Below, piece by piece: positions 1 to 46,045 of a stretch of 46,045 bases of DNA. Under the pieces are notes generated by a model that was not told the origin of the DNA, did no database searches, and worked only from the letters and a program-made list of their open reading frames with translations. The stretch lies in contig CALVSI010000008.1 in the NCBI GenBank assembly GCA_944358985.1, positions 1 to 46,045 of the forward strand, read 5' to 3'. The position numbers and the translations under genes are program-made. Numbering within the stretch: position 1 is the stretch's first letter; every line of letters begins with the position of its first letter. This DNA comes from an uncultured Bacilli bacterium (GTDB lineage Bacteria > Bacillota_I > Bacilli_A > RFN20 > CAG-826).

Positions 1-72
1 ATACGGAAGACCGTACGTAGGGTGGTGTGAGAGGGAGCGGAAATGTTTACAACTTTTCTCTCTCTACTCGAT
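1..72 (+). mobile_element. 3' end of a group II intron (part of domain V and domain VI)
   Basis: The first bases contain the 3' half of a domain V-like hairpin: TACGG pairs with CCGTA around an AAGA loop, followed by a two-base CG bulge and TAGGGTG. A domain VI-like stem follows (GAGAGGGAG near 31-39 with CTTTTCTCTC near 53-62), then CTACTCGAT. The A at 66 sits seven bases before the putative 3' splice site at 72, as expected for a branch point. The GGTGGTGTGAGAGG...CTACTCGAT arrangement is recalled from bacterial group II introns. The 5' strand of domain V, with the catalytic triad, and any maturase lie outside the window, so completeness cannot be judged. Confidence 0.62.
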
Positions 73-89
73 TAAATTTTATAATAATA

Positions 90-103
90 TGTTCACGTGC
101 ACA
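90..103 (+). promoter_or_regulatory. upstream LacI-family operator
   Basis: TGTTCACGTGCACA is an imperfect palindrome centred on ACGT, with the central CG usual for LacI-family operators. It lies just upstream of the -35 element. It matches the site at 145-158 closely, and the centres are 55 bp apart, about five helical turns, so looping or cooperative repression by the regulator encoded at 183 is plausible. Confidence 0.7.
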
Positions 104-111
104 AAAAAATG

Positions 112-139
112 TTGACACAATTTTGTTTTATGATAAATT
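112..139 (+). promoter_or_regulatory. putative promoter of the sugar operon
   Basis: A perfect -35 TTGACA (112-117) is followed after 16 bases by TAAATT (134-139) as a weak -10. The -35 is strong and the -10 assignment is less certain. The promoter is framed by two operator-like palindromes, and the downstream one would cover the start of transcription. Confidence 0.55.
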
Positions 140-144
140 AATAA

Positions 145-158
145 TGTGAACGTGCACA
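145..158 (+). promoter_or_regulatory. downstream LacI-family operator
   Basis: TGTGAACGTGCACA shares the TGT-ACGTGCACA core of the site at 90-103 and overlaps the expected transcription start. It lies 25 bp before the start codon of the LacI-type gene, so autoregulation together with repression of the downstream sugar genes is the simplest reading. Confidence 0.7.
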
Positions 159-182
159 CAAATAATTAAATTAGGGTGAAAT

Positions 183-1214
183 ATGACTATTAAAGAGATT
201 GCTGTACTTGCTAATACTTCTAGAGGAACCGTTGATCGTGTCGTTAACAATAGAGGTAAAGTTAGAAAAGAAGTTGAAGCTAGAATTTTAAAAGTTATTC
301 AAGAGACTAATTATGTAAAAAATGAATTAGGCCGTAGTTTATCTAATACTAGAAAATTTGTTATTGGTGCAATTATTGGCTCAATAAATAATTCTTTTTT
401 CTCTTTAATTATAGATGGAATCGCAAGAGAAATTGAAAAATATAAAAATTATGGATTTTCTCTTGTTTTAAAAAGAGTTAATTTGTTTGATCCTAAATCT
501 GTGATTAAAGCTTTGGATGAATTAGATAACGCTGAACTTTCTGGATTAATTATTACAGCCTTGGATGATAAAGAAGTCATTGATCGAATTAATAAAATTA
601 AAGTCCCCGTTGTCTGCACAAATGTTAATTTACCATGCAAAAATTTAGCATATGTTGGTGTCGATTATAAAAATTGCGGCTCGCTTGTTGCTAATTTTGC
701 AAATTTAGTTTTAAGAAAAGACGCTAATGTGGCGATAGTAGTTGGTTCTTTAACTCATAATGGTCAAAGACAGAGAATAGAAGGATTTAAATCTGTAATA
801 AGGAAAGATGTTAATATTTTAGACATTAGACAAAATTATGATAGTTCTGGCAAATGTCATATTGTTGTTAATGATTTAATTAAAGAATTCAATGACAAAA
901 TTGATTATATAATTTTCTTTGGTTCTGGTAGTAGCGGTGGAATTAGAGCAATAAGAGACGCTAATATGGAAAACCACTATAATATTAAGGCTATTACAGT
1001 TGACCAATCTAATGAAATAGAAAAAGGATTGCAAGAAGGAATTGTATCTGCAACCATCACGCAACATCCATACACACAAGGTGTTAAATCTGTTGATATA
1101 TTTTATGATTATTTCATTAGAGAAACCAAGATTGAGCCTCTTAAAATTATAGACAACTCTGTAATTTTAAAAGAATCATATATTCCACATAAATTAGATA
1201 AATACGAAGATTAA
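183..1214 (+). CDS. LacI-family transcriptional regulator of the sugar operon
   Basis: 343 residues. The N-terminus is a LacI helix-turn-helix (about residues 1-50, TIKEIAVLANTSRGTVDRV, then VNNRG), followed by a hinge and a periplasmic-binding-protein-like effector domain (about 60-335). The effector domain resembles those of sugar regulators (VDQSNEIEKGLQEG near the end). It is expected to be a cytoplasmic dimeric repressor released by a sugar. It is the first gene of the operon, with two matching palindromes around the promoter, so it probably controls itself and the genes to xylB. Its effector (xylose, a xyloside or a derivative) cannot be read from the sequence. It is not the ROK-type XylR of bacilli. 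Start: ATG after a weak AGGGTGA. Confidence 0.85.
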   Translation: MTIKEIAVLANTSRGTVDRVVNNRGKVRKEVEARILKVIQETNYVKNELGRSLSNTRKFVIGAIIGSINNSFFSLIIDGIAREIEKYKNYGFSLVLKRVNLFDPKSVIKALDELDNAELSGLIITALDDKEVIDRINKIKVPVVCTNVNLPCKNLAYVGVDYKNCGSLVANFANLVLRKDANVAIVVGSLTHNGQRQRIEGFKSVIRKDVNILDIRQNYDSSGKCHIVVNDLIKEFNDKIDYIIFFGSGSSGGIRAIRDANMENHYNIKAITVDQSNEIEKGLQEGIVSATITQHPYTQGVKSVDIFYDYFIRETKIEPLKIIDNSVILKESYIPHKLDKYED

Positions 1215-1231
1215 GAAAAGGAGATGATTTT

Positions 1232-2227
1232 ATGGGAAAAAGATTAGTTACACTCGTCACTTGTCAGTGGTCTGACATGGATTTTGAAACTCTATGTGCA
1301 ACTGCTAAAAAAATGGGTTATGATGGCCTTGAATTAGCAGTATGGGGAAATGCTTTTGACTTAGATCGTGCTTATGAAGATGATAAGTACATCGAATTTA
1401 TCAAAAACACTTTAAAGAAAAATGGTTTAGTTCTTTCTGCATTAGCCGCACATATCATCGGTCAATGTACTTGTGATTTAGACGACCCAAGATTGAATAA
1501 TTTTGCACCTTCCCGTTTAGCTGATAAACCAGATGAAATTAGAAAATGGGCTGTTGAATCCATGAAAAAAGTTGCTGTAGTTGCTAAAAAACTTGGTGTT
1601 AGTGTTGTCAGTGGCTTTACTGGATCACCAATTTGGCGTTATTTATATAGTTTCCCACAAACACCTGAAGAAATGGTTGAAGCTGGATTTAAAAAAGTTC
1701 GTGAAGTTTGGCTCCCAATTCTTGATGTATTCAAAGAAAATGGCATTAAATTTGCTTTAGAAGTCCATCCAGGTGAAATTGCTTTTGACTACTATAGTAC
1801 AAAACGTCTTTTGGAAGAATTTAAAGATCGCCCTGAATTTGGTTTAAATTTCGACCCATCCCATTTATTATGGCAAGGCGTTACTCCTCATGTCTTCTTA
1901 GAAGATTTCATTAATCGCGTTTATAACGTTCATATGAAAGACGCTGCTGTTACATTAGATGGCAGAACCGGATTATTAGGTAGCCATATTGATTTTGGAA
2001 GCTTAAAAAGAGGTTGGAACTTCCGTTCATTAGGACATGGTCAAGTTAATTTTGAAGAAATTATTCGCGTTTTAAATGAACATCATATGAATTGTGCATT
2101 AGCAGTTGAATGGGAAGACTCCGGCATGGAACGTGTAAGCGGTGCGACAGAAGCATGTGCATTTGTCCGAAAAGTTGATTTTGAACCTTCTTCCATCAAG
2201 TTTGATGACGCAATTTCAAACAAATAA
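1232..2227 (+). CDS. sugar phosphate isomerase/epimerase-like TIM-barrel protein
   Basis: 331 residues, xylose-isomerase-like AP-endonuclease-2 fold. Likely divalent-metal ligands appear in family order: Glu in ALEVHPGE, Asp and His in NFDPSHLLW, His in NVHMKD and Glu in AVEWED. Family members isomerise or epimerise sugars or inositols, and some cleave 3-keto-glycosides together with a Gfo/Idh/MocA oxidoreductase. Exactly such an oxidoreductase follows 45 bp downstream. A good ribosome-binding site (AAAGGAG) precedes the ATG and the gap from the regulator is 17 bp. No signal peptide, so cytoplasmic. The substrate is unknown; the operon context suggests a xylose-containing compound. Confidence 0.8.
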   Translation: MGKRLVTLVTCQWSDMDFETLCATAKKMGYDGLELAVWGNAFDLDRAYEDDKYIEFIKNTLKKNGLVLSALAAHIIGQCTCDLDDPRLNNFAPSRLADKPDEIRKWAVESMKKVAVVAKKLGVSVVSGFTGSPIWRYLYSFPQTPEEMVEAGFKKVREVWLPILDVFKENGIKFALEVHPGEIAFDYYSTKRLLEEFKDRPEFGLNFDPSHLLWQGVTPHVFLEDFINRVYNVHMKDAAVTLDGRTGLLGSHIDFGSLKRGWNFRSLGHGQVNFEEIIRVLNEHHMNCALAVEWEDSGMERVSGATEACAFVRKVDFEPSSIKFDDAISNK

Positions 2228-2272
2228 TTTATAATAATTCTAATAAGGAAATAAAAGGAGATAATTCAAAAT

Positions 2273-3424
2273 ATGGAAAAATGTCTTCGTTATGGAATGG
2301 TCGGCGGTGACTTAAAAGCCTTCATTGGTGAAGTCCATCGTAAAGCTATTAATTTTGATACAAGAGCTAAATTAGTAGCGGGTTGTTTCTCAATTGATCC
2401 AGTCTTAGGAAAAGAAACCGCGATTGCTTATGGTGTCGATATGTCAAGAAATTATCTTGATTATAAAGAAATGGCAGAAAAAGAATCTCAACGTGAAGAT
2501 GGTATTGATTGGGTAAGCATTTGTACTCCAAACTTCTTACATTATCAAGTTGCTAAAGAATTCTTGCTTCATAATATCAATGTCGTTTGTGAAAAACCTT
2601 TATGCTTTACTATCAAAGAAGCTGAAGAATTAGAAAAATTAGCTAAAGAAAGAGACTTAGTATTTGCAATTACCTATACTTATACTGGTTATACAATGGT
2701 TAAAGTTGCTCGTGAAATGATTAAAAAAGGCGAGATTGGTAAGATTGTTAATATCAATGTTGAATATGCACAAGATTGGCTTATCGATTCTTTAGATCCA
2801 AAAAATCAAAAAGCCACAACGTTAAGTGTATGGCGCAGTGATCCAAAATATTCCGGTATTTCAAATTGTATTGGAGATATTGGCACTCACGCTGAAAATA
2901 TCGTCCATTATTTAACAGGTTTTGATATCAAGCGTTTGGTTTGCACTACAGATAACTATGGTATGGCATTAGATCTAAACGCTAATATGATATTAGAATA
3001 TGAAAATGGTGTTAGAGCAGCCTTATGGTGTTCACAAGTTGCATGTGGTCATTTAAACGGATTAGTCGTTAGAGTTTATGGCGAAAAAGGTTCCATTGAA
3101 TGGGCGCAAGAACATCCTGATTATTTACATGTAACACCAAAAGGTGAACCTACTCAAACATGGGCAAGAGGTGGTTCTTACACGATGAAATATGATGCAG
3201 GTCATTATTCACGTATTCCAGTTGGTCATCCAGAAGGACTCGTTATTGCCTTTGCAAACATTTATAAAAATGTTATCACCACAATTCTTAAAAAGAAAAA
3301 TCACGAAACTGTTACTGAAGCTGACTTAGATTTCCAAAACGTCAGTAATGGTGTCGATGGTGTTAAATTCATCCACAAAGCCATTGAATCTTCAAAAGAA
3401 GGCAAGTGGGTTGAATACAAATAA
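2273..3424 (+). CDS. Gfo/Idh/MocA-family NAD(P)-dependent oxidoreductase
   Basis: 383 residues. The N-terminal Rossmann domain starts near residue 5 (YGMVGGDLKAFIGEVHRKA) and carries CTPNFLH and the family Lys in CEKPL. The C-terminal alpha/beta domain carries the catalytic-type GDIGTHAENI. Family members oxidise a sugar or polyol hydroxyl, often C3, using bound or free NAD(P). The glycine-rich loop (GMVGGD) departs from the usual GxGxxG. It is paired with the TIM-barrel gene just upstream, a pairing seen in inositol, keto-sugar and C-glycoside catabolism. SD: AAAGGAG about 12 bp upstream. Confidence 0.82.
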   Translation: MEKCLRYGMVGGDLKAFIGEVHRKAINFDTRAKLVAGCFSIDPVLGKETAIAYGVDMSRNYLDYKEMAEKESQREDGIDWVSICTPNFLHYQVAKEFLLHNINVVCEKPLCFTIKEAEELEKLAKERDLVFAITYTYTGYTMVKVAREMIKKGEIGKIVNINVEYAQDWLIDSLDPKNQKATTLSVWRSDPKYSGISNCIGDIGTHAENIVHYLTGFDIKRLVCTTDNYGMALDLNANMILEYENGVRAALWCSQVACGHLNGLVVRVYGEKGSIEWAQEHPDYLHVTPKGEPTQTWARGGSYTMKYDAGHYSRIPVGHPEGLVIAFANIYKNVITTILKKKNHETVTEADLDFQNVSNGVDGVKFIHKAIESSKEGKWVEYK

Positions 3425-3430
3425 GGTTTT

Positions 3431-3463
3431 AGGGGTGTTTCACCCTGTAAATAGAAATTTCTA
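3431..3463 (+). other. two small hairpins before the binding-protein gene
   Basis: AGGGGTG-TTT-CACCCT (3431-3446, one bulged G) is followed by the palindrome ATAGAAATTTCTAT (3450-3463), then AAGGAGG and the binding-protein ATG. There is no T-tract, so these are not simple terminators. A role in processing or in setting the high expression usual for binding proteins is inference. Confidence 0.4.
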
Positions 3464-3487
3464 TATACAAAAGGAGGAAAAATTTCT

Positions 3488-4558
3488 ATGAAAACAACAA
3501 AATTAGCTGGCTTAGCAGCAGTAGCGATGCTAGTTGGCACTCTTGCAGCATGTAATCCATCAAAACCAGAATTTGCAATTTTGGTTCCATCTGCAGACCA
3601 TGGTTGGACAGGTGCTATCTTACGTAATGCACAAACTTGGGCAGACGAACACAACACAGAAGATGCTCCATATAAGTATGAAGTCTATACTTCTGATGAT
3701 GGTGAAGATCAAATTACCCAATACGAAGATTTAGCTGGACGTGGCAAAAATCAAATCGCCGCTGTTGTTACACTTCCATGGGACAACACTGTTGAAAATG
3801 GTCTTAACGTTTTAGCACAAAGCGGAATCCCATTCTTACAAGTTGACCGTGTTATTACCAATGACACAATTACCAATTCCGAAGGTCATATCGGTGACGT
3901 TCGTGGTAACAACGAAATGATTGGTGAATTAACAGCAGAAAGATTCTTAGCTGAACCATTAAGCTTAACAAAAGAAGACAAAATCTTAGTTATGCCAGGT
4001 GACAACTCAACTGTTCCTATCGCACGTAACAATGGTTTTAGATCCGTCTTAAAAGAAAATAATTGGACTGATGCAGAAATCGATGCTGCTATCACAAGCA
4101 CTGATTACACTGGTTGGTCAAGAGATACAGCTCACCAATTATTTGTTGACTGGATTAACACAACCAAAGATATTTCTGCTTTCAGATTTGTCTTTACACA
4201 CGACTCTGAAATTTCATTAGGTATCCTTGAAGCTTTAGCATCAAATGAAATCGAAACTGCTAAAAAAGAAGCTTTCAAAGCCTCAGTTGATGTTATCGCA
4301 TCTTCTTCTGGCTTAGAAGAAATGTATCAAGTAATCCGTGGTAACCACGAAAGACAAGCCGAATATGATGCTTGGGTTGGCGAAATGGATTTATTTGATG
4401 TCACATATCCACCAGCAATGATCGTTACTGGTATCGAAGATATGATGAATTACTTAACCGATGGCACACCAGTTCCAGGTAACGGTGATCACGTCGTCGC
4501 AGTCGAAGTTGTTGATGAAGCTGTTCTTAAAGCTGATTCCACATTAGTAGGTTTCTAA
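3488..4558 (+). CDS. sugar ABC transporter substrate-binding lipoprotein (xylose/ribose type)
   Basis: 356 residues. The N-terminus has a Lys-containing signal and the lipobox GTLAAC, with the lipid-modified Cys at residue 22. The mature part is a Peripla_BP_4-type sugar-binding fold: FAILVPSADHGWTGAI opens it, IPFLQVDRV lies mid-domain and a VMPGD segment follows. It would sit on the outer face of the membrane and deliver sugar to the ABC transporter encoded just downstream. Xylose or a xylose-containing glycoside is the expected ligand because xylA and xylB end the operon. Ribosome-binding site AAAGGAGG is 8 bp before ATG. Confidence 0.87.
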   Translation: MKTTKLAGLAAVAMLVGTLAACNPSKPEFAILVPSADHGWTGAILRNAQTWADEHNTEDAPYKYEVYTSDDGEDQITQYEDLAGRGKNQIAAVVTLPWDNTVENGLNVLAQSGIPFLQVDRVITNDTITNSEGHIGDVRGNNEMIGELTAERFLAEPLSLTKEDKILVMPGDNSTVPIARNNGFRSVLKENNWTDAEIDAAITSTDYTGWSRDTAHQLFVDWINTTKDISAFRFVFTHDSEISLGILEALASNEIETAKKEAFKASVDVIASSSGLEEMYQVIRGNHERQAEYDAWVGEMDLFDVTYPPAMIVTGIEDMMNYLTDGTPVPGNGDHVVAVEVVDEAVLKADSTLVGF

Positions 4559-4605
4559 TTAAGTAATTTGTTCACTTATTAAAATTTAGTTAACTAACAA
4601 TATTA

Positions 4606-4640
4606 TTGGAGGTCATATCTCGCTACAATATGGCCTCCAA
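4606..4640 (+). other. stable intergenic hairpin between binding-protein and ATPase genes
   Basis: The arms TTGGAGGTCATAT (4606-4618) and ATATGGCCTCCAA (4628-4640) pair over 13 bp with one G-T pair, around a 9-base loop. No T-run follows; the next gene's SD and start are within 30 bp. Such a hairpin typically protects the upstream binding-protein mRNA and lowers read-through, giving more binding protein than transporter. That role is inferred. Confidence 0.7.
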
Positions 4641-4666
4641 TTAACATGTATGAAAGGAGAAAAAAC

Positions 4667-6166
4667 ATGATTAAACTTGAAATGATTAAAATTAATAAAT
4701 CTTTCTTCGGTGTTCAAGTTTTACATAATGTTTCCTTAAAAGTAAAAAAAGGCACGGTTCACGCTTTAATTGGTGAAAATGGTGCTGGTAAATCAACATT
4801 GATGAATGTATTAGGTGGTGTCCATCAACCAGATTCTGGTGTTATTAAAATTGATGGAAAAGAAACTGGAACATTAAATGTTAATGCTTCTGAAAAATTA
4901 GGCGTTGCATTTGTCCACCAAGAGATAAATCTATTTAACGATTTGAAGGTTTATGAAAATATCTTCATCAATAAGGAAATAACAAAATTTGGCTGTATTA
5001 ATGCCAAAAAAATGATAGAAATGTCAAATAATTTGTTTAAACAATTGGGCGTTGATATTGACGCTAATGAATTAGTGGCAAACTTATCAACAGGTAAAAA
5101 ACAATTACTTGAAATTTCTAAAGCATTGTTTGCTAACGCTGATTTGTTTATTTTAGACGAACCAACAACCGCATTATCAAATGAAGAAATCAATCACTTC
5201 TTTAATATTATCAATAACTTAAAAAAGCAAGGTAAAACATTTATTTTTATTTCACATAAAATGCCGGAAATTTTTAAATTATGTGATGAATATACCGTTT
5301 TAAGAAATGGATATTATATTTCAAGTGGAAAAATATCTGACACCACTCCAGAACAAGTCACCAAAGATATTGTAGGTCCTGGATATGAAAATGTTGATTT
5401 TTATAAACCAAGAAAACTTGGTGATGTTGTGCTAGAATTTGCTCATTATAATGGTCCAGGATTTCATGATATTAACTTAAAAGTTCGCCGTGGTGAAATA
5501 GTTGGTTTCACTGGTTTGCAAGGTGCTGGATCATCTGAATTAATGCAGACCATGTTTGGTGTCAACCATTCTAATGGCGGTGATGTTATTGTTTTAGGCA
5601 AAACTATAACAAATGATTCTATTAAAAACGTTATGCGTCACAAAGTCGGTATGGTTCCATCAAACAGAAAAGAAAATTCTGTTTTTGAGTCATTGAGTAT
5701 TCTCGATAATACTTCTGTGGCTTCAAATAATGTTGAAAAAAATCCATTCTTTTCACCAGGAAAAGAAACAAAATTATACCAAATATATAAAAAGCAATTA
5801 AACATTAAAGCTTTATCATGTAATGATCTACTCGTTTCTCTTTCAGGCGGAAATCAACAAAAAGTTATTATTGGAAGATGGCTTAAAACAAACGCTGATA
5901 TTTTATTATTAGATAATCCAACCCAAGGTATCGACGTTGGTGCAAAAGCGGAAATTTATAAATTACTATTGGAACTTGCTAATCAAGGTAAAACAATTAT
6001 TTTTAATACCTTGGAAGTTCCTGAAATTATGAAATGTGCTGATAGATGTTGCGTCTTCTATCATGGCACAATCGAAAAGATTTTAAAACATGATGAAATT
6101 ACTGAAGAAAAAGTCATGTTATATGCGACAAATGCAAATAAAACGGAGGTAGAAGCAAATGTCTAA
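4667..6166 (+). CDS. xylG: sugar ABC transporter ATP-binding protein with two nucleotide-binding domains
   Basis: 499 residues, the usual length for the RbsA/XylG/MglA family. The first ATPase domain has Walker A GENGAGKST, signature LSTGKKQ and Walker B LFILDEPTTAL. The second has a degenerate P-loop (GLQGAGSSE), signature LSGGNQQK and Walker B ILLLDNPTQGID, as is normal in this family. ATG 4667 is chosen because AAAGGAG ends 6 bp before it; an in-frame ATG at 4646 lies upstream of that site. The gene overlaps the permease by 8 bp. The symbol is by context with xylA/xylB; ribose- or galactose-type specificity is not excluded. Confidence 0.88.
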   Translation: MIKLEMIKINKSFFGVQVLHNVSLKVKKGTVHALIGENGAGKSTLMNVLGGVHQPDSGVIKIDGKETGTLNVNASEKLGVAFVHQEINLFNDLKVYENIFINKEITKFGCINAKKMIEMSNNLFKQLGVDIDANELVANLSTGKKQLLEISKALFANADLFILDEPTTALSNEEINHFFNIINNLKKQGKTFIFISHKMPEIFKLCDEYTVLRNGYYISSGKISDTTPEQVTKDIVGPGYENVDFYKPRKLGDVVLEFAHYNGPGFHDINLKVRRGEIVGFTGLQGAGSSELMQTMFGVNHSNGGDVIVLGKTITNDSIKNVMRHKVGMVPSNRKENSVFESLSILDNTSVASNNVEKNPFFSPGKETKLYQIYKKQLNIKALSCNDLLVSLSGGNQQKVIIGRWLKTNADILLLDNPTQGIDVGAKAEIYKLLLELANQGKTIIFNTLEVPEIMKCADRCCVFYHGTIEKILKHDEITEEKVMLYATNANKTEVEANV

Positions 6167-8183
6167 TCCATTTATTCGTCAAGACACTTATTTTAAAAAT
6201 GGCGACAGTTTTAAAAGAAAAATCACTGGTAAGGAGTTTGGAAGGGGCCTTGGAAACTTTTTTAAGCGCAGTTGGTCTAGGGCAAACTTCATTTACATTT
6301 TCCTTGCTGTTTTGTTAATTTACTTTTTTTCAGCAATTAACACTTTCAATTGGAACTTGTTCACTAATATTTGGCTTTCATCAGTTACAATTGGTGTTAT
6401 TGCTATCGGCATGGGCCTTATTATATTGCTCGGAGATATTGATTTATCTGTTGGTAGCATGTTTGCCTTTGCTGGCGGTATTGGGATTTTGGCTCACAAC
6501 GCAGTTTATTCATCAACAGGTGATAATGGACTCGCATTTCTTGTCTGTTTAATTGCGTGTTTAGGTGTTGGCGTTGTTTGTGGTTTTATAAATGGTTTTT
6601 TCATCGGTTTATTAAAAATGCCATCTTTTATTGTGACATTAGCCACAATGTTGATATTTAGAAGTATTATTCAATATATTTTATCAATTCAAGTTGATCC
6701 TGTTACTGGTCAAAATATTTCTACTTTCCGTTTAACCGGATACACATCAACAACTGGAAACTGGCTGTATAACTTATATTTTACACAAGTTTTACAAATT
6801 TCCATGGTTACCATTATCTTTATAATTATTGGTATATTGGTTTGGTTAATGACTAAATATACAAAGTTTGGTCGTAAAATTTACGCTGTTGGTAGTAATG
6901 CAAAAGCAGCTGGTTTAGTTGGTATTAAATCTAGCTGGATTAAAGTAGCTGTTTTCTCAATTGCTGGCGGTTTAGTTGGTATTTCAAGCTTATTACAAAT
7001 AGCAATGAGAGGTAATATCGACGCTGCTGCAACTGGTACTTCTTATGAATTATATGCCATTGCCTCAGTTGTATTAGGTGGTATCGCTATGAGCGGTGGT
7101 CGTGGTAGCATTCTTGGTGTTATTTTTGGTACGGCCGCATTCCAAACTATCGATAGAATTATTGCTGCCTTACACTTAAATCCAAACTTAAACGATACAA
7201 TTAAAGGTGCAATTTTAATTATTGCAATCGCTTTACAAGTCGTTAAATTTTCCAAAGAAGATTTCGTTCGTTACTTACAAAAATTAAATCTTATTTATGT
7301 TCCTAATAAAGATTTGTTATTAGAATCTGAATATAAAACAAAAGTTGAAAATCTTGAAAAACTTTATACAAGTAAGATTAACAAAATTAATCATTCAACA
7401 AAATTAAGTGAAGAAGAAATCGTTTCTTCGATTAATTCTTTGCTTGATGAAAAAGAAACTAAATTAAAAGCATTGAAAGATAAATATGATGTTTTAATTG
7501 AAAAAGCTAGAATAACCGCTATTGTTCACGATGAAAAAGTAAGAATTAATGCTACTATTGCTAAGAAAAAACATGAAATTTTAAATCAAAAACAATACGA
7601 TATTTATGTTTTAAAAAATAAAAAACAAGAAACCGCACCTTGGAAAGGTGAATATACTAAATTAGAGAAAAAATTAGTTTTAGAGCAAGTTAAATTTATA
7701 AATCAAACTAATAATGAAATTTTACATGCAAAAGCAAGAATCGGTATGGATCCTAAACAGATTGAACATTTACGCGAATTTACTTTAGGATATGCTAGTG
7801 ATGCTGAAAAGGAAAAAATTAATACTGAGCATGATCAATTATTAAGTAAATACAATGCTTATCAAGCAAAAATTAATTCTCAAATTGAAAAAGAAAATAC
7901 TTCTTTTGAAGCAAAATTATCTTCACTTGAACAAAAATATACTGCAAAACTTGAAAACGCACTTGCAGATGATAAAACAAATCATGATAAATATGAATCT
8001 TTACAACAGGCACTACAAGAAAAAGAAAATGCTAAACAAGCTTTAAAAGAACAAAAAGAAAACGATAAAGCTGCACGCAAAGCAGAAAAAGAAGCTCTTT
8101 TAGCTGAAAAAGATGCCAAACAGCAAGAACTAGAAAAAGAATTATCTGCTCGTCTTGAAAAAATTATTAAGAGCAGAAAATAA
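6159..8183 (+). CDS. xylH: sugar ABC transporter permease with a long cytoplasmic coiled-coil extension
   Basis: 674 residues against about 320-400 for RbsC/XylH permeases. Residues about 1-40 are a basic leader. About 40-370 form the hydrophobic permease, with family motifs such as GDIDLSVGS and KFGRKIYAVGSNAKAAGLVGI. From about 375 to the end the protein is highly charged (Lys/Glu/Gln/Ala) with long heptad-like helices, for example KLEKKLVLEQVKF and ALLAEKDAKQQELEKEL, and no hydrophobic segment. The tail is in frame, without a break, and has the same AT-rich codon use. It would project into the cytoplasm. Its function is unknown; scaffolding or contact with the ATPase or sugar enzymes is speculation. 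Confidence 0.85.
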   Translation: MSNPFIRQDTYFKNGDSFKRKITGKEFGRGLGNFFKRSWSRANFIYIFLAVLLIYFFSAINTFNWNLFTNIWLSSVTIGVIAIGMGLIILLGDIDLSVGSMFAFAGGIGILAHNAVYSSTGDNGLAFLVCLIACLGVGVVCGFINGFFIGLLKMPSFIVTLATMLIFRSIIQYILSIQVDPVTGQNISTFRLTGYTSTTGNWLYNLYFTQVLQISMVTIIFIIIGILVWLMTKYTKFGRKIYAVGSNAKAAGLVGIKSSWIKVAVFSIAGGLVGISSLLQIAMRGNIDAAATGTSYELYAIASVVLGGIAMSGGRGSILGVIFGTAAFQTIDRIIAALHLNPNLNDTIKGAILIIAIALQVVKFSKEDFVRYLQKLNLIYVPNKDLLLESEYKTKVENLEKLYTSKINKINHSTKLSEEEIVSSINSLLDEKETKLKALKDKYDVLIEKARITAIVHDEKVRINATIAKKKHEILNQKQYDIYVLKNKKQETAPWKGEYTKLEKKLVLEQVKFINQTNNEILHAKARIGMDPKQIEHLREFTLGYASDAEKEKINTEHDQLLSKYNAYQAKINSQIEKENTSFEAKLSSLEQKYTAKLENALADDKTNHDKYESLQQALQEKENAKQALKEQKENDKAARKAEKEALLAEKDAKQQELEKELSARLEKIIKSRK

Positions 8184-8204
8184 TTTTTTGAAATTCTTCA
8201 TTTA

Positions 8205-8225
8205 GATAAATTTAGTAAATTTATC
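8205..8225 (+). other. AT-rich palindrome upstream of xylA
   Basis: GATAAATTTA and TAAATTTATC are perfect inverted arms around a single G in the 127-bp gap before xylA. No T-tract follows. It may be an mRNA hairpin or a regulator site; it does not resemble the operators at 90-158. Confidence 0.4.
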
Positions 8226-8310
8226 AGACTTGTTCATATCATAATTACTTAAAATTATATTAAATTTGACGTTTTAATATTCTTAAAAAAGAAAAGGAGA
8301 GACTAAAATT

Positions 8311-9630
8311 ATGAAACGTTATGAAGAAATTAAAAAGGTAGAATATTTAGGACCAAATAGTAAGGAACCATTTGCGTTTAAATATTATAATCCTGATGAA
8401 GTGATTCATGGAAAAAAGATGAGAGAGCATCTTAAATTTGCACTTTCTTATTGGCACACTATCAACTACAGCGGCACAGATATGTTTGGTGGTGATACGG
8501 AAGATAAGAACTTTAATGAAGCAGATTTAATGAAACGTTATAAGGCAAAAGCGGATTTTGCTTTCGATTTAATGGACAAATTATCAATTGACTATTATTG
8601 CTTCCATGATGTTGACGTTTATCCTTATGATCCAAACGATTTGAAAAAATCATTAAAAAACTTTAACGAAATTGTTGATTATTTAGAAGTGCTTCAAAAG
8701 AAACATAATAAAAAATTATTATGGGCTACTTCAAACAATTTTGGTGATAAAGCCTTTATGGCTGGTGCGGCAACTTCGCCAAACGCTGATGTATTTGCTC
8801 TTAGTGCTTTAAAAGTTAAAGCCACGATGGATGCAAATATCAGATTAGGTGGAACCGCTTACGTTTTCTGGGGTGGTAGAGAAGGATATGACACTTTATT
8901 AAATACCGATATGGGTTTAGAATTGGATAATATTGCAAAATTCTTTACTATGGCTCGCGATTATGCTCGAAGCAAAGGTTTTAAAGGTGATTTCTTGCTT
9001 GAACCAAAACCAAAAGAACCTACCAAACATCAATATGACTTTGACGTTGCAACATGTTGTAATTTCTTAAGAACATATAATTTGTTAGGCGATTTTAAAG
9101 TTAATATTGAAGCAAACCACGCTACTTTAGCTGGACATACTTTCGAACACGAATTAAGAACAGCACGTGTGAATGGTGTTTTTTCAAGTATTGATGCTAA
9201 CCAAGGCGATCCAATGTTAGGCTGGGATACTGACCAATTCCCAACGAATATTTATGATACAATTTATTGTATGTATGAAGTTATCAAAGCTGGTGGATTT
9301 GTCAATGGTGGTCTTAATTTTGATGCAAAGACAAGAAGACAATCTAATACCTTTGAAGATATCTTATTAGCATATATTGCTGGTATGGATACATTTGCTT
9401 TAGGATTAAGATTAGCATACAAATTAATTGATGATGGTCGTATTGATGAATTCGTTAAAAACCGTTACGATTCATATAATCATGGTATCGGTTTAAAGAT
9501 TAAAGAAAACAAAACTAATCTTGAAGAATTGGCAGATTATGCATTGAATAATCCAAATAAAGTTACAGTTGATAGTGGAAGACAAGAATATCTTGAATCC
9601 ATTATTAATAACGTAATATTTGAAAAATAA
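8311..9630 (+). CDS. xylA: xylose isomerase
   Basis: 439 residues, the normal length for class II xylose isomerase. It converts D-xylose to D-xylulose in the cytoplasm. All key residues are visible: catalytic His99 in CFHDVDV, metal ligands Glu231 ([17 protein letters not shown]), Glu267 and His270 ([18 protein letters not shown]), Asp295, Asp306 and Asp308 ([19 protein letters not shown]) and Lys233. Positions are one off the E. coli numbering. Strong SD AAAAGGAGAG lies about 10 bp upstream. It fixes the operon as a xylose pathway. Confidence 0.97.
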
Positions 9631-9648
9631 TATATTTAGAAAAAAATT

Positions 9649-11097
9649 ATGAGTTATTACCTTGGCATAGATTTAGGAACTTCTTCCATCAAATTATCTT
9701 TAGCGGATGATAAAGGTAATATTTTAGATAGCGCATCAAAAGATTATCCGTTGTATCTTCCAAAAGAAAATTGGTCGGAGCAAGATCCTAATCTATGGTA
9801 TAAGGCCATGTTATCTTGCTTTGATAAATTAAATGAAAAGCATGATTTAAAATTAGTAAAAAGTCTTTCTTTCAGCGGTCAAATGCATGGTATGGTGACA
9901 TTGGATAAAGATGATAATGTAATAAGAAATGCAATTTTATGGAACGATTCTAGGACCACAGCACAAGTTGATTATTTAAATAATGTCATCGGCAAAGATA
10001 AGTTAATTCAGCACACATCAAATATTGCGCTATGCGGTTTTACTGCTCCGAAAGTTTTATGGCTTTGTGAAAATGAAAAATCTAATTTTGATAAAATTGC
10101 TAAAATAATGTTACCAAAAGACTATTTAGCTTATAAATTAAGTGGTGTATTTGCAAGTGATGTATCTGATTTAAGCGGCACTTTATATTTTGACGTCAAG
10201 AAGAATGATTATAGCGATTTTATGCTTGATATATTACATATTAATCGTAATATGTTACCAAAAATCTTTAATTCTTATGATGTTATTGGAACATTAAAAA
10301 ATGATTTAGAAAAAATAACTCATCTTTCCAAAAACTGTAAGATTGTAATCGGTGGTGGAGATCAAGCCATTGGTGCAACTGGAACAAATACTTTAAAAGA
10401 AGGCGAAATTTCTTTATCTTTAGGTACTTCTGGAGTTGTTTTTGCTCCCGTCAATGAATATCGTTATGATAAACTTGGTCGAGTTCATTGCTTTAGACAC
10501 ACGACTGGTAAATTCCATCTGATGGGTTGTACTTTATGTGCGATGGGTTCATTAAAATGGTACATGGAAGATATATTAAAAACTAATGACTATTCTTTAA
10601 TTAATCAATTAGATGATAATATTAGTGATATTTTATTTCTTCCTTATTTAATGGGGGAAAGATCTCCTATTAATGATCCTAGTGCATCAGGTTACTTATC
10701 TAATATCAAATTATCACACACTCGTCTTGATATATTAAAAGCAATTATCGAAGGTATATGTTTTAGTTTATATCATAATTATCAAGTCATGATTGGAGAT
10801 GGTATAACAGCGAATTGTGCACGCGTAATAGGTGGTGGAACAAAATCTAAAAAAACACTTCAAATTCTCGCTGATATATTTGGAATTGAAATTAAAACTA
10901 TCAATTCAAGCGATGGTGGTGCTTTGGGTGCCATTATATGTGCGATGGTTGGCGATGGTCTTTATAAAAATGTTGAAGAAGCTGGCTCATCCTTAATCAA
11001 AGATAAAGAAGTATTTTATCCTAATAAAGAGCGCCACACAAAATACGAATTAAAATTTAAAAAATATTTAGATTTATATTGCCGTAATAAAATTTAA
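9649..11097 (+). CDS. xylB: xylulokinase
   Basis: 482 residues, FGGY carbohydrate kinase. It phosphorylates D-xylulose to xylulose-5-phosphate with ATP, feeding the pentose phosphate pathway. Visible: N-terminal phosphate loop YLGIDLGTSSIKL, substrate-loop SFSGQMHGMV, WNDSRT, Asp in GGGDQAIGATG, and the C-terminal GEGICFS-like and GGGTKSKKTLQILAD motifs. It begins 18 bp after xylA without a clear SD, so translation may be coupled. Last gene of the operon; terminator-like hairpins follow. Confidence 0.95.
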   Translation: MSYYLGIDLGTSSIKLSLADDKGNILDSASKDYPLYLPKENWSEQDPNLWYKAMLSCFDKLNEKHDLKLVKSLSFSGQMHGMVTLDKDDNVIRNAILWNDSRTTAQVDYLNNVIGKDKLIQHTSNIALCGFTAPKVLWLCENEKSNFDKIAKIMLPKDYLAYKLSGVFASDVSDLSGTLYFDVKKNDYSDFMLDILHINRNMLPKIFNSYDVIGTLKNDLEKITHLSKNCKIVIGGGDQAIGATGTNTLKEGEISLSLGTSGVVFAPVNEYRYDKLGRVHCFRHTTGKFHLMGCTLCAMGSLKWYMEDILKTNDYSLINQLDDNISDILFLPYLMGERSPINDPSASGYLSNIKLSHTRLDILKAIIEGICFSLYHNYQVMIGDGITANCARVIGGGTKSKKTLQILADIFGIEIKTINSSDGGALGAIICAMVGDGLYKNVEEAGSSLIKDKEVFYPNKERHTKYELKFKKYLDLYCRNKI

Positions 11098-11106
11098 AAA
11101 TTAAAA

Positions 11107-11194
11107 GAAGAGCAAAACCTCCTTGTTTATGCATCTTTAAATATTGTTTCCGCTCTTCGAGATTCTTTTATAAGAGTGAATTCACTCTTTTTTT
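11107..11194 (+). terminator. terminator region of the xylose operon
   Basis: Two structures are present. GAAGAGC (11107-11113) can pair with GCTCTTC (11152-11158) over a long loop. Then AAGAGTGAATTCACTCTT (11172-11189) is a perfect palindrome leading into a T-run (11188-11194), a Rho-independent type signal. The second is the more convincing terminator. Confidence 0.75.
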
Positions 11195-11263
11195 ATGCAT
11201 TTTATTTTAAAATTATGTGCAAAACTTGAACATTTTTATAATTTTTTGAGTTTATGGTAAATT

Positions 11264-11281
11264 AGTTAGTTAAAACTAACT
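11264..11281 (+). promoter_or_regulatory. upstream DtxR-type metal-regulator operator
   Basis: AGTTAG-TTAAAA-CTAACT, an interrupted palindrome resembling the TTAGGTTAG-CTAACC class bound by DtxR/IdeR/MntR regulators. It lies immediately upstream of the feo -35 element and repeats at 11322-11339. A DtxR-family gene lies at 16058-16441. Confidence 0.65.
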
Positions 11282-11287
11282 TTTTTC

Positions 11288-11315
11288 TTTACATTTGCTT
11301 TTTATGGTGTAATAT
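11288..11315 (+). promoter_or_regulatory. feo operon promoter
   Basis: TTTACA (11288-11293), a 16-bp spacer, then TAATAT (11310-11315). It lies exactly between the two operator-like palindromes, the arrangement expected for iron-dependent repression. Confidence 0.7.
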
Positions 11316-11321
11316 ATCAAT

Positions 11322-11339
11322 AGTTAGATATAACTAACC
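11322..11339 (+). promoter_or_regulatory. downstream DtxR-type metal-regulator operator
   Basis: AGTTAG-ATATAA-CTAACC, the second copy of the interrupted palindrome. It spans the expected transcription start and touches the GAGGGGG ribosome-binding site of feoA, so binding would block initiation. Confidence 0.65.
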
Positions 11340-11350
11340 GAGGGGGATAT

Positions 11351-11563
11351 ATGCCAATTTCAATCGCACCTTTAAATAAAGAATTACGTGTTATTAGGGT
11401 ATCAAGCGATCCAAAAATCAAAAAGCATTTGGAAAGTTTGGGCATCTTATTAAATTCCATAATTACAGTATTAAGTTCTGATAATGGGAATGTCATCATT
11501 GCCTTAAAAGATGGGCGACTTGCTTTAGATAGAAATATTGCAAGCAGTATATTTGTTTGCTAG
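11351..11563 (+). CDS. feoA: FeoA-domain protein (first copy)
   Basis: 70 residues, a single FeoA SH3-like domain. Family features include a short N-terminal leader and the beta-rich segments HLESLGILLNSIITVLSS and VIIALKDGRLALDRNIASSIFV. FeoA proteins are small cytoplasmic partners of FeoB, the ferrous iron transporter. SD GAGGGGG is close to the ATG. It is 12 bp upstream of a second FeoA gene; two consecutive FeoA genes before feoB are common in Bacillota. Probably repressed by a DtxR-like regulator when iron is sufficient. Confidence 0.85.
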   Translation: MPISIAPLNKELRVIRVSSDPKIKKHLESLGILLNSIITVLSSDNGNVIIALKDGRLALDRNIASSIFVC

Positions 11564-11575
11564 TTAGGAGGACAT

Positions 11576-11815
11576 ATGCAAATTAGTTTAGACAAATTTA
11601 AAATCAAACAAAAAGGTATGATAGTTGCAGTTAAAGGAGAAGGTATAGTAAGAAAACGTCTTTTTGATATGGGCGTTACTCCTGGTGCAAGTGTCGTATT
11701 AGTAAAAAAAGCACCTTTAGGTGACCCACTTGAGATTACAATTAGGAATTATGAATTATCTTTAAGAAAAAGCGAGGCACAAAATATCATTTTAGAAACG
11801 GAGGATGAATTATGA
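11576..11815 (+). CDS. feoA: FeoA-domain protein (second copy)
   Basis: 79 residues, FeoA domain with the typical core KGEGIVRKRLFDMGVTPGA and ending DPLEITIRNYELSLRKSEA. It is more canonical than the first copy. It overlaps feoB by 4 bp (ATGA), implying translational coupling. SD TTAGGAGG precedes the ATG. Its role is as accessory protein to the FeoB transporter. Confidence 0.92.
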   Translation: MQISLDKFKIKQKGMIVAVKGEGIVRKRLFDMGVTPGASVVLVKKAPLGDPLEITIRNYELSLRKSEAQNIILETEDEL

Positions 11816-14172
11816 TTCGTGTCGCGTTAGCGGGTAACCCAAACTCTGGTAAAACTACTTTATTTAATTCTTTAACTGGTTCAACAGCACGTGTTGGTAA
11901 CTGGCCTGGTGTTACAGTTGATAAAAAAGAAGGCGTATATAAAAAAGGAAAGGAAGAAGTCAATATCATTGACTTGCCTGGCATTTATTCTTTGTCCCCT
12001 TATACTCCTGAAGAAGTTATTGCAAGAAATTTTATAATAGATGAAAAACCTGATTGTATTATTAATATTGTTGATGCCACAAACTTAGAAAGAAACTTAT
12101 ATTTAACAAGTCAATTATTAGAGATGGATGTTCCTGTAGTTGTGGCCCTAAATATGATTGACGTCTTATCTAAAAATGAAGATAAAATCGATATTGATGG
12201 TTTAAGAAAAGAAATAGGTGTTCCTGTTGTAGCTATTTCTGCATTAAAGGAAGAAAATTTAAATACTTTAATGAATGAAGTTGTTACCACTAGCAAAGAA
12301 AAAAGATTAGGAACATCGATATTAAAAGGATGCAAAATTTATAGCATTATAGATAATGTTAAAAAACAATTAGATGAAAATGGTTTATTTTCAAGTTTGT
12401 TCCATGCGGTAAAATTAGTGGAAAATGATGAAATAGAAAAAAACATGCATCCTAAAGAATATGAATATGTTTTAAAAGAAAAAGAAAAGGTAAATGATCC
12501 GCTTTTTAGTAATGATTTAGAGGCAATAGTTGCTGATTATCGTTATAAATATATTCAAAAACATTTTTCATCAAAATTAACCAAATCATCAAGATTAATC
12601 AAAGTAAAAGATAAAAAAGGTAATCTTGTTGAAAAAGAAAAAGTATCTATTTCTGATAAAATCGATAAGGTTTTAACAAACCGTGTATTTGGTATATTAA
12701 TTTTCGTTGTTATTTTGTTTTTTGTTTTCCATTTAACTTTTGGTGAAGACTTATTTTATTTGTCAGCAATGGGTGCTTTTAATGGCGTCCCTGAGGATTT
12801 TGCTTTAGCAAGTGGAACAACTTTTGAAGGAATATTGTTTTCTAGTGGCGGTATTCAATCGCCTGGTGTATTTTTACAAACTGTTTTGATTGGATTTACC
12901 GATTGGATTACTGGATTAATTGGTGATGGTCTTACTTTAGCGTGTGCTTCTAACTGGGCTACTGCATTTATATGTGATGGAATACTTGCAGGCATTTTCT
13001 CCGTTTTAAGTTTCTTACCACAAATTTTATTACTATTCTTATTCTTCTCTTTCTTAGAAGATTCAGGATATATGGCACGTGTTGCCTTTATTTTAGATCG
13101 TATTTTTAGAAGATTTGGTGTTTCTGGACGTGCGTTTATGCCAATGATTATGGGATTTGGTTGTTCGATTCCTGCAATGACTAATACACGTACCTTAGCA
13201 AATGAAAAAGAAAGAATTGCCACTATTAGGGTCATTCCATTTTTCTCCTGTAGTGCTAAATTACCAATTTTAACAGCGTGTGCTGGTGCTATTGTCAGCA
13301 TGTTCGGTGTTAGTAATGCTGATTTAATTACACTTGGCATGTATTTTACCGGCATAATAGTGGCAATTATTGCTTTGTTAGTTATGAGAAACACAACCCT
13401 TAGAGGTGAAACTCCACCTTTTATTATGGAATTACCTGCCTATCACTGGCCTCAATTTAAATCTTTAATGATGCACTTATGGGATAAAGCGAAACACTTC
13501 GTTAAAAAAGCTTTTACTATTATTTTAATTTCTAACTTAGTAATTTGGTTTTTACAATCATTTACTCCATCATGGCAATACATCGAATATGTTGAGGGGG
13601 AAGGCTTTTTAACTAACTTAACAACAGATGATTCAATATTAGCTCAAATTGGAAAAATTATTCAGCCGCTATTTACACCATTAGGATTTGGTTCACAATT
13701 AGGTAATTTTGGCTGGGTATTTGCAGTTGGTGCAATTACTGGTTTAATTGCAAAAGAAAACGTTATTGCTACATTTGCAATGTTAGGTGCAGTTGTTTCT
13801 ATTAGTATTGATCCATCAACACTACCAGGAACATTAGAAGCTATCGAAGGAGCAAGCGATGTCGCGATGATGGTTTTAGCAACAAATATTAATATTCCAG
13901 GAATATTAGCTTTTATCGTCTTTAATATGACGACTATTCCATGCTTTGCCGCGGTAGCGACTGCAAAGGCAGAACTTAAAAAAGGAACATTAAAATATAC
14001 AATTATATTCTGGCTTGTAACTTCATTTATAATTAGTAGTGCCTTCTATTTAATTGGTACTTGGTGGTGGACACTATTTATTTATCTTGCCGTTATTGCA
14101 ATATTTATTGTCGCTGTTTATTTCTACAATAAAAAACATCCAATTAAAAAAGGCGAATATTCAGGTGCTTAG
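11812..14172 (+). CDS. feoB: ferrous iron transporter FeoB
   Basis: 786 residues. An N-terminal G-protein domain (about 1-165) has G1 GNPNSGKTTLF, G2 in RVGNWPGVTVD, G3 DLPGIYSL, G4 NMID and a G5-like ISA. A linker follows, then a membrane domain with two Gate repeats, the first containing LEDSGYMARVAFILDR, GFGCSIPAM and FFSCSAKLPI, the second ending near the C-terminus. It imports Fe(II) across the cytoplasmic membrane. It is translationally coupled to feoA and followed by a small Cys-rich gene. Length and motif order are complete. Confidence 0.97.
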   Translation: MIRVALAGNPNSGKTTLFNSLTGSTARVGNWPGVTVDKKEGVYKKGKEEVNIIDLPGIYSLSPYTPEEVIARNFIIDEKPDCIINIVDATNLERNLYLTSQLLEMDVPVVVALNMIDVLSKNEDKIDIDGLRKEIGVPVVAISALKEENLNTLMNEVVTTSKEKRLGTSILKGCKIYSIIDNVKKQLDENGLFSSLFHAVKLVENDEIEKNMHPKEYEYVLKEKEKVNDPLFSNDLEAIVADYRYKYIQKHFSSKLTKSSRLIKVKDKKGNLVEKEKVSISDKIDKVLTNRVFGILIFVVILFFVFHLTFGEDLFYLSAMGAFNGVPEDFALASGTTFEGILFSSGGIQSPGVFLQTVLIGFTDWITGLIGDGLTLACASNWATAFICDGILAGIFSVLSFLPQILLLFLFFSFLEDSGYMARVAFILDRIFRRFGVSGRAFMPMIMGFGCSIPAMTNTRTLANEKERIATIRVIPFFSCSAKLPILTACAGAIVSMFGVSNADLITLGMYFTGIIVAIIALLVMRNTTLRGETPPFIMELPAYHWPQFKSLMMHLWDKAKHFVKKAFTIILISNLVIWFLQSFTPSWQYIEYVEGEGFLTNLTTDDSILAQIGKIIQPLFTPLGFGSQLGNFGWVFAVGAITGLIAKENVIATFAMLGAVVSISIDPSTLPGTLEAIEGASDVAMMVLATNINIPGILAFIVFNMTTIPCFAAVATAKAELKKGTLKYTIIFWLVTSFIISSAFYLIGTWWWTLFIYLAVIAIFIVAVYFYNKKHPIKKGEYSGA

Positions 14173-14174
14173 TT

Positions 14175-14351
14175 ATGATTGATATTATTATCATTATCTT
14201 AGGGATATGCTTATTTATAGGATTGATAATATATTTTGTTTATCAAATCAAAGCAAAAAAGAAAAATCCTTTTAATGATTGCGGATGCAACTGCACTAAA
14301 AATGATATTTTAAAACAATATCACAAAAAATATAAAAAACACGCTAAATAA
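14175..14351 (+). CDS. FeoB-associated Cys-rich membrane protein
   Basis: 58 residues, starting 2 bp after the feoB stop. One N-terminal transmembrane helix (MIDIIIIILGICLFIGLII) is followed by a basic stretch and the Cys cluster DCGCNC, then a Lys/His-rich tail. This matches the small FeoB-associated proteins found at the end of feo operons in Bacillota, thought to assist or regulate FeoB. No SD is visible, so translation is probably coupled to feoB. Short enough to be missed by length-filtered gene callers. Confidence 0.8.
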   Translation: MIDIIIIILGICLFIGLIIYFVYQIKAKKKNPFNDCGCNCTKNDILKQYHKKYKKHAK

Positions 14352-14360
14352 AATAAGAAA

Positions 14361-14387
14361 AAGTCTATTGAGAAATAGGCTTTTTTT
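14361..14387 (+). terminator. Rho-independent terminator of the feo operon
   Basis: AAGTCTATT (14361-14369), loop GAGA, AATAGGCTT (14374-14382), then a run of T to 14387. Nine base pairs including one G-T. Confidence 0.88.
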
Positions 14388-14419
14388 ATAAATATATAAA
14401 ATATTTTTTCTAATAGATG

Positions 14420-14425
14420 TATAAT
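14420..14425 (+). promoter_or_regulatory. -10 element abutting the esterase start (leaderless type)
   Basis: A perfect TATAAT ends 7 bases before ATG 14433, so transcription should begin at or within a base or two of the start codon. No SD is present and the -35 is not obvious. Confidence 0.6.
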
Positions 14426-14432
14426 CTTTTAT

Positions 14433-15302
14433 ATGAGATGCCCTAAACAAATTGAAGATTTTACGTATTATCATAAAAAGCCAAATACGATATGCAAAGG
14501 TTTTTTATATACAACTTCCATTTTTGTTGATATCGATAATCCCGATAAAAAAAGATTAATTAGAGTATACTTACCTAGTGATTATGAATTTGATAATCCT
14601 AAAAAAAGATTTCCAGTTATGTATATGATGGATGGGAAAAATTTATTTGATGATTATACTTCATATGTTGGAGAATGGCATTGTGATGAAACCATCGAAA
14701 AACGTATTAAAAATAATAAAAAGTCTTTTATTATAGTGGGAATTGATTCAGCAAAAAAAGATATGGACCGCATGCAAGAAATGACACCAAAATCTACGCA
14801 TTTACTCTATCATAAAAAAGAGGTTGAATTAGGTTATGCTGAGACATTAGCAAACTTTATCATTTTTAATTTAAAGCCACGAATCGATTCAATATTTTAT
14901 ACATTAAGCGATAAAAGCAATACCGCTATTGGCGGTTCGTCTATGGGAGGTTTATTTTCGTTTTATTTAGGAATGAAATTTAAAGAAAATATTGGCTTTT
15001 CGCTTTGTTTTTCTCCAGCTTTCATGGTTTATCAAAATAAATTTTTTAAGCATAAATTGAGCAAATATCATTTTAATAATGAAGAATATGGTCGTTTTTA
15101 TTTTTATGTAGGCGGACAAGAATTTGAACATAGATTTGTTGATTTAACGTTTTATACTTACCGATATTTATTTTGTGAAGGTTTTAAGCATAATCAAGTT
15201 AAATTAGTTTTTGATTCTTCTTTAAAACATCACGAATCTTCTTGGTCAAAATATTATGAAGATGGTGTATCATATTGGTTGGATGATGATTATGAATATT
15301 AA
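14433..15302 (+). CDS. esterase D-family alpha/beta hydrolase
   Basis: 289 residues, putative esterase family (PF00756-like). It opens with a beta-sandwich-like stretch ending RLIRVYLPSDYEF, then RFPVMYMMDGKNLFDD, the nucleophile elbow GGSSMGG (Ser near residue 171) and a late His in HHESSW as the likely triad base. No signal peptide, so probably cytoplasmic. Substrates in the family range from S-formylglutathione to acetylated sugars and siderophore esters; the iron operon upstream makes the last conceivable but unproven. It overlaps the next gene by 11 bp. The start lies 7 bp from a TATAAT box with no SD. Confidence 0.82.
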   Translation: MRCPKQIEDFTYYHKKPNTICKGFLYTTSIFVDIDNPDKKRLIRVYLPSDYEFDNPKKRFPVMYMMDGKNLFDDYTSYVGEWHCDETIEKRIKNNKKSFIIVGIDSAKKDMDRMQEMTPKSTHLLYHKKEVELGYAETLANFIIFNLKPRIDSIFYTLSDKSNTAIGGSSMGGLFSFYLGMKFKENIGFSLCFSPAFMVYQNKFFKHKLSKYHFNNEEYGRFYFYVGGQEFEHRFVDLTFYTYRYLFCEGFKHNQVKLVFDSSLKHHESSWSKYYEDGVSYWLDDDYEY

Positions 15303-16074
15303 TTTTTTGTCTAGTTTAGAAAACATAACCCCAACAAGAAATTTTAATTTGACATATATTATCATTGATAGTGTTTTTCTTTGCGTTTTATTAGGCTTAT
15401 TGATATATCAAAAGAAGTATATCACTGTCATTTGGGCCTTGTTTGGTGGAATATTATATTTTTTAGTCGACTATGGATATTTTTATTGGATCAGCGGTTC
15501 TAGAATTGTAACAGTCAATGGCGTTTCTAGTGAAGCTAATACCGCCCTTGTTTTATTGTGGATGTCTCTTAGTTATGGTATTACAAATTTTGCTTATATT
15601 TGGTTATGCCTAAAAAAAGATAAAAATCTAAAAGAATATTTATTTATGATTATTATTTGGTGGTTAGTTGCACCTTCTATTGCCTCGTTAGGTGGTGAAA
15701 ATAATATACAAACTTTTAGAACAACTGGTCAATATCATGGTTATATGGCTTTGATACTTATTGTCGGTTATATGATTTTAATCATTTATAATATTGTAAA
15801 TAAAAAGAAGATGATTAACATTTTACATTTAAATTTAATAGGCATAAGCGTTCAATTTGCTTGGGAATTTGCGTTACTTGTTAATTCAATTAGACCAATA
15901 AACGAACATTCTTTAACTACTATGCTCGTAAATAGTATTATTGAAACAAATTTAGGCATGCCGTATATTTATTTCATCTTTATTGCAATATATTCATATT
16001 ATAATGATGATTTTACAAAAGCTATCGATTTTAAAGATCCTTATTCAAAAGTTATATCTAGAAGCGATTCTTAA
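15292..16074 (+). CDS. polytopic membrane protein of unknown function
   Basis: 260 residues. About seven hydrophobic segments are visible, beginning with LTYIIIDSVFLCVLLGLLIY and ending with MPYIYFIFIAIYSYY. I do not recognise a characterised family. ATG 15292 overlaps the esterase stop by 11 bp; an in-frame ATG at 15256 would add 12 hydrophobic-poor residues deep inside the esterase gene and is less likely. Translation is probably coupled to the esterase, suggesting a shared role. Its 3' end overlaps the convergent DtxR-like gene by 17 bp. Confidence 0.7.
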   Translation: MNINFLSSLENITPTRNFNLTYIIIDSVFLCVLLGLLIYQKKYITVIWALFGGILYFLVDYGYFYWISGSRIVTVNGVSSEANTALVLLWMSLSYGITNFAYIWLCLKKDKNLKEYLFMIIIWWLVAPSIASLGGENNIQTFRTTGQYHGYMALILIVGYMILIIYNIVNKKKMINILHLNLIGISVQFAWEFALLVNSIRPINEHSLTTMLVNSIIETNLGMPYIYFIFIAIYSYYNDDFTKAIDFKDPYSKVISRSDS

Positions 16075-16441
16075 AATATTTTTTCTTCAAAATTGCAAAT
16101 GTTTCATCGCTTAAATCGTGTTCAATTAAACAAGCATCGCGTGCCGCGATTTCTTCGCTGACGCCTAAATCTAAAAGCCACTTTGAAATAAGTTTGTGAC
16201 GTTCATAAATTTTATTTGCGATTTCATATCCTTTATCAGTAAGAGTTATTACGCTAGTATGAGGTTCGACATTAATTAGTTCTTGTTCTTTTAATTTTTT
16301 TAGTGCCACCGAAACACTCGCCTTGCTAAAAGACATGTCTTTTGCAATATCGATGGCACGTATATCATTTTTCTTATGTTTTTCTTGTAACATAAGAATT
16401 CTTTCTAAGTAATCTTCGCTTGATTCAAATTTGTGGTTCAT
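16058..16441 (-). CDS. DtxR/MntR-family metal-dependent regulator
   Basis: 127 residues, no SH3 domain, so MntR-like in size. An N-terminal winged helix-turn-helix (about 1-65: SSEDYLERILML, IRAIDIAKDMSFSKASVSVALKKLKE) is followed by a metal-binding/dimerisation domain with YERHKLISKWLLDLGV and DACLIEHDLSD. The His and Glu residues fall where MntR ligands lie. It is expected to bind DNA with Fe(II) or Mn(II). The feo operon 2 kb away carries two DtxR-type palindromes and is a likely target. The start is ATG 16441, 5 bp after the upstream stop; TTG 16453 overlapping that stop is an alternative. Confidence 0.85.
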   Translation of the reverse strand: MNHKFESSEDYLERILMLQEKHKKNDIRAIDIAKDMSFSKASVSVALKKLKEQELINVEPHTSVITLTDKGYEIANKIYERHKLISKWLLDLGVSEEIAARDACLIEHDLSDETFAILKKKYFKNRF

Positions 16442-16446
16442 ATTAT

Positions 16447-17418
16447 TTACCAATTGAGTGCAAAAAATGTTGTTGCAAAAAAGAATTTGCCAAATACATA
16501 TTTATTGCATGCACTTTCTGTCAATGTAATTATTTGATTATTTATTTCATCATAATCTAAGTCTTCGCTCATAGCAGGGCCTTTTAAAGTTTTATCGTAC
16601 TCATCAAGAAAATATACAGGTGTTCCATTAAATTCTTCATTTGATGGCTTTATGCTGCTACTATTGTAATAATAAAAAATGGAATCAGTTAAACCATAAG
16701 ATGTTGAAAGAATAATGTCACCATTATTTTTAACAGCAAATCCTTGCACTTTGTTTCTTATGGAGTATATTATTTCTGGTTTTGGAGGAGATGAAGTAGA
16801 TGTGGTGAAATCGCTAATATTATATTTCGAACAAATAGCGTAATATGTTCCATCATCTGTTTCAAATTCGTGATTTTCAATTACATAAGCTCCGCCATCA
16901 TGAAATTCACCAACATATAAATAATTGTCATTGGTAAACACAAAACTTGCAGCATTATTTACTTTGATACCATCTCCAATATCTATTGCATTATCAGCAT
17001 TTAACAAGTCATCTAGTTGTACTATATAAATTCTTTCATTGTTTGCAATAAATACATTATTTCCAGTTGTAGCTATTCCGCCCACGTGTCCTAAAAAATC
17101 TTCACCATTTTTAATAAGAGAAACATAGCGTGATTCGTTTTCCTTATTTGTAATATAAATTCTACTATTTGTGTGATCCGACATATAACCAGATATCATA
17201 TATATGCCTTTTTCTTCATTTACACATATTCCTTGTGGAACAAAATTGTCATTTAATCCTGGGAGTGTTGCAATATCTTCCTTAACCGCATAAAATTCTG
17301 AATAAATGCCGTACTTTAAAATGTTAAGACCACCAGAAACAACACTCACTAGACCAAGTATGCTAGCAATGATTATTAATGGAATTTTATAAATTAAACT
17401 TTTTTTACTCTTTTTCAT
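16447..17418 (-). CDS. membrane-anchored extracytoplasmic protein, beta-propeller-like, unknown function
   Basis: 323 residues. A single N-terminal transmembrane anchor (IPLIIIASILGLVSVVSGGL, about 11-30) leads to a soluble exported domain with repeated beta-strand/turn units, for example NDNFVPQGICVNEEKGIYMISGY, GHVGGIATTGNNVFIANN, NDNYLYVGEF and VQGFAVKNNGDIILSTSYG, suggesting a propeller of the NHL/SdiA-like sort. No catalytic motif is recognised. First gene of a two-gene transcript with the DtxR-like regulator, so a metal- or surface-related role is possible. A promoter lies at 17430-17457. Confidence 0.65.
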   Translation of the reverse strand: MKKSKKSLIYKIPLIIIASILGLVSVVSGGLNILKYGIYSEFYAVKEDIATLPGLNDNFVPQGICVNEEKGIYMISGYMSDHTNSRIYITNKENESRYVSLIKNGEDFLGHVGGIATTGNNVFIANNERIYIVQLDDLLNADNAIDIGDGIKVNNAASFVFTNDNYLYVGEFHDGGAYVIENHEFETDDGTYYAICSKYNISDFTTSTSSPPKPEIIYSIRNKVQGFAVKNNGDIILSTSYGLTDSIFYYYNSSSIKPSNEEFNGTPVYFLDEYDKTLKGPAMSEDLDYDEINNQIITLTESACNKYVFGKFFFATTFFALNW

Positions 17419-17429
17419 TTTCCAGACAT

Positions 17430-17457
17430 ATTATACCATTTATCATCGCAATGTAAA
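17430..17457 (-). promoter_or_regulatory. promoter of the exported-protein/DtxR operon
   Basis: On the minus strand, TTTACA (17457-17452), a 16-bp spacer containing an extended-10 TG, and TATAAT (17435-17430). The ATG follows 11 bases later with no SD, leaving a leader of only a few bases. Confidence 0.75.
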
Positions 17458-17501
17458 AAATGTTTGAAATAAAATATTGTTAATGGTTAAATAATAGATA
17501 G

Positions 17502-17507
17502 TATAAA
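17502..17507 (+). promoter_or_regulatory. possible -10 of the starch-binding-like lipoprotein gene
   Basis: TATAAA (17502-17507) with TTGTTA (17477-17482) 19 bp upstream. The spacing is long, so this is tentative. A conventional AGGAAAGGAG SD follows near 17532-17541. Confidence 0.35.
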
Positions 17508-17578
17508 TCCTAATGTACTTAATAATTTTTTAGGAAAGGAGTTGTTTGATTTTAATCAAACGTTTAGGAAAATTGCAT

Positions 17579-18745
17579 ATGAAAAAGAAATTAGCGATTT
17601 TTGGTGCGGTATGCGGTGTTGCTATCGTCGGTATAGTTGCAGCAGCATGCTCGTTTACGCCCAAAACCTCTCTTTTATCAGACGATAATTATCGTGGGGT
17701 AGTTGAAGAAACTGGTTTAAAGAGAATTTATGTCGTCTTAAATGACGAAACATGGTCTCATGATTCAGTGGATGGAGACCTTTGGATTTATGCCGAGGAA
17801 AATGATGCTCTTGACGATGAACCAATTAGCACAATCGAAGGTGGCTATAATGATGCTCCAAAAATGCATTTAATTGGTCGCAGTAGCGATGGAAGCCGTG
17901 ATGATGGATATGGCTATGGTCTTTACTATTTTGATTTGAAAAATGAATATAACTATATTCAAATCAAAAATTTTGCTGGTGAATGGCAGGATGGCTATAA
18001 CGCAAAACAAACCGCAAAAACATCTTTAGGAATGGGTAGTGAATATAACGCCCTTTGGATTGAAAAAGGCGAAGATGAAACAGCTGTTCGTAATATTAAT
18101 TTTGGTTATGTCCCAGCATTAACTAGCGAACAACTTGCTCATGTTTTATCACATGAATTTATCGATTCTTGTTCACCAAATGTCCATAATGGTTATGGTG
18201 CTTGGAAACAATTAGAAAAGATCTTTATTAGCCAAAATCTTGGTGATATTGATATGGACACCGTTGTTGATGCAGGCGAAACTGTTGGCGAAAAACCTCT
18301 TCAAACAACATTAGGTGAATTAATTAATGCTTTAGCGGTTAGATCTGGCAATGTTGCTCCAGAATATCTTGTTTTATATTTTGAAGATGCTTCTTGGTGG
18401 CAAGGCTATAATGTTTCAACCTCAATTTATGCTTATGGACCAAACGATGCTAATAATGGTGCTTGGCCAGGTGTTGTTATGACTCATTTGCGCTATGATT
18501 CAGATACAAGTCATAATTTTTGGGGTATTAGATTAGATGTTAGTTTATACACTAATATTCAGTTCGTGCGTGCTGGATATAATAATGGTATTTTAGAAGA
18601 TTGGAATGCTAGAACGGCTGATTTAAGTTTGGCAGATATTCCTTCTGGCATGAATATGTATTCAATTGTTAATAGCACTGCATCTTGGTATGACAATAAT
18701 CCTGATAATGTTGTTCCTGGTAACTGGACAGCATATGTTGGATAA
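17579..18745 (+). CDS. lipoprotein with two starch-binding-like (CBM26-type) modules
   Basis: 388 residues from ATG 17579, chosen because it gives a clean lipoprotein signal (MKKKLAIFG...VAAAC, Cys24); an upstream in-frame start at 17546 sits just after the SD, so it cannot be excluded. Two related beta-rich units are visible: about 47-170 (RIYVVLNDETWS, DLWIYAEE, MHLIG, YIQIKN) and about 262-388 (YLVLYFEDASWW, TSIYAYG, GAWPGVVM, IQFVRAG). The WPG-M and paired Trp pattern is that of CBM25/26 starch-binding domains. A helical linker (about 178-258) joins them. No catalytic domain. Likely a surface glycan-binding protein; the ligand is inferred. Confidence 0.7.
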   Translation: MKKKLAIFGAVCGVAIVGIVAAACSFTPKTSLLSDDNYRGVVEETGLKRIYVVLNDETWSHDSVDGDLWIYAEENDALDDEPISTIEGGYNDAPKMHLIGRSSDGSRDDGYGYGLYYFDLKNEYNYIQIKNFAGEWQDGYNAKQTAKTSLGMGSEYNALWIEKGEDETAVRNINFGYVPALTSEQLAHVLSHEFIDSCSPNVHNGYGAWKQLEKIFISQNLGDIDMDTVVDAGETVGEKPLQTTLGELINALAVRSGNVAPEYLVLYFEDASWWQGYNVSTSIYAYGPNDANNGAWPGVVMTHLRYDSDTSHNFWGIRLDVSLYTNIQFVRAGYNNGILEDWNARTADLSLADIPSGMNMYSIVNSTASWYDNNPDNVVPGNWTAYVG

Positions 18746-18780
18746 TAAAGTTAAAATTAACATTATTGTTTCTCTTTTCT

Positions 18781-18804
18781 AAAAGCGTGGGCGACCACGC
18801 TTTT
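18781..18804 (+). terminator. hairpin terminator after the lipoprotein gene
   Basis: AAAAGCGTGG (18781-18790), loop GCGA, CCACGCTTTT (18795-18804): a perfect 10-bp stem. The T-run is short (TTTT, then AAAATTTT). Confidence 0.75.
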
Positions 18805-18813
18805 AAAATTTTC

Positions 18814-18841
18814 TTGTATATGCATAAATTATTATTATAAT
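18814..18841 (+). promoter_or_regulatory. promoter of the polyamine operon, leaderless type
   Basis: TTGTAT (18814-18819), 16-bp spacer, TATAAT (18836-18841). ATG 18849 is 7 bases after the -10, with no SD, so the transcript should start at or next to the start codon. Confidence 0.75.
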
Positions 18842-18848
18842 TTAAAGC

Positions 18849-21458
18849 ATGGGAAGAGTTAAGGCGGAGACGCCATTTGTTGATGCACTTAAAAATTATG
18901 TAAATGAAGGTATTTCTCCTTTTGATGTACCTGGTCATCACATGGGAAATATTAAAAATAAAATGACCGATTTAGTGGGTCAAATAGTATATAAATGTGA
19001 TGTAAATGCACCAGTTGGTTTAGATAATTTAGCACATCCTGATGGCGTTATTTTACAAAGCGAAGAGTTAATGGCAAAAGCTTGCCATGCAGATAATTCT
19101 TTTTTTCTTATTAATGGAACTACTAGTGGTTTGCAGGCTGCTATTTTAAGTATTTGCCGTCCAAATGATAAAATCATATTGCCAAGAAATGTCCATAAAT
19201 CTATTACAAATTCTCTTGTTTTAAGTGGTGCTATACCAATTTATATTAATCCTGATATTGATGCAAATATTGAAATAGCAAATCAACCAACATTGCAAGA
19301 TTATAAAAAAGCGATGATACGTTATCCAAGTGCAAAAGCGGTAGTGGTTATAAATCCAACTTATTTTGGAGTAATTTTAGATTTAAAAAAACTTGTTGAA
19401 ATGGCTCACGAACATAACATGTTAGTCATTGTTGATGAAGCTCATGGCGCACATTATTATTTTAGTGATTCTAATCCTATTAATGCGATGGAAGCAAACG
19501 CTGATATAAGCGCTGTTTCATTTCATAAAACCGGAGGCAGTTTAACGCAATCTAGCGTATTGCTTACCAAAGGAAACAAGGTTAATAATATCAAAATAAG
19601 AGAAACACTCAATTTACTAAACACCACGTCTCCATCATCATTATTGCTCGCTAGTTTAGATGCTGCACGAGCGTGGATGGAAGAAAATGGTGCTGAATCT
19701 GTTGAAAACATAATTAAATTAAGCGAATATGCTTTTGATAAAATTAATCAAATCGATGGTTTTATAGTACGTGGTAAAGATTATTTTAAATCGCGCGGAT
19801 GTTTTAATTACGATAAGACAAAACTTTTAATTGAATTAGATCGTTTAGATTTGAATGGTTATGAAGTATATCGATTATTAAAAAATGATTATCATATTCA
19901 AATAGAACTTGCTGAGACATATGTTATTTTATGTATTTTAGCATTAGGAAACACTAAAACTCATATCGATAATTTTGTTAAAGCATTAAAAGATATATCA
20001 AAACACCATTTCCATAAAAATTTAAGTTATCCGGTACACAATTTTAACTTCGAATATGGCTACATGATAACTAGACCCCGTACTGCTTATTTTGCACCAA
20101 CACAAACTGTTTCACTTGATAATGCACTTAATCATATATGCAAGGAATCAATTATGATTTACCCTCCAGGAATACCTATAATTTTGCCTGGTGAAGTTTT
20201 TACAAAAGATATTATTAATCAAATTAAGGATGGTTCAAAAAAAGGATGCCGTTTATTATCAAACCATAATGATGGATATCAGGTTGATATTATAGATGAA
20301 AATAAATGGAAGAGATTTCCATATTATCAAAAAAAATTACAGGATTATGTTGTTAAAAGAAAAACGACCCCTCGCGGTGATGAGTTTTATTTACCATTTG
20401 AAGGCGATGAACATGATGGGTGTATTATTTTATTGCCTTATCGTAAAGATGTTTGGACAAATAAAGGGAAAGATGCTTTAAAAGAATTTTTAAATGTAAT
20501 AAAAAGCATTTCTAAATATGAACATGTTTATGTTGGCATCGACCCTAGTGTTTATAATAAATATTTGCCGTTAGTGAAGAATTTTACTAGTGTTAGTGTT
20601 TTAAAAATAAAATATAACGATGCTTGGGCTAGAGATAATACACTAATTTTCTTAAAAAATGCTCAAGGACAAATTAGAAGTGTCGATTTTCGTTTTAATG
20701 CTTGGGGTGGAGAATATAATGGCTTATATTCTAATTATCAAGACGACGATAATCTTGGTAAAGTTTTGTCAAAAAAATTAAACATCGATTCTTATTACAT
20801 TAATAATTTTGTTTTAGAAGGTGGTTCTATTGCATATGATGGGAACAAAACTTTATTTGTGACAGAAGCATGCTTGTTATCCAAAGGTAGAAATCCTCAA
20901 TTTAACAAAAACGAAATTGAAGAAATTTTAAAAATAAACTTAAATGTTTCACAAATAATTTGGTTACCACACGGTATATTAAATGACGAAACTGACGAGC
21001 ATATTGATAATTTTATAGCTTTTAAAGATCAACATACTATCTTATTAGCGTGGGCTAATGCTAATGATAAAAAACAATATTTAGTTTGTCAAAAAGCATA
21101 TAAAATTTTAAGTAACGCTAGGGATATTGATGGTAATCCATACAATATAATTAAAGTAAAATTACCAAGTAAAATTCGTATTTCTAAAAAGCAAGCAAAT
21201 GCCATAAAAAAAGATAAATACAATGCAAAACCTCGCTTATTTAACGAAATTTTACAAGGAAGCTACATTAATTTTTATCAAGGTAAAGATTTTGTTATTC
21301 TTCCACAATTTGATGTTAAACAAGATGAATTAGTTATAAAACAATTTAAAAATATTTTTCCTAATAAAACAATAATCCCTATAAAAACTGTTAATATATT
21401 AATAGGTGGTGGTAATATTCATTGTATTACCATGCAAATTCCAAAGAAAGGAAATTAA
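18849..21458 (+). CDS. bifunctional arginine decarboxylase / agmatine deiminase fusion
   Basis: 869 residues. Residues about 1-490 are a fold-type-I PLP decarboxylase of the Bacillus SpeA / Orn-Lys-Arg decarboxylase group: FDVPGHHMGN near the start, LINGTTSGLQA, PRNVHKS, VDEAHGAHY with Asp196, and SFHKTGGSLTQ with PLP Lys227. Residues about 505-869 are agmatine deiminase (AguA, PAD_porph): NDAWARDNT (Asp596), FVLEGGS, EHIDNF (His718) and the terminal GGGNIHCIT with catalytic Cys859. Together they would convert arginine to agmatine, then to N-carbamoylputrescine plus ammonia. Both active sites look intact. Arginine rather than lysine or ornithine is inferred from the fused partner. aguB follows after 3 bp. 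Confidence 0.9.
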   Translation: MGRVKAETPFVDALKNYVNEGISPFDVPGHHMGNIKNKMTDLVGQIVYKCDVNAPVGLDNLAHPDGVILQSEELMAKACHADNSFFLINGTTSGLQAAILSICRPNDKIILPRNVHKSITNSLVLSGAIPIYINPDIDANIEIANQPTLQDYKKAMIRYPSAKAVVVINPTYFGVILDLKKLVEMAHEHNMLVIVDEAHGAHYYFSDSNPINAMEANADISAVSFHKTGGSLTQSSVLLTKGNKVNNIKIRETLNLLNTTSPSSLLLASLDAARAWMEENGAESVENIIKLSEYAFDKINQIDGFIVRGKDYFKSRGCFNYDKTKLLIELDRLDLNGYEVYRLLKNDYHIQIELAETYVILCILALGNTKTHIDNFVKALKDISKHHFHKNLSYPVHNFNFEYGYMITRPRTAYFAPTQTVSLDNALNHICKESIMIYPPGIPIILPGEVFTKDIINQIKDGSKKGCRLLSNHNDGYQVDIIDENKWKRFPYYQKKLQDYVVKRKTTPRGDEFYLPFEGDEHDGCIILLPYRKDVWTNKGKDALKEFLNVIKSISKYEHVYVGIDPSVYNKYLPLVKNFTSVSVLKIKYNDAWARDNTLIFLKNAQGQIRSVDFRFNAWGGEYNGLYSNYQDDDNLGKVLSKKLNIDSYYINNFVLEGGSIAYDGNKTLFVTEACLLSKGRNPQFNKNEIEEILKINLNVSQIIWLPHGILNDETDEHIDNFIAFKDQHTILLAWANANDKKQYLVCQKAYKILSNARDIDGNPYNIIKVKLPSKIRISKKQANAIKKDKYNAKPRLFNEILQGSYINFYQGKDFVILPQFDVKQDELVIKQFKNIFPNKTIIPIKTVNILIGGGNIHCITMQIPKKGN

Positions 21459-21461
21459 TGT

Positions 21462-22328
21462 ATGCGAAAAATAAAAGTTTGTGCAGTTCAATTTGCTTGT
21501 AGTAGTAATATAAAGCAAAATATCAAAAAGGCCGATGAAATGGTTCATGTAGCGTGTCAAAATGGCGCTAACATAGTTTTATTACAAGAACTATTTTCTA
21601 ACATATATTTTTGTCAAATTGAAAACTATGATTTCTTTTCTCTAGCCGAAGATGTTAACAATAGTATATTGATCAAACACTATCAACAAATTGCAAAAAA
21701 ATATCATGTTGTTTTACCAATTTCTTTTTTTGAAAAAGATAATAATTGTTATTTTAATTCTTTAGTGGTAATTGATGCTGATGGAAAGATTCTTGGGTTA
21801 TATCGCAAATCGCATATCCCTACTGGTCAATGTTATGAGGAAAAGTTTTATTTTGCTCCTGGGGATACTGGTTTTAAGATTTTTAATACTAAATATGGAA
21901 AAATTGGTGTTGCAATATGTTGGGACCAATGGTTTAGCGAATGTGCAAGAATCATGACACTTCAAGGTGCTGAAATATTGTTTTATCCAACCGCGATTGG
22001 AAGTGAGCCAGTTTTAGATAAAGATAGCAAAAATCATTGGCAAAATGTCATGATAGGCCATGCTGCCGCCAATATAATACCAGTTGTTGCATCAAATAGA
22101 ATTGGTGAAGAAAAAATCGGAAATTCATCAATGACATTTTTTGGCTCATCTTTTATTTGTGACGAATTTGGAAATGTTAAAAAACAATTAAATAGTGTAG
22201 ATGAAGGTTACATTATAGAGGAATTTGATTTAGATGAAGTTAATAAACATCGTTATTCATGGGGAATTTTTAGAGATAGACGCGTGGATTTATATGGTGA
22301 TATTCTAAAAATGAGTATTAAAAAATAA
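21462..22328 (+). CDS. aguB: N-carbamoylputrescine amidohydrolase
   Basis: 288 residues, nitrilase superfamily, AguB size. The Glu-Lys-Cys triad is present: Glu43 (LLQELF), Lys116 (YRKSHIP) and Cys153 (AICWDQWF). The typical family segments PTGQCYEEKFYFAPGDTGF and FYPTAIGSEP are also there. It hydrolyses N-carbamoylputrescine to putrescine, CO2 and ammonia, completing the route begun by the fusion enzyme. ATG follows the upstream stop after 3 bp, with AAAGGAAA as a weak SD inside the upstream gene. A cytoplasmic homomultimer is expected. Confidence 0.94.
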   Translation: MRKIKVCAVQFACSSNIKQNIKKADEMVHVACQNGANIVLLQELFSNIYFCQIENYDFFSLAEDVNNSILIKHYQQIAKKYHVVLPISFFEKDNNCYFNSLVVIDADGKILGLYRKSHIPTGQCYEEKFYFAPGDTGFKIFNTKYGKIGVAICWDQWFSECARIMTLQGAEILFYPTAIGSEPVLDKDSKNHWQNVMIGHAAANIIPVVASNRIGEEKIGNSSMTFFGSSFICDEFGNVKKQLNSVDEGYIIEEFDLDEVNKHRYSWGIFRDRRVDLYGDILKMSIKK

Positions 22329-22347
22329 AAAGGAGATATTTATTTAT

Positions 22348-23079
22348 ATGCACAAGGAAGAACTACTTGTTAAATCAACTGAAGTAGATGAATTAAAGAA
22401 ATTAAGAATATCTTCGTTTTTTAGAATGTTTCAAGATGTATCTGTTGCCGCTGTTGAAGAAATTGGGAAAGGAAATTCTTTTAACGAATCAAAAGGATTA
22501 ATTTGGGTTGTAACACGAGCGGACGTGAAAATTTATCGCATGCCTGATTATTTAGAACCTATAACTTTTTATACTTATCCTTCTCCTACATTACGTTTTA
22601 TTTATCCTAGACATTTTTTAGTTGTTGATAAAAACAACCAACCAATAATCCGCATGGTTACAACTTGGGCCCTTTTAGATGATAAAACAAGAAAGATAGC
22701 AACATTAAAAGAAGGCGAATTTAATTTAGAATTTGAAAGTCACGATGGTGAACTTCCATTACCAAAAAAAATTGATATTCCTTTAGGAGAACTTAAAAAA
22801 GAAGTTACAATTTCATATACTGATTGCGATTTAAATAGACATTTAAATAACACCCGATATATCGATTATATTATGGATTTGCATGATTCTGATTTTTATT
22901 TAACACATGAAATTACAAATTTTAGAATTGACTATATGTTAGAAGTTAAAGAAAAACAAAATTTGAAATTATATGAAACTTTTTCAAATAATATTTCTTC
23001 TGTAACAGGTATAGTGGATGAAAAAGTAGTATTTCAAGCAGTAATAAATTTTAAAGATGTAAAAAAAGATGAAAAATAA
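22348..23079 (+). CDS. acyl-ACP thioesterase (FatA/FatB-like)
   Basis: 243 residues, two tandem hot-dog domains. The N-terminal domain holds SSFFRMFQDVSVAAVEEIGKG and GLIWVVTRADVKIYRMP. The C-terminal one begins near 150 and has the catalytic-region motif SYTDCDLNRHLNNTRYIDY. The family releases free fatty acids from acyl-ACP. AAAAGGAG lies upstream. It is co-transcribed after aguB and overlaps the GH3 gene by 11 bp, so the operon mixes polyamine, lipid and glycan functions. Confidence 0.88.
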   Translation: MHKEELLVKSTEVDELKKLRISSFFRMFQDVSVAAVEEIGKGNSFNESKGLIWVVTRADVKIYRMPDYLEPITFYTYPSPTLRFIYPRHFLVVDKNNQPIIRMVTTWALLDDKTRKIATLKEGEFNLEFESHDGELPLPKKIDIPLGELKKEVTISYTDCDLNRHLNNTRYIDYIMDLHDSDFYLTHEITNFRIDYMLEVKEKQNLKLYETFSNNISSVTGIVDEKVVFQAVINFKDVKKDEK

Positions 23080-25363
23080 AGATATTTTTGAAAAATTGAC
23101 ATCAGAAGAAAAGATTTCGCTTTTCGATGGTCTAAATGTTTGGCAAACACGCCCTATCAATCGTTTAAAAATTAAAAGTGTTTGGATGAGCGATGGCCCA
23201 CATGGAATTAGAAAAGAAATTATTGAAAATGGTAATGTCAGTGTAATTAAAAACATAGTATATCCGACTGCAGCATTGGTTAGTTGTAGTTTTGATGAAA
23301 ACATCGCTTATTTATTTGGAAAAAGTATCGCTAATGATGCTTTTAATAATGATGTTAATTTGATATTAGGTCCTGGATTAAATATCAAACGTCATCCTTT
23401 AGGAGGACGAAATTTTGAATATTTTAGTGAAGATCCATACTTAAATGGAGTTTTAGGGTATAGTTACGTAAATGGAGCGAAAAGTGAAAATGTTGATTGC
23501 TGTTTAAAACATTATGCATTAAATTCTCAAGAAACAAATCGGTTTGTTTATAGTAGCGATGCGGATTTACACACTCTTTATGATTTATATTTATTCCCGT
23601 TTTATTTAGCGATAAAAAATAGCGATGTCGCTGCAGTTATGTCAGCGTATAATCGTGTCAACGGCATTTATTGTGGCGAAAATAAATTTTTGCTAGATGA
23701 TGTTTTAAGAAATAAATTCGCTTTCAAAGGAATGGTGGTTACTGATTGGGGCGCCCTAAATGATCCTATCGATTCATTTAAAAATGGTTTAAATTTAGTT
23801 ATGCCTGGAAATAACAAATATGTTTTGGATGCCATAAATAAAGCATATCGAAATAAATGCATAACAGATTATGAAATTGATAAAGCTATTGAGCCAACTT
23901 TTGATTTTATAATGAAACATCAAGATATTGATAAAAGTAAATTCCAATACAATTTGCAAGAAAACATTAATAATGCATATAAAATTGCTAGTGAATCAAT
24001 TGTTTTAGCAAAAAATGAAAAAGAAATTTTACCTTTAAATAAAAACGAAAAAATTGGAATAATAGGTCAATTTGCAAAAAATATTCATGTTCAAGGTGGA
24101 GGTTCTAGTAAAATTAATCCCATTTATTTGGAACAAATTTTAAATGTTATGGATGACAATAAGTATCCATATGACTATGCGGATGGATATGATATTAGTT
24201 CTCAATCAACGAACGAAAATCTAATTAATCAAGCTATTGAAGTTGCTAAAAAATCCGATAAGATTGTGGTTTTTCTTGGTTTGTTTGATGATTTAGAAAC
24301 AGAAGGAGAAGATAAAATTTCTATGAGCCTTCCTTCCTTCATGCCAGATTTAATTGATAAATTATATGAATTTAATAAAAATATTGTTTGTGTTATATTT
24401 GCCGGTTCTCCTGTTGAATTACCATTTTATGATAAAGTCAACGCAATCGTCTTACCATATTTATGTGGATGTAAAGGTTCGAGTGCGTTAGTGGATATCC
24501 TTTATGGTGATGTCAACCCAAGCGGACATCTATCAGAAACTTGGCCATTTGATATTGCCTCAACTTATTTAGGAAATGATTTCCCATCTAAAAATAAATA
24601 TATTCCTTACAAAGAAGGATTATATGTTGGGTACCGCTACTATGATGGCTTTAATAAAGATGTTAGATTTTGTTTTGGCCATGGATTGACATATAGCAAA
24701 TTTAGTTATTCTGATTTCAAAATTGATGGAAATCAACTATCTTTTAAGATTGAAAATTTATCTAAAATCGATGGTAAAACATTAGTGCAGTTATACGTAA
24801 AAGATGACGTAAACAATTTTAAACAATTAAAATATTTTAAGAAAATTTTTGTTAGTGCAAATAAAAGCGTCGATGTAAAAATCATGTTAAACGATGAGAT
24901 GTTTTCTTCTTATGATGATGAAATTAAATTCTATAACGTAAAGAAAGGAAAATATAAAATTTATCTTGGCGAATCAATCGACAATATTTATTATTCTTTT
25001 GATTATGAGATAAAAGAGGGTTCTATAAATTATAAATATAATATCAATATGCAAATTGATTCGAAAATTTCTATTGATAATTCCAAAAAACCAAATTTTG
25101 ATATGAACTCATCGCTGAATGATTTTAAATCAACCAGAATGGGGAGATTTATAAATAAAATATTCGCTAAGGAGTTCAATAAAAGATTTAAAGATGACGA
25201 TCCAAATAAGGAGATGATGTTTAATCAAATGATGAATACGCCATTAAGAGGTGTGATAAACTACGCTAATAGCAAAACATTTGATATGCGTTTAGGTCAT
25301 TTAATAGTGGATATATTGAATGGAAAATATTTAAAAGGCATTAAAAATTATTTTAAAAAGTAA
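23069..25363 (+). CDS. glycoside hydrolase family 3 enzyme (beta-glucosidase-like)
   Basis: 764 residues. The N-terminal GH3 barrel contains VWMSDGPHGIRKE, GPGLNIKRHPLGGRNFEYFSEDP, CCLKHYALNSQE and the nucleophile Asp in VVTDWGAL. The alpha/beta C-terminal domain contains GGGSSKINP, FLGLFDDLETEGEDK and PSGHLSETWP. A fibronectin-III-like domain is followed by about 90 extra residues. There is no signal peptide, so it would act on imported glycosides. The substrate could be beta-glucoside or beta-xyloside; with the xylose operon in the same window the latter deserves a test. It overlaps the thioesterase gene. Confidence 0.93.
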   Translation: MKNKDIFEKLTSEEKISLFDGLNVWQTRPINRLKIKSVWMSDGPHGIRKEIIENGNVSVIKNIVYPTAALVSCSFDENIAYLFGKSIANDAFNNDVNLILGPGLNIKRHPLGGRNFEYFSEDPYLNGVLGYSYVNGAKSENVDCCLKHYALNSQETNRFVYSSDADLHTLYDLYLFPFYLAIKNSDVAAVMSAYNRVNGIYCGENKFLLDDVLRNKFAFKGMVVTDWGALNDPIDSFKNGLNLVMPGNNKYVLDAINKAYRNKCITDYEIDKAIEPTFDFIMKHQDIDKSKFQYNLQENINNAYKIASESIVLAKNEKEILPLNKNEKIGIIGQFAKNIHVQGGGSSKINPIYLEQILNVMDDNKYPYDYADGYDISSQSTNENLINQAIEVAKKSDKIVVFLGLFDDLETEGEDKISMSLPSFMPDLIDKLYEFNKNIVCVIFAGSPVELPFYDKVNAIVLPYLCGCKGSSALVDILYGDVNPSGHLSETWPFDIASTYLGNDFPSKNKYIPYKEGLYVGYRYYDGFNKDVRFCFGHGLTYSKFSYSDFKIDGNQLSFKIENLSKIDGKTLVQLYVKDDVNNFKQLKYFKKIFVSANKSVDVKIMLNDEMFSSYDDEIKFYNVKKGKYKIYLGESIDNIYYSFDYEIKEGSINYKYNINMQIDSKISIDNSKKPNFDMNSSLNDFKSTRMGRFINKIFAKEFNKRFKDDDPNKEMMFNQMMNTPLRGVINYANSKTFDMRLGHLIVDILNGKYLKGIKNYFKK

Positions 25364-25380
25364 ATTTATTATTCATAATT

Positions 25381-25389
25381 TGATATAAT
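25381..25389 (+). promoter_or_regulatory. extended -10 promoter abutting ATG 25396
   Basis: TGATATAAT contains the extended TGn motif and a perfect TATAAT (25384-25389). ATG follows after 6 bases and there is no SD, another leaderless-type start. Confidence 0.65.
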
Positions 25390-25395
25390 CAAAGT

Positions 25396-26442
25396 ATGAT
25401 TGAAATTAAAAATTTAAAACTCATAGACATTGACGATGTGTTTAACAAAAAATTCGAATCTAATGTCGTTAACATTAAAAAGGAAGATGAAATTTTCTTT
25501 AATATTTTGAATTTTAAAAATAATGGAATAGCCGATGGACAAATTTTAATTGATGATAAGTCTTTAAATATTTATGCAGATAAAGAAAAATGTCTTTATG
25601 ATTTAAAAATTAATTTTAATGGTATTAGTTTTGATGCTTTCTTTGATTTACAATTAAAATTAAACAACAAAGAAATAGCCAATATCAAAAGAAATTTGTT
25701 ACAAATTAAAAAAAACGATAAAGTTTTAAATGAAAAAGTTCTAGATGTTATTGATTTATTGGTAAAAAATAATGTTCTTTATATAACAATTAATTTGAAT
25801 TATGGAAATAATTTAGATTTTTTGGATCAATTAACTAGTCATCGTAATTCGAGTTTGAATGTTGTTGCTTTAGATAAAACATTTGTAAAAAATGAAGCCG
25901 CAATTGTTGATGAAAAAAAGATTGGAAATACTAATTTAAAAAATGAGATAAATTTTAAATTCATGATCAAGAATATATATTCTAATTTTATTTTCTATAT
26001 ATTATTTTCGGTTTTTCTTGGTGTGTGTAGTTTTCCATGCATTCAATTTATTAGAAATGATAATGCTATAATTGGTTCTTTTTTATTAATCGTTTCCTTG
26101 TTATTTTTGCTTTTAAATTTCTATATTTTGTATTTAAATTTTGATTTTTTAAAAAAATATAATTTTTCAAAAAAATACACAATTTACATGGTTTTAATTG
26201 AAATTTGCTGTTTTTTAGTTGGCTTTAGCATTGGTTATTTGATTGATTTTGCTTTCCATTCTTTTGGCATCTTTATTAATTTTAAACAATTTGAGCTCGC
26301 TGATTATATTTATTCGATTGTTATTTTTGCCATATCTTTTATATCACCTATTTGTTCTTTCCTTATATACAAAGTTTTTCAATTTTTCAAAAAACTATTT
26401 TTAAAAAATAACATCGATAATGGAGGCAGCATTAATGAATAA
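25396..26442 (+). CDS. membrane protein of unknown function with a soluble N-terminal domain
   Basis: 348 residues, family not recognised. Residues about 1-185 are hydrophilic, Lys/Asn-rich and beta-like. About 200-340 contain four transmembrane helices (FIFYILFSVFLGVCSF, IIGSFLLIVSLLFLLLNFY, VLIEICCFLVGFSIGY, YSIVIFAISFISPICSF). No signal peptide. It is first in a three-gene run and overlaps the metallo-hydrolase start by 8 bp. No SD; the -10 is 6 bp upstream of ATG. Confidence 0.65.
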   Translation: MIEIKNLKLIDIDDVFNKKFESNVVNIKKEDEIFFNILNFKNNGIADGQILIDDKSLNIYADKEKCLYDLKINFNGISFDAFFDLQLKLNNKEIANIKRNLLQIKKNDKVLNEKVLDVIDLLVKNNVLYITINLNYGNNLDFLDQLTSHRNSSLNVVALDKTFVKNEAAIVDEKKIGNTNLKNEINFKFMIKNIYSNFIFYILFSVFLGVCSFPCIQFIRNDNAIIGSFLLIVSLLFLLLNFYILYLNFDFLKKYNFSKKYTIYMVLIEICCFLVGFSIGYLIDFAFHSFGIFINFKQFELADYIYSIVIFAISFISPICSFLIYKVFQFFKKLFLKNNIDNGGSINE

Positions 26443-27088
26443 TCACCTCTTTTTAAAATGGATTGGACACGCTTGTTTTTTATTAGACGATGGTCACTGT
26501 AAAGTTTGTTTTGATCCATATAAAAATGGAAGTGTTGACAATTTAATTTTCCCAAGTGGAATAAACACAAATTATTTGTTCGTTAGCCATGAGCATGATG
26601 ATCACAACAATCGCGAAGACGTTGTTCAATTATTAAATAAAGTTGAAGACTTAGACGTTAAAATAATTAATATTCCACATGATAATGCTGGTGGAAAGTT
26701 ACGTGGTATGAACAAAATTCATATTGTTTATATGTCTAATTATAAGATAGTTCATTTCGGGGATATTGGATGTGAATTGACTAATCAAATGATAGAACAA
26801 TTAAAAGATGCAGATTTAGTTTTAATACCAATTAATGGATTTTTCACTATCGATTATAAACAAGCCTATGATATTTTTATGAAAATTAATCCGCGTATAT
26901 TAATACCAATGCATTATTATTACAATAATACAGGTTATTTTGACAATAACCAAATCTTTAAATTTATTAACATTGCTAAAAATGAAATAACATTTATTAA
27001 AGGCAAAATGATTGATATTCAACAGTATGTAGAACCAAATAAATCCAAAATACTTATTCTAGATTGTGACAATTTAAAGGAGAATTAG
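26435..27088 (+). CDS. MBL-fold metal-dependent hydrolase (UlaG/UPF0173-like)
   Basis: 217 residues from ATG 26435, chosen because GGAGG (26422-26426) is correctly spaced; the ATG at 26420 would precede that site. The metallo-beta-lactamase motif HEHDDH (about residues 51-56) is present, with later His in IPHDN, an Asp in HFGDIG and MHYYY near the end. It resembles the small UPF0173/L-ascorbate-lactonase-like branch. The substrate is unknown. It is followed 2 bp later by an amidohydrolase. Confidence 0.82.
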   Translation: MNNHLFLKWIGHACFLLDDGHCKVCFDPYKNGSVDNLIFPSGINTNYLFVSHEHDDHNNREDVVQLLNKVEDLDVKIINIPHDNAGGKLRGMNKIHIVYMSNYKIVHFGDIGCELTNQMIEQLKDADLVLIPINGFFTIDYKQAYDIFMKINPRILIPMHYYYNNTGYFDNNQIFKFINIAKNEITFIKGKMIDIQQYVEPNKSKILILDCDNLKEN

Positions 27089-27090
27089 CT

Positions 27091-28371
27091 ATGAAAATTT
27101 TGTTAAAAAATGCTCGAATTTTAACAATGAATGACGGGGATAATATTTTTGATGGTGATATACTCATAAACGACAATATTATAGAAAAAATAGGAAAAGA
27201 AATTGTTGTTAAAAATGTTGATCAAATTATTGATTGTGATGGCAATTTATTAATGCCGGGATTTAAAAATGCTCATACACATAGTGCTATGTCATTTGCA
27301 CGTTCTTGTAGCGATGATTTACCTTTAGATAAATGGCTTAATGATTGTATATTTCCTATGGAAGATAAACTTTCTGCTGATGATCAATATTATTTGAGCA
27401 AAATATCGATTTTAGAATATTTATCAAGTGGGATTACTGCGTGCTTTGATATGTATTATAATCCACTTGAAATGATGAAGGCTTCTCTTGAATATGGTTT
27501 TAGAACAGTTTTGTTAGGAACAATATCAGATTTTAGAGAATCAGTGAAAGAAATGGTGGAGGCCTATAATTATATTAATAGCCAAAACAATAATCTTGTT
27601 AAATATGAGATGGGGTTTCACGCTGAATACACTGCAAGTGATGAAATGTTAAAAGAATTAGCGGGTGCTTCAAAAAAACTACATGCAAAAATTTTTACAC
27701 ACTCTTCGGAAACTTATAAAGAAGTCGAAGAATGTAAAAAACGTCATAATGGATTAACACCAGTTGAATATATGGAATCTTTAGGGTTATTAGATAATGG
27801 TGGAGGAATATTCCATGGTGTTGTTTTATCTGATAACGATATTAAAATTTTAAAAAGATACAATATTGGTGTTGTTAGTTGTCCTGGCAGCAATTCTAAA
27901 TTGGCATCAGGAATTGCACCATTAAGCAAATATAAAGATGAAAATGTGTTGCTTGGATTAGGAACGGATGGTGCTGGGTCTAATAATTGTCTTGATATGT
28001 TTTATGAAATGCATTTGGCAAGCGTCTTGCAAAAACTTTTGTATAAAGATCCGACTAAAGGTGATGCTTTTGATATTTTAAAAATGGCTACTATTGGAAG
28101 TGCTAAAATCATGGGTTTAGACAACTGCGATGTTTTAAAGGAAGGAAAATATGCTGATATAATCATGATAGATTTAAAACAACCAAATATGCAGCCTATT
28201 AATAATATTGCAAAAAATCTTGTCTATAGCGGATCAAAATCAAATATTAAAATGACGATGATTAACGGCAAGGTTTTATATATGGATGGTAAATATTTTG
28301 TCGATGATGACCTCGAAAAACTTTATAAAAAATGTCAAGAAATAACAAATTATTTAAAATCAACTAATTAA
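27091..28371 (+). CDS. mtaD: amidohydrolase, 5-methylthioadenosine/S-adenosylhomocysteine deaminase-like
   Basis: 426 residues, amidohydrolase superfamily of the MtaD/TrzN/SsnA group. Metal and catalytic residues are visible: HTHSAM (HxH near 66-68), MGFHAEYT, THSSETYKE, FHGVVLSD and GTDGAGSNN. It would deaminate MTA, SAH or adenosine-type compounds in the cytoplasm. MTA is a by-product of spermidine synthesis, so a link with the polyamine genes is possible although no spermidine synthase is seen here. AAAGGAG SD precedes ATG. Its stop overlaps the convergent lipoprotein stop by 3 bp. The symbol is by similarity and tentative. Confidence 0.8.
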   Translation: MKILLKNARILTMNDGDNIFDGDILINDNIIEKIGKEIVVKNVDQIIDCDGNLLMPGFKNAHTHSAMSFARSCSDDLPLDKWLNDCIFPMEDKLSADDQYYLSKISILEYLSSGITACFDMYYNPLEMMKASLEYGFRTVLLGTISDFRESVKEMVEAYNYINSQNNNLVKYEMGFHAEYTASDEMLKELAGASKKLHAKIFTHSSETYKEVEECKKRHNGLTPVEYMESLGLLDNGGGIFHGVVLSDNDIKILKRYNIGVVSCPGSNSKLASGIAPLSKYKDENVLLGLGTDGAGSNNCLDMFYEMHLASVLQKLLYKDPTKGDAFDILKMATIGSAKIMGLDNCDVLKEGKYADIIMIDLKQPNMQPINNIAKNLVYSGSKSNIKMTMINGKVLYMDGKYFVDDDLEKLYKKCQEITNYLKSTN

Positions 28372-29435
28372 AGTGCATAAGTTTGTAAAAAAGTTTCCAA
28401 AATTTTATTATGATATTTGCTAGCGTATTCTTGTTTCCAGGAATATGAATTTTCATAAATATTTATTTCGTTTTCATCTAAAACCTTATTTTCAAGAATA
28501 TATTCATTTTTATTTTCTAAATTAGCAAAAAATGGTAAATTATTTATTCTTTTATTTGTGTAGTATGTTCTAGTTATCTGATATTCATCATTAACTTTGC
28601 TTATTTTGTCATTAAAATACACACACATATCTTTTATTTGTCCATTTTCCCAATATTGGTAAGTTGGAACAAAACCGCGATCGTAGCCAAAAATTGTATT
28701 TTCAGCATTACTTAAAAAATATTCGTTAACAAATTTTCTATAATTTTCATTATCAGAATTTTTAATTCCATTTTCTAAAAGCAAACCTTCAACTTCTAAA
28801 TCTATTACATACATTTTGGTTTTAAAATTATTTTCATTTGAGAATGGATATAAGACGTTTGGAAAAGAATATGAACAATCAGGACAGCTCGACCATGTAT
28901 ATCCTATAAGAAATGTTTCATCGTTTTTGATTGTGTCTAAATATTGTTCATCGATGTAGTAATAGTTTGGTTTATTGCAATATTCTTCAATTACTTTTAA
29001 TAATTCATCGCGGCTTTTAAAAAGCGGATGTACATTGCTAGTGTTATAATCGATATGTTCTTTAATTTTACCTTCTTCGACAAAGCATAAACTTGGTCGG
29101 TCATTAAAAATAGGGAAGTTCCATGGATTTCCATAAGACATGAATTGAGAATAGGATATTTTATATATTTGATAATGATAAGTATTAACAACATTATCGA
29201 TAACATCCTCAAATGTTGTCCAGCAACCGCATGTGGAATTATCTCCTGGATAAACAACAACAATCATGTTTTCATTATCTGCCATTTTTGGTGATAACTG
29301 ATCGTATGTTATCTTGATTGCATTTTCGATATAAGTTCCAAAAGTTAATGAAATTTTATCATCAGTTTTGTCACATGATGTAGCAAGCAAACTCGCACAA
29401 AGTATTGGTAATAAAAACAAACTTTTTTTTCTCAT
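28368..29435 (-). CDS. lipoprotein with two thioredoxin-like CxC/CxxC domains
   Basis: 355 residues from ATG 29435, chosen because TATAAT lies 7 bp upstream; the ATG at 29444 overlaps that box. Lipobox LLATSC gives lipidated Cys21. A first thioredoxin-like unit (about 55-155) has CGCW (Cys69, Cys71) after a beta-strand (MIVVVYPGD) and RPSLCFV in the cis-Pro position. A second (about 170-300) has TWSSCPDC (Cys184, Cys187) and FVPTYQYWENGQ. It would act on the outer face of the membrane, perhaps in disulfide exchange, but neither motif is the classic CGPC. No maturation genes are adjacent. Confidence 0.68.
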   Translation of the reverse strand: MRKKSLFLLPILCASLLATSCDKTDDKISLTFGTYIENAIKITYDQLSPKMADNENMIVVVYPGDNSTCGCWTTFEDVIDNVVNTYHYQIYKISYSQFMSYGNPWNFPIFNDRPSLCFVEEGKIKEHIDYNTSNVHPLFKSRDELLKVIEEYCNKPNYYYIDEQYLDTIKNDETFLIGYTWSSCPDCSYSFPNVLYPFSNENNFKTKMYVIDLEVEGLLLENGIKNSDNENYRKFVNEYFLSNAENTIFGYDRGFVPTYQYWENGQIKDMCVYFNDKISKVNDEYQITRTYYTNKRINNLPFFANLENKNEYILENKVLDENEINIYENSYSWKQEYASKYHNKILETFLQTYAL

Positions 29436-29442
29436 GTTTTTC

Positions 29443-29471
29443 ATTATAATTTTTTTTAAAAACACATACAA
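29443..29471 (-). promoter_or_regulatory. promoter of the thioredoxin-like lipoprotein, leaderless type
   Basis: On the minus strand TTGTAT (29471-29466), a 17-bp spacer, TATAAT (29448-29443), then ATG 7 bases on. It uses the same hexamers as the promoter at 18814-18841. Confidence 0.75.
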
Positions 29472-29536
29472 TAAAAATCATTAAAATTTGTTACTATTTT
29501 TATAATTTTTTTAAAAAATTTATTTTGGAAAAAAGT

Positions 29537-29578
29537 TAGATTGAAAGTAATAAATTTCATTTTCAAATCTATTTTTTT
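29537..29578. other. hairpin flanked by T- and A-runs upstream of potA
   Basis: TAGATT-GAAA (29537-29546) can pair with TTTC-AAATCTA (29561-29571) with one bulged A, followed on the plus strand by TTTTTTT and flanked on the other side by a run that reads TTTTTT on the minus strand. It looks like a bidirectional terminator or leader structure in a 228-bp divergent spacer that is otherwise AT-rich without a clear potA promoter. Confidence 0.4.
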
Positions 29579-29645
29579 CTAATTATATTTTCTTTTTTAA
29601 AAAAAATGTTTGTTTTTTTTGAAAATTATTTATATTATTTGTTTC

Positions 29646-29676
29646 GTTAGTTAATAAAAAAATCTAACTGGTTTTT
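29646..29676 (+). other. weak stem plus T-run just before the potA ribosome-binding site
   Basis: GTTAG (29646-29650) and CTAAC (29664-29668) pair around 13 bases and are followed by TTTTTT. It could be a weak attenuator. It differs from the feo operators, whose identical half-sites are 6 bp apart. Confidence 0.25.
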
Positions 29677-29699
29677 TATCTTTGTGAAGGAGATTTTTT

Positions 29700-31259
29700 A
29701 TGGAAGAGAATAATAAGATTATTAGTCTATCACACGTTAGTAAAGTTTATGATGGCGTGACTGTTGTCGATGATTTTAATCTCGATATTACCAAAGGTGA
29801 ATTTGTTACTTTTCTGGGTCCATCTGGATGTGGAAAAACGACCACTCTCCGTATGATCGCTGGATTTGAAACTCCAAGCGAAGGCAGTATACTTCTAAAT
29901 GGAAATGATATAACGAAGTTACCACCTTATAAAAGACCGGTTAATACTGTTTTCCAACGTTATGCATTATTTCCTCATTTGGATGTTTATGATAATGTTG
30001 CTTTTGGATTAAAACTTAAGAAAGTTCCTGTTACATATACAACAAAAAAAGGCATTACAAAAACTAAACTTAAACATTTATCAAGTAAAGTTATTGATGA
30101 AAAAGTTGCTCGTGCTTTAAAGATTGTTGACCTAGAAGAATTAGAGGATCGTGATATTTCAACTTTAAGTGGTGGCCAACAACAACGTGTCGCTATTGCT
30201 CGAGCTATTGTTAATGAACCTGAAATTTTGTTGTTAGATGAACCTCTTGGCGCTCTTGATTTAAAAATGAGAAAAGAAATGCAGTTAGAATTAAAAGCTA
30301 TGCACGATAAACTTGGAATAACTTTTATCTATGTCACACACGACCAAGAAGAAGCTCTTACAATGTCAGATACTATTGTAGTTATGAAAGCTGGACAAAT
30401 TCAACAAGTTGGCACTCCTAAAGATATTTATAATGAACCAAATAATGCTTATGTTGCTAATTTTATTGGTGAAAGCAATATTTATAACGCTACAATGATG
30501 AAAAAGAAAGTCGTTAGATTTTTAGGTGCTAATTTTAATTGCGTAGATGATTTTCCAGTTAATGAAAAAGTTGATGTCGTTATTCGTCCTGAAGATGTTG
30601 AACTTAAAAGAATTGGGAAAGATGGTAATATTACTGCTGAAATTAAAGAAAAATACAAAGAAAAACTTATTGGTATTGTTGATTCTAAAGTTTTTAAGGG
30701 AATCCACTTTGAATACATTGTTTTAAAAGGCAAAAATGAAATTGTTGTTCAAGATACAAAAGAATTCAATGTCGGTGATGTTGTTTTAATCAATATTGGA
30801 CCAAATGAGATTCATATTATGAAAAAAGAGTTAACGACAAACGTATTTACCGATGCTTATATTGATAAAAATAATAAACTTATTATCTCAGATTGCACAT
30901 TTGATTGCGAATTGACTCAATTATTAAGCGATTCACATCTTGATGAAAATGGATATTTAATAGGACCAGATAATAAAAAATATGATTTAAAAGACGCTGA
31001 TGTTTTTGTAGAGATTGGATTATCTGATATTGAAATTTTAGATCACAACCCAAACGAAGATGAAAATATTGGCGAAATTATTTCTATTGTTTATAAAGGT
31101 GACCATTATCAATATCTAATCAGAACAAAGGAAGAAGAAGATTTCGTTTGCGATAGCGATTATGCCTTTAACGAAAATGATATTGTTTCAATAAATGTTT
31201 TGCCAAAGAACATTAAATTAACTCTTAAAGGAAGCATTACAAAATATGAAGTCGAATAG
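29700..31259 (+). CDS. potA: spermidine/putrescine ABC transporter ATP-binding protein, enlarged
   Basis: 519 residues against about 350-370 for usual PotA. The ATPase domain (about 1-245) has Walker [22 protein letters not shown], signature LSGGQQQR and Walker [12 protein letters not shown]. After it come two OB/TOBE-like stretches of similar plan: about 275-380 ([12 protein letters not shown] ... [13 protein letters not shown]) and about 430-510 ([13 protein letters not shown] ... [11 protein letters not shown]). PotA energises polyamine import. SD AAGGAG. It overlaps potB by 14 bp. The additional C-terminal region may be regulatory. Confidence 0.9.
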
Positions 31260-32088
31260 TACGGCTATACAAAGGGTAGCAAATAAAAAACCTCACGTTG
31301 TTTTATTTCAAAGAAAATATTTATGTATACCATATTCTATTTTTCTTATTCTTTTTATCATTATACCAATTCTTTTAATAGTTTATTATGCTTTTAGTGA
31401 CGCTACTGGAGCTTTTTCTTTTGATGCATTGGTCGGTTTTTTTACCACTTGGACTAAAATCAATGTTTTATTCATATCGATTTTTATCGCATTGCAAACT
31501 ACACTGATTTGTTTGCTTATTGGCTATCCACTAGCGTATTTTTTAGCGGATAAAAAGGTCAATAAAAATGCTGTTTTGGTAACTTTATTTATTGCACCGA
31601 TGTGGATAAATTTTGTTTTAAGAACTGGTGCAACCAGAGACTTATTAACATGGATGAATATCAATGGAGGAAATTATCCTTATTTGGCTACTCTTATCGG
31701 CATGACTTATAATTATTTGCCTTTTGTCATCTTGCCATTATATACGACCATGCTTAAATTGGATCGTAGTCAAATCGAGGCCGCATCTGATTTGGGTGCA
31801 AATCCTTTCCAAGTTTTTATAAAAAATATTTTGCCACAATCTGTGCCTGGAATTGTTTCTGCTATTACAATGACATTTATGCCAACTATGTCAAGTTATG
31901 TAATCAGCGACACTTTAAGTGAGGGGAAAATCACTTTATTAGGCAATTATATTTATCTAGATTTTTCTAATACTGCTTGGAATGACGGTTCGTTTATGGC
32001 GTTAATTATGCTCGTGATAGTAGGAATCTCAATGTTGTTTACGCGTAATAAAGAAAATCAAGACTCAAAAGGAGGTGCAACATGGTAA
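31246..32088 (+). CDS. potB: spermidine/putrescine ABC transporter permease PotB
   Basis: 280 residues, six hydrophobic segments beginning near residue 30 ([21 protein letters not shown]). The EAA loop reads [26 protein letters not shown] near 180-205. Inner-membrane half-channel of the polyamine importer. ATG overlaps potA, and its stop overlaps potC by 7 bp, showing tight coupling. Confidence 0.93.
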
Positions 32089-32936
32089 AAAAGATATTTG
32101 GACAAATTTATATTTGGCTAATCTTAATTATTATGTATTTACCTATTTTAATTTTGATGGCTTTTTCATTCACTGATGCTGTTTACGTTGGTCAATGGAA
32201 TGGATTTACTTTTGATTTGTATCCTGCATTATTTCAAAATAAAGAAATCATGATTGCTTTAGGAAATACGATAATTATAGCAATTACTAGTGCTCTTGTT
32301 TCAACTTTGCTTGGTACAAGCGGTGCAATTGGAGCTTTTTATCTTAAAAAAGGTTTTAGAAAAAGTGTTGATTTAGTAACACAAATACCAATTGTTAATG
32401 CTGAAATTGTTATGGCGCTTTCTTTAACAATATTATTTGTGTTTCTAGGACAGTATATTTTTCATGCTCAACTATTTAGTTTTTGGACATTATTAATTGG
32501 ACATGTTGTTTTATCTTTACCTTTTGTTTATATTTCGGTAAAACCAAAACTTCAGCAGATGGATCCAAGTTTGTATGAAGCCGCTCTTGATTTAGGAGCA
32601 ACACCAAAAACAGCTATTAGAAAAGTTTTAATTCCAGAAATTTTACCTGGAATTTTAAGTGGATTCTTATTAGCTATAACTTTATCTTTAGACGATTTTA
32701 TTATTACTGCTTTTACTCGTGGTACTGGTTTGTTAAATGGGGAAGCTAATATTGAAACTCTTTCCACATTAATTCAAGCAACTATTAAAAAACGTCCAGT
32801 CCCTGCTGAAATGAGAGCATTAACTACAATTATATTTTTAGCGGTAGTGGTAGCTGTTGTTTGTGTTTCTTTATATCGTTATTATCAAGGAAAACATAAA
32901 AAGACCCACGCTCAAGAAAGGATGTCTAAATTATGA
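32082..32936 (+). CDS. potC: spermidine/putrescine ABC transporter permease PotC
   Basis: 284 residues, six transmembrane segments; EAA motif EAALDLGATPKTAIRKVLIPEILPGI near 165-190, then LSLDDFIITAFTRG, a PotC hallmark. SD AAGGAGG lies inside the end of potB. It overlaps potD by 4 bp. Second half-channel of the importer. Confidence 0.94.
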   Translation: MVKKIFGQIYIWLILIIMYLPILILMAFSFTDAVYVGQWNGFTFDLYPALFQNKEIMIALGNTIIIAITSALVSTLLGTSGAIGAFYLKKGFRKSVDLVTQIPIVNAEIVMALSLTILFVFLGQYIFHAQLFSFWTLLIGHVVLSLPFVYISVKPKLQQMDPSLYEAALDLGATPKTAIRKVLIPEILPGILSGFLLAITLSLDDFIITAFTRGTGLLNGEANIETLSTLIQATIKKRPVPAEMRALTTIIFLAVVVAVVCVSLYRYYQGKHKKTHAQERMSKL

Positions 32937-34855
32937 AAAAAATATTTGTTTTACCATCATTTCTTGCAATTTCGCTCAGTTTTATTATAAATCCAGTTAT
33001 TTTTGGAAGCGCTCAATTTATTAAAGTGAGTGCTGAAAATGCTGTTGATGCAGATTTAAAAGATTTTATAGATGGTTTTAAAAATCCAGATGGCAGTCAA
33101 ACTCTTCGTTTGTTAAATTGGGAAGATTATATCTATCAATATGATCCTGAAAATGGTCATGAAGAACCAGATTTAATTACTCAATTTGAAGATTATGTTA
33201 AAGAAAATTACCCGCAATTTGCAAATGTCAATGTTGTTTATTCAACTACTGATACAAATGAAACAATGCTAAATGAATTAGCAACAGGCAAAGCTTCATA
33301 TGATTTAATTTGTCCTAGTGATTATGGTATTCAAAGATTAATGCGTGAAAATTCTTTAGTGAAAATTAAACCGCTGATGGACGCTTTAGAAAGCATCCCT
33401 GAATATAATTTTAATAATAATTATATGCATTATGGTTCAAATTATATGGTGGAAGCCCTAGCTAATATTTCTGCTATTAATGATGTAACAGGCGAAACAG
33501 AATATCTTGGTGAGTATGCTGTTGGATATATGTGGGGGACTCTGGGGGTTATTTTTAATCCAGAATACGATTTGTATTCTCACATTAATCCTTATGAAAT
33601 GATAAATGATATGGCTGATTATTCAAGTTTGTGGTCAGAAAAATATCATGGTGGTATTTCAATTAAAGACTCAATGCGTGATACATATTTTGTTGGATTA
33701 GCGGAAACTTATAAACAAGAATTATCAACTCTTTTAGATGATTACAATAAAAATCTAATTAGCGCAGAAGAATATAATAAACAAATCACCGAAATTTTAA
33801 ATAGATGTGATCAAACTACTATTGATAAAGTTAAGGAAAAATTAATCGAATTAAAAAATAATATTTTTGGTTTAGAAGTAGATTCCGGGAAACAAGATAT
33901 AGTAACCGGCACCATTGGAGTTAATTTGGCGTGGTCAGGAGATTCGGTCTACTCTATGGATTTAGCGGACGAATATAATGATGAACATGGTATAGAACCA
34001 GAAGTTGGACTTTGTTATTCTGTCCCCAAAACCGGTGCTAATATATGGTTTGATGGTTGGTGTATGCCAAAAGATGAGACGAGAAGCGAAGCCCAAGTAT
34101 ATTTAAGTTTATTGTTTTTAGATTTTATTAGTGATCCTGCTAATGCCTCACAAAACACTGACTACATAGGTTATACATCATTCATAGGTGGAGATGATAT
34201 GCTTGATTTGATGCGTGATTGGTATGATATTAGAACTGATTATATTTATTATTATGATGAAGAAAATGATGAATATTATGATGTTTATTATTATGATGAA
34301 AACGATAATCAAGTATTTGTTTGGTATGATGACTTTCACTTTGAAGGAGAAAGCAAATTAAACAATGATCCAAATCTTTATTATTCAAATTTGGATGGTG
34401 ATGAAATTGATTTATTAGATGAAACAGGTAATCAGGCAAAATACAATTCTTTTCTAACTATCAATCCAGAATGGGAAGTTGTCGATTTATCATATTTTTT
34501 TAATGACACATTAGACGAATATGAAAATAATGTTGATACTATTTTTTATAGCGATTGTTATCTTCCTTTTTCTTACGATGATGGAACAAAAAATGAATGT
34601 GTTGGTCGACAATTCTTTTGCCAATTTCCTGACGAGCAAACAATCAATAGATGTGTAATAATGCAAGATTTTGGTGCACAAAATGATGCAATTAGAATAA
34701 TGTGGGAAGATTTTAAGGCAAACGATATTCAAATATGGGTTATCGTATTATTTGTTGTTGAAATAGTCGCTATTGCTGGTCTAATTACATTTTTATTAGT
34801 TAAAAAAAGAATTACATATCATTTGAGAAAAAATAGAAGAAAACAGCAAAAATAA
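32933..34855 (+). CDS. potD: polyamine-binding protein PotD, oversized and C-terminally membrane-anchored
   Basis: 640 residues against about 350 for usual PotD. An N-terminal signal sequence (MKKIFVLPSFLAISLSFII...) lacks a lipobox. PotD motifs follow: LRLLNWEDYIYQYD, NELATGKASYDLICPSDYGIQRL and, later, VNLAWSGDSVYSMDLA and PKTGANIWFDGWCMPKD. Inserts include a helical stretch (about 260-310) and a Tyr/Asp/Glu-rich stretch (about 425-520). The end has a transmembrane helix (about 600-624, VIVLFVVEIVAIAGLITFLLV) and a basic tail. It thus appears tethered at its C-terminus instead of by lipid. It captures putrescine or spermidine outside the cell. Confidence 0.88.
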   Translation: MKKIFVLPSFLAISLSFIINPVIFGSAQFIKVSAENAVDADLKDFIDGFKNPDGSQTLRLLNWEDYIYQYDPENGHEEPDLITQFEDYVKENYPQFANVNVVYSTTDTNETMLNELATGKASYDLICPSDYGIQRLMRENSLVKIKPLMDALESIPEYNFNNNYMHYGSNYMVEALANISAINDVTGETEYLGEYAVGYMWGTLGVIFNPEYDLYSHINPYEMINDMADYSSLWSEKYHGGISIKDSMRDTYFVGLAETYKQELSTLLDDYNKNLISAEEYNKQITEILNRCDQTTIDKVKEKLIELKNNIFGLEVDSGKQDIVTGTIGVNLAWSGDSVYSMDLADEYNDEHGIEPEVGLCYSVPKTGANIWFDGWCMPKDETRSEAQVYLSLLFLDFISDPANASQNTDYIGYTSFIGGDDMLDLMRDWYDIRTDYIYYYDEENDEYYDVYYYDENDNQVFVWYDDFHFEGESKLNNDPNLYYSNLDGDEIDLLDETGNQAKYNSFLTINPEWEVVDLSYFFNDTLDEYENNVDTIFYSDCYLPFSYDDGTKNECVGRQFFCQFPDEQTINRCVIMQDFGAQNDAIRIMWEDFKANDIQIWVIVLFVVEIVAIAGLITFLLVKKRITYHLRKNRRKQQK

Positions 34856-34859
34856 TATC

Positions 34860-34888
34860 TTGATTTAAGTCATCTCTATTGATATAAT
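34860..34888 (+). promoter_or_regulatory. promoter of the tRNA array
   Basis: TTGATT (34860-34865), 17-bp spacer, TATAAT (34883-34888) with an extended TG. The first tRNA begins 14 bp downstream. The -35 overlaps the end of the spacer just after the potD stop. Confidence 0.75.
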
Positions 34889-34902
34889 TTATTGGCTTGA
34901 AT

Positions 34903-34977
34903 GGTTCCTTAGCCAAGCTGGTAAGGCAATTGACTGCAACTCAATGATCATCGGTTCAAATCCGTTAGGAACCTCCA
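34903..34977 (+). tRNA. tRNA-Cys (GCA)
   Basis: Acceptor GGTTCCT pairs with AGGAACC; the anticodon stem ATTGA/TCAAT encloses CTGCAAC with anticodon GCA. T-loop GGTTCAAATCC. CCA is encoded (34975-34977). Confidence 0.96.
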
Positions 34978-34988
34978 AGCTAAAATTA

Positions 34989-35029
34989 TGCTTGATTTTA
35001 TATAACTATGTTATATATAATAACAAGCA
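34989..35029 (+). other. hairpin in the tRNA-Cys/tRNA-Arg spacer
   Basis: Outer arms TGCTTG (34989-34994) and CAAGCA (35024-35029) enclose TATATAAC-TAT-GTTATATA (34999-35017). It lies between two tRNAs of one transcript, so a processing spacer is plausible. Confidence 0.45.
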
Positions 35030-35035
35030 GGGTTT

Positions 35036-35112
35036 GCGCCTATAGCTCAATTGGATAGAGTACTAGACTACGAATCTGGGGGTTACAAGTTCGAGTCTTG
35101 TTAGGCGCGCCA
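35036..35112 (+). tRNA. tRNA-Arg (ACG)
   Basis: Acceptor GCGCCTA/TAGGCGC; anticodon stem CTAGA/TCTGG with loop CTACGAA, anticodon ACG, whose A would be edited to inosine. CCA encoded at 35110-35112. Confidence 0.95.
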
Positions 35113-35117
35113 GATAA

Positions 35118-35194
35118 CGGGATGTAGCACAGCTTGGTAGTGCATCTGCTTTGGGAGCAGAGGGTCACAGGTTCGAATCCTGCCATCCCGACCA
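35118..35194 (+). tRNA. tRNA-Pro (TGG)
   Basis: Acceptor CGGGATG/CATCCCG; anticodon stem TCTGC/GCAGA with loop TTTGGGA, anticodon TGG. CCA encoded at 35192-35194. Confidence 0.96.
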
Positions 35195-35199
35195 TTTAT

Positions 35200-35275
35200 G
35201 GGGCTATAGCTCAGCTGGGAGAGCACTTGATTTGCATTCAAGGGGTCGAGAGTTCGAATCTCTTTAGCTCCACCA
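35200..35275 (+). tRNA. tRNA-Ala (TGC)
   Basis: Acceptor GGGGCTA/TAGCTCC; anticodon stem CTTGA/TCAAG with loop TTTGCAT, anticodon TGC. CCA encoded at 35273-35275. Confidence 0.96.
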
Positions 35276-35280
35276 ATAAT

Positions 35281-35355
35281 GGCTGTGTAGCTCAGCGGTA
35301 GAGCGTTCGGTTCATACCCGATTGGTCGAGAGTTCAAATCTCCCCGCAGCCACCA
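35281..35355 (+). tRNA. tRNA-Met (CAT), elongator
   Basis: Acceptor GGCTGTG/CGCAGCC is fully paired, unlike the initiator. The loop TTCATAC has anticodon CAT and the stem TTCGG/CCGAT resembles bacillar elongator tRNA-Met. CCA encoded at 35353-35355. Confidence 0.9.
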
Positions 35356-35368
35356 GTTATAATATGTT

Positions 35369-35445
35369 GGACCGTTAGCTCAATTGGTTAGAGCTATCCG
35401 CTCATAACGGATTGGTTCTGGGTTCAAGTCCTAGACGGTCCACCA
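35369..35445 (+). tRNA. tRNA-Ile2 (CAT, lysidine-modified type)
   Basis: Acceptor GGACCGT/ACGGTCC; anticodon stem ATCCG/CGGAT with loop CTCATAA. The GGACC acceptor and CTCATAA loop match bacterial tRNA-Ile2, whose CAT is converted by TilS to read AUA. Elongator Met is the alternative. CCA encoded. Confidence 0.82.
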
Positions 35446-35458
35446 TTTTTTTATAAAA

Positions 35459-35548
35459 GGAGATGTACCCAAGTGGTTGAAGGGGATGGTCTTGAAAACC
35501 GTTAGGGGCGAATAACCCGCCAGAGTTCGAATCTCTGCATCTCCGCCA
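35459..35548 (+). tRNA. tRNA-Ser (TGA)
   Basis: Acceptor GGAGATG/CATCTCC, anticodon loop CTTGAAA with anticodon TGA, and a long variable arm (TAGGGGCGAATAACCCGC) typical of class II tRNA. CCA encoded at 35546-35548. Last tRNA of the array. Confidence 0.96.
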
Positions 35549-35559
35549 AATAGCAAATT

Positions 35560-35590
35560 ATCTAGGCTGGTCCTAGATTTTATTTTTATG
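35560..35590 (+). terminator. terminator of the tRNA array
   Basis: ATCTAGG (35560-35566), loop CTGGT, CCTAGAT (35572-35578), followed by TTTATTTTT. Confidence 0.85.
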
Positions 35591-35657
35591 CTAGACATTT
35601 TTTTCTAGAACCCATTTAAAAACCTACTATAAAGCACACTACACAAAGGCACATTTC

Positions 35658-36065
35658 TTAATTTATAAAGATATTATCAATCATGTTAACTGTCTCGTTA
35701 GGGAATATATGAGAATAAGTATCAAGTGTTTCCTTAACTGATGCATGTCTTAAATGTTTGCTAACAAGAAGTGGCGATAAACCAGCATTAATCATTCTTG
35801 AAGCACATGAATGTCTTAAACCATGAAACTTAATATAAGAGACATCAGCAATTTTTATATGTTCATGCATAATACGTCTAATTGTTGTTTGACTAACTCT
35901 TTTGTTTGCAAAAAACATATATTCATCATTACTTGCTGAAAGTCTTTTTTTTATACTTTACTAACTTTTCACATAGTTCAATTGGTAAAGTTACAGTTGC
36001 TATACTTGAATCGGTTTTAGGTGTTGTTAAATTACCATTATTAATAAGCACGTATTTCAATCAAA
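35658..36065 (-). pseudogene. remnant of a phage-type tyrosine recombinase (integrase), frameshifted and N-truncated
   Basis: The 86-residue open part (35918-35658) is an integrase C-terminus with FHGLRHSCASRMI (Arg and His), HLRHASVKETLDTYSH (His and nucleophile Tyr). Upstream on the same strand, in another frame, lies VLINNGNLTTPKTDSSIATV and then a TLP-like segment, the typical preceding integrase region. The frames meet near 35940, where a stop and frameshift separate them. A TGA near 36062 and the ogt gene end the homology, so the N-terminal half is missing. It lies 110 bp downstream of tRNA-Ser, in opposite orientation, as expected for an old tRNA-targeted element. No att repeat was seen. 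Unlikely to be active. Confidence 0.8.
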
Positions 36066-36075
36066 CTAATTGTGA

Positions 36076-36081
36076 TACAAT
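36076..36081 (+). promoter_or_regulatory. -10 element abutting the ogt start (leaderless type)
   Basis: TACAAT (36076-36081) ends 6 bases before ATG 36088, and no SD is present. TTTCAA at 36055-36060 could be a poor -35 at 15-bp spacing. Confidence 0.5.
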
Positions 36082-36087
36082 ATTAAC

Positions 36088-36582
36088 ATGTATTATCTAT
36101 CAAATTATAGTTCTCCAATTGGTAAAATTGTTTTATTTTCTGATGATAATTTTTTAATTGGACTTTGGTTTGAAAATCAAAAACATTTTGCTTCTACATT
36201 GTCGTATCCATTTTCTAATGAAGAGAATTGGATTATTAAACAAGCGAAAAAATGGTTAGATTTATATTTTTCAAATCAAAAACCAAATTTTAATGTTCCT
36301 ATTAAGTTTATAGGAAGCGAATTTCAAAAAGAAGTTTGGACAGAATTATTAAATATAAATTACGGATACACTATTAGTTATGGTGACATAGCAAAAAATA
36401 TTTCATATAAAAAGAAAATATCTCCGCGTGCTATTGGCAGTGCAGTAGGAAAAAATCCAATTTCCATAATAGTGCCATGTCATCGGGTTTTGGGTAAAAA
36501 TAAGAAATTGACAGGATATGCAGGTGGATTAGATAGGAAAAAATATCTTTTACAACTTGAAAACATTTCTTTTAATGAATAA
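36088..36582 (+). CDS. ogt: methylated-DNA-protein-cysteine methyltransferase
   Basis: 164 residues, the usual size. It directly reverses O6-methylguanine by transferring the methyl group to its active Cys, seen in IVPCHRVLG (Cys about 131). The DNA-binding helix-turn-helix region reads YTISYGDIAKNISYKKKISPRAIGSAVGKNP. N-terminal Ada-like domain about 1-75. Its ATG lies just downstream of the integrase remnant. Confidence 0.95.
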   Translation: MYYLSNYSSPIGKIVLFSDDNFLIGLWFENQKHFASTLSYPFSNEENWIIKQAKKWLDLYFSNQKPNFNVPIKFIGSEFQKEVWTELLNINYGYTISYGDIAKNISYKKKISPRAIGSAVGKNPISIIVPCHRVLGKNKKLTGYAGGLDRKKYLLQLENISFNE

Positions 36583-36607
36583 GACTATTAAAAAAAATAA
36601 TAAATGC

Positions 36608-36613
36608 TAAAAT
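36608..36613 (+). promoter_or_regulatory. -10 element abutting the DUF2804 gene (leaderless type)
   Basis: TAAAAT (36608-36613) ends 6 bases before ATG 36620. No SD upstream and no clear -35, so this is the weakest of the set. Confidence 0.4.
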
Positions 36614-36619
36614 AAAAAT

Positions 36620-37648
36620 ATGAGGAAAAATATTTTATTAGAAAAGGGCAAACTTTTAGACGAAAATGGAAATTTATTTCAAGCTGGATACGCTTTTGAT
36701 TTAGTGAGGCAATATCATCGTAACGATATAAAAGCTTGTAAGTTAAAAATTAAAGAATGGGATTATTATTATTTTGGTGATGAAAAATATGGTATAGCTT
36801 TAACTATTGATGACAATAGTTATATGGGGCTTGTAAGTGCCACTATTTTAAATTTTAAAGAGAAAAAACGCAATGAGACAACAAAAATGTTTTGGTTCCC
36901 GCTTGGTAAAACTAAAATGCCCGAAACAAGTATTGATGGTTCAGTAGAAGTAAATAAAAAAGGCTACAGTTTTAAATTTTTAAATGAAAAGGGTAAGCGA
37001 CATATATTAGTTGAAATTACTAATTTTGATGGTAATTATTTCATGTGTGATGTCGAGTTGTCTTTAACTACTCCTAATTCGATGGTAATCGCTACACCTT
37101 TTAAAAGAAAAAAACATTTTTATTACAATCAAAAAATCAATTTATTAAAAGTTAATGGTTGTTTTTCATATGGAAACCTAAAACACAATTTTAAAAACGC
37201 ATATGGTGTTTTAGATTGGGGTAGAGGAGTTTGGGAATATTCAAATACTTGGTTTTGGGCAAGCTTAAACGGCGAAGAAAATAATCATCTTATTGGATTT
37301 AATTTGGGTTATGGTTTTGGCGACACTAAAAACGCTAGTGAAAATATGCTTTTTTATGATAAGGAAGTTTTTAAGTTAAATGATGTTATTTTTGATATTC
37401 CGATAAAAGAAAACTCAAAAAGAAAATTGGATTTTTTAAAACCATGGAAAATTTATGATAATGATGGAATGATAGATTTGACTTTTTATCCTATTTTAGA
37501 TCGTCATGCTAAAATAAACGCTTTAATTTTGGGCCAAAATTCTCATCAGGTTTTTGGCTATTTTAAAGGACAGTTTAATGTGGGCGGGAAAACAATAGAA
37601 ATTACAAATATTTTAGGATTTGCTGAGAAGGTTAAAAATCGTTGGTAA
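36620..37648 (+). CDS. DUF2804 family protein
   Basis: 342 residues. The whole protein looks like a DUF2804 protein: an opening LLEKGKLLDENGNLFQAGYA, a central WDYYYFGDEKYGIALTIDDN, and the conserved late block YGVLDWGRGVWEYSNTWFW with a following NLGYGFGD. The function of the family is not established; the fold recalls lipocalin-like or AttH-like beta barrels. No signal peptide or membrane segment. Stands alone between ogt and a TM2 gene. Confidence 0.82.
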   Translation: MRKNILLEKGKLLDENGNLFQAGYAFDLVRQYHRNDIKACKLKIKEWDYYYFGDEKYGIALTIDDNSYMGLVSATILNFKEKKRNETTKMFWFPLGKTKMPETSIDGSVEVNKKGYSFKFLNEKGKRHILVEITNFDGNYFMCDVELSLTTPNSMVIATPFKRKKHFYYNQKINLLKVNGCFSYGNLKHNFKNAYGVLDWGRGVWEYSNTWFWASLNGEENNHLIGFNLGYGFGDTKNASENMLFYDKEVFKLNDVIFDIPIKENSKRKLDFLKPWKIYDNDGMIDLTFYPILDRHAKINALILGQNSHQVFGYFKGQFNVGGKTIEITNILGFAEKVKNRW

Positions 37649-37710
37649 AAATTTCATTTTTTAATAACTATAATATGCTTTTTGTGATAGCATTTTTATG
37701 AGGAGTGAAT

Positions 37711-38151
37711 ATGCCTTCTTGTAGAAATTGCCATTCAAGATTAACAAGATTTGATAAAGATGTATGTCCAGTATGCGGTTGTAAGGATCCATTTTTGGGC
37801 GTAAGTATGGAAACAAATGAAATAACACAAGAAATCGATTCATTAAAAGATGAAAATGTAATGTATCGACCAAAAAAACGTGGCGTTGCAGTGTTTTTAA
37901 CTTTACTTGCAGGGTTTTTCGGAGTTTCGTTTTTCTATTTGAAATATATTATGACAGGGATTTTATATTCGATTGCTTGTTTAATTTGTGCCGGAATTCT
38001 TTTTGTTATCTTATTCTTTTTAAGCGATGTTGGTTTGCTTTTAGATATTATTATTCCTGTTATTGTCTTATACGCAAGCAATATTATTTTAGGTATTTTT
38101 ATAGGTTTTAATAAAAATTTTAAGGATGGTAGGGGAGAATTTTTAAGATAA
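37711..38151 (+). CDS. zinc-ribbon and TM2-type membrane protein
   Basis: 146 residues from ATG 37711, chosen because AGGAG (37701-37705) is 5 bp upstream; the GTG at 37705 overlaps it. An N-terminal zinc ribbon has paired CxxC motifs (CRNC and CPVCGC), then a TM2-like block PKKRGVAVFLTLLAGFFGV with FYLKYIMTGILYS, plus two further hydrophobic segments. The function of such proteins is unknown. The stop overlaps the rsmE start (TAATG). Confidence 0.75.
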   Translation: MPSCRNCHSRLTRFDKDVCPVCGCKDPFLGVSMETNEITQEIDSLKDENVMYRPKKRGVAVFLTLLAGFFGVSFFYLKYIMTGILYSIACLICAGILFVILFFLSDVGLLLDIIIPVIVLYASNIILGIFIGFNKNFKDGRGEFLR

Positions 38152-38888
38152 TGCCTCACTATTTTGCTAATTCGATTGTTGATAATATTGCCACTTTTAC
38201 TTTGGATGATGAGCATCACATCGTTGATGTTTTGCGTATGAAAAAAAATGATGAGATTAACATTGCTTTTCAAGGAGTTGGTTATGTTGGAAAGATTATT
38301 AATGAAAAGCCATTAAAAGTACAAATTTTAAAAGAAAATAATTTGAATACAGAATTAAAAAATGAGGTGACACTATTTTATTGTCCAATAAAGGGCGACA
38401 AATTCGATCTTGTTTTACAAAAGGCGTGTGAAATAGGGGTCAGTAATATATATTTGGTCATCTCTGAAAGAACAGTTGTTCGGTTTGATAAAAATATTAT
38501 TAGCAAAAAAATCCATCGATTCCAAAAAATTATTGATTCTTCTGCGAGTCAATGTATGCGATTAAAAAAGCCAATTATCAAAGGTATCATTAACATTGGT
38601 GAAATTGATAAAAGTATTCTTTGTCAGTATAACTTTTTAGCTAATGAATATGTTAATCAGTCTTTAAAACCACCAATCGGCTTATTTTCTAATATACAAC
38701 CAAATTCAAGTGTATCAATTTTTGTTGGTCCAGAAGGAGGATTTTCTCTTAATGAAATTAAATTTCTGGAAAAATTAGGATTCGTAAGTATATCATTAGG
38801 GAAAAGAATTTTAAAAAGTGATACCGCTGTTATATATCTTTTGAGTGTGCTATCTTTTTTGTTGGAGTGTAGTGATGACAATTTATGA
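38151..38888 (+). CDS. rsmE: 16S rRNA m3U1498 methyltransferase RsmE
   Basis: 245 residues, the usual length. N-terminal PUA-like domain (HHIVDVLRMKKNDEI) and a SPOUT methyltransferase domain with the knot motifs FVGPEGGFSLNEI and SLGKRILKSDTAVIYLLS. It methylates U1498 in 16S rRNA using SAM. It ends in TGA, evidence that UGA is a stop in this genome, and overlaps the next gene by 14 bp. Confidence 0.95.
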   Translation: MPHYFANSIVDNIATFTLDDEHHIVDVLRMKKNDEINIAFQGVGYVGKIINEKPLKVQILKENNLNTELKNEVTLFYCPIKGDKFDLVLQKACEIGVSNIYLVISERTVVRFDKNIISKKIHRFQKIIDSSASQCMRLKKPIIKGIINIGEIDKSILCQYNFLANEYVNQSLKPPIGLFSNIQPNSSVSIFVGPEGGFSLNEIKFLEKLGFVSISLGKRILKSDTAVIYLLSVLSFLLECSDDNL

Positions 38889-39657
38889 ACTTTTAGAAAA
38901 GAAAAAAAAGCGTCGAAAACCTTTTGAAAATAGTGAAGAATATGACTTTTATATTCGAAATAAAGAATTGCTTTTAAAAATTCCACGATATAGTTTTCTT
39001 TATAATATGGAAAACAATGAATTCGACATTATGAGATCTAATATAGTTATATACAGCATTTTAAGCAAGCAAGCGATTGAAAAAGAAATTTTCTTTTTGT
39101 CGAAAAAGCATGATATAAACTCCAAGACAGGATTGGCATCATTTTTAAATTCTTTAAAAGAAAAAATAATTGATTTGCCATATCTTCAGCATGATAAAAC
39201 TAGAGTATATATACCAATATTTTCACTACCTCTTAACATAATTTATGCAAAAGAACCTCAAAAGCTACTTTATTATCCATATAATTTATTAACAGAAGAA
39301 TATAAAGAAACCACTATAGATTGTTTTGATACTTATAGGGCTGATTTATATGATTCACTTTTTACTAAATTGATAAAAATTTCCACAAACGGGCAAGAAA
39401 TTGCTTATTTTCATTATGATACTAATACTGTTTATGTTGTAAACAATCAAGGCCGTTTGGATAATAAAATAGTCCTTTTTGATCGCTTTATAAAAAAAGT
39501 TTATGACAATCACATGGTAGAACGATTGAAAGTTGTCATGGATGCATATTTTCAAAATTCTCGTAGTAATTTTGTTGAAAGCTTGTTTGAGCAGCAATTT
39601 ATTTCTGAAAAAATTTATTTAATTCTTAAAAAAGGCAATTATAGAAATGAAAAATAA
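38875..39657 (+). CDS. conserved hypothetical protein between rsmE and mtaB
   Basis: 260 residues from ATG 38875, preferred over the upstream in-frame ATG 38845 because GGAG (38864-38867) is well spaced. The N-terminus is very basic (LEKKKKRRKPF). No transmembrane segment, signal or motif that I recognise; the centre is rich in Tyr/Leu/Ile (RVYIPIFSLPLNIIYAKEPQ). It overlaps rsmE by 14 bp and mtaB by 11 bp, so it sits in a tightly coupled RNA-modification cluster and may relate to RNA or ribosome function; that is context only. Confidence 0.72.
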   Translation: MTIYELLEKKKKRRKPFENSEEYDFYIRNKELLLKIPRYSFLYNMENNEFDIMRSNIVIYSILSKQAIEKEIFFLSKKHDINSKTGLASFLNSLKEKIIDLPYLQHDKTRVYIPIFSLPLNIIYAKEPQKLLYYPYNLLTEEYKETTIDCFDTYRADLYDSLFTKLIKISTNGQEIAYFHYDTNTVYVVNNQGRLDNKIVLFDRFIKKVYDNHMVERLKVVMDAYFQNSRSNFVESLFEQQFISEKIYLILKKGNYRNEK

Positions 39658-40921
39658 TATTTCTGATTTTTCTTTTTTTGTTTTTTCCTTAGGATGTAAA
39701 GTTAATAGTTATGAATCCTTTGCGGTGAAAAATCTTCTTTTGGAAAAAGGTTTAAGATATGATGATTTAAATCCTGATATAGTTATCATAAATACTTGTT
39801 CTGTAACAAGTGTTGCCGATCAAAAATCACGACAACATATTAGACATTATAGAAAAATGTTTCCTGATTCTATTATTTGTGTAATGGGATGTTATAGTCA
39901 AAAAGAATGCGATTTTATTCAAAATAATCTTCCTTTTGACGTTTTAGTGGGGACCACAAACAAATATTTAATTTATGATTTGATTAAAAAATTCATAGAA
40001 AATGGTCATCAAAAAATTGTTGATATAAATAAAAATATTAAAAATTTTAAATATGAGGAAATTTGCAAAACTGCTTATGTTGAAAATTGTCGTGCTTATT
40101 TAAAAATACAGGACGGTTGTGATAATTTTTGTAGTTATTGTATCATTCCATATTTACGAGGTAAACCAAGATCACGTCCATTAGAAAACGTAATTAATGA
40201 AGCACGTTATATTGTCAGTCTAGGTATAAAAGAAATCGTTATAAGTGGAATTCATATTGGAAAATATGGGTACGATTTAGATAATGTCAATTTTTCTAAA
40301 CTAATTGAAGAAATTTTAAATATCGACGGTTTAAAAAGACTAACAATTTCATCAATCGAAGCTAGTGAAATAGATGATAATCTTATTGAACTATTTGGAA
40401 AATATAATAATCTTGCAAAACACATACACATACCATTACAGAGTGGAAGTGAATCTGTTTTAGAAAGTATGAATCGTAAATACACAAAGGAAGAGTTTTT
40501 AAACAAAATAAGAAAAATTAAATTAATGTGTCCAGATATTGCGATAACCACTGATGTAATCGTTGGATTTCCTGGTGAAACCGATAAAGACTTTATTGAA
40601 ACAATAAATTTTATAAAAGAAGCAAAATTTGCAATGCTACACGTTTTTCCGTATTCAAAAAGAAAAGGGACAGCAGCGTTTTTAATGCAAAATCAAGTTA
40701 ATGATTTTGTCAAAAAAGAACGTGCAAAAGTTTTACGTGAATTATCTGATGAGTTATATAGTAATTTTTGTGATTCACAGAAAGGCAAAAAATTGCATAT
40801 CTTGATTGAATCTTTTGATAAATCCAAAGAAATTTGTGTTGGTCATAGCGAAAACTATATAAAAGTCGAAATTAATTCAAATGTTGATTTAACTAATAAA
40901 ATTATTGAAATTATATACTAA
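39647..40921 (+). CDS. mtaB: tRNA t6A37 methylthiotransferase MtaB
   Basis: 424 residues, MiaB-family radical SAM enzyme. The N-terminal 4Fe-4S domain has Cys in SLGCKVN, NTCSVT and MGCYSQ. The radical SAM CxxxCxxC is CDNFCSYC, followed by IPYLRGKPRSRP. A TRAM-like end follows (LHILIESFDK ... YIKVEI). It converts t6A to ms2t6A at position 37 of tRNAs reading ANN codons. SLGCKVNSYES marks the MtaB branch. Co-transcribed with rsmE. Confidence 0.93.
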   Translation: MKNNISDFSFFVFSLGCKVNSYESFAVKNLLLEKGLRYDDLNPDIVIINTCSVTSVADQKSRQHIRHYRKMFPDSIICVMGCYSQKECDFIQNNLPFDVLVGTTNKYLIYDLIKKFIENGHQKIVDINKNIKNFKYEEICKTAYVENCRAYLKIQDGCDNFCSYCIIPYLRGKPRSRPLENVINEARYIVSLGIKEIVISGIHIGKYGYDLDNVNFSKLIEEILNIDGLKRLTISSIEASEIDDNLIELFGKYNNLAKHIHIPLQSGSESVLESMNRKYTKEEFLNKIRKIKLMCPDIAITTDVIVGFPGETDKDFIETINFIKEAKFAMLHVFPYSKRKGTAAFLMQNQVNDFVKKERAKVLRELSDELYSNFCDSQKGKKLHILIESFDKSKEICVGHSENYIKVEINSNVDLTNKIIEIIY

Positions 40922-40976
40922 AAAACAGCGTCTATTGCATATAATCTGAAAAAATTTATAATTTGTCTAAAAAAAA

Positions 40977-41005
40977 TTGACATATTCATCTAATTTACAT
41001 ATAAT
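40977..41005 (+). promoter_or_regulatory. strong promoter of rpmF
   Basis: Consensus TTGACA (40977-40982), 17-bp spacer, TATAAT (41000-41005). AAGGAGGG follows at 41019-41026 before ATG 41032. It is the best sigma-A promoter in the window, as fits a ribosomal protein gene. Confidence 0.9.
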
Positions 41006-41031
41006 AAAACTCGCATTTAAGGAGGGAAATT

Positions 41032-41310
41032 ATGGCTGTACCATTTAGAAGAACTAGTAAACACACTAAACGTTTAAGAAGAACTCATTTTAAATTAAAT
41101 GTTACTGGATTGGTTACCTGTCCACATTGCGGTGCGATGATTAAATCTCATCATGTGTGTCCTCAATGCGGTTATTATAATGGCAAGCAAGTGTTAAAAG
41201 ACGGTCATTATATGACAAAAACAGAAGTTAAAAAGATGGAAAACGAAGGTAAAAGATCCACACGCAGAAAATCAAAAAAAGAAGATAGTAGTTCAACAGA
41301 AAATAAATAG
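41032..41310 (+). CDS. rpmF: 50S ribosomal protein L32, with extended C-terminus
   Basis: 92 residues; bacterial L32 is usually near 57-62. It begins [19 protein letters not shown] and has a zinc ribbon with CPHC and CPQC, followed by GYYNGKQV. After about residue 60 an extra Lys/Glu/Ser-rich tail ([13 protein letters not shown] at the end) is present, in the same frame and codon style. A terminator overlaps its stop. Confidence 0.93.
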
Positions 41311-41332
41311 CCTTTAAACGGGCTATTTTTTT
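41306..41332 (+). terminator. terminator of rpmF
   Basis: AATAGCC (41306-41312), loop of eight bases, GGCTATT (41321-41327), then T-run to 41332. Its 5' arm includes the rpmF stop codon. Confidence 0.85.
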
Positions 41333-41376
41333 AAATATAATAAATATTGCGAGACAAAGAATAGTTTGGAGGAATT

Positions 41377-42036
41377 ATGAAAAATTTAAATCGTTACATT
41401 GATCATACCTTGTTAAAACAAGATGCAACCATGAAAGAAATTAAAAAATTATGCGACGAAGCTAAACAATTTGATTTTATGTCTGTGTGTGTAAACCCTT
41501 GCTATGTTCCATACGCACACGAATTATTAAAAGATTCTAATGTTAAAGTATGCACGGTTATTGGTTTTCCACTTGGACAAAATTTAACAAGTACAAAAGT
41601 TCAAGAAACAATCGATTGTATTAACCATGGAGCGGATGAAATAGACATGGTTATTAATGTTGGAAAGCTTAAAGACCATGATTTTGATTACGTCGAGAAT
41701 GAAATTTCACAAATAAGAAATGTTTGTCGTGGCAAAATATTAAAAGTTATTTTAGAAACATGTTTATTAACCGATGAAGAAATAGTTGATGCTTGTCACT
41801 TATCATTAAATGCGAAAGCCGATTTTGTAAAAACATCGACAGGTTTTTCAAAAGGCGGTGCGACTATTCATGCGGTAAAATTAATGAGAGATACCGTTAA
41901 AGATAAAATGGGCGTAAAAGCCTCTGGCGGTATTCATTCTTATCAAGACGCGATTAATATGATAAATGCTGGTGCAACTCGTATTGGTGCTTCCAGCGGT
42001 GTCGCTATCGTAAGCGGCAATAACAAAAGTGAATAA
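41377..42036 (+). CDS. deoC: deoxyribose-phosphate aldolase
   Basis: 219 residues, usual length. It cleaves 2-deoxyribose-5-phosphate to acetaldehyde and glyceraldehyde-3-phosphate. The Schiff-base Lys is in [14 protein letters not shown], with the proton-relay Lys in [10 protein letters not shown]. It begins [12 protein letters not shown], and [11 protein letters not shown] is also family-typical. SD TTGGAGGAA lies just upstream. TATAAT at 41336-41341 may be its -10. Not adjacent to other deoxyribonucleoside genes here. Confidence 0.95.
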
Positions 42037-42060
42037 CAAGATAATTTTTATAAATAAAAC

Positions 42061-42089
42061 TTGTAATCGCAAGATTATAAAATTATAAT
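42061..42089 (+). promoter_or_regulatory. promoter of rpsU
   Basis: TTGTAA (42061-42066), 17-bp spacer, TATAAT (42084-42089). AAAGGAGGTGG precedes ATG 42123. Confidence 0.75.
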
Positions 42090-42122
42090 TAAAACGCTGT
42101 GAAGTAAAGGAGGTGGAAAGTC

Positions 42123-42299
42123 ATGCCTAAAACAATTGTTCGCGAAGGTGAAAGTTTAGATGAAGCATTACGTCGTTTTAAAAGACAGGTCAATAAGGCT
42201 GGTACCCTCCAAGAAACACGTAAAAGAGAATATTATCTAAAACCTGGTTTAAAAAGAAAGCTTAAATCAGAAAATGCAAGACGTAAAAATCGTAAATAA
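42123..42299 (+). CDS. rpsU: 30S ribosomal protein S21
   Basis: 58 residues, typical S21: [19 protein letters not shown], then a very basic helix and C-terminus ([17 protein letters not shown]). It is a small 30S subunit protein near the anti-SD region, aiding initiation. Strong SD AAAGGAGG (near 42106-42114) and its own promoter. Short enough to escape length-filtered gene calling. Confidence 0.95.
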
Positions 42300-42315
42300 T
42301 TAAAACATTTATTGT

Positions 42316-42345
42316 AGAAGTTAGGCTGGTTAGGGCCCGACTTCT
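42316..42345 (+). other. hairpin between rpsU and tRNA-fMet
   Basis: AGAAGTTAGGC (42316-42326) pairs with GCCCGACTTCT (42335-42345), 11 positions with one mismatch and one G-T, loop of 8. No T-run follows. It ends 5 bp before the tRNA, so it may be a processing signal or an mRNA end structure. Confidence 0.55.
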
Positions 42346-42350
42346 GATAT

Positions 42351-42427
42351 CGCGGAGTAGAGCAGTCTGGTAGCTCGTCGGGCCCATAACCCGGAGGTCG
42401 GTGGTTCAAATCCGCCCTCCGCAACCA
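42351..42427 (+). tRNA. initiator tRNA-fMet (CAT)
   Basis: Acceptor CGCGGAG/CTCCGCA has the initiator-specific C1-A72 mismatch. The anticodon stem has three consecutive G-C pairs (CGGG/CCCG) below loop CCATAA, anticodon CAT. CCA encoded at 42425-42427. Confidence 0.96.
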
Positions 42428-42438
42428 AACGAAATCAT

Positions 42439-42462
42439 GATCGCAAATGTGCGATCTTTTTT
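42439..42462 (+). terminator. terminator after tRNA-fMet
   Basis: GATCGCA (42439-42445), AATG loop, TGCGATC (42450-42456), then TTTTTT. Confidence 0.88.
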
Positions 42463-42497
42463 AACCACCGACCACCTAGAACCATAATTTGTCACTA

Positions 42498-43250
42498 TTA
42501 ACTATAAAATCTGCTAGCTATATAGCGTAAATCTGCTTCGTAGTTTGGCCAATAAAAATCTATTAAATGTCTATTATTTTCGTTTTTAATTTCTTTTCCT
42601 ATGTATCTAGCGTGTGGTCTAAACATTATTGGTCCTATATGTAAATTAGATATGAATTTTTGATTTTTAACTTCTATAAAACGATAAATTTGTTTTTTTG
42701 AAACAACAACGCCATAATTAACATCACCAAAGTACACAAAATCCGCTGGTGTATTCTCTTCAAATGTTCCCTTAAAGATTACACGATTAACAATTGTTTT
42801 TATAAATTCTTTATTCGAGTTTAATTCTTCATTCGCTTCGCTAATTCTTTCACGTAAACGATATCTCAACTCTTCGTATGGCAATCTTTCTTTTCCGCTT
42901 CCATCCATAGTTAAATCGCCATATTGATACAAAAGAATAGTTTGTTGAGTTTTCTTTGAAATATTTAATTCACGCATGAATAAAATAAATTTTTTGATAT
43001 TTTCTTGATGAACATCTTTCGACCTTCCACTTTTCATTGAAACATATTTTGTTATTCCATTGTATGTTATGGAAAAGTCGGGTTTTATATAGCCGTCGAT
43101 GAGTTCGCATTTGAGTTTTTGTTTTTCATCAACAAATCCAAAAATTTCCTTAACCATAAATTTTAAGTTTTGATTTAAATCGCATATTTGCTTGTCGTTT
43201 AATGCCAAAACTAGTTCTTTTTCTTTTAACAATCCAACATTATCTTTCAT
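42498..43250 (-). CDS. hypothetical protein with restriction-endonuclease-like motifs
   Basis: 250 residues, not firmly recognised. The segment IKPDFSITYNGITKYVSMKSGRS (about 53-75) has an Asp, then S-M-K spacing like a PD-(D/E)xK nuclease core, followed by VHQENIKKFILFMRE. The C-terminus is rich in aromatic and basic residues (FRPHARYIGKE). No signal or membrane segment. SD AGGAGGGGG precedes ATG 43250. Solitary, without a methyltransferase, and adjacent to tRNA-fMet on the opposite strand, which suggests accessory DNA at a tRNA site. Nuclease activity is a hypothesis. Confidence 0.55.
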   Translation of the reverse strand: MKDNVGLLKEKELVLALNDKQICDLNQNLKFMVKEIFGFVDEKQKLKCELIDGYIKPDFSITYNGITKYVSMKSGRSKDVHQENIKKFILFMRELNISKKTQQTILLYQYGDLTMDGSGKERLPYEELRYRLRERISEANEELNSNKEFIKTIVNRVIFKGTFEENTPADFVYFGDVNYGVVVSKKQIYRFIEVKNQKFISNLHIGPIMFRPHARYIGKEIKNENNRHLIDFYWPNYEADLRYIASRFYS

Positions 43251-43342
43251 CTATAACCCCCTCCTAATAAATTAAAGTATGTTGCAATTACTATTAGGGG
43301 AAATAATTGGAAAATTCTAATTTTTTTTACTTCTTATTATCC

Positions 43343-43371
43343 TTGAAATATAGCACTATCTATTTTAAAAT
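43343..43371 (+). promoter_or_regulatory. promoter of the glycolipid genes, leaderless type
   Basis: TTGAAA (43343-43348), 17-bp spacer, TAAAAT (43366-43371). ATG 43381 is 9 bases further, so the leader would be only a few bases and contains no SD. Confidence 0.7.
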
Positions 43372-43380
43372 TATTACGCT

Positions 43381-44535
43381 ATGAATATTACAGTTGTTTG
43401 CGATGTTTTAGGTGAACCAAATAATGGTACATCCATCGCGGCTTATAATCTTATTAATACATTAAAAAGTAAAGGTCATAATGTTAATGTTTTATGTCCT
43501 GATGAATTAAAAAAAGGAGAACCAGGATATTTCGTTTTACCACATCTTTCTTTTGGTGTTTTTAATTCTTATGTAGCAAAAAATGGTGTTTCATTAGCTA
43601 AATTTGATTTGGAAATAGTAGATAAGGCATGTAAAAACGCTGATGTTATACATGTAATGATGCCATTTAGTGCAGGGCATATGGCGGCTGTTTATGCTCA
43701 TGAACATCATATCCCATTATCGGCAGGTTTTCATGTCCAAGCTGAAAATATAACTTCGCACATATTTGCAATGAATAGCGAAGGCATAAATGCTTATGCA
43801 TATAAAAGATTAAATAAATCAGTATATCAATATTGCGATAGCATTCACTTTCCTACCAAATTTATTCAAGAATATGTTAAAAAATATAATATAAAAGCTG
43901 ATAGTGAATATGTTATATCAAATGGTGTGAATCAAGACATTTTTTATCCGCATTATGTTAAAAAACCAAAAGCATATGAAGATCGCTTTGTTATATTAAT
44001 GAGCGGAAGATATTCAAAAGAAAAAAATCAGCAGATGCTCATAAAAGCTGTTGGTAGAAGTAAATATAATGCCCAAATTCAATTAATTTTTGCTGGCGAT
44101 GGTCCACAAAAGAAAAATTTATTTGTGCTATCCGAACGCGTTTTAGTTAATCGTCCGTTGTTTACTTTGTGCTCAAGAGAAAAATTATCAGAAGTAATCA
44201 ATTATTCCGATCTTTATGTTCATACTTCCAAAATTGAAATTGAAGCAATCTCATGTTTAGAAGCAATATCATGCGGACTTGTTCCACTTATTAGTGATTC
44301 ACCTCGTAGTGCAACTTCTCATTTTGCTTTATTGGATAAATCAAAATTTAAATTTAATAGTGTAAAAGATTTGAAAAATAAAATCGAATATTGGATTGAG
44401 CACCCACAAGAAAAACAACTAGCAAGAGATAAGTACATAGAATTTGGCAAACAATTTGACTTTAATAGATGCATGGACGAGATGGAAAAAATGCTTGTTG
44501 AAGTTGCAACTAAATATGGTAAAAACAAAATATAA
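43381..44535 (+). CDS. GT4-family glycosyltransferase, diacylglycerol glucosyltransferase-like
   Basis: 384 residues, GT-B fold. The N-terminal acceptor domain starts NITVVCDVLGEPNNGTSIAAYNL. The C-terminal nucleotide-sugar domain has VILMSGRYSKEKNQ, FAGDGPQK and the EX7E element in EIEAISCLEAISCG. It resembles the processive and monoglucosyl diacylglycerol synthases of Firmicutes and Acholeplasma. It is likely membrane-associated and makes glycolipids. The next gene is a PlsC acyltransferase starting inside its 3' end, supporting a lipid role. Confidence 0.82.
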   Translation: MNITVVCDVLGEPNNGTSIAAYNLINTLKSKGHNVNVLCPDELKKGEPGYFVLPHLSFGVFNSYVAKNGVSLAKFDLEIVDKACKNADVIHVMMPFSAGHMAAVYAHEHHIPLSAGFHVQAENITSHIFAMNSEGINAYAYKRLNKSVYQYCDSIHFPTKFIQEYVKKYNIKADSEYVISNGVNQDIFYPHYVKKPKAYEDRFVILMSGRYSKEKNQQMLIKAVGRSKYNAQIQLIFAGDGPQKKNLFVLSERVLVNRPLFTLCSREKLSEVINYSDLYVHTSKIEIEAISCLEAISCGLVPLISDSPRSATSHFALLDKSKFKFNSVKDLKNKIEYWIEHPQEKQLARDKYIEFGKQFDFNRCMDEMEKMLVEVATKYGKNKI

Positions 44536-45292
44536 AAAAACATTTTTTTATCGTGATGAATTAAATGATGACTTTGCAAAAATTCAAATTCGTCCTAAAA
44601 ATATCGATGAAAAATTTAAGTATTCGCATGGAAAAGTATATTGGTTTTTTGCTATTTTAATTAGATTTTTTGTTATTCCTATATTGTATGTAGTAAGCAA
44701 AATTTGTTATGGCACGACTATTAAAAATAAAAAAGTTTTAAAAAAACTTAAAAATAGGGGATATTTTATATATTCCAATCATACAACTGCTTTTGACCCA
44801 ATCAATCACGCTTGTTTGGTAAATCCAACTAAATATAGTCTAATTATTGCTTCTGTTGATGCCTTATCAATCAAAGGAATTGGATGGTTAGTTCATCTTC
44901 TTGGTGCTATTCCTGTTCCTAATAATTTAAAAATGTATAAAAATTTCTCACAATGCTTAAAGTACAATATTGAAAAAAAACATAAAATTGTTATTTATCC
45001 AGAAGCCCACATATGGCCTTATTATACTGACATTAGACCATTTAAAAGTGTTTCGTTTCGTTATCCGGTTGAATTAAATGCACCTATAGTGGTTTCGACA
45101 ACTAGGTTTAAACGAAGAAAATTTTTTCATACACCGAAATTAATAATTACTTTGTCTAATCCTATTTTTCCAAATAAAGATTTAACATTTAAAGAACAAA
45201 TCAATGATTTGAGAAATAAAACATATGAAATTATGAAGGCTGTTTCTGAAAATTCAGAAAAATATGAATATTATCACTATGAAAAATTATAA
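44516..45292 (+). CDS. 1-acyl-sn-glycerol-3-phosphate acyltransferase-like protein
   Basis: 258 residues from ATG 44516, which overlaps the glycosyltransferase by 20 bp. An upstream in-frame ATG at 44444 would add 24 residues and is less likely. A hydrophobic helix (YWFFAILIRFFVIPILYVVS) precedes the acyltransferase block I motif NHTTAFDP (HX4D), then block III-like YPEAHIWPYY and APIVVSTTRF. It would acylate lysophosphatidic acid or a related lipid. No good SD, so probably coupled to the upstream gene. Confidence 0.82.
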   Translation: MVKTKYKKTFFYRDELNDDFAKIQIRPKNIDEKFKYSHGKVYWFFAILIRFFVIPILYVVSKICYGTTIKNKKVLKKLKNRGYFIYSNHTTAFDPINHACLVNPTKYSLIIASVDALSIKGIGWLVHLLGAIPVPNNLKMYKNFSQCLKYNIEKKHKIVIYPEAHIWPYYTDIRPFKSVSFRYPVELNAPIVVSTTRFKRRKFFHTPKLIITLSNPIFPNKDLTFKEQINDLRNKTYEIMKAVSENSEKYEYYHYEKL

Positions 45293-45366
45293 TTACACTA
45301 TTAAGTGCGTTTATCTTTTTAAAAATAAGTTTAAAGTTTATAATTAATCTAGGAGGAAAAAATAAA

Positions 45367-45909
45367 ATGAATTTAAAAGGAACTAAAACGGAAAAAAATT
45401 TAATGGAAGCTTTTGCTGGTGAATCACAAGCTCGCAACAAATATACATATTTTGCTAGCAAAGCTAAAAAAGAAGGCTATGAACAAATTGCTGCACTTTT
45501 TTTAGAAACTGCTGATAATGAAAAAGAACATGCAAAAATGTGGTTCAAATTGCTTCAACCAAATGGCGAAATTATGGATACTGCATCAAATTTAAAAGCA
45601 GCAGCGGAAGGCGAAAATTTTGAACACACTGATATGTACAAAAGAATGGCAGAAGAAGCCGAAGCAGAAGGTTTTAAAGATATTGCTAGACTATTTAGAA
45701 ATGTTGCGGCCGTAGAGGCAGAACACGAAAAAAGATATCTTAAATTATTAGAATCTGTTAAAGATAACAAAGTGTTTATTTCTGATGATGTAGTAGTTTG
45801 GAAATGCAGAAATTGTGGACACATTCATGTTGGTAAAGAAGCACCAAAAGTTTGTCCAACATGTGCACATCCACAAAGTTATTTTGAACGTTTAGCAACA
45901 AATTATTAA
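45367..45909 (+). CDS. rbr: rubrerythrin
   Basis: 180 residues. The diiron four-helix domain (about 1-135) has NLMEAFAGESQARNKYTYF, DNEKEHAKMW and VEAEHEKRY with the Glu/His ligands. The C-terminal rubredoxin-like domain has CRNC and CPTC. It reduces hydrogen peroxide in anaerobes. Strong SD AGGAGG, a TATAAT at 45339-45344, and its own terminator, so it is monocistronic. It suggests an anaerobic or microaerobic lifestyle. Confidence 0.96.
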   Translation: MNLKGTKTEKNLMEAFAGESQARNKYTYFASKAKKEGYEQIAALFLETADNEKEHAKMWFKLLQPNGEIMDTASNLKAAAEGENFEHTDMYKRMAEEAEAEGFKDIARLFRNVAAVEAEHEKRYLKLLESVKDNKVFISDDVVVWKCRNCGHIHVGKEAPKVCPTCAHPQSYFERLATNY

Positions 45910-45924
45910 TTAATAATTGAATTT

Positions 45925-45967
45925 AAATGCACTCTAATATGCGATGAACATGTAAGAGTGCATTTTT
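45925..45967 (+). terminator. terminator of rubrerythrin
   Basis: AAATGCACTCT (45925-45935) and AGAGTGCATTT (45955-45965) form a perfect 11-bp stem around a 19-base loop, with a T-run to 45967. Confidence 0.85.
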
Positions 45968-46045
45968 ATTGTTAGATGACAAATTCAATGCAACAAATTA
46001 ATTATTTTTGTGTGATTCTAATTTTTAAGTAGTTATTGTTGCATT

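Follow-up and report, generated by a model that had tools for sequence, protein, structure and literature searches.

Solitary AciI-type endonuclease-like genes lie beside tRNA genes bracketed by inverted copies of tRNA sequence in Bacilli

tRNA genes are known integration sites, and their 3′ flanks are common sites of insertion; tRNA-fMet is also the host gene of the intron-encoded I-Ssp6803I. SegB, a free-standing homing endonuclease of phages T4 and T6, adjoins tRNA genes of many isotypes and cuts within them, according to the excerpted text of PMC13096335. Among restriction enzymes, AciI is listed with the single-chain enzymes that have two catalytic domains (excerpt of PMC4081073), and solitary restriction endonucleases with no linked methylase are documented (Ershova et al, 2012; excerpt of PMC3488263). 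Template switching, in the excerpted text of PMC8794818, creates and maintains hairpin arms with multi-base compensatory changes.

Here, we analysed a 46,045-nt stretch of DNA from an uncultured Bacilli bacterium (the window; contig CALVSI010000008.1), in which a first-pass annotation had noticed an 11-base inverted match to tRNA-fMet followed by a solitary accessory gene with a PD-(D/E)xK-like pattern. The window observation is one case of a family-wide pattern. In the literature searched, which covered few subscription papers, we found no description of nuclease-linked inverted tRNA copies.

The tRNA-fMet locus and its AciI-type gene

The window carries an intact tRNA-fMet gene with a CAT anticodon (42,351–42,427, plus strand; ARAGORN), its initiator type being taken from the first-pass annotation and the sequence rather than from a tool. 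Used as a query, the tRNA-fMet sequence matched only itself in the window genome (G000). It is followed by an intrinsic terminator (42,439–42,462, plus strand; GATCGC-AAATGT-GCGATC-TTTTTT, read directly from the sequence), with the stem at 42,439–42,456 preceding TTTTTT. Past this stem, AACCACCGACC (42,463–42,473) is the exact reverse complement of GGTCGGTGGTT (42,396–42,406), as first reported, and each piece occurs once in the window. The exact 11-mer is the core of a longer pair, with arms at 42,393–42,410 and 42,459–42,476 that are 89% complementary over 18 nt, so that the downstream copy (minus strand) corresponds to tRNA positions 43–60. This match reached p ~0.005 against 200 dinucleotide shuffles of the tRNA–gene spacer, the floor of the test; about 20 nt separate its end from the stop codon of the gene on the minus strand. 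A second inverted copy, overlooked at first, lies upstream of the tRNA: GGTTAGGGCCCGAC (42,328–42,341, minus strand) is the reverse complement of tRNA positions 27–41 (42,377–42,391) with one base missing. Its local alignment score is 23, and upstream scores of at least 20 were found at 3/105 and 4/146 tRNAs in two gene-less control sets. Both copies are the same in a genome of the same genus (G003), though the bases flanking the upstream copy and adjacent to the downstream one differ.

The minus-strand gene (42,498–43,250) starts with ATG and encodes a 250-aa AciI-type endonuclease-like protein, as judged from profile searches and alignment. The PADLOC REase_II profile matches the window protein (E 4.8e-15) and 12/12 family members. 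By hhalign (99.5%), the family profile aligns to residues 8–255 of the 527-aa protein QKE76209.1 from pAciIRM, an Arthrobacter citreus plasmid; this protein is probably R.AciI, given the plasmid name and gene content. The window protein, which aligns to the N-terminal half only, is thus a half-size AciI relative: homology extends over the catalytic unit, and its 250 aa fall short of a ~527-aa chain with two catalytic domains. Residues E10, K56, D58, S71, K73, H81 and E83, among others, are invariant in 12 aligned family sequences, in which the motif reads D…SxK (D58, S71-x-K73), with S replacing the D/E of the textbook D…(D/E)xK. The nuclease character proposed in the first-pass annotation is thus supported, as a predicted restriction-enzyme type, by the REase_II and hhalign profile matches. 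Searches of Pfam, NCBIfam and PHROGs with the window protein gave no match, nor did phmmer against PDB sequences, and an AlphaFold prediction from three rows (window, L019 and L020) had a pLDDT of 47, too poor for fold comparison.

The gene is solitary, as had been noted: by eye, no methylase gene lies among the ORFs beside it. The m5C methylase profile PF00145 had no match in the window genome, one of the 5/10 gene-bearing genomes searched that lack it. A cognate methyltransferase, linked or elsewhere in the genome, as expected of a Type II restriction–modification (R-M) system, was thus not found in a search confined to m5C methylases.

Family members also occur in other arrangements. Family genes stand in tandem at L143:1492–2891, and in L088/L096 two family units share one open frame of 792 aa, reminiscent of the AciI layout with its two domains. 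One relative lies in the Terrisporobacter phage record PP197246.1 (30,662–31,393), near two DNA methyltransferases, and another on the Staphylococcus kloosii plasmid NZ_CP027847.1 (2,038–3,597), beside two m5C methylases; both look like parts of ordinary R-M systems. Viral contigs held no relative of the window protein, of the phage relative or of L052, and gave one weak 27-residue match to L084. In the 5′ regions of several family genes, L064, L068, L072, L108, L138 and L141 among them, a palindrome of the type CCTCTAT…AGTAGGAGG recurs; it overlaps the Shine-Dalgarno and a -10-like stretch, and might serve as an operator or as a hairpin that blocks translation.

Linkage to tRNA genes and dependence of the copies on the nuclease gene

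The gene is present in 15/58 relatives, in 79/279 genomes of the order and in 27/395 genomes drawn from the class, in line with the accessory character proposed for it. Within the genus, G000, G003 and G004 carry it, and G001 and G002 lack it. G002 shares the tRNA-fMet and glycosyltransferase neighbours, with neither the nuclease gene nor inverted tRNA copies (scores 14 upstream and 12 downstream), so that gene and repeat are not core in all relatives. Presence is therefore patchy at a conserved site, with gene-less alleles in close relatives. In place of the nuclease gene, the G002 site holds another accessory ORF, Fic-like by eye (L023:2747–3817).

Family genes are linked to tRNA genes well beyond the window. 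A tRNA gene lies within 450 nt of the family gene in 58/98 relatives, deduplicated on their last 60 residues only and phylogenetically dependent. For loci with both flanks of at least 450 nt, the count is 55/86, against a generous chance expectation of 6% (binomial p ~1e-45, the loci not being independent). Among the isotypes are fMet, Met, Pro, Glu, Gly, Phe, Arg, Leu, Trp and Ile. The nuclease lineages group according to tRNA type: on a tree of 93 rows, from which the fused L088 and L096 and proteins under 150 aa were left out, tRNA type changes 20 times over 59 labelled rows, when 300 shuffles needed at least 34 changes. Some loci without a called tRNA are accounted for by a tRNA missed by ARAGORN (L075), a tRNA cut by the contig end (L141) or followed by Ns (L073), and tRNA-like copies with no called tRNA nearby are present at L066, L085, L086, L090 and L108; the others examined (e.g. 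L100, L104, L109, L113, L137 and L142) showed nothing convincing. At two contig ends, family genes adjoin 5S rRNA (L011:1–84 and L092:86–236).

The inverted copies depend on this gene. The own-tRNA inverted copy beats shuffles at p<0.05 in 43/53 testable spacers, and its score exceeds the 99th percentile of cross-locus pairs in 39/58. A downstream copy (score of at least 20, within 130 nt) accompanies 50/62 gene-adjacent tRNAs versus 11/79 others, and 9 of these 11 come from loci that hold the gene elsewhere; 12/62 gene-adjacent tRNAs have no downstream copy at this threshold. Upstream, a score of at least 20 is reached at 27/105 tRNAs near the gene versus 3/105 controls. The sets of 62, 105 and 58 have rows in common, and the control tRNAs come from loci returned best-scoring first, not from a random draw. 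A wider set of 146 control tRNAs, all distant from the gene, yielded 6 downstream and 4 upstream copies; the repeat is tied to both the tRNA and the gene (downstream, 50/62 gene-adjacent versus 6/146 distant tRNAs). Copies at other tRNAs showed no excess in gene-bearing (5/76) over gene-less (5/70) genomes, and therefore the effect is local, in cis. Action in trans on other tRNAs is unsupported by these counts.

The first-pass annotation had suggested a scar of insertion at the tRNA. An accessory gene adjoining a tRNA 3′ end does recall an integrative element; the classical scar of such an element would repeat the 3′ end of the tRNA in direct orientation, and an integrase would be expected with it. 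Here, the copies are inverted and are present on both sides of the tRNA, 0/58 loci have a direct copy of their own tRNA that exceeds the control threshold, and no integrase-like ORF is seen by eye near the window gene. Beyond the far side of the nuclease gene, inverted copies above threshold number 1/58 and direct ones 0/58. Orientation and two-sidedness thus contradict a classical integration scar, which we regard as highly improbable.

Other cassettes use the same sites. In G131 (contig 27), a ~1.36-kb insert (L265:14009–15366), which has a terminator of its own and a 258-aa ORF unmatched in Pfam and PHROGs, sits exactly between the CCA end of tRNA-Phe and an older terminator–copy–nuclease unit. 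In G147 (L270), a similar terminator follows the same tRNA, and the site carries other sequence; the nuclease and the downstream copy are absent, and a relic with a score of 26 lies upstream. Together, G131 and G147 suggest that cassettes stack at tRNA 3′ ends. The gene could be an ordinary accessory or defence restriction-type gene for which a tRNA-linked hot spot is a safe harbour, the copies having another cause. The alternative cassettes of G002, G131 and G147 and the relatives in R-M-like plasmid contexts and one phage record are consistent with this; however, the other cassette at the G002 fMet site has no copies, the copies depend on the nuclease family, and nuclease lineages sort by tRNA type, which makes the explanation unlikely. 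More improbable still, the copies may be decoy attachment sites that divert tRNA-integrating elements, with the nuclease destroying incomers. Sequence of the anticodon arm is well preserved, and G131 is an example of a cassette entering such a site, but the anticodon loop itself is poorly kept, and the G131 insert entered between tRNA and nuclease cassette despite the arms.

Architecture and divergence of the inverted copies

The tRNA is bracketed by inverted copies of its two halves. The 26 upstream copies are kept best at about −13 to −2 from the anticodon, and the 57 downstream copies at about +6 to +15, with ~94–98% kept at the best positions between +8 and +15; the anticodon loop and the T-loop are poorly kept. 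The split thus falls near the anticodon, with the 5′ half mainly in upstream copies and the 3′ half mainly in downstream ones. It is not strict: downstream copies in L132 and L144 span nearly the whole tRNA, and upstream copies in L016 and L132 run past the anticodon. Operons mostly obey the same rule, with 5′ parts upstream or in the 5′ spacer and 3′ parts downstream. In the Ile–Asn operon L057, Ile 16–33 and Asn 14–30 are found upstream, and Ile 42–61 and Asn 33–52 downstream; the Asn–Glu operons L065 and L067 also conform, except that both halves of Glu lie downstream. Inner tRNAs of operons are often without a copy. Arm distances are variable, ~77–106 nt downstream in most loci and 33–140 nt upstream, and no helical phasing of the arms was seen.

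The copies track changes in their tRNA. Across 78 same-tRNA locus pairs, a locus's own copy follows the tRNA difference in 228 cases, lags in 21 and does otherwise in 27, counts that are inflated because copies were aligned to their own tRNA and pairs are not independent; at protein identities of at least 50%, 62 differences were followed, with 7 lagging and 7 other. In L124 and L132, whose copies are homologous, the copies have mismatches in common and nevertheless follow changes in the anticodon stem. Identity to the tRNA has a median of 0.78 over 83 copies, and none of the 52 copies at least 30 nt long is near-perfect (≥95%). Transitions make up 91 of 308 mismatches, not different from one third (p 0.16), so that mismatches look saturated.

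Preserved complementarity to the tRNA might reflect control at the RNA level, the copies pairing with the tRNA or its precursor in an antisense or alternative structure, and some upstream copies do lie in transcribed spacers (L131, Asp/Phe; L074, Arg/Pro). In several loci, however, the upstream copy precedes a promoter-like element (5′ of -35/-10 in L008, L106, L111 and L119; promoters judged by eye) and the downstream copy lies beyond the terminator, with the gene in either orientation relative to the copy. Transitions also show no G-U-type (wobble) strand bias (42 antisense- versus 49 sense-compatible, p 0.53). RNA-level control is thus improbable. The same observations disfavour the pairing of read-through RNA with the T-arm that had been envisaged for the window, as some upstream copies lie outside the apparent transcription unit and the T-loop is poorly kept in downstream copies.

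A further explanation holds that the copies are functionless scars, left in nuclease carriers by fold-back repair of breaks or stalls at the tRNA gene. Synthesis would have been primed at terminator or leader hairpins, and later template switching between arms would preserve the match to the tRNA in parts, as reported for hairpin arms in the excerpted PMC8794818. The arms can be read as scars because the tRNA–terminator spacer is mirrored as well in several loci (e.g. L132, L114 and L072; by eye), because L092 mirrors the 5S rRNA end and spacer past the terminator, because copy lengths and distances vary, because units repeat in L077 and because G147 keeps an upstream relic with the nuclease absent. 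In L077 (586–800), units of a terminator arm plus an inverted fMet piece are repeated downstream of tRNA-fMet, the nuclease being displaced to ~0.9 kb. Against scars, no long copy is near-perfect, and the mismatches shared by L124 and L132 persist while matched positions follow the tRNA. The saturation of mismatches between blocks kept at ~94–98% argues, rather, for arms kept for a function. We consider scars possible but doubtful.

A homing-like reading and its relation to known systems

Overall, these data agree best with a process that acts on DNA and has the tRNA gene at its centre. Our main reading, to which we give a probability of roughly one in three, is that the AciI-type nuclease behaves like a homing enzyme towards the tRNA gene next to it, and that the inverted halves are fold-back arms or products of repair formed in cis. 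Four elements of this reading are inferred: DNA cleavage by the protein, the tRNA gene as its site, a cut close to the anticodon, and a function for the arms. A solitary half-size nuclease gene would have settled repeatedly beside single tRNA transcription units and would target its neighbour as a free-standing homing endonuclease does a conserved one. The tRNA unit would be bracketed by its 5′-side sequence mirrored upstream and its 3′-side sequence mirrored downstream, meeting near the anticodon, where a cut or nick would allow each single-stranded end to fold back onto the arm of its own side. Such arms could be produced when synthesis at terminator and leader hairpins folds back and switches template, and would be kept because they cap, hide or process the ends, or otherwise spare the resident allele.

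Several observations weigh against this homing-like reading. The resident tRNA is intact, and its anticodon arm is identical in G000 and the gene-less G002, which leaves self-protection unexplained, so that resistance would have to come from elsewhere. The variable distances and imperfect arms (median 0.78) fit scars too, the split is not strict (L132, L144, L016), 12/62 gene-adjacent tRNAs lack a downstream copy, and inner operon tRNAs often have none. We do not class the locus among homing systems because the defining activity of homing is putative here. More tentatively, the pairing of a restriction-type nuclease with an essential tRNA gene might constitute an undescribed selfish or guard locus, in which reverse-complement copies of the two tRNA halves stay complementary to that tRNA, ends formed by the enzyme near the anticodon would fold back on themselves, and the resident allele would be spared or preferentially inherited.

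Recurrence with many tRNAs in related bacteria points to an undescribed partnership between an enzyme and tRNA genes. If the homing-like reading holds, solitary restriction-type nucleases of small-genome Bacilli would repeatedly have essential tRNA genes as partners or targets, with complementary DNA arms kept around these genes. This would bear on the persistence of solitary restriction enzymes without a methylase, on the ways in which homing nucleases can exploit essential RNA genes that have no intron, and on the formation and persistence of quasi-palindromes; it predicts cutting near the anticodon and effects of arm removal.

Compared with known systems, the likeness to AciI (Type IIT) lies in the alignment of the family profile to residues 8–255 of the 527-aa protein, whereas the window gene is one ~250-aa unit with no methylase or controller beside it and a tRNA as neighbour. 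The solitary restriction endonucleases of the excerpted PMC3488263 differ in that the present family has a consistent tRNA neighbour and inverted tRNA copies, features that the excerpt does not mention. I-Ssp6803I is a PD-(D/E)xK-class homing endonuclease, a class likeness that is putative for the window gene; unlike its host gene, the tRNA of the window locus is uninterrupted and has no intron. SegB is similar in being encoded by a free-standing gene that lies with tRNA genes of many isotypes; inverted tRNA copies are not mentioned in the excerpt of PMC13096335. SegB has a GIY-YIG fold and is phage-borne, whereas the window gene is AciI-like and chromosomal.
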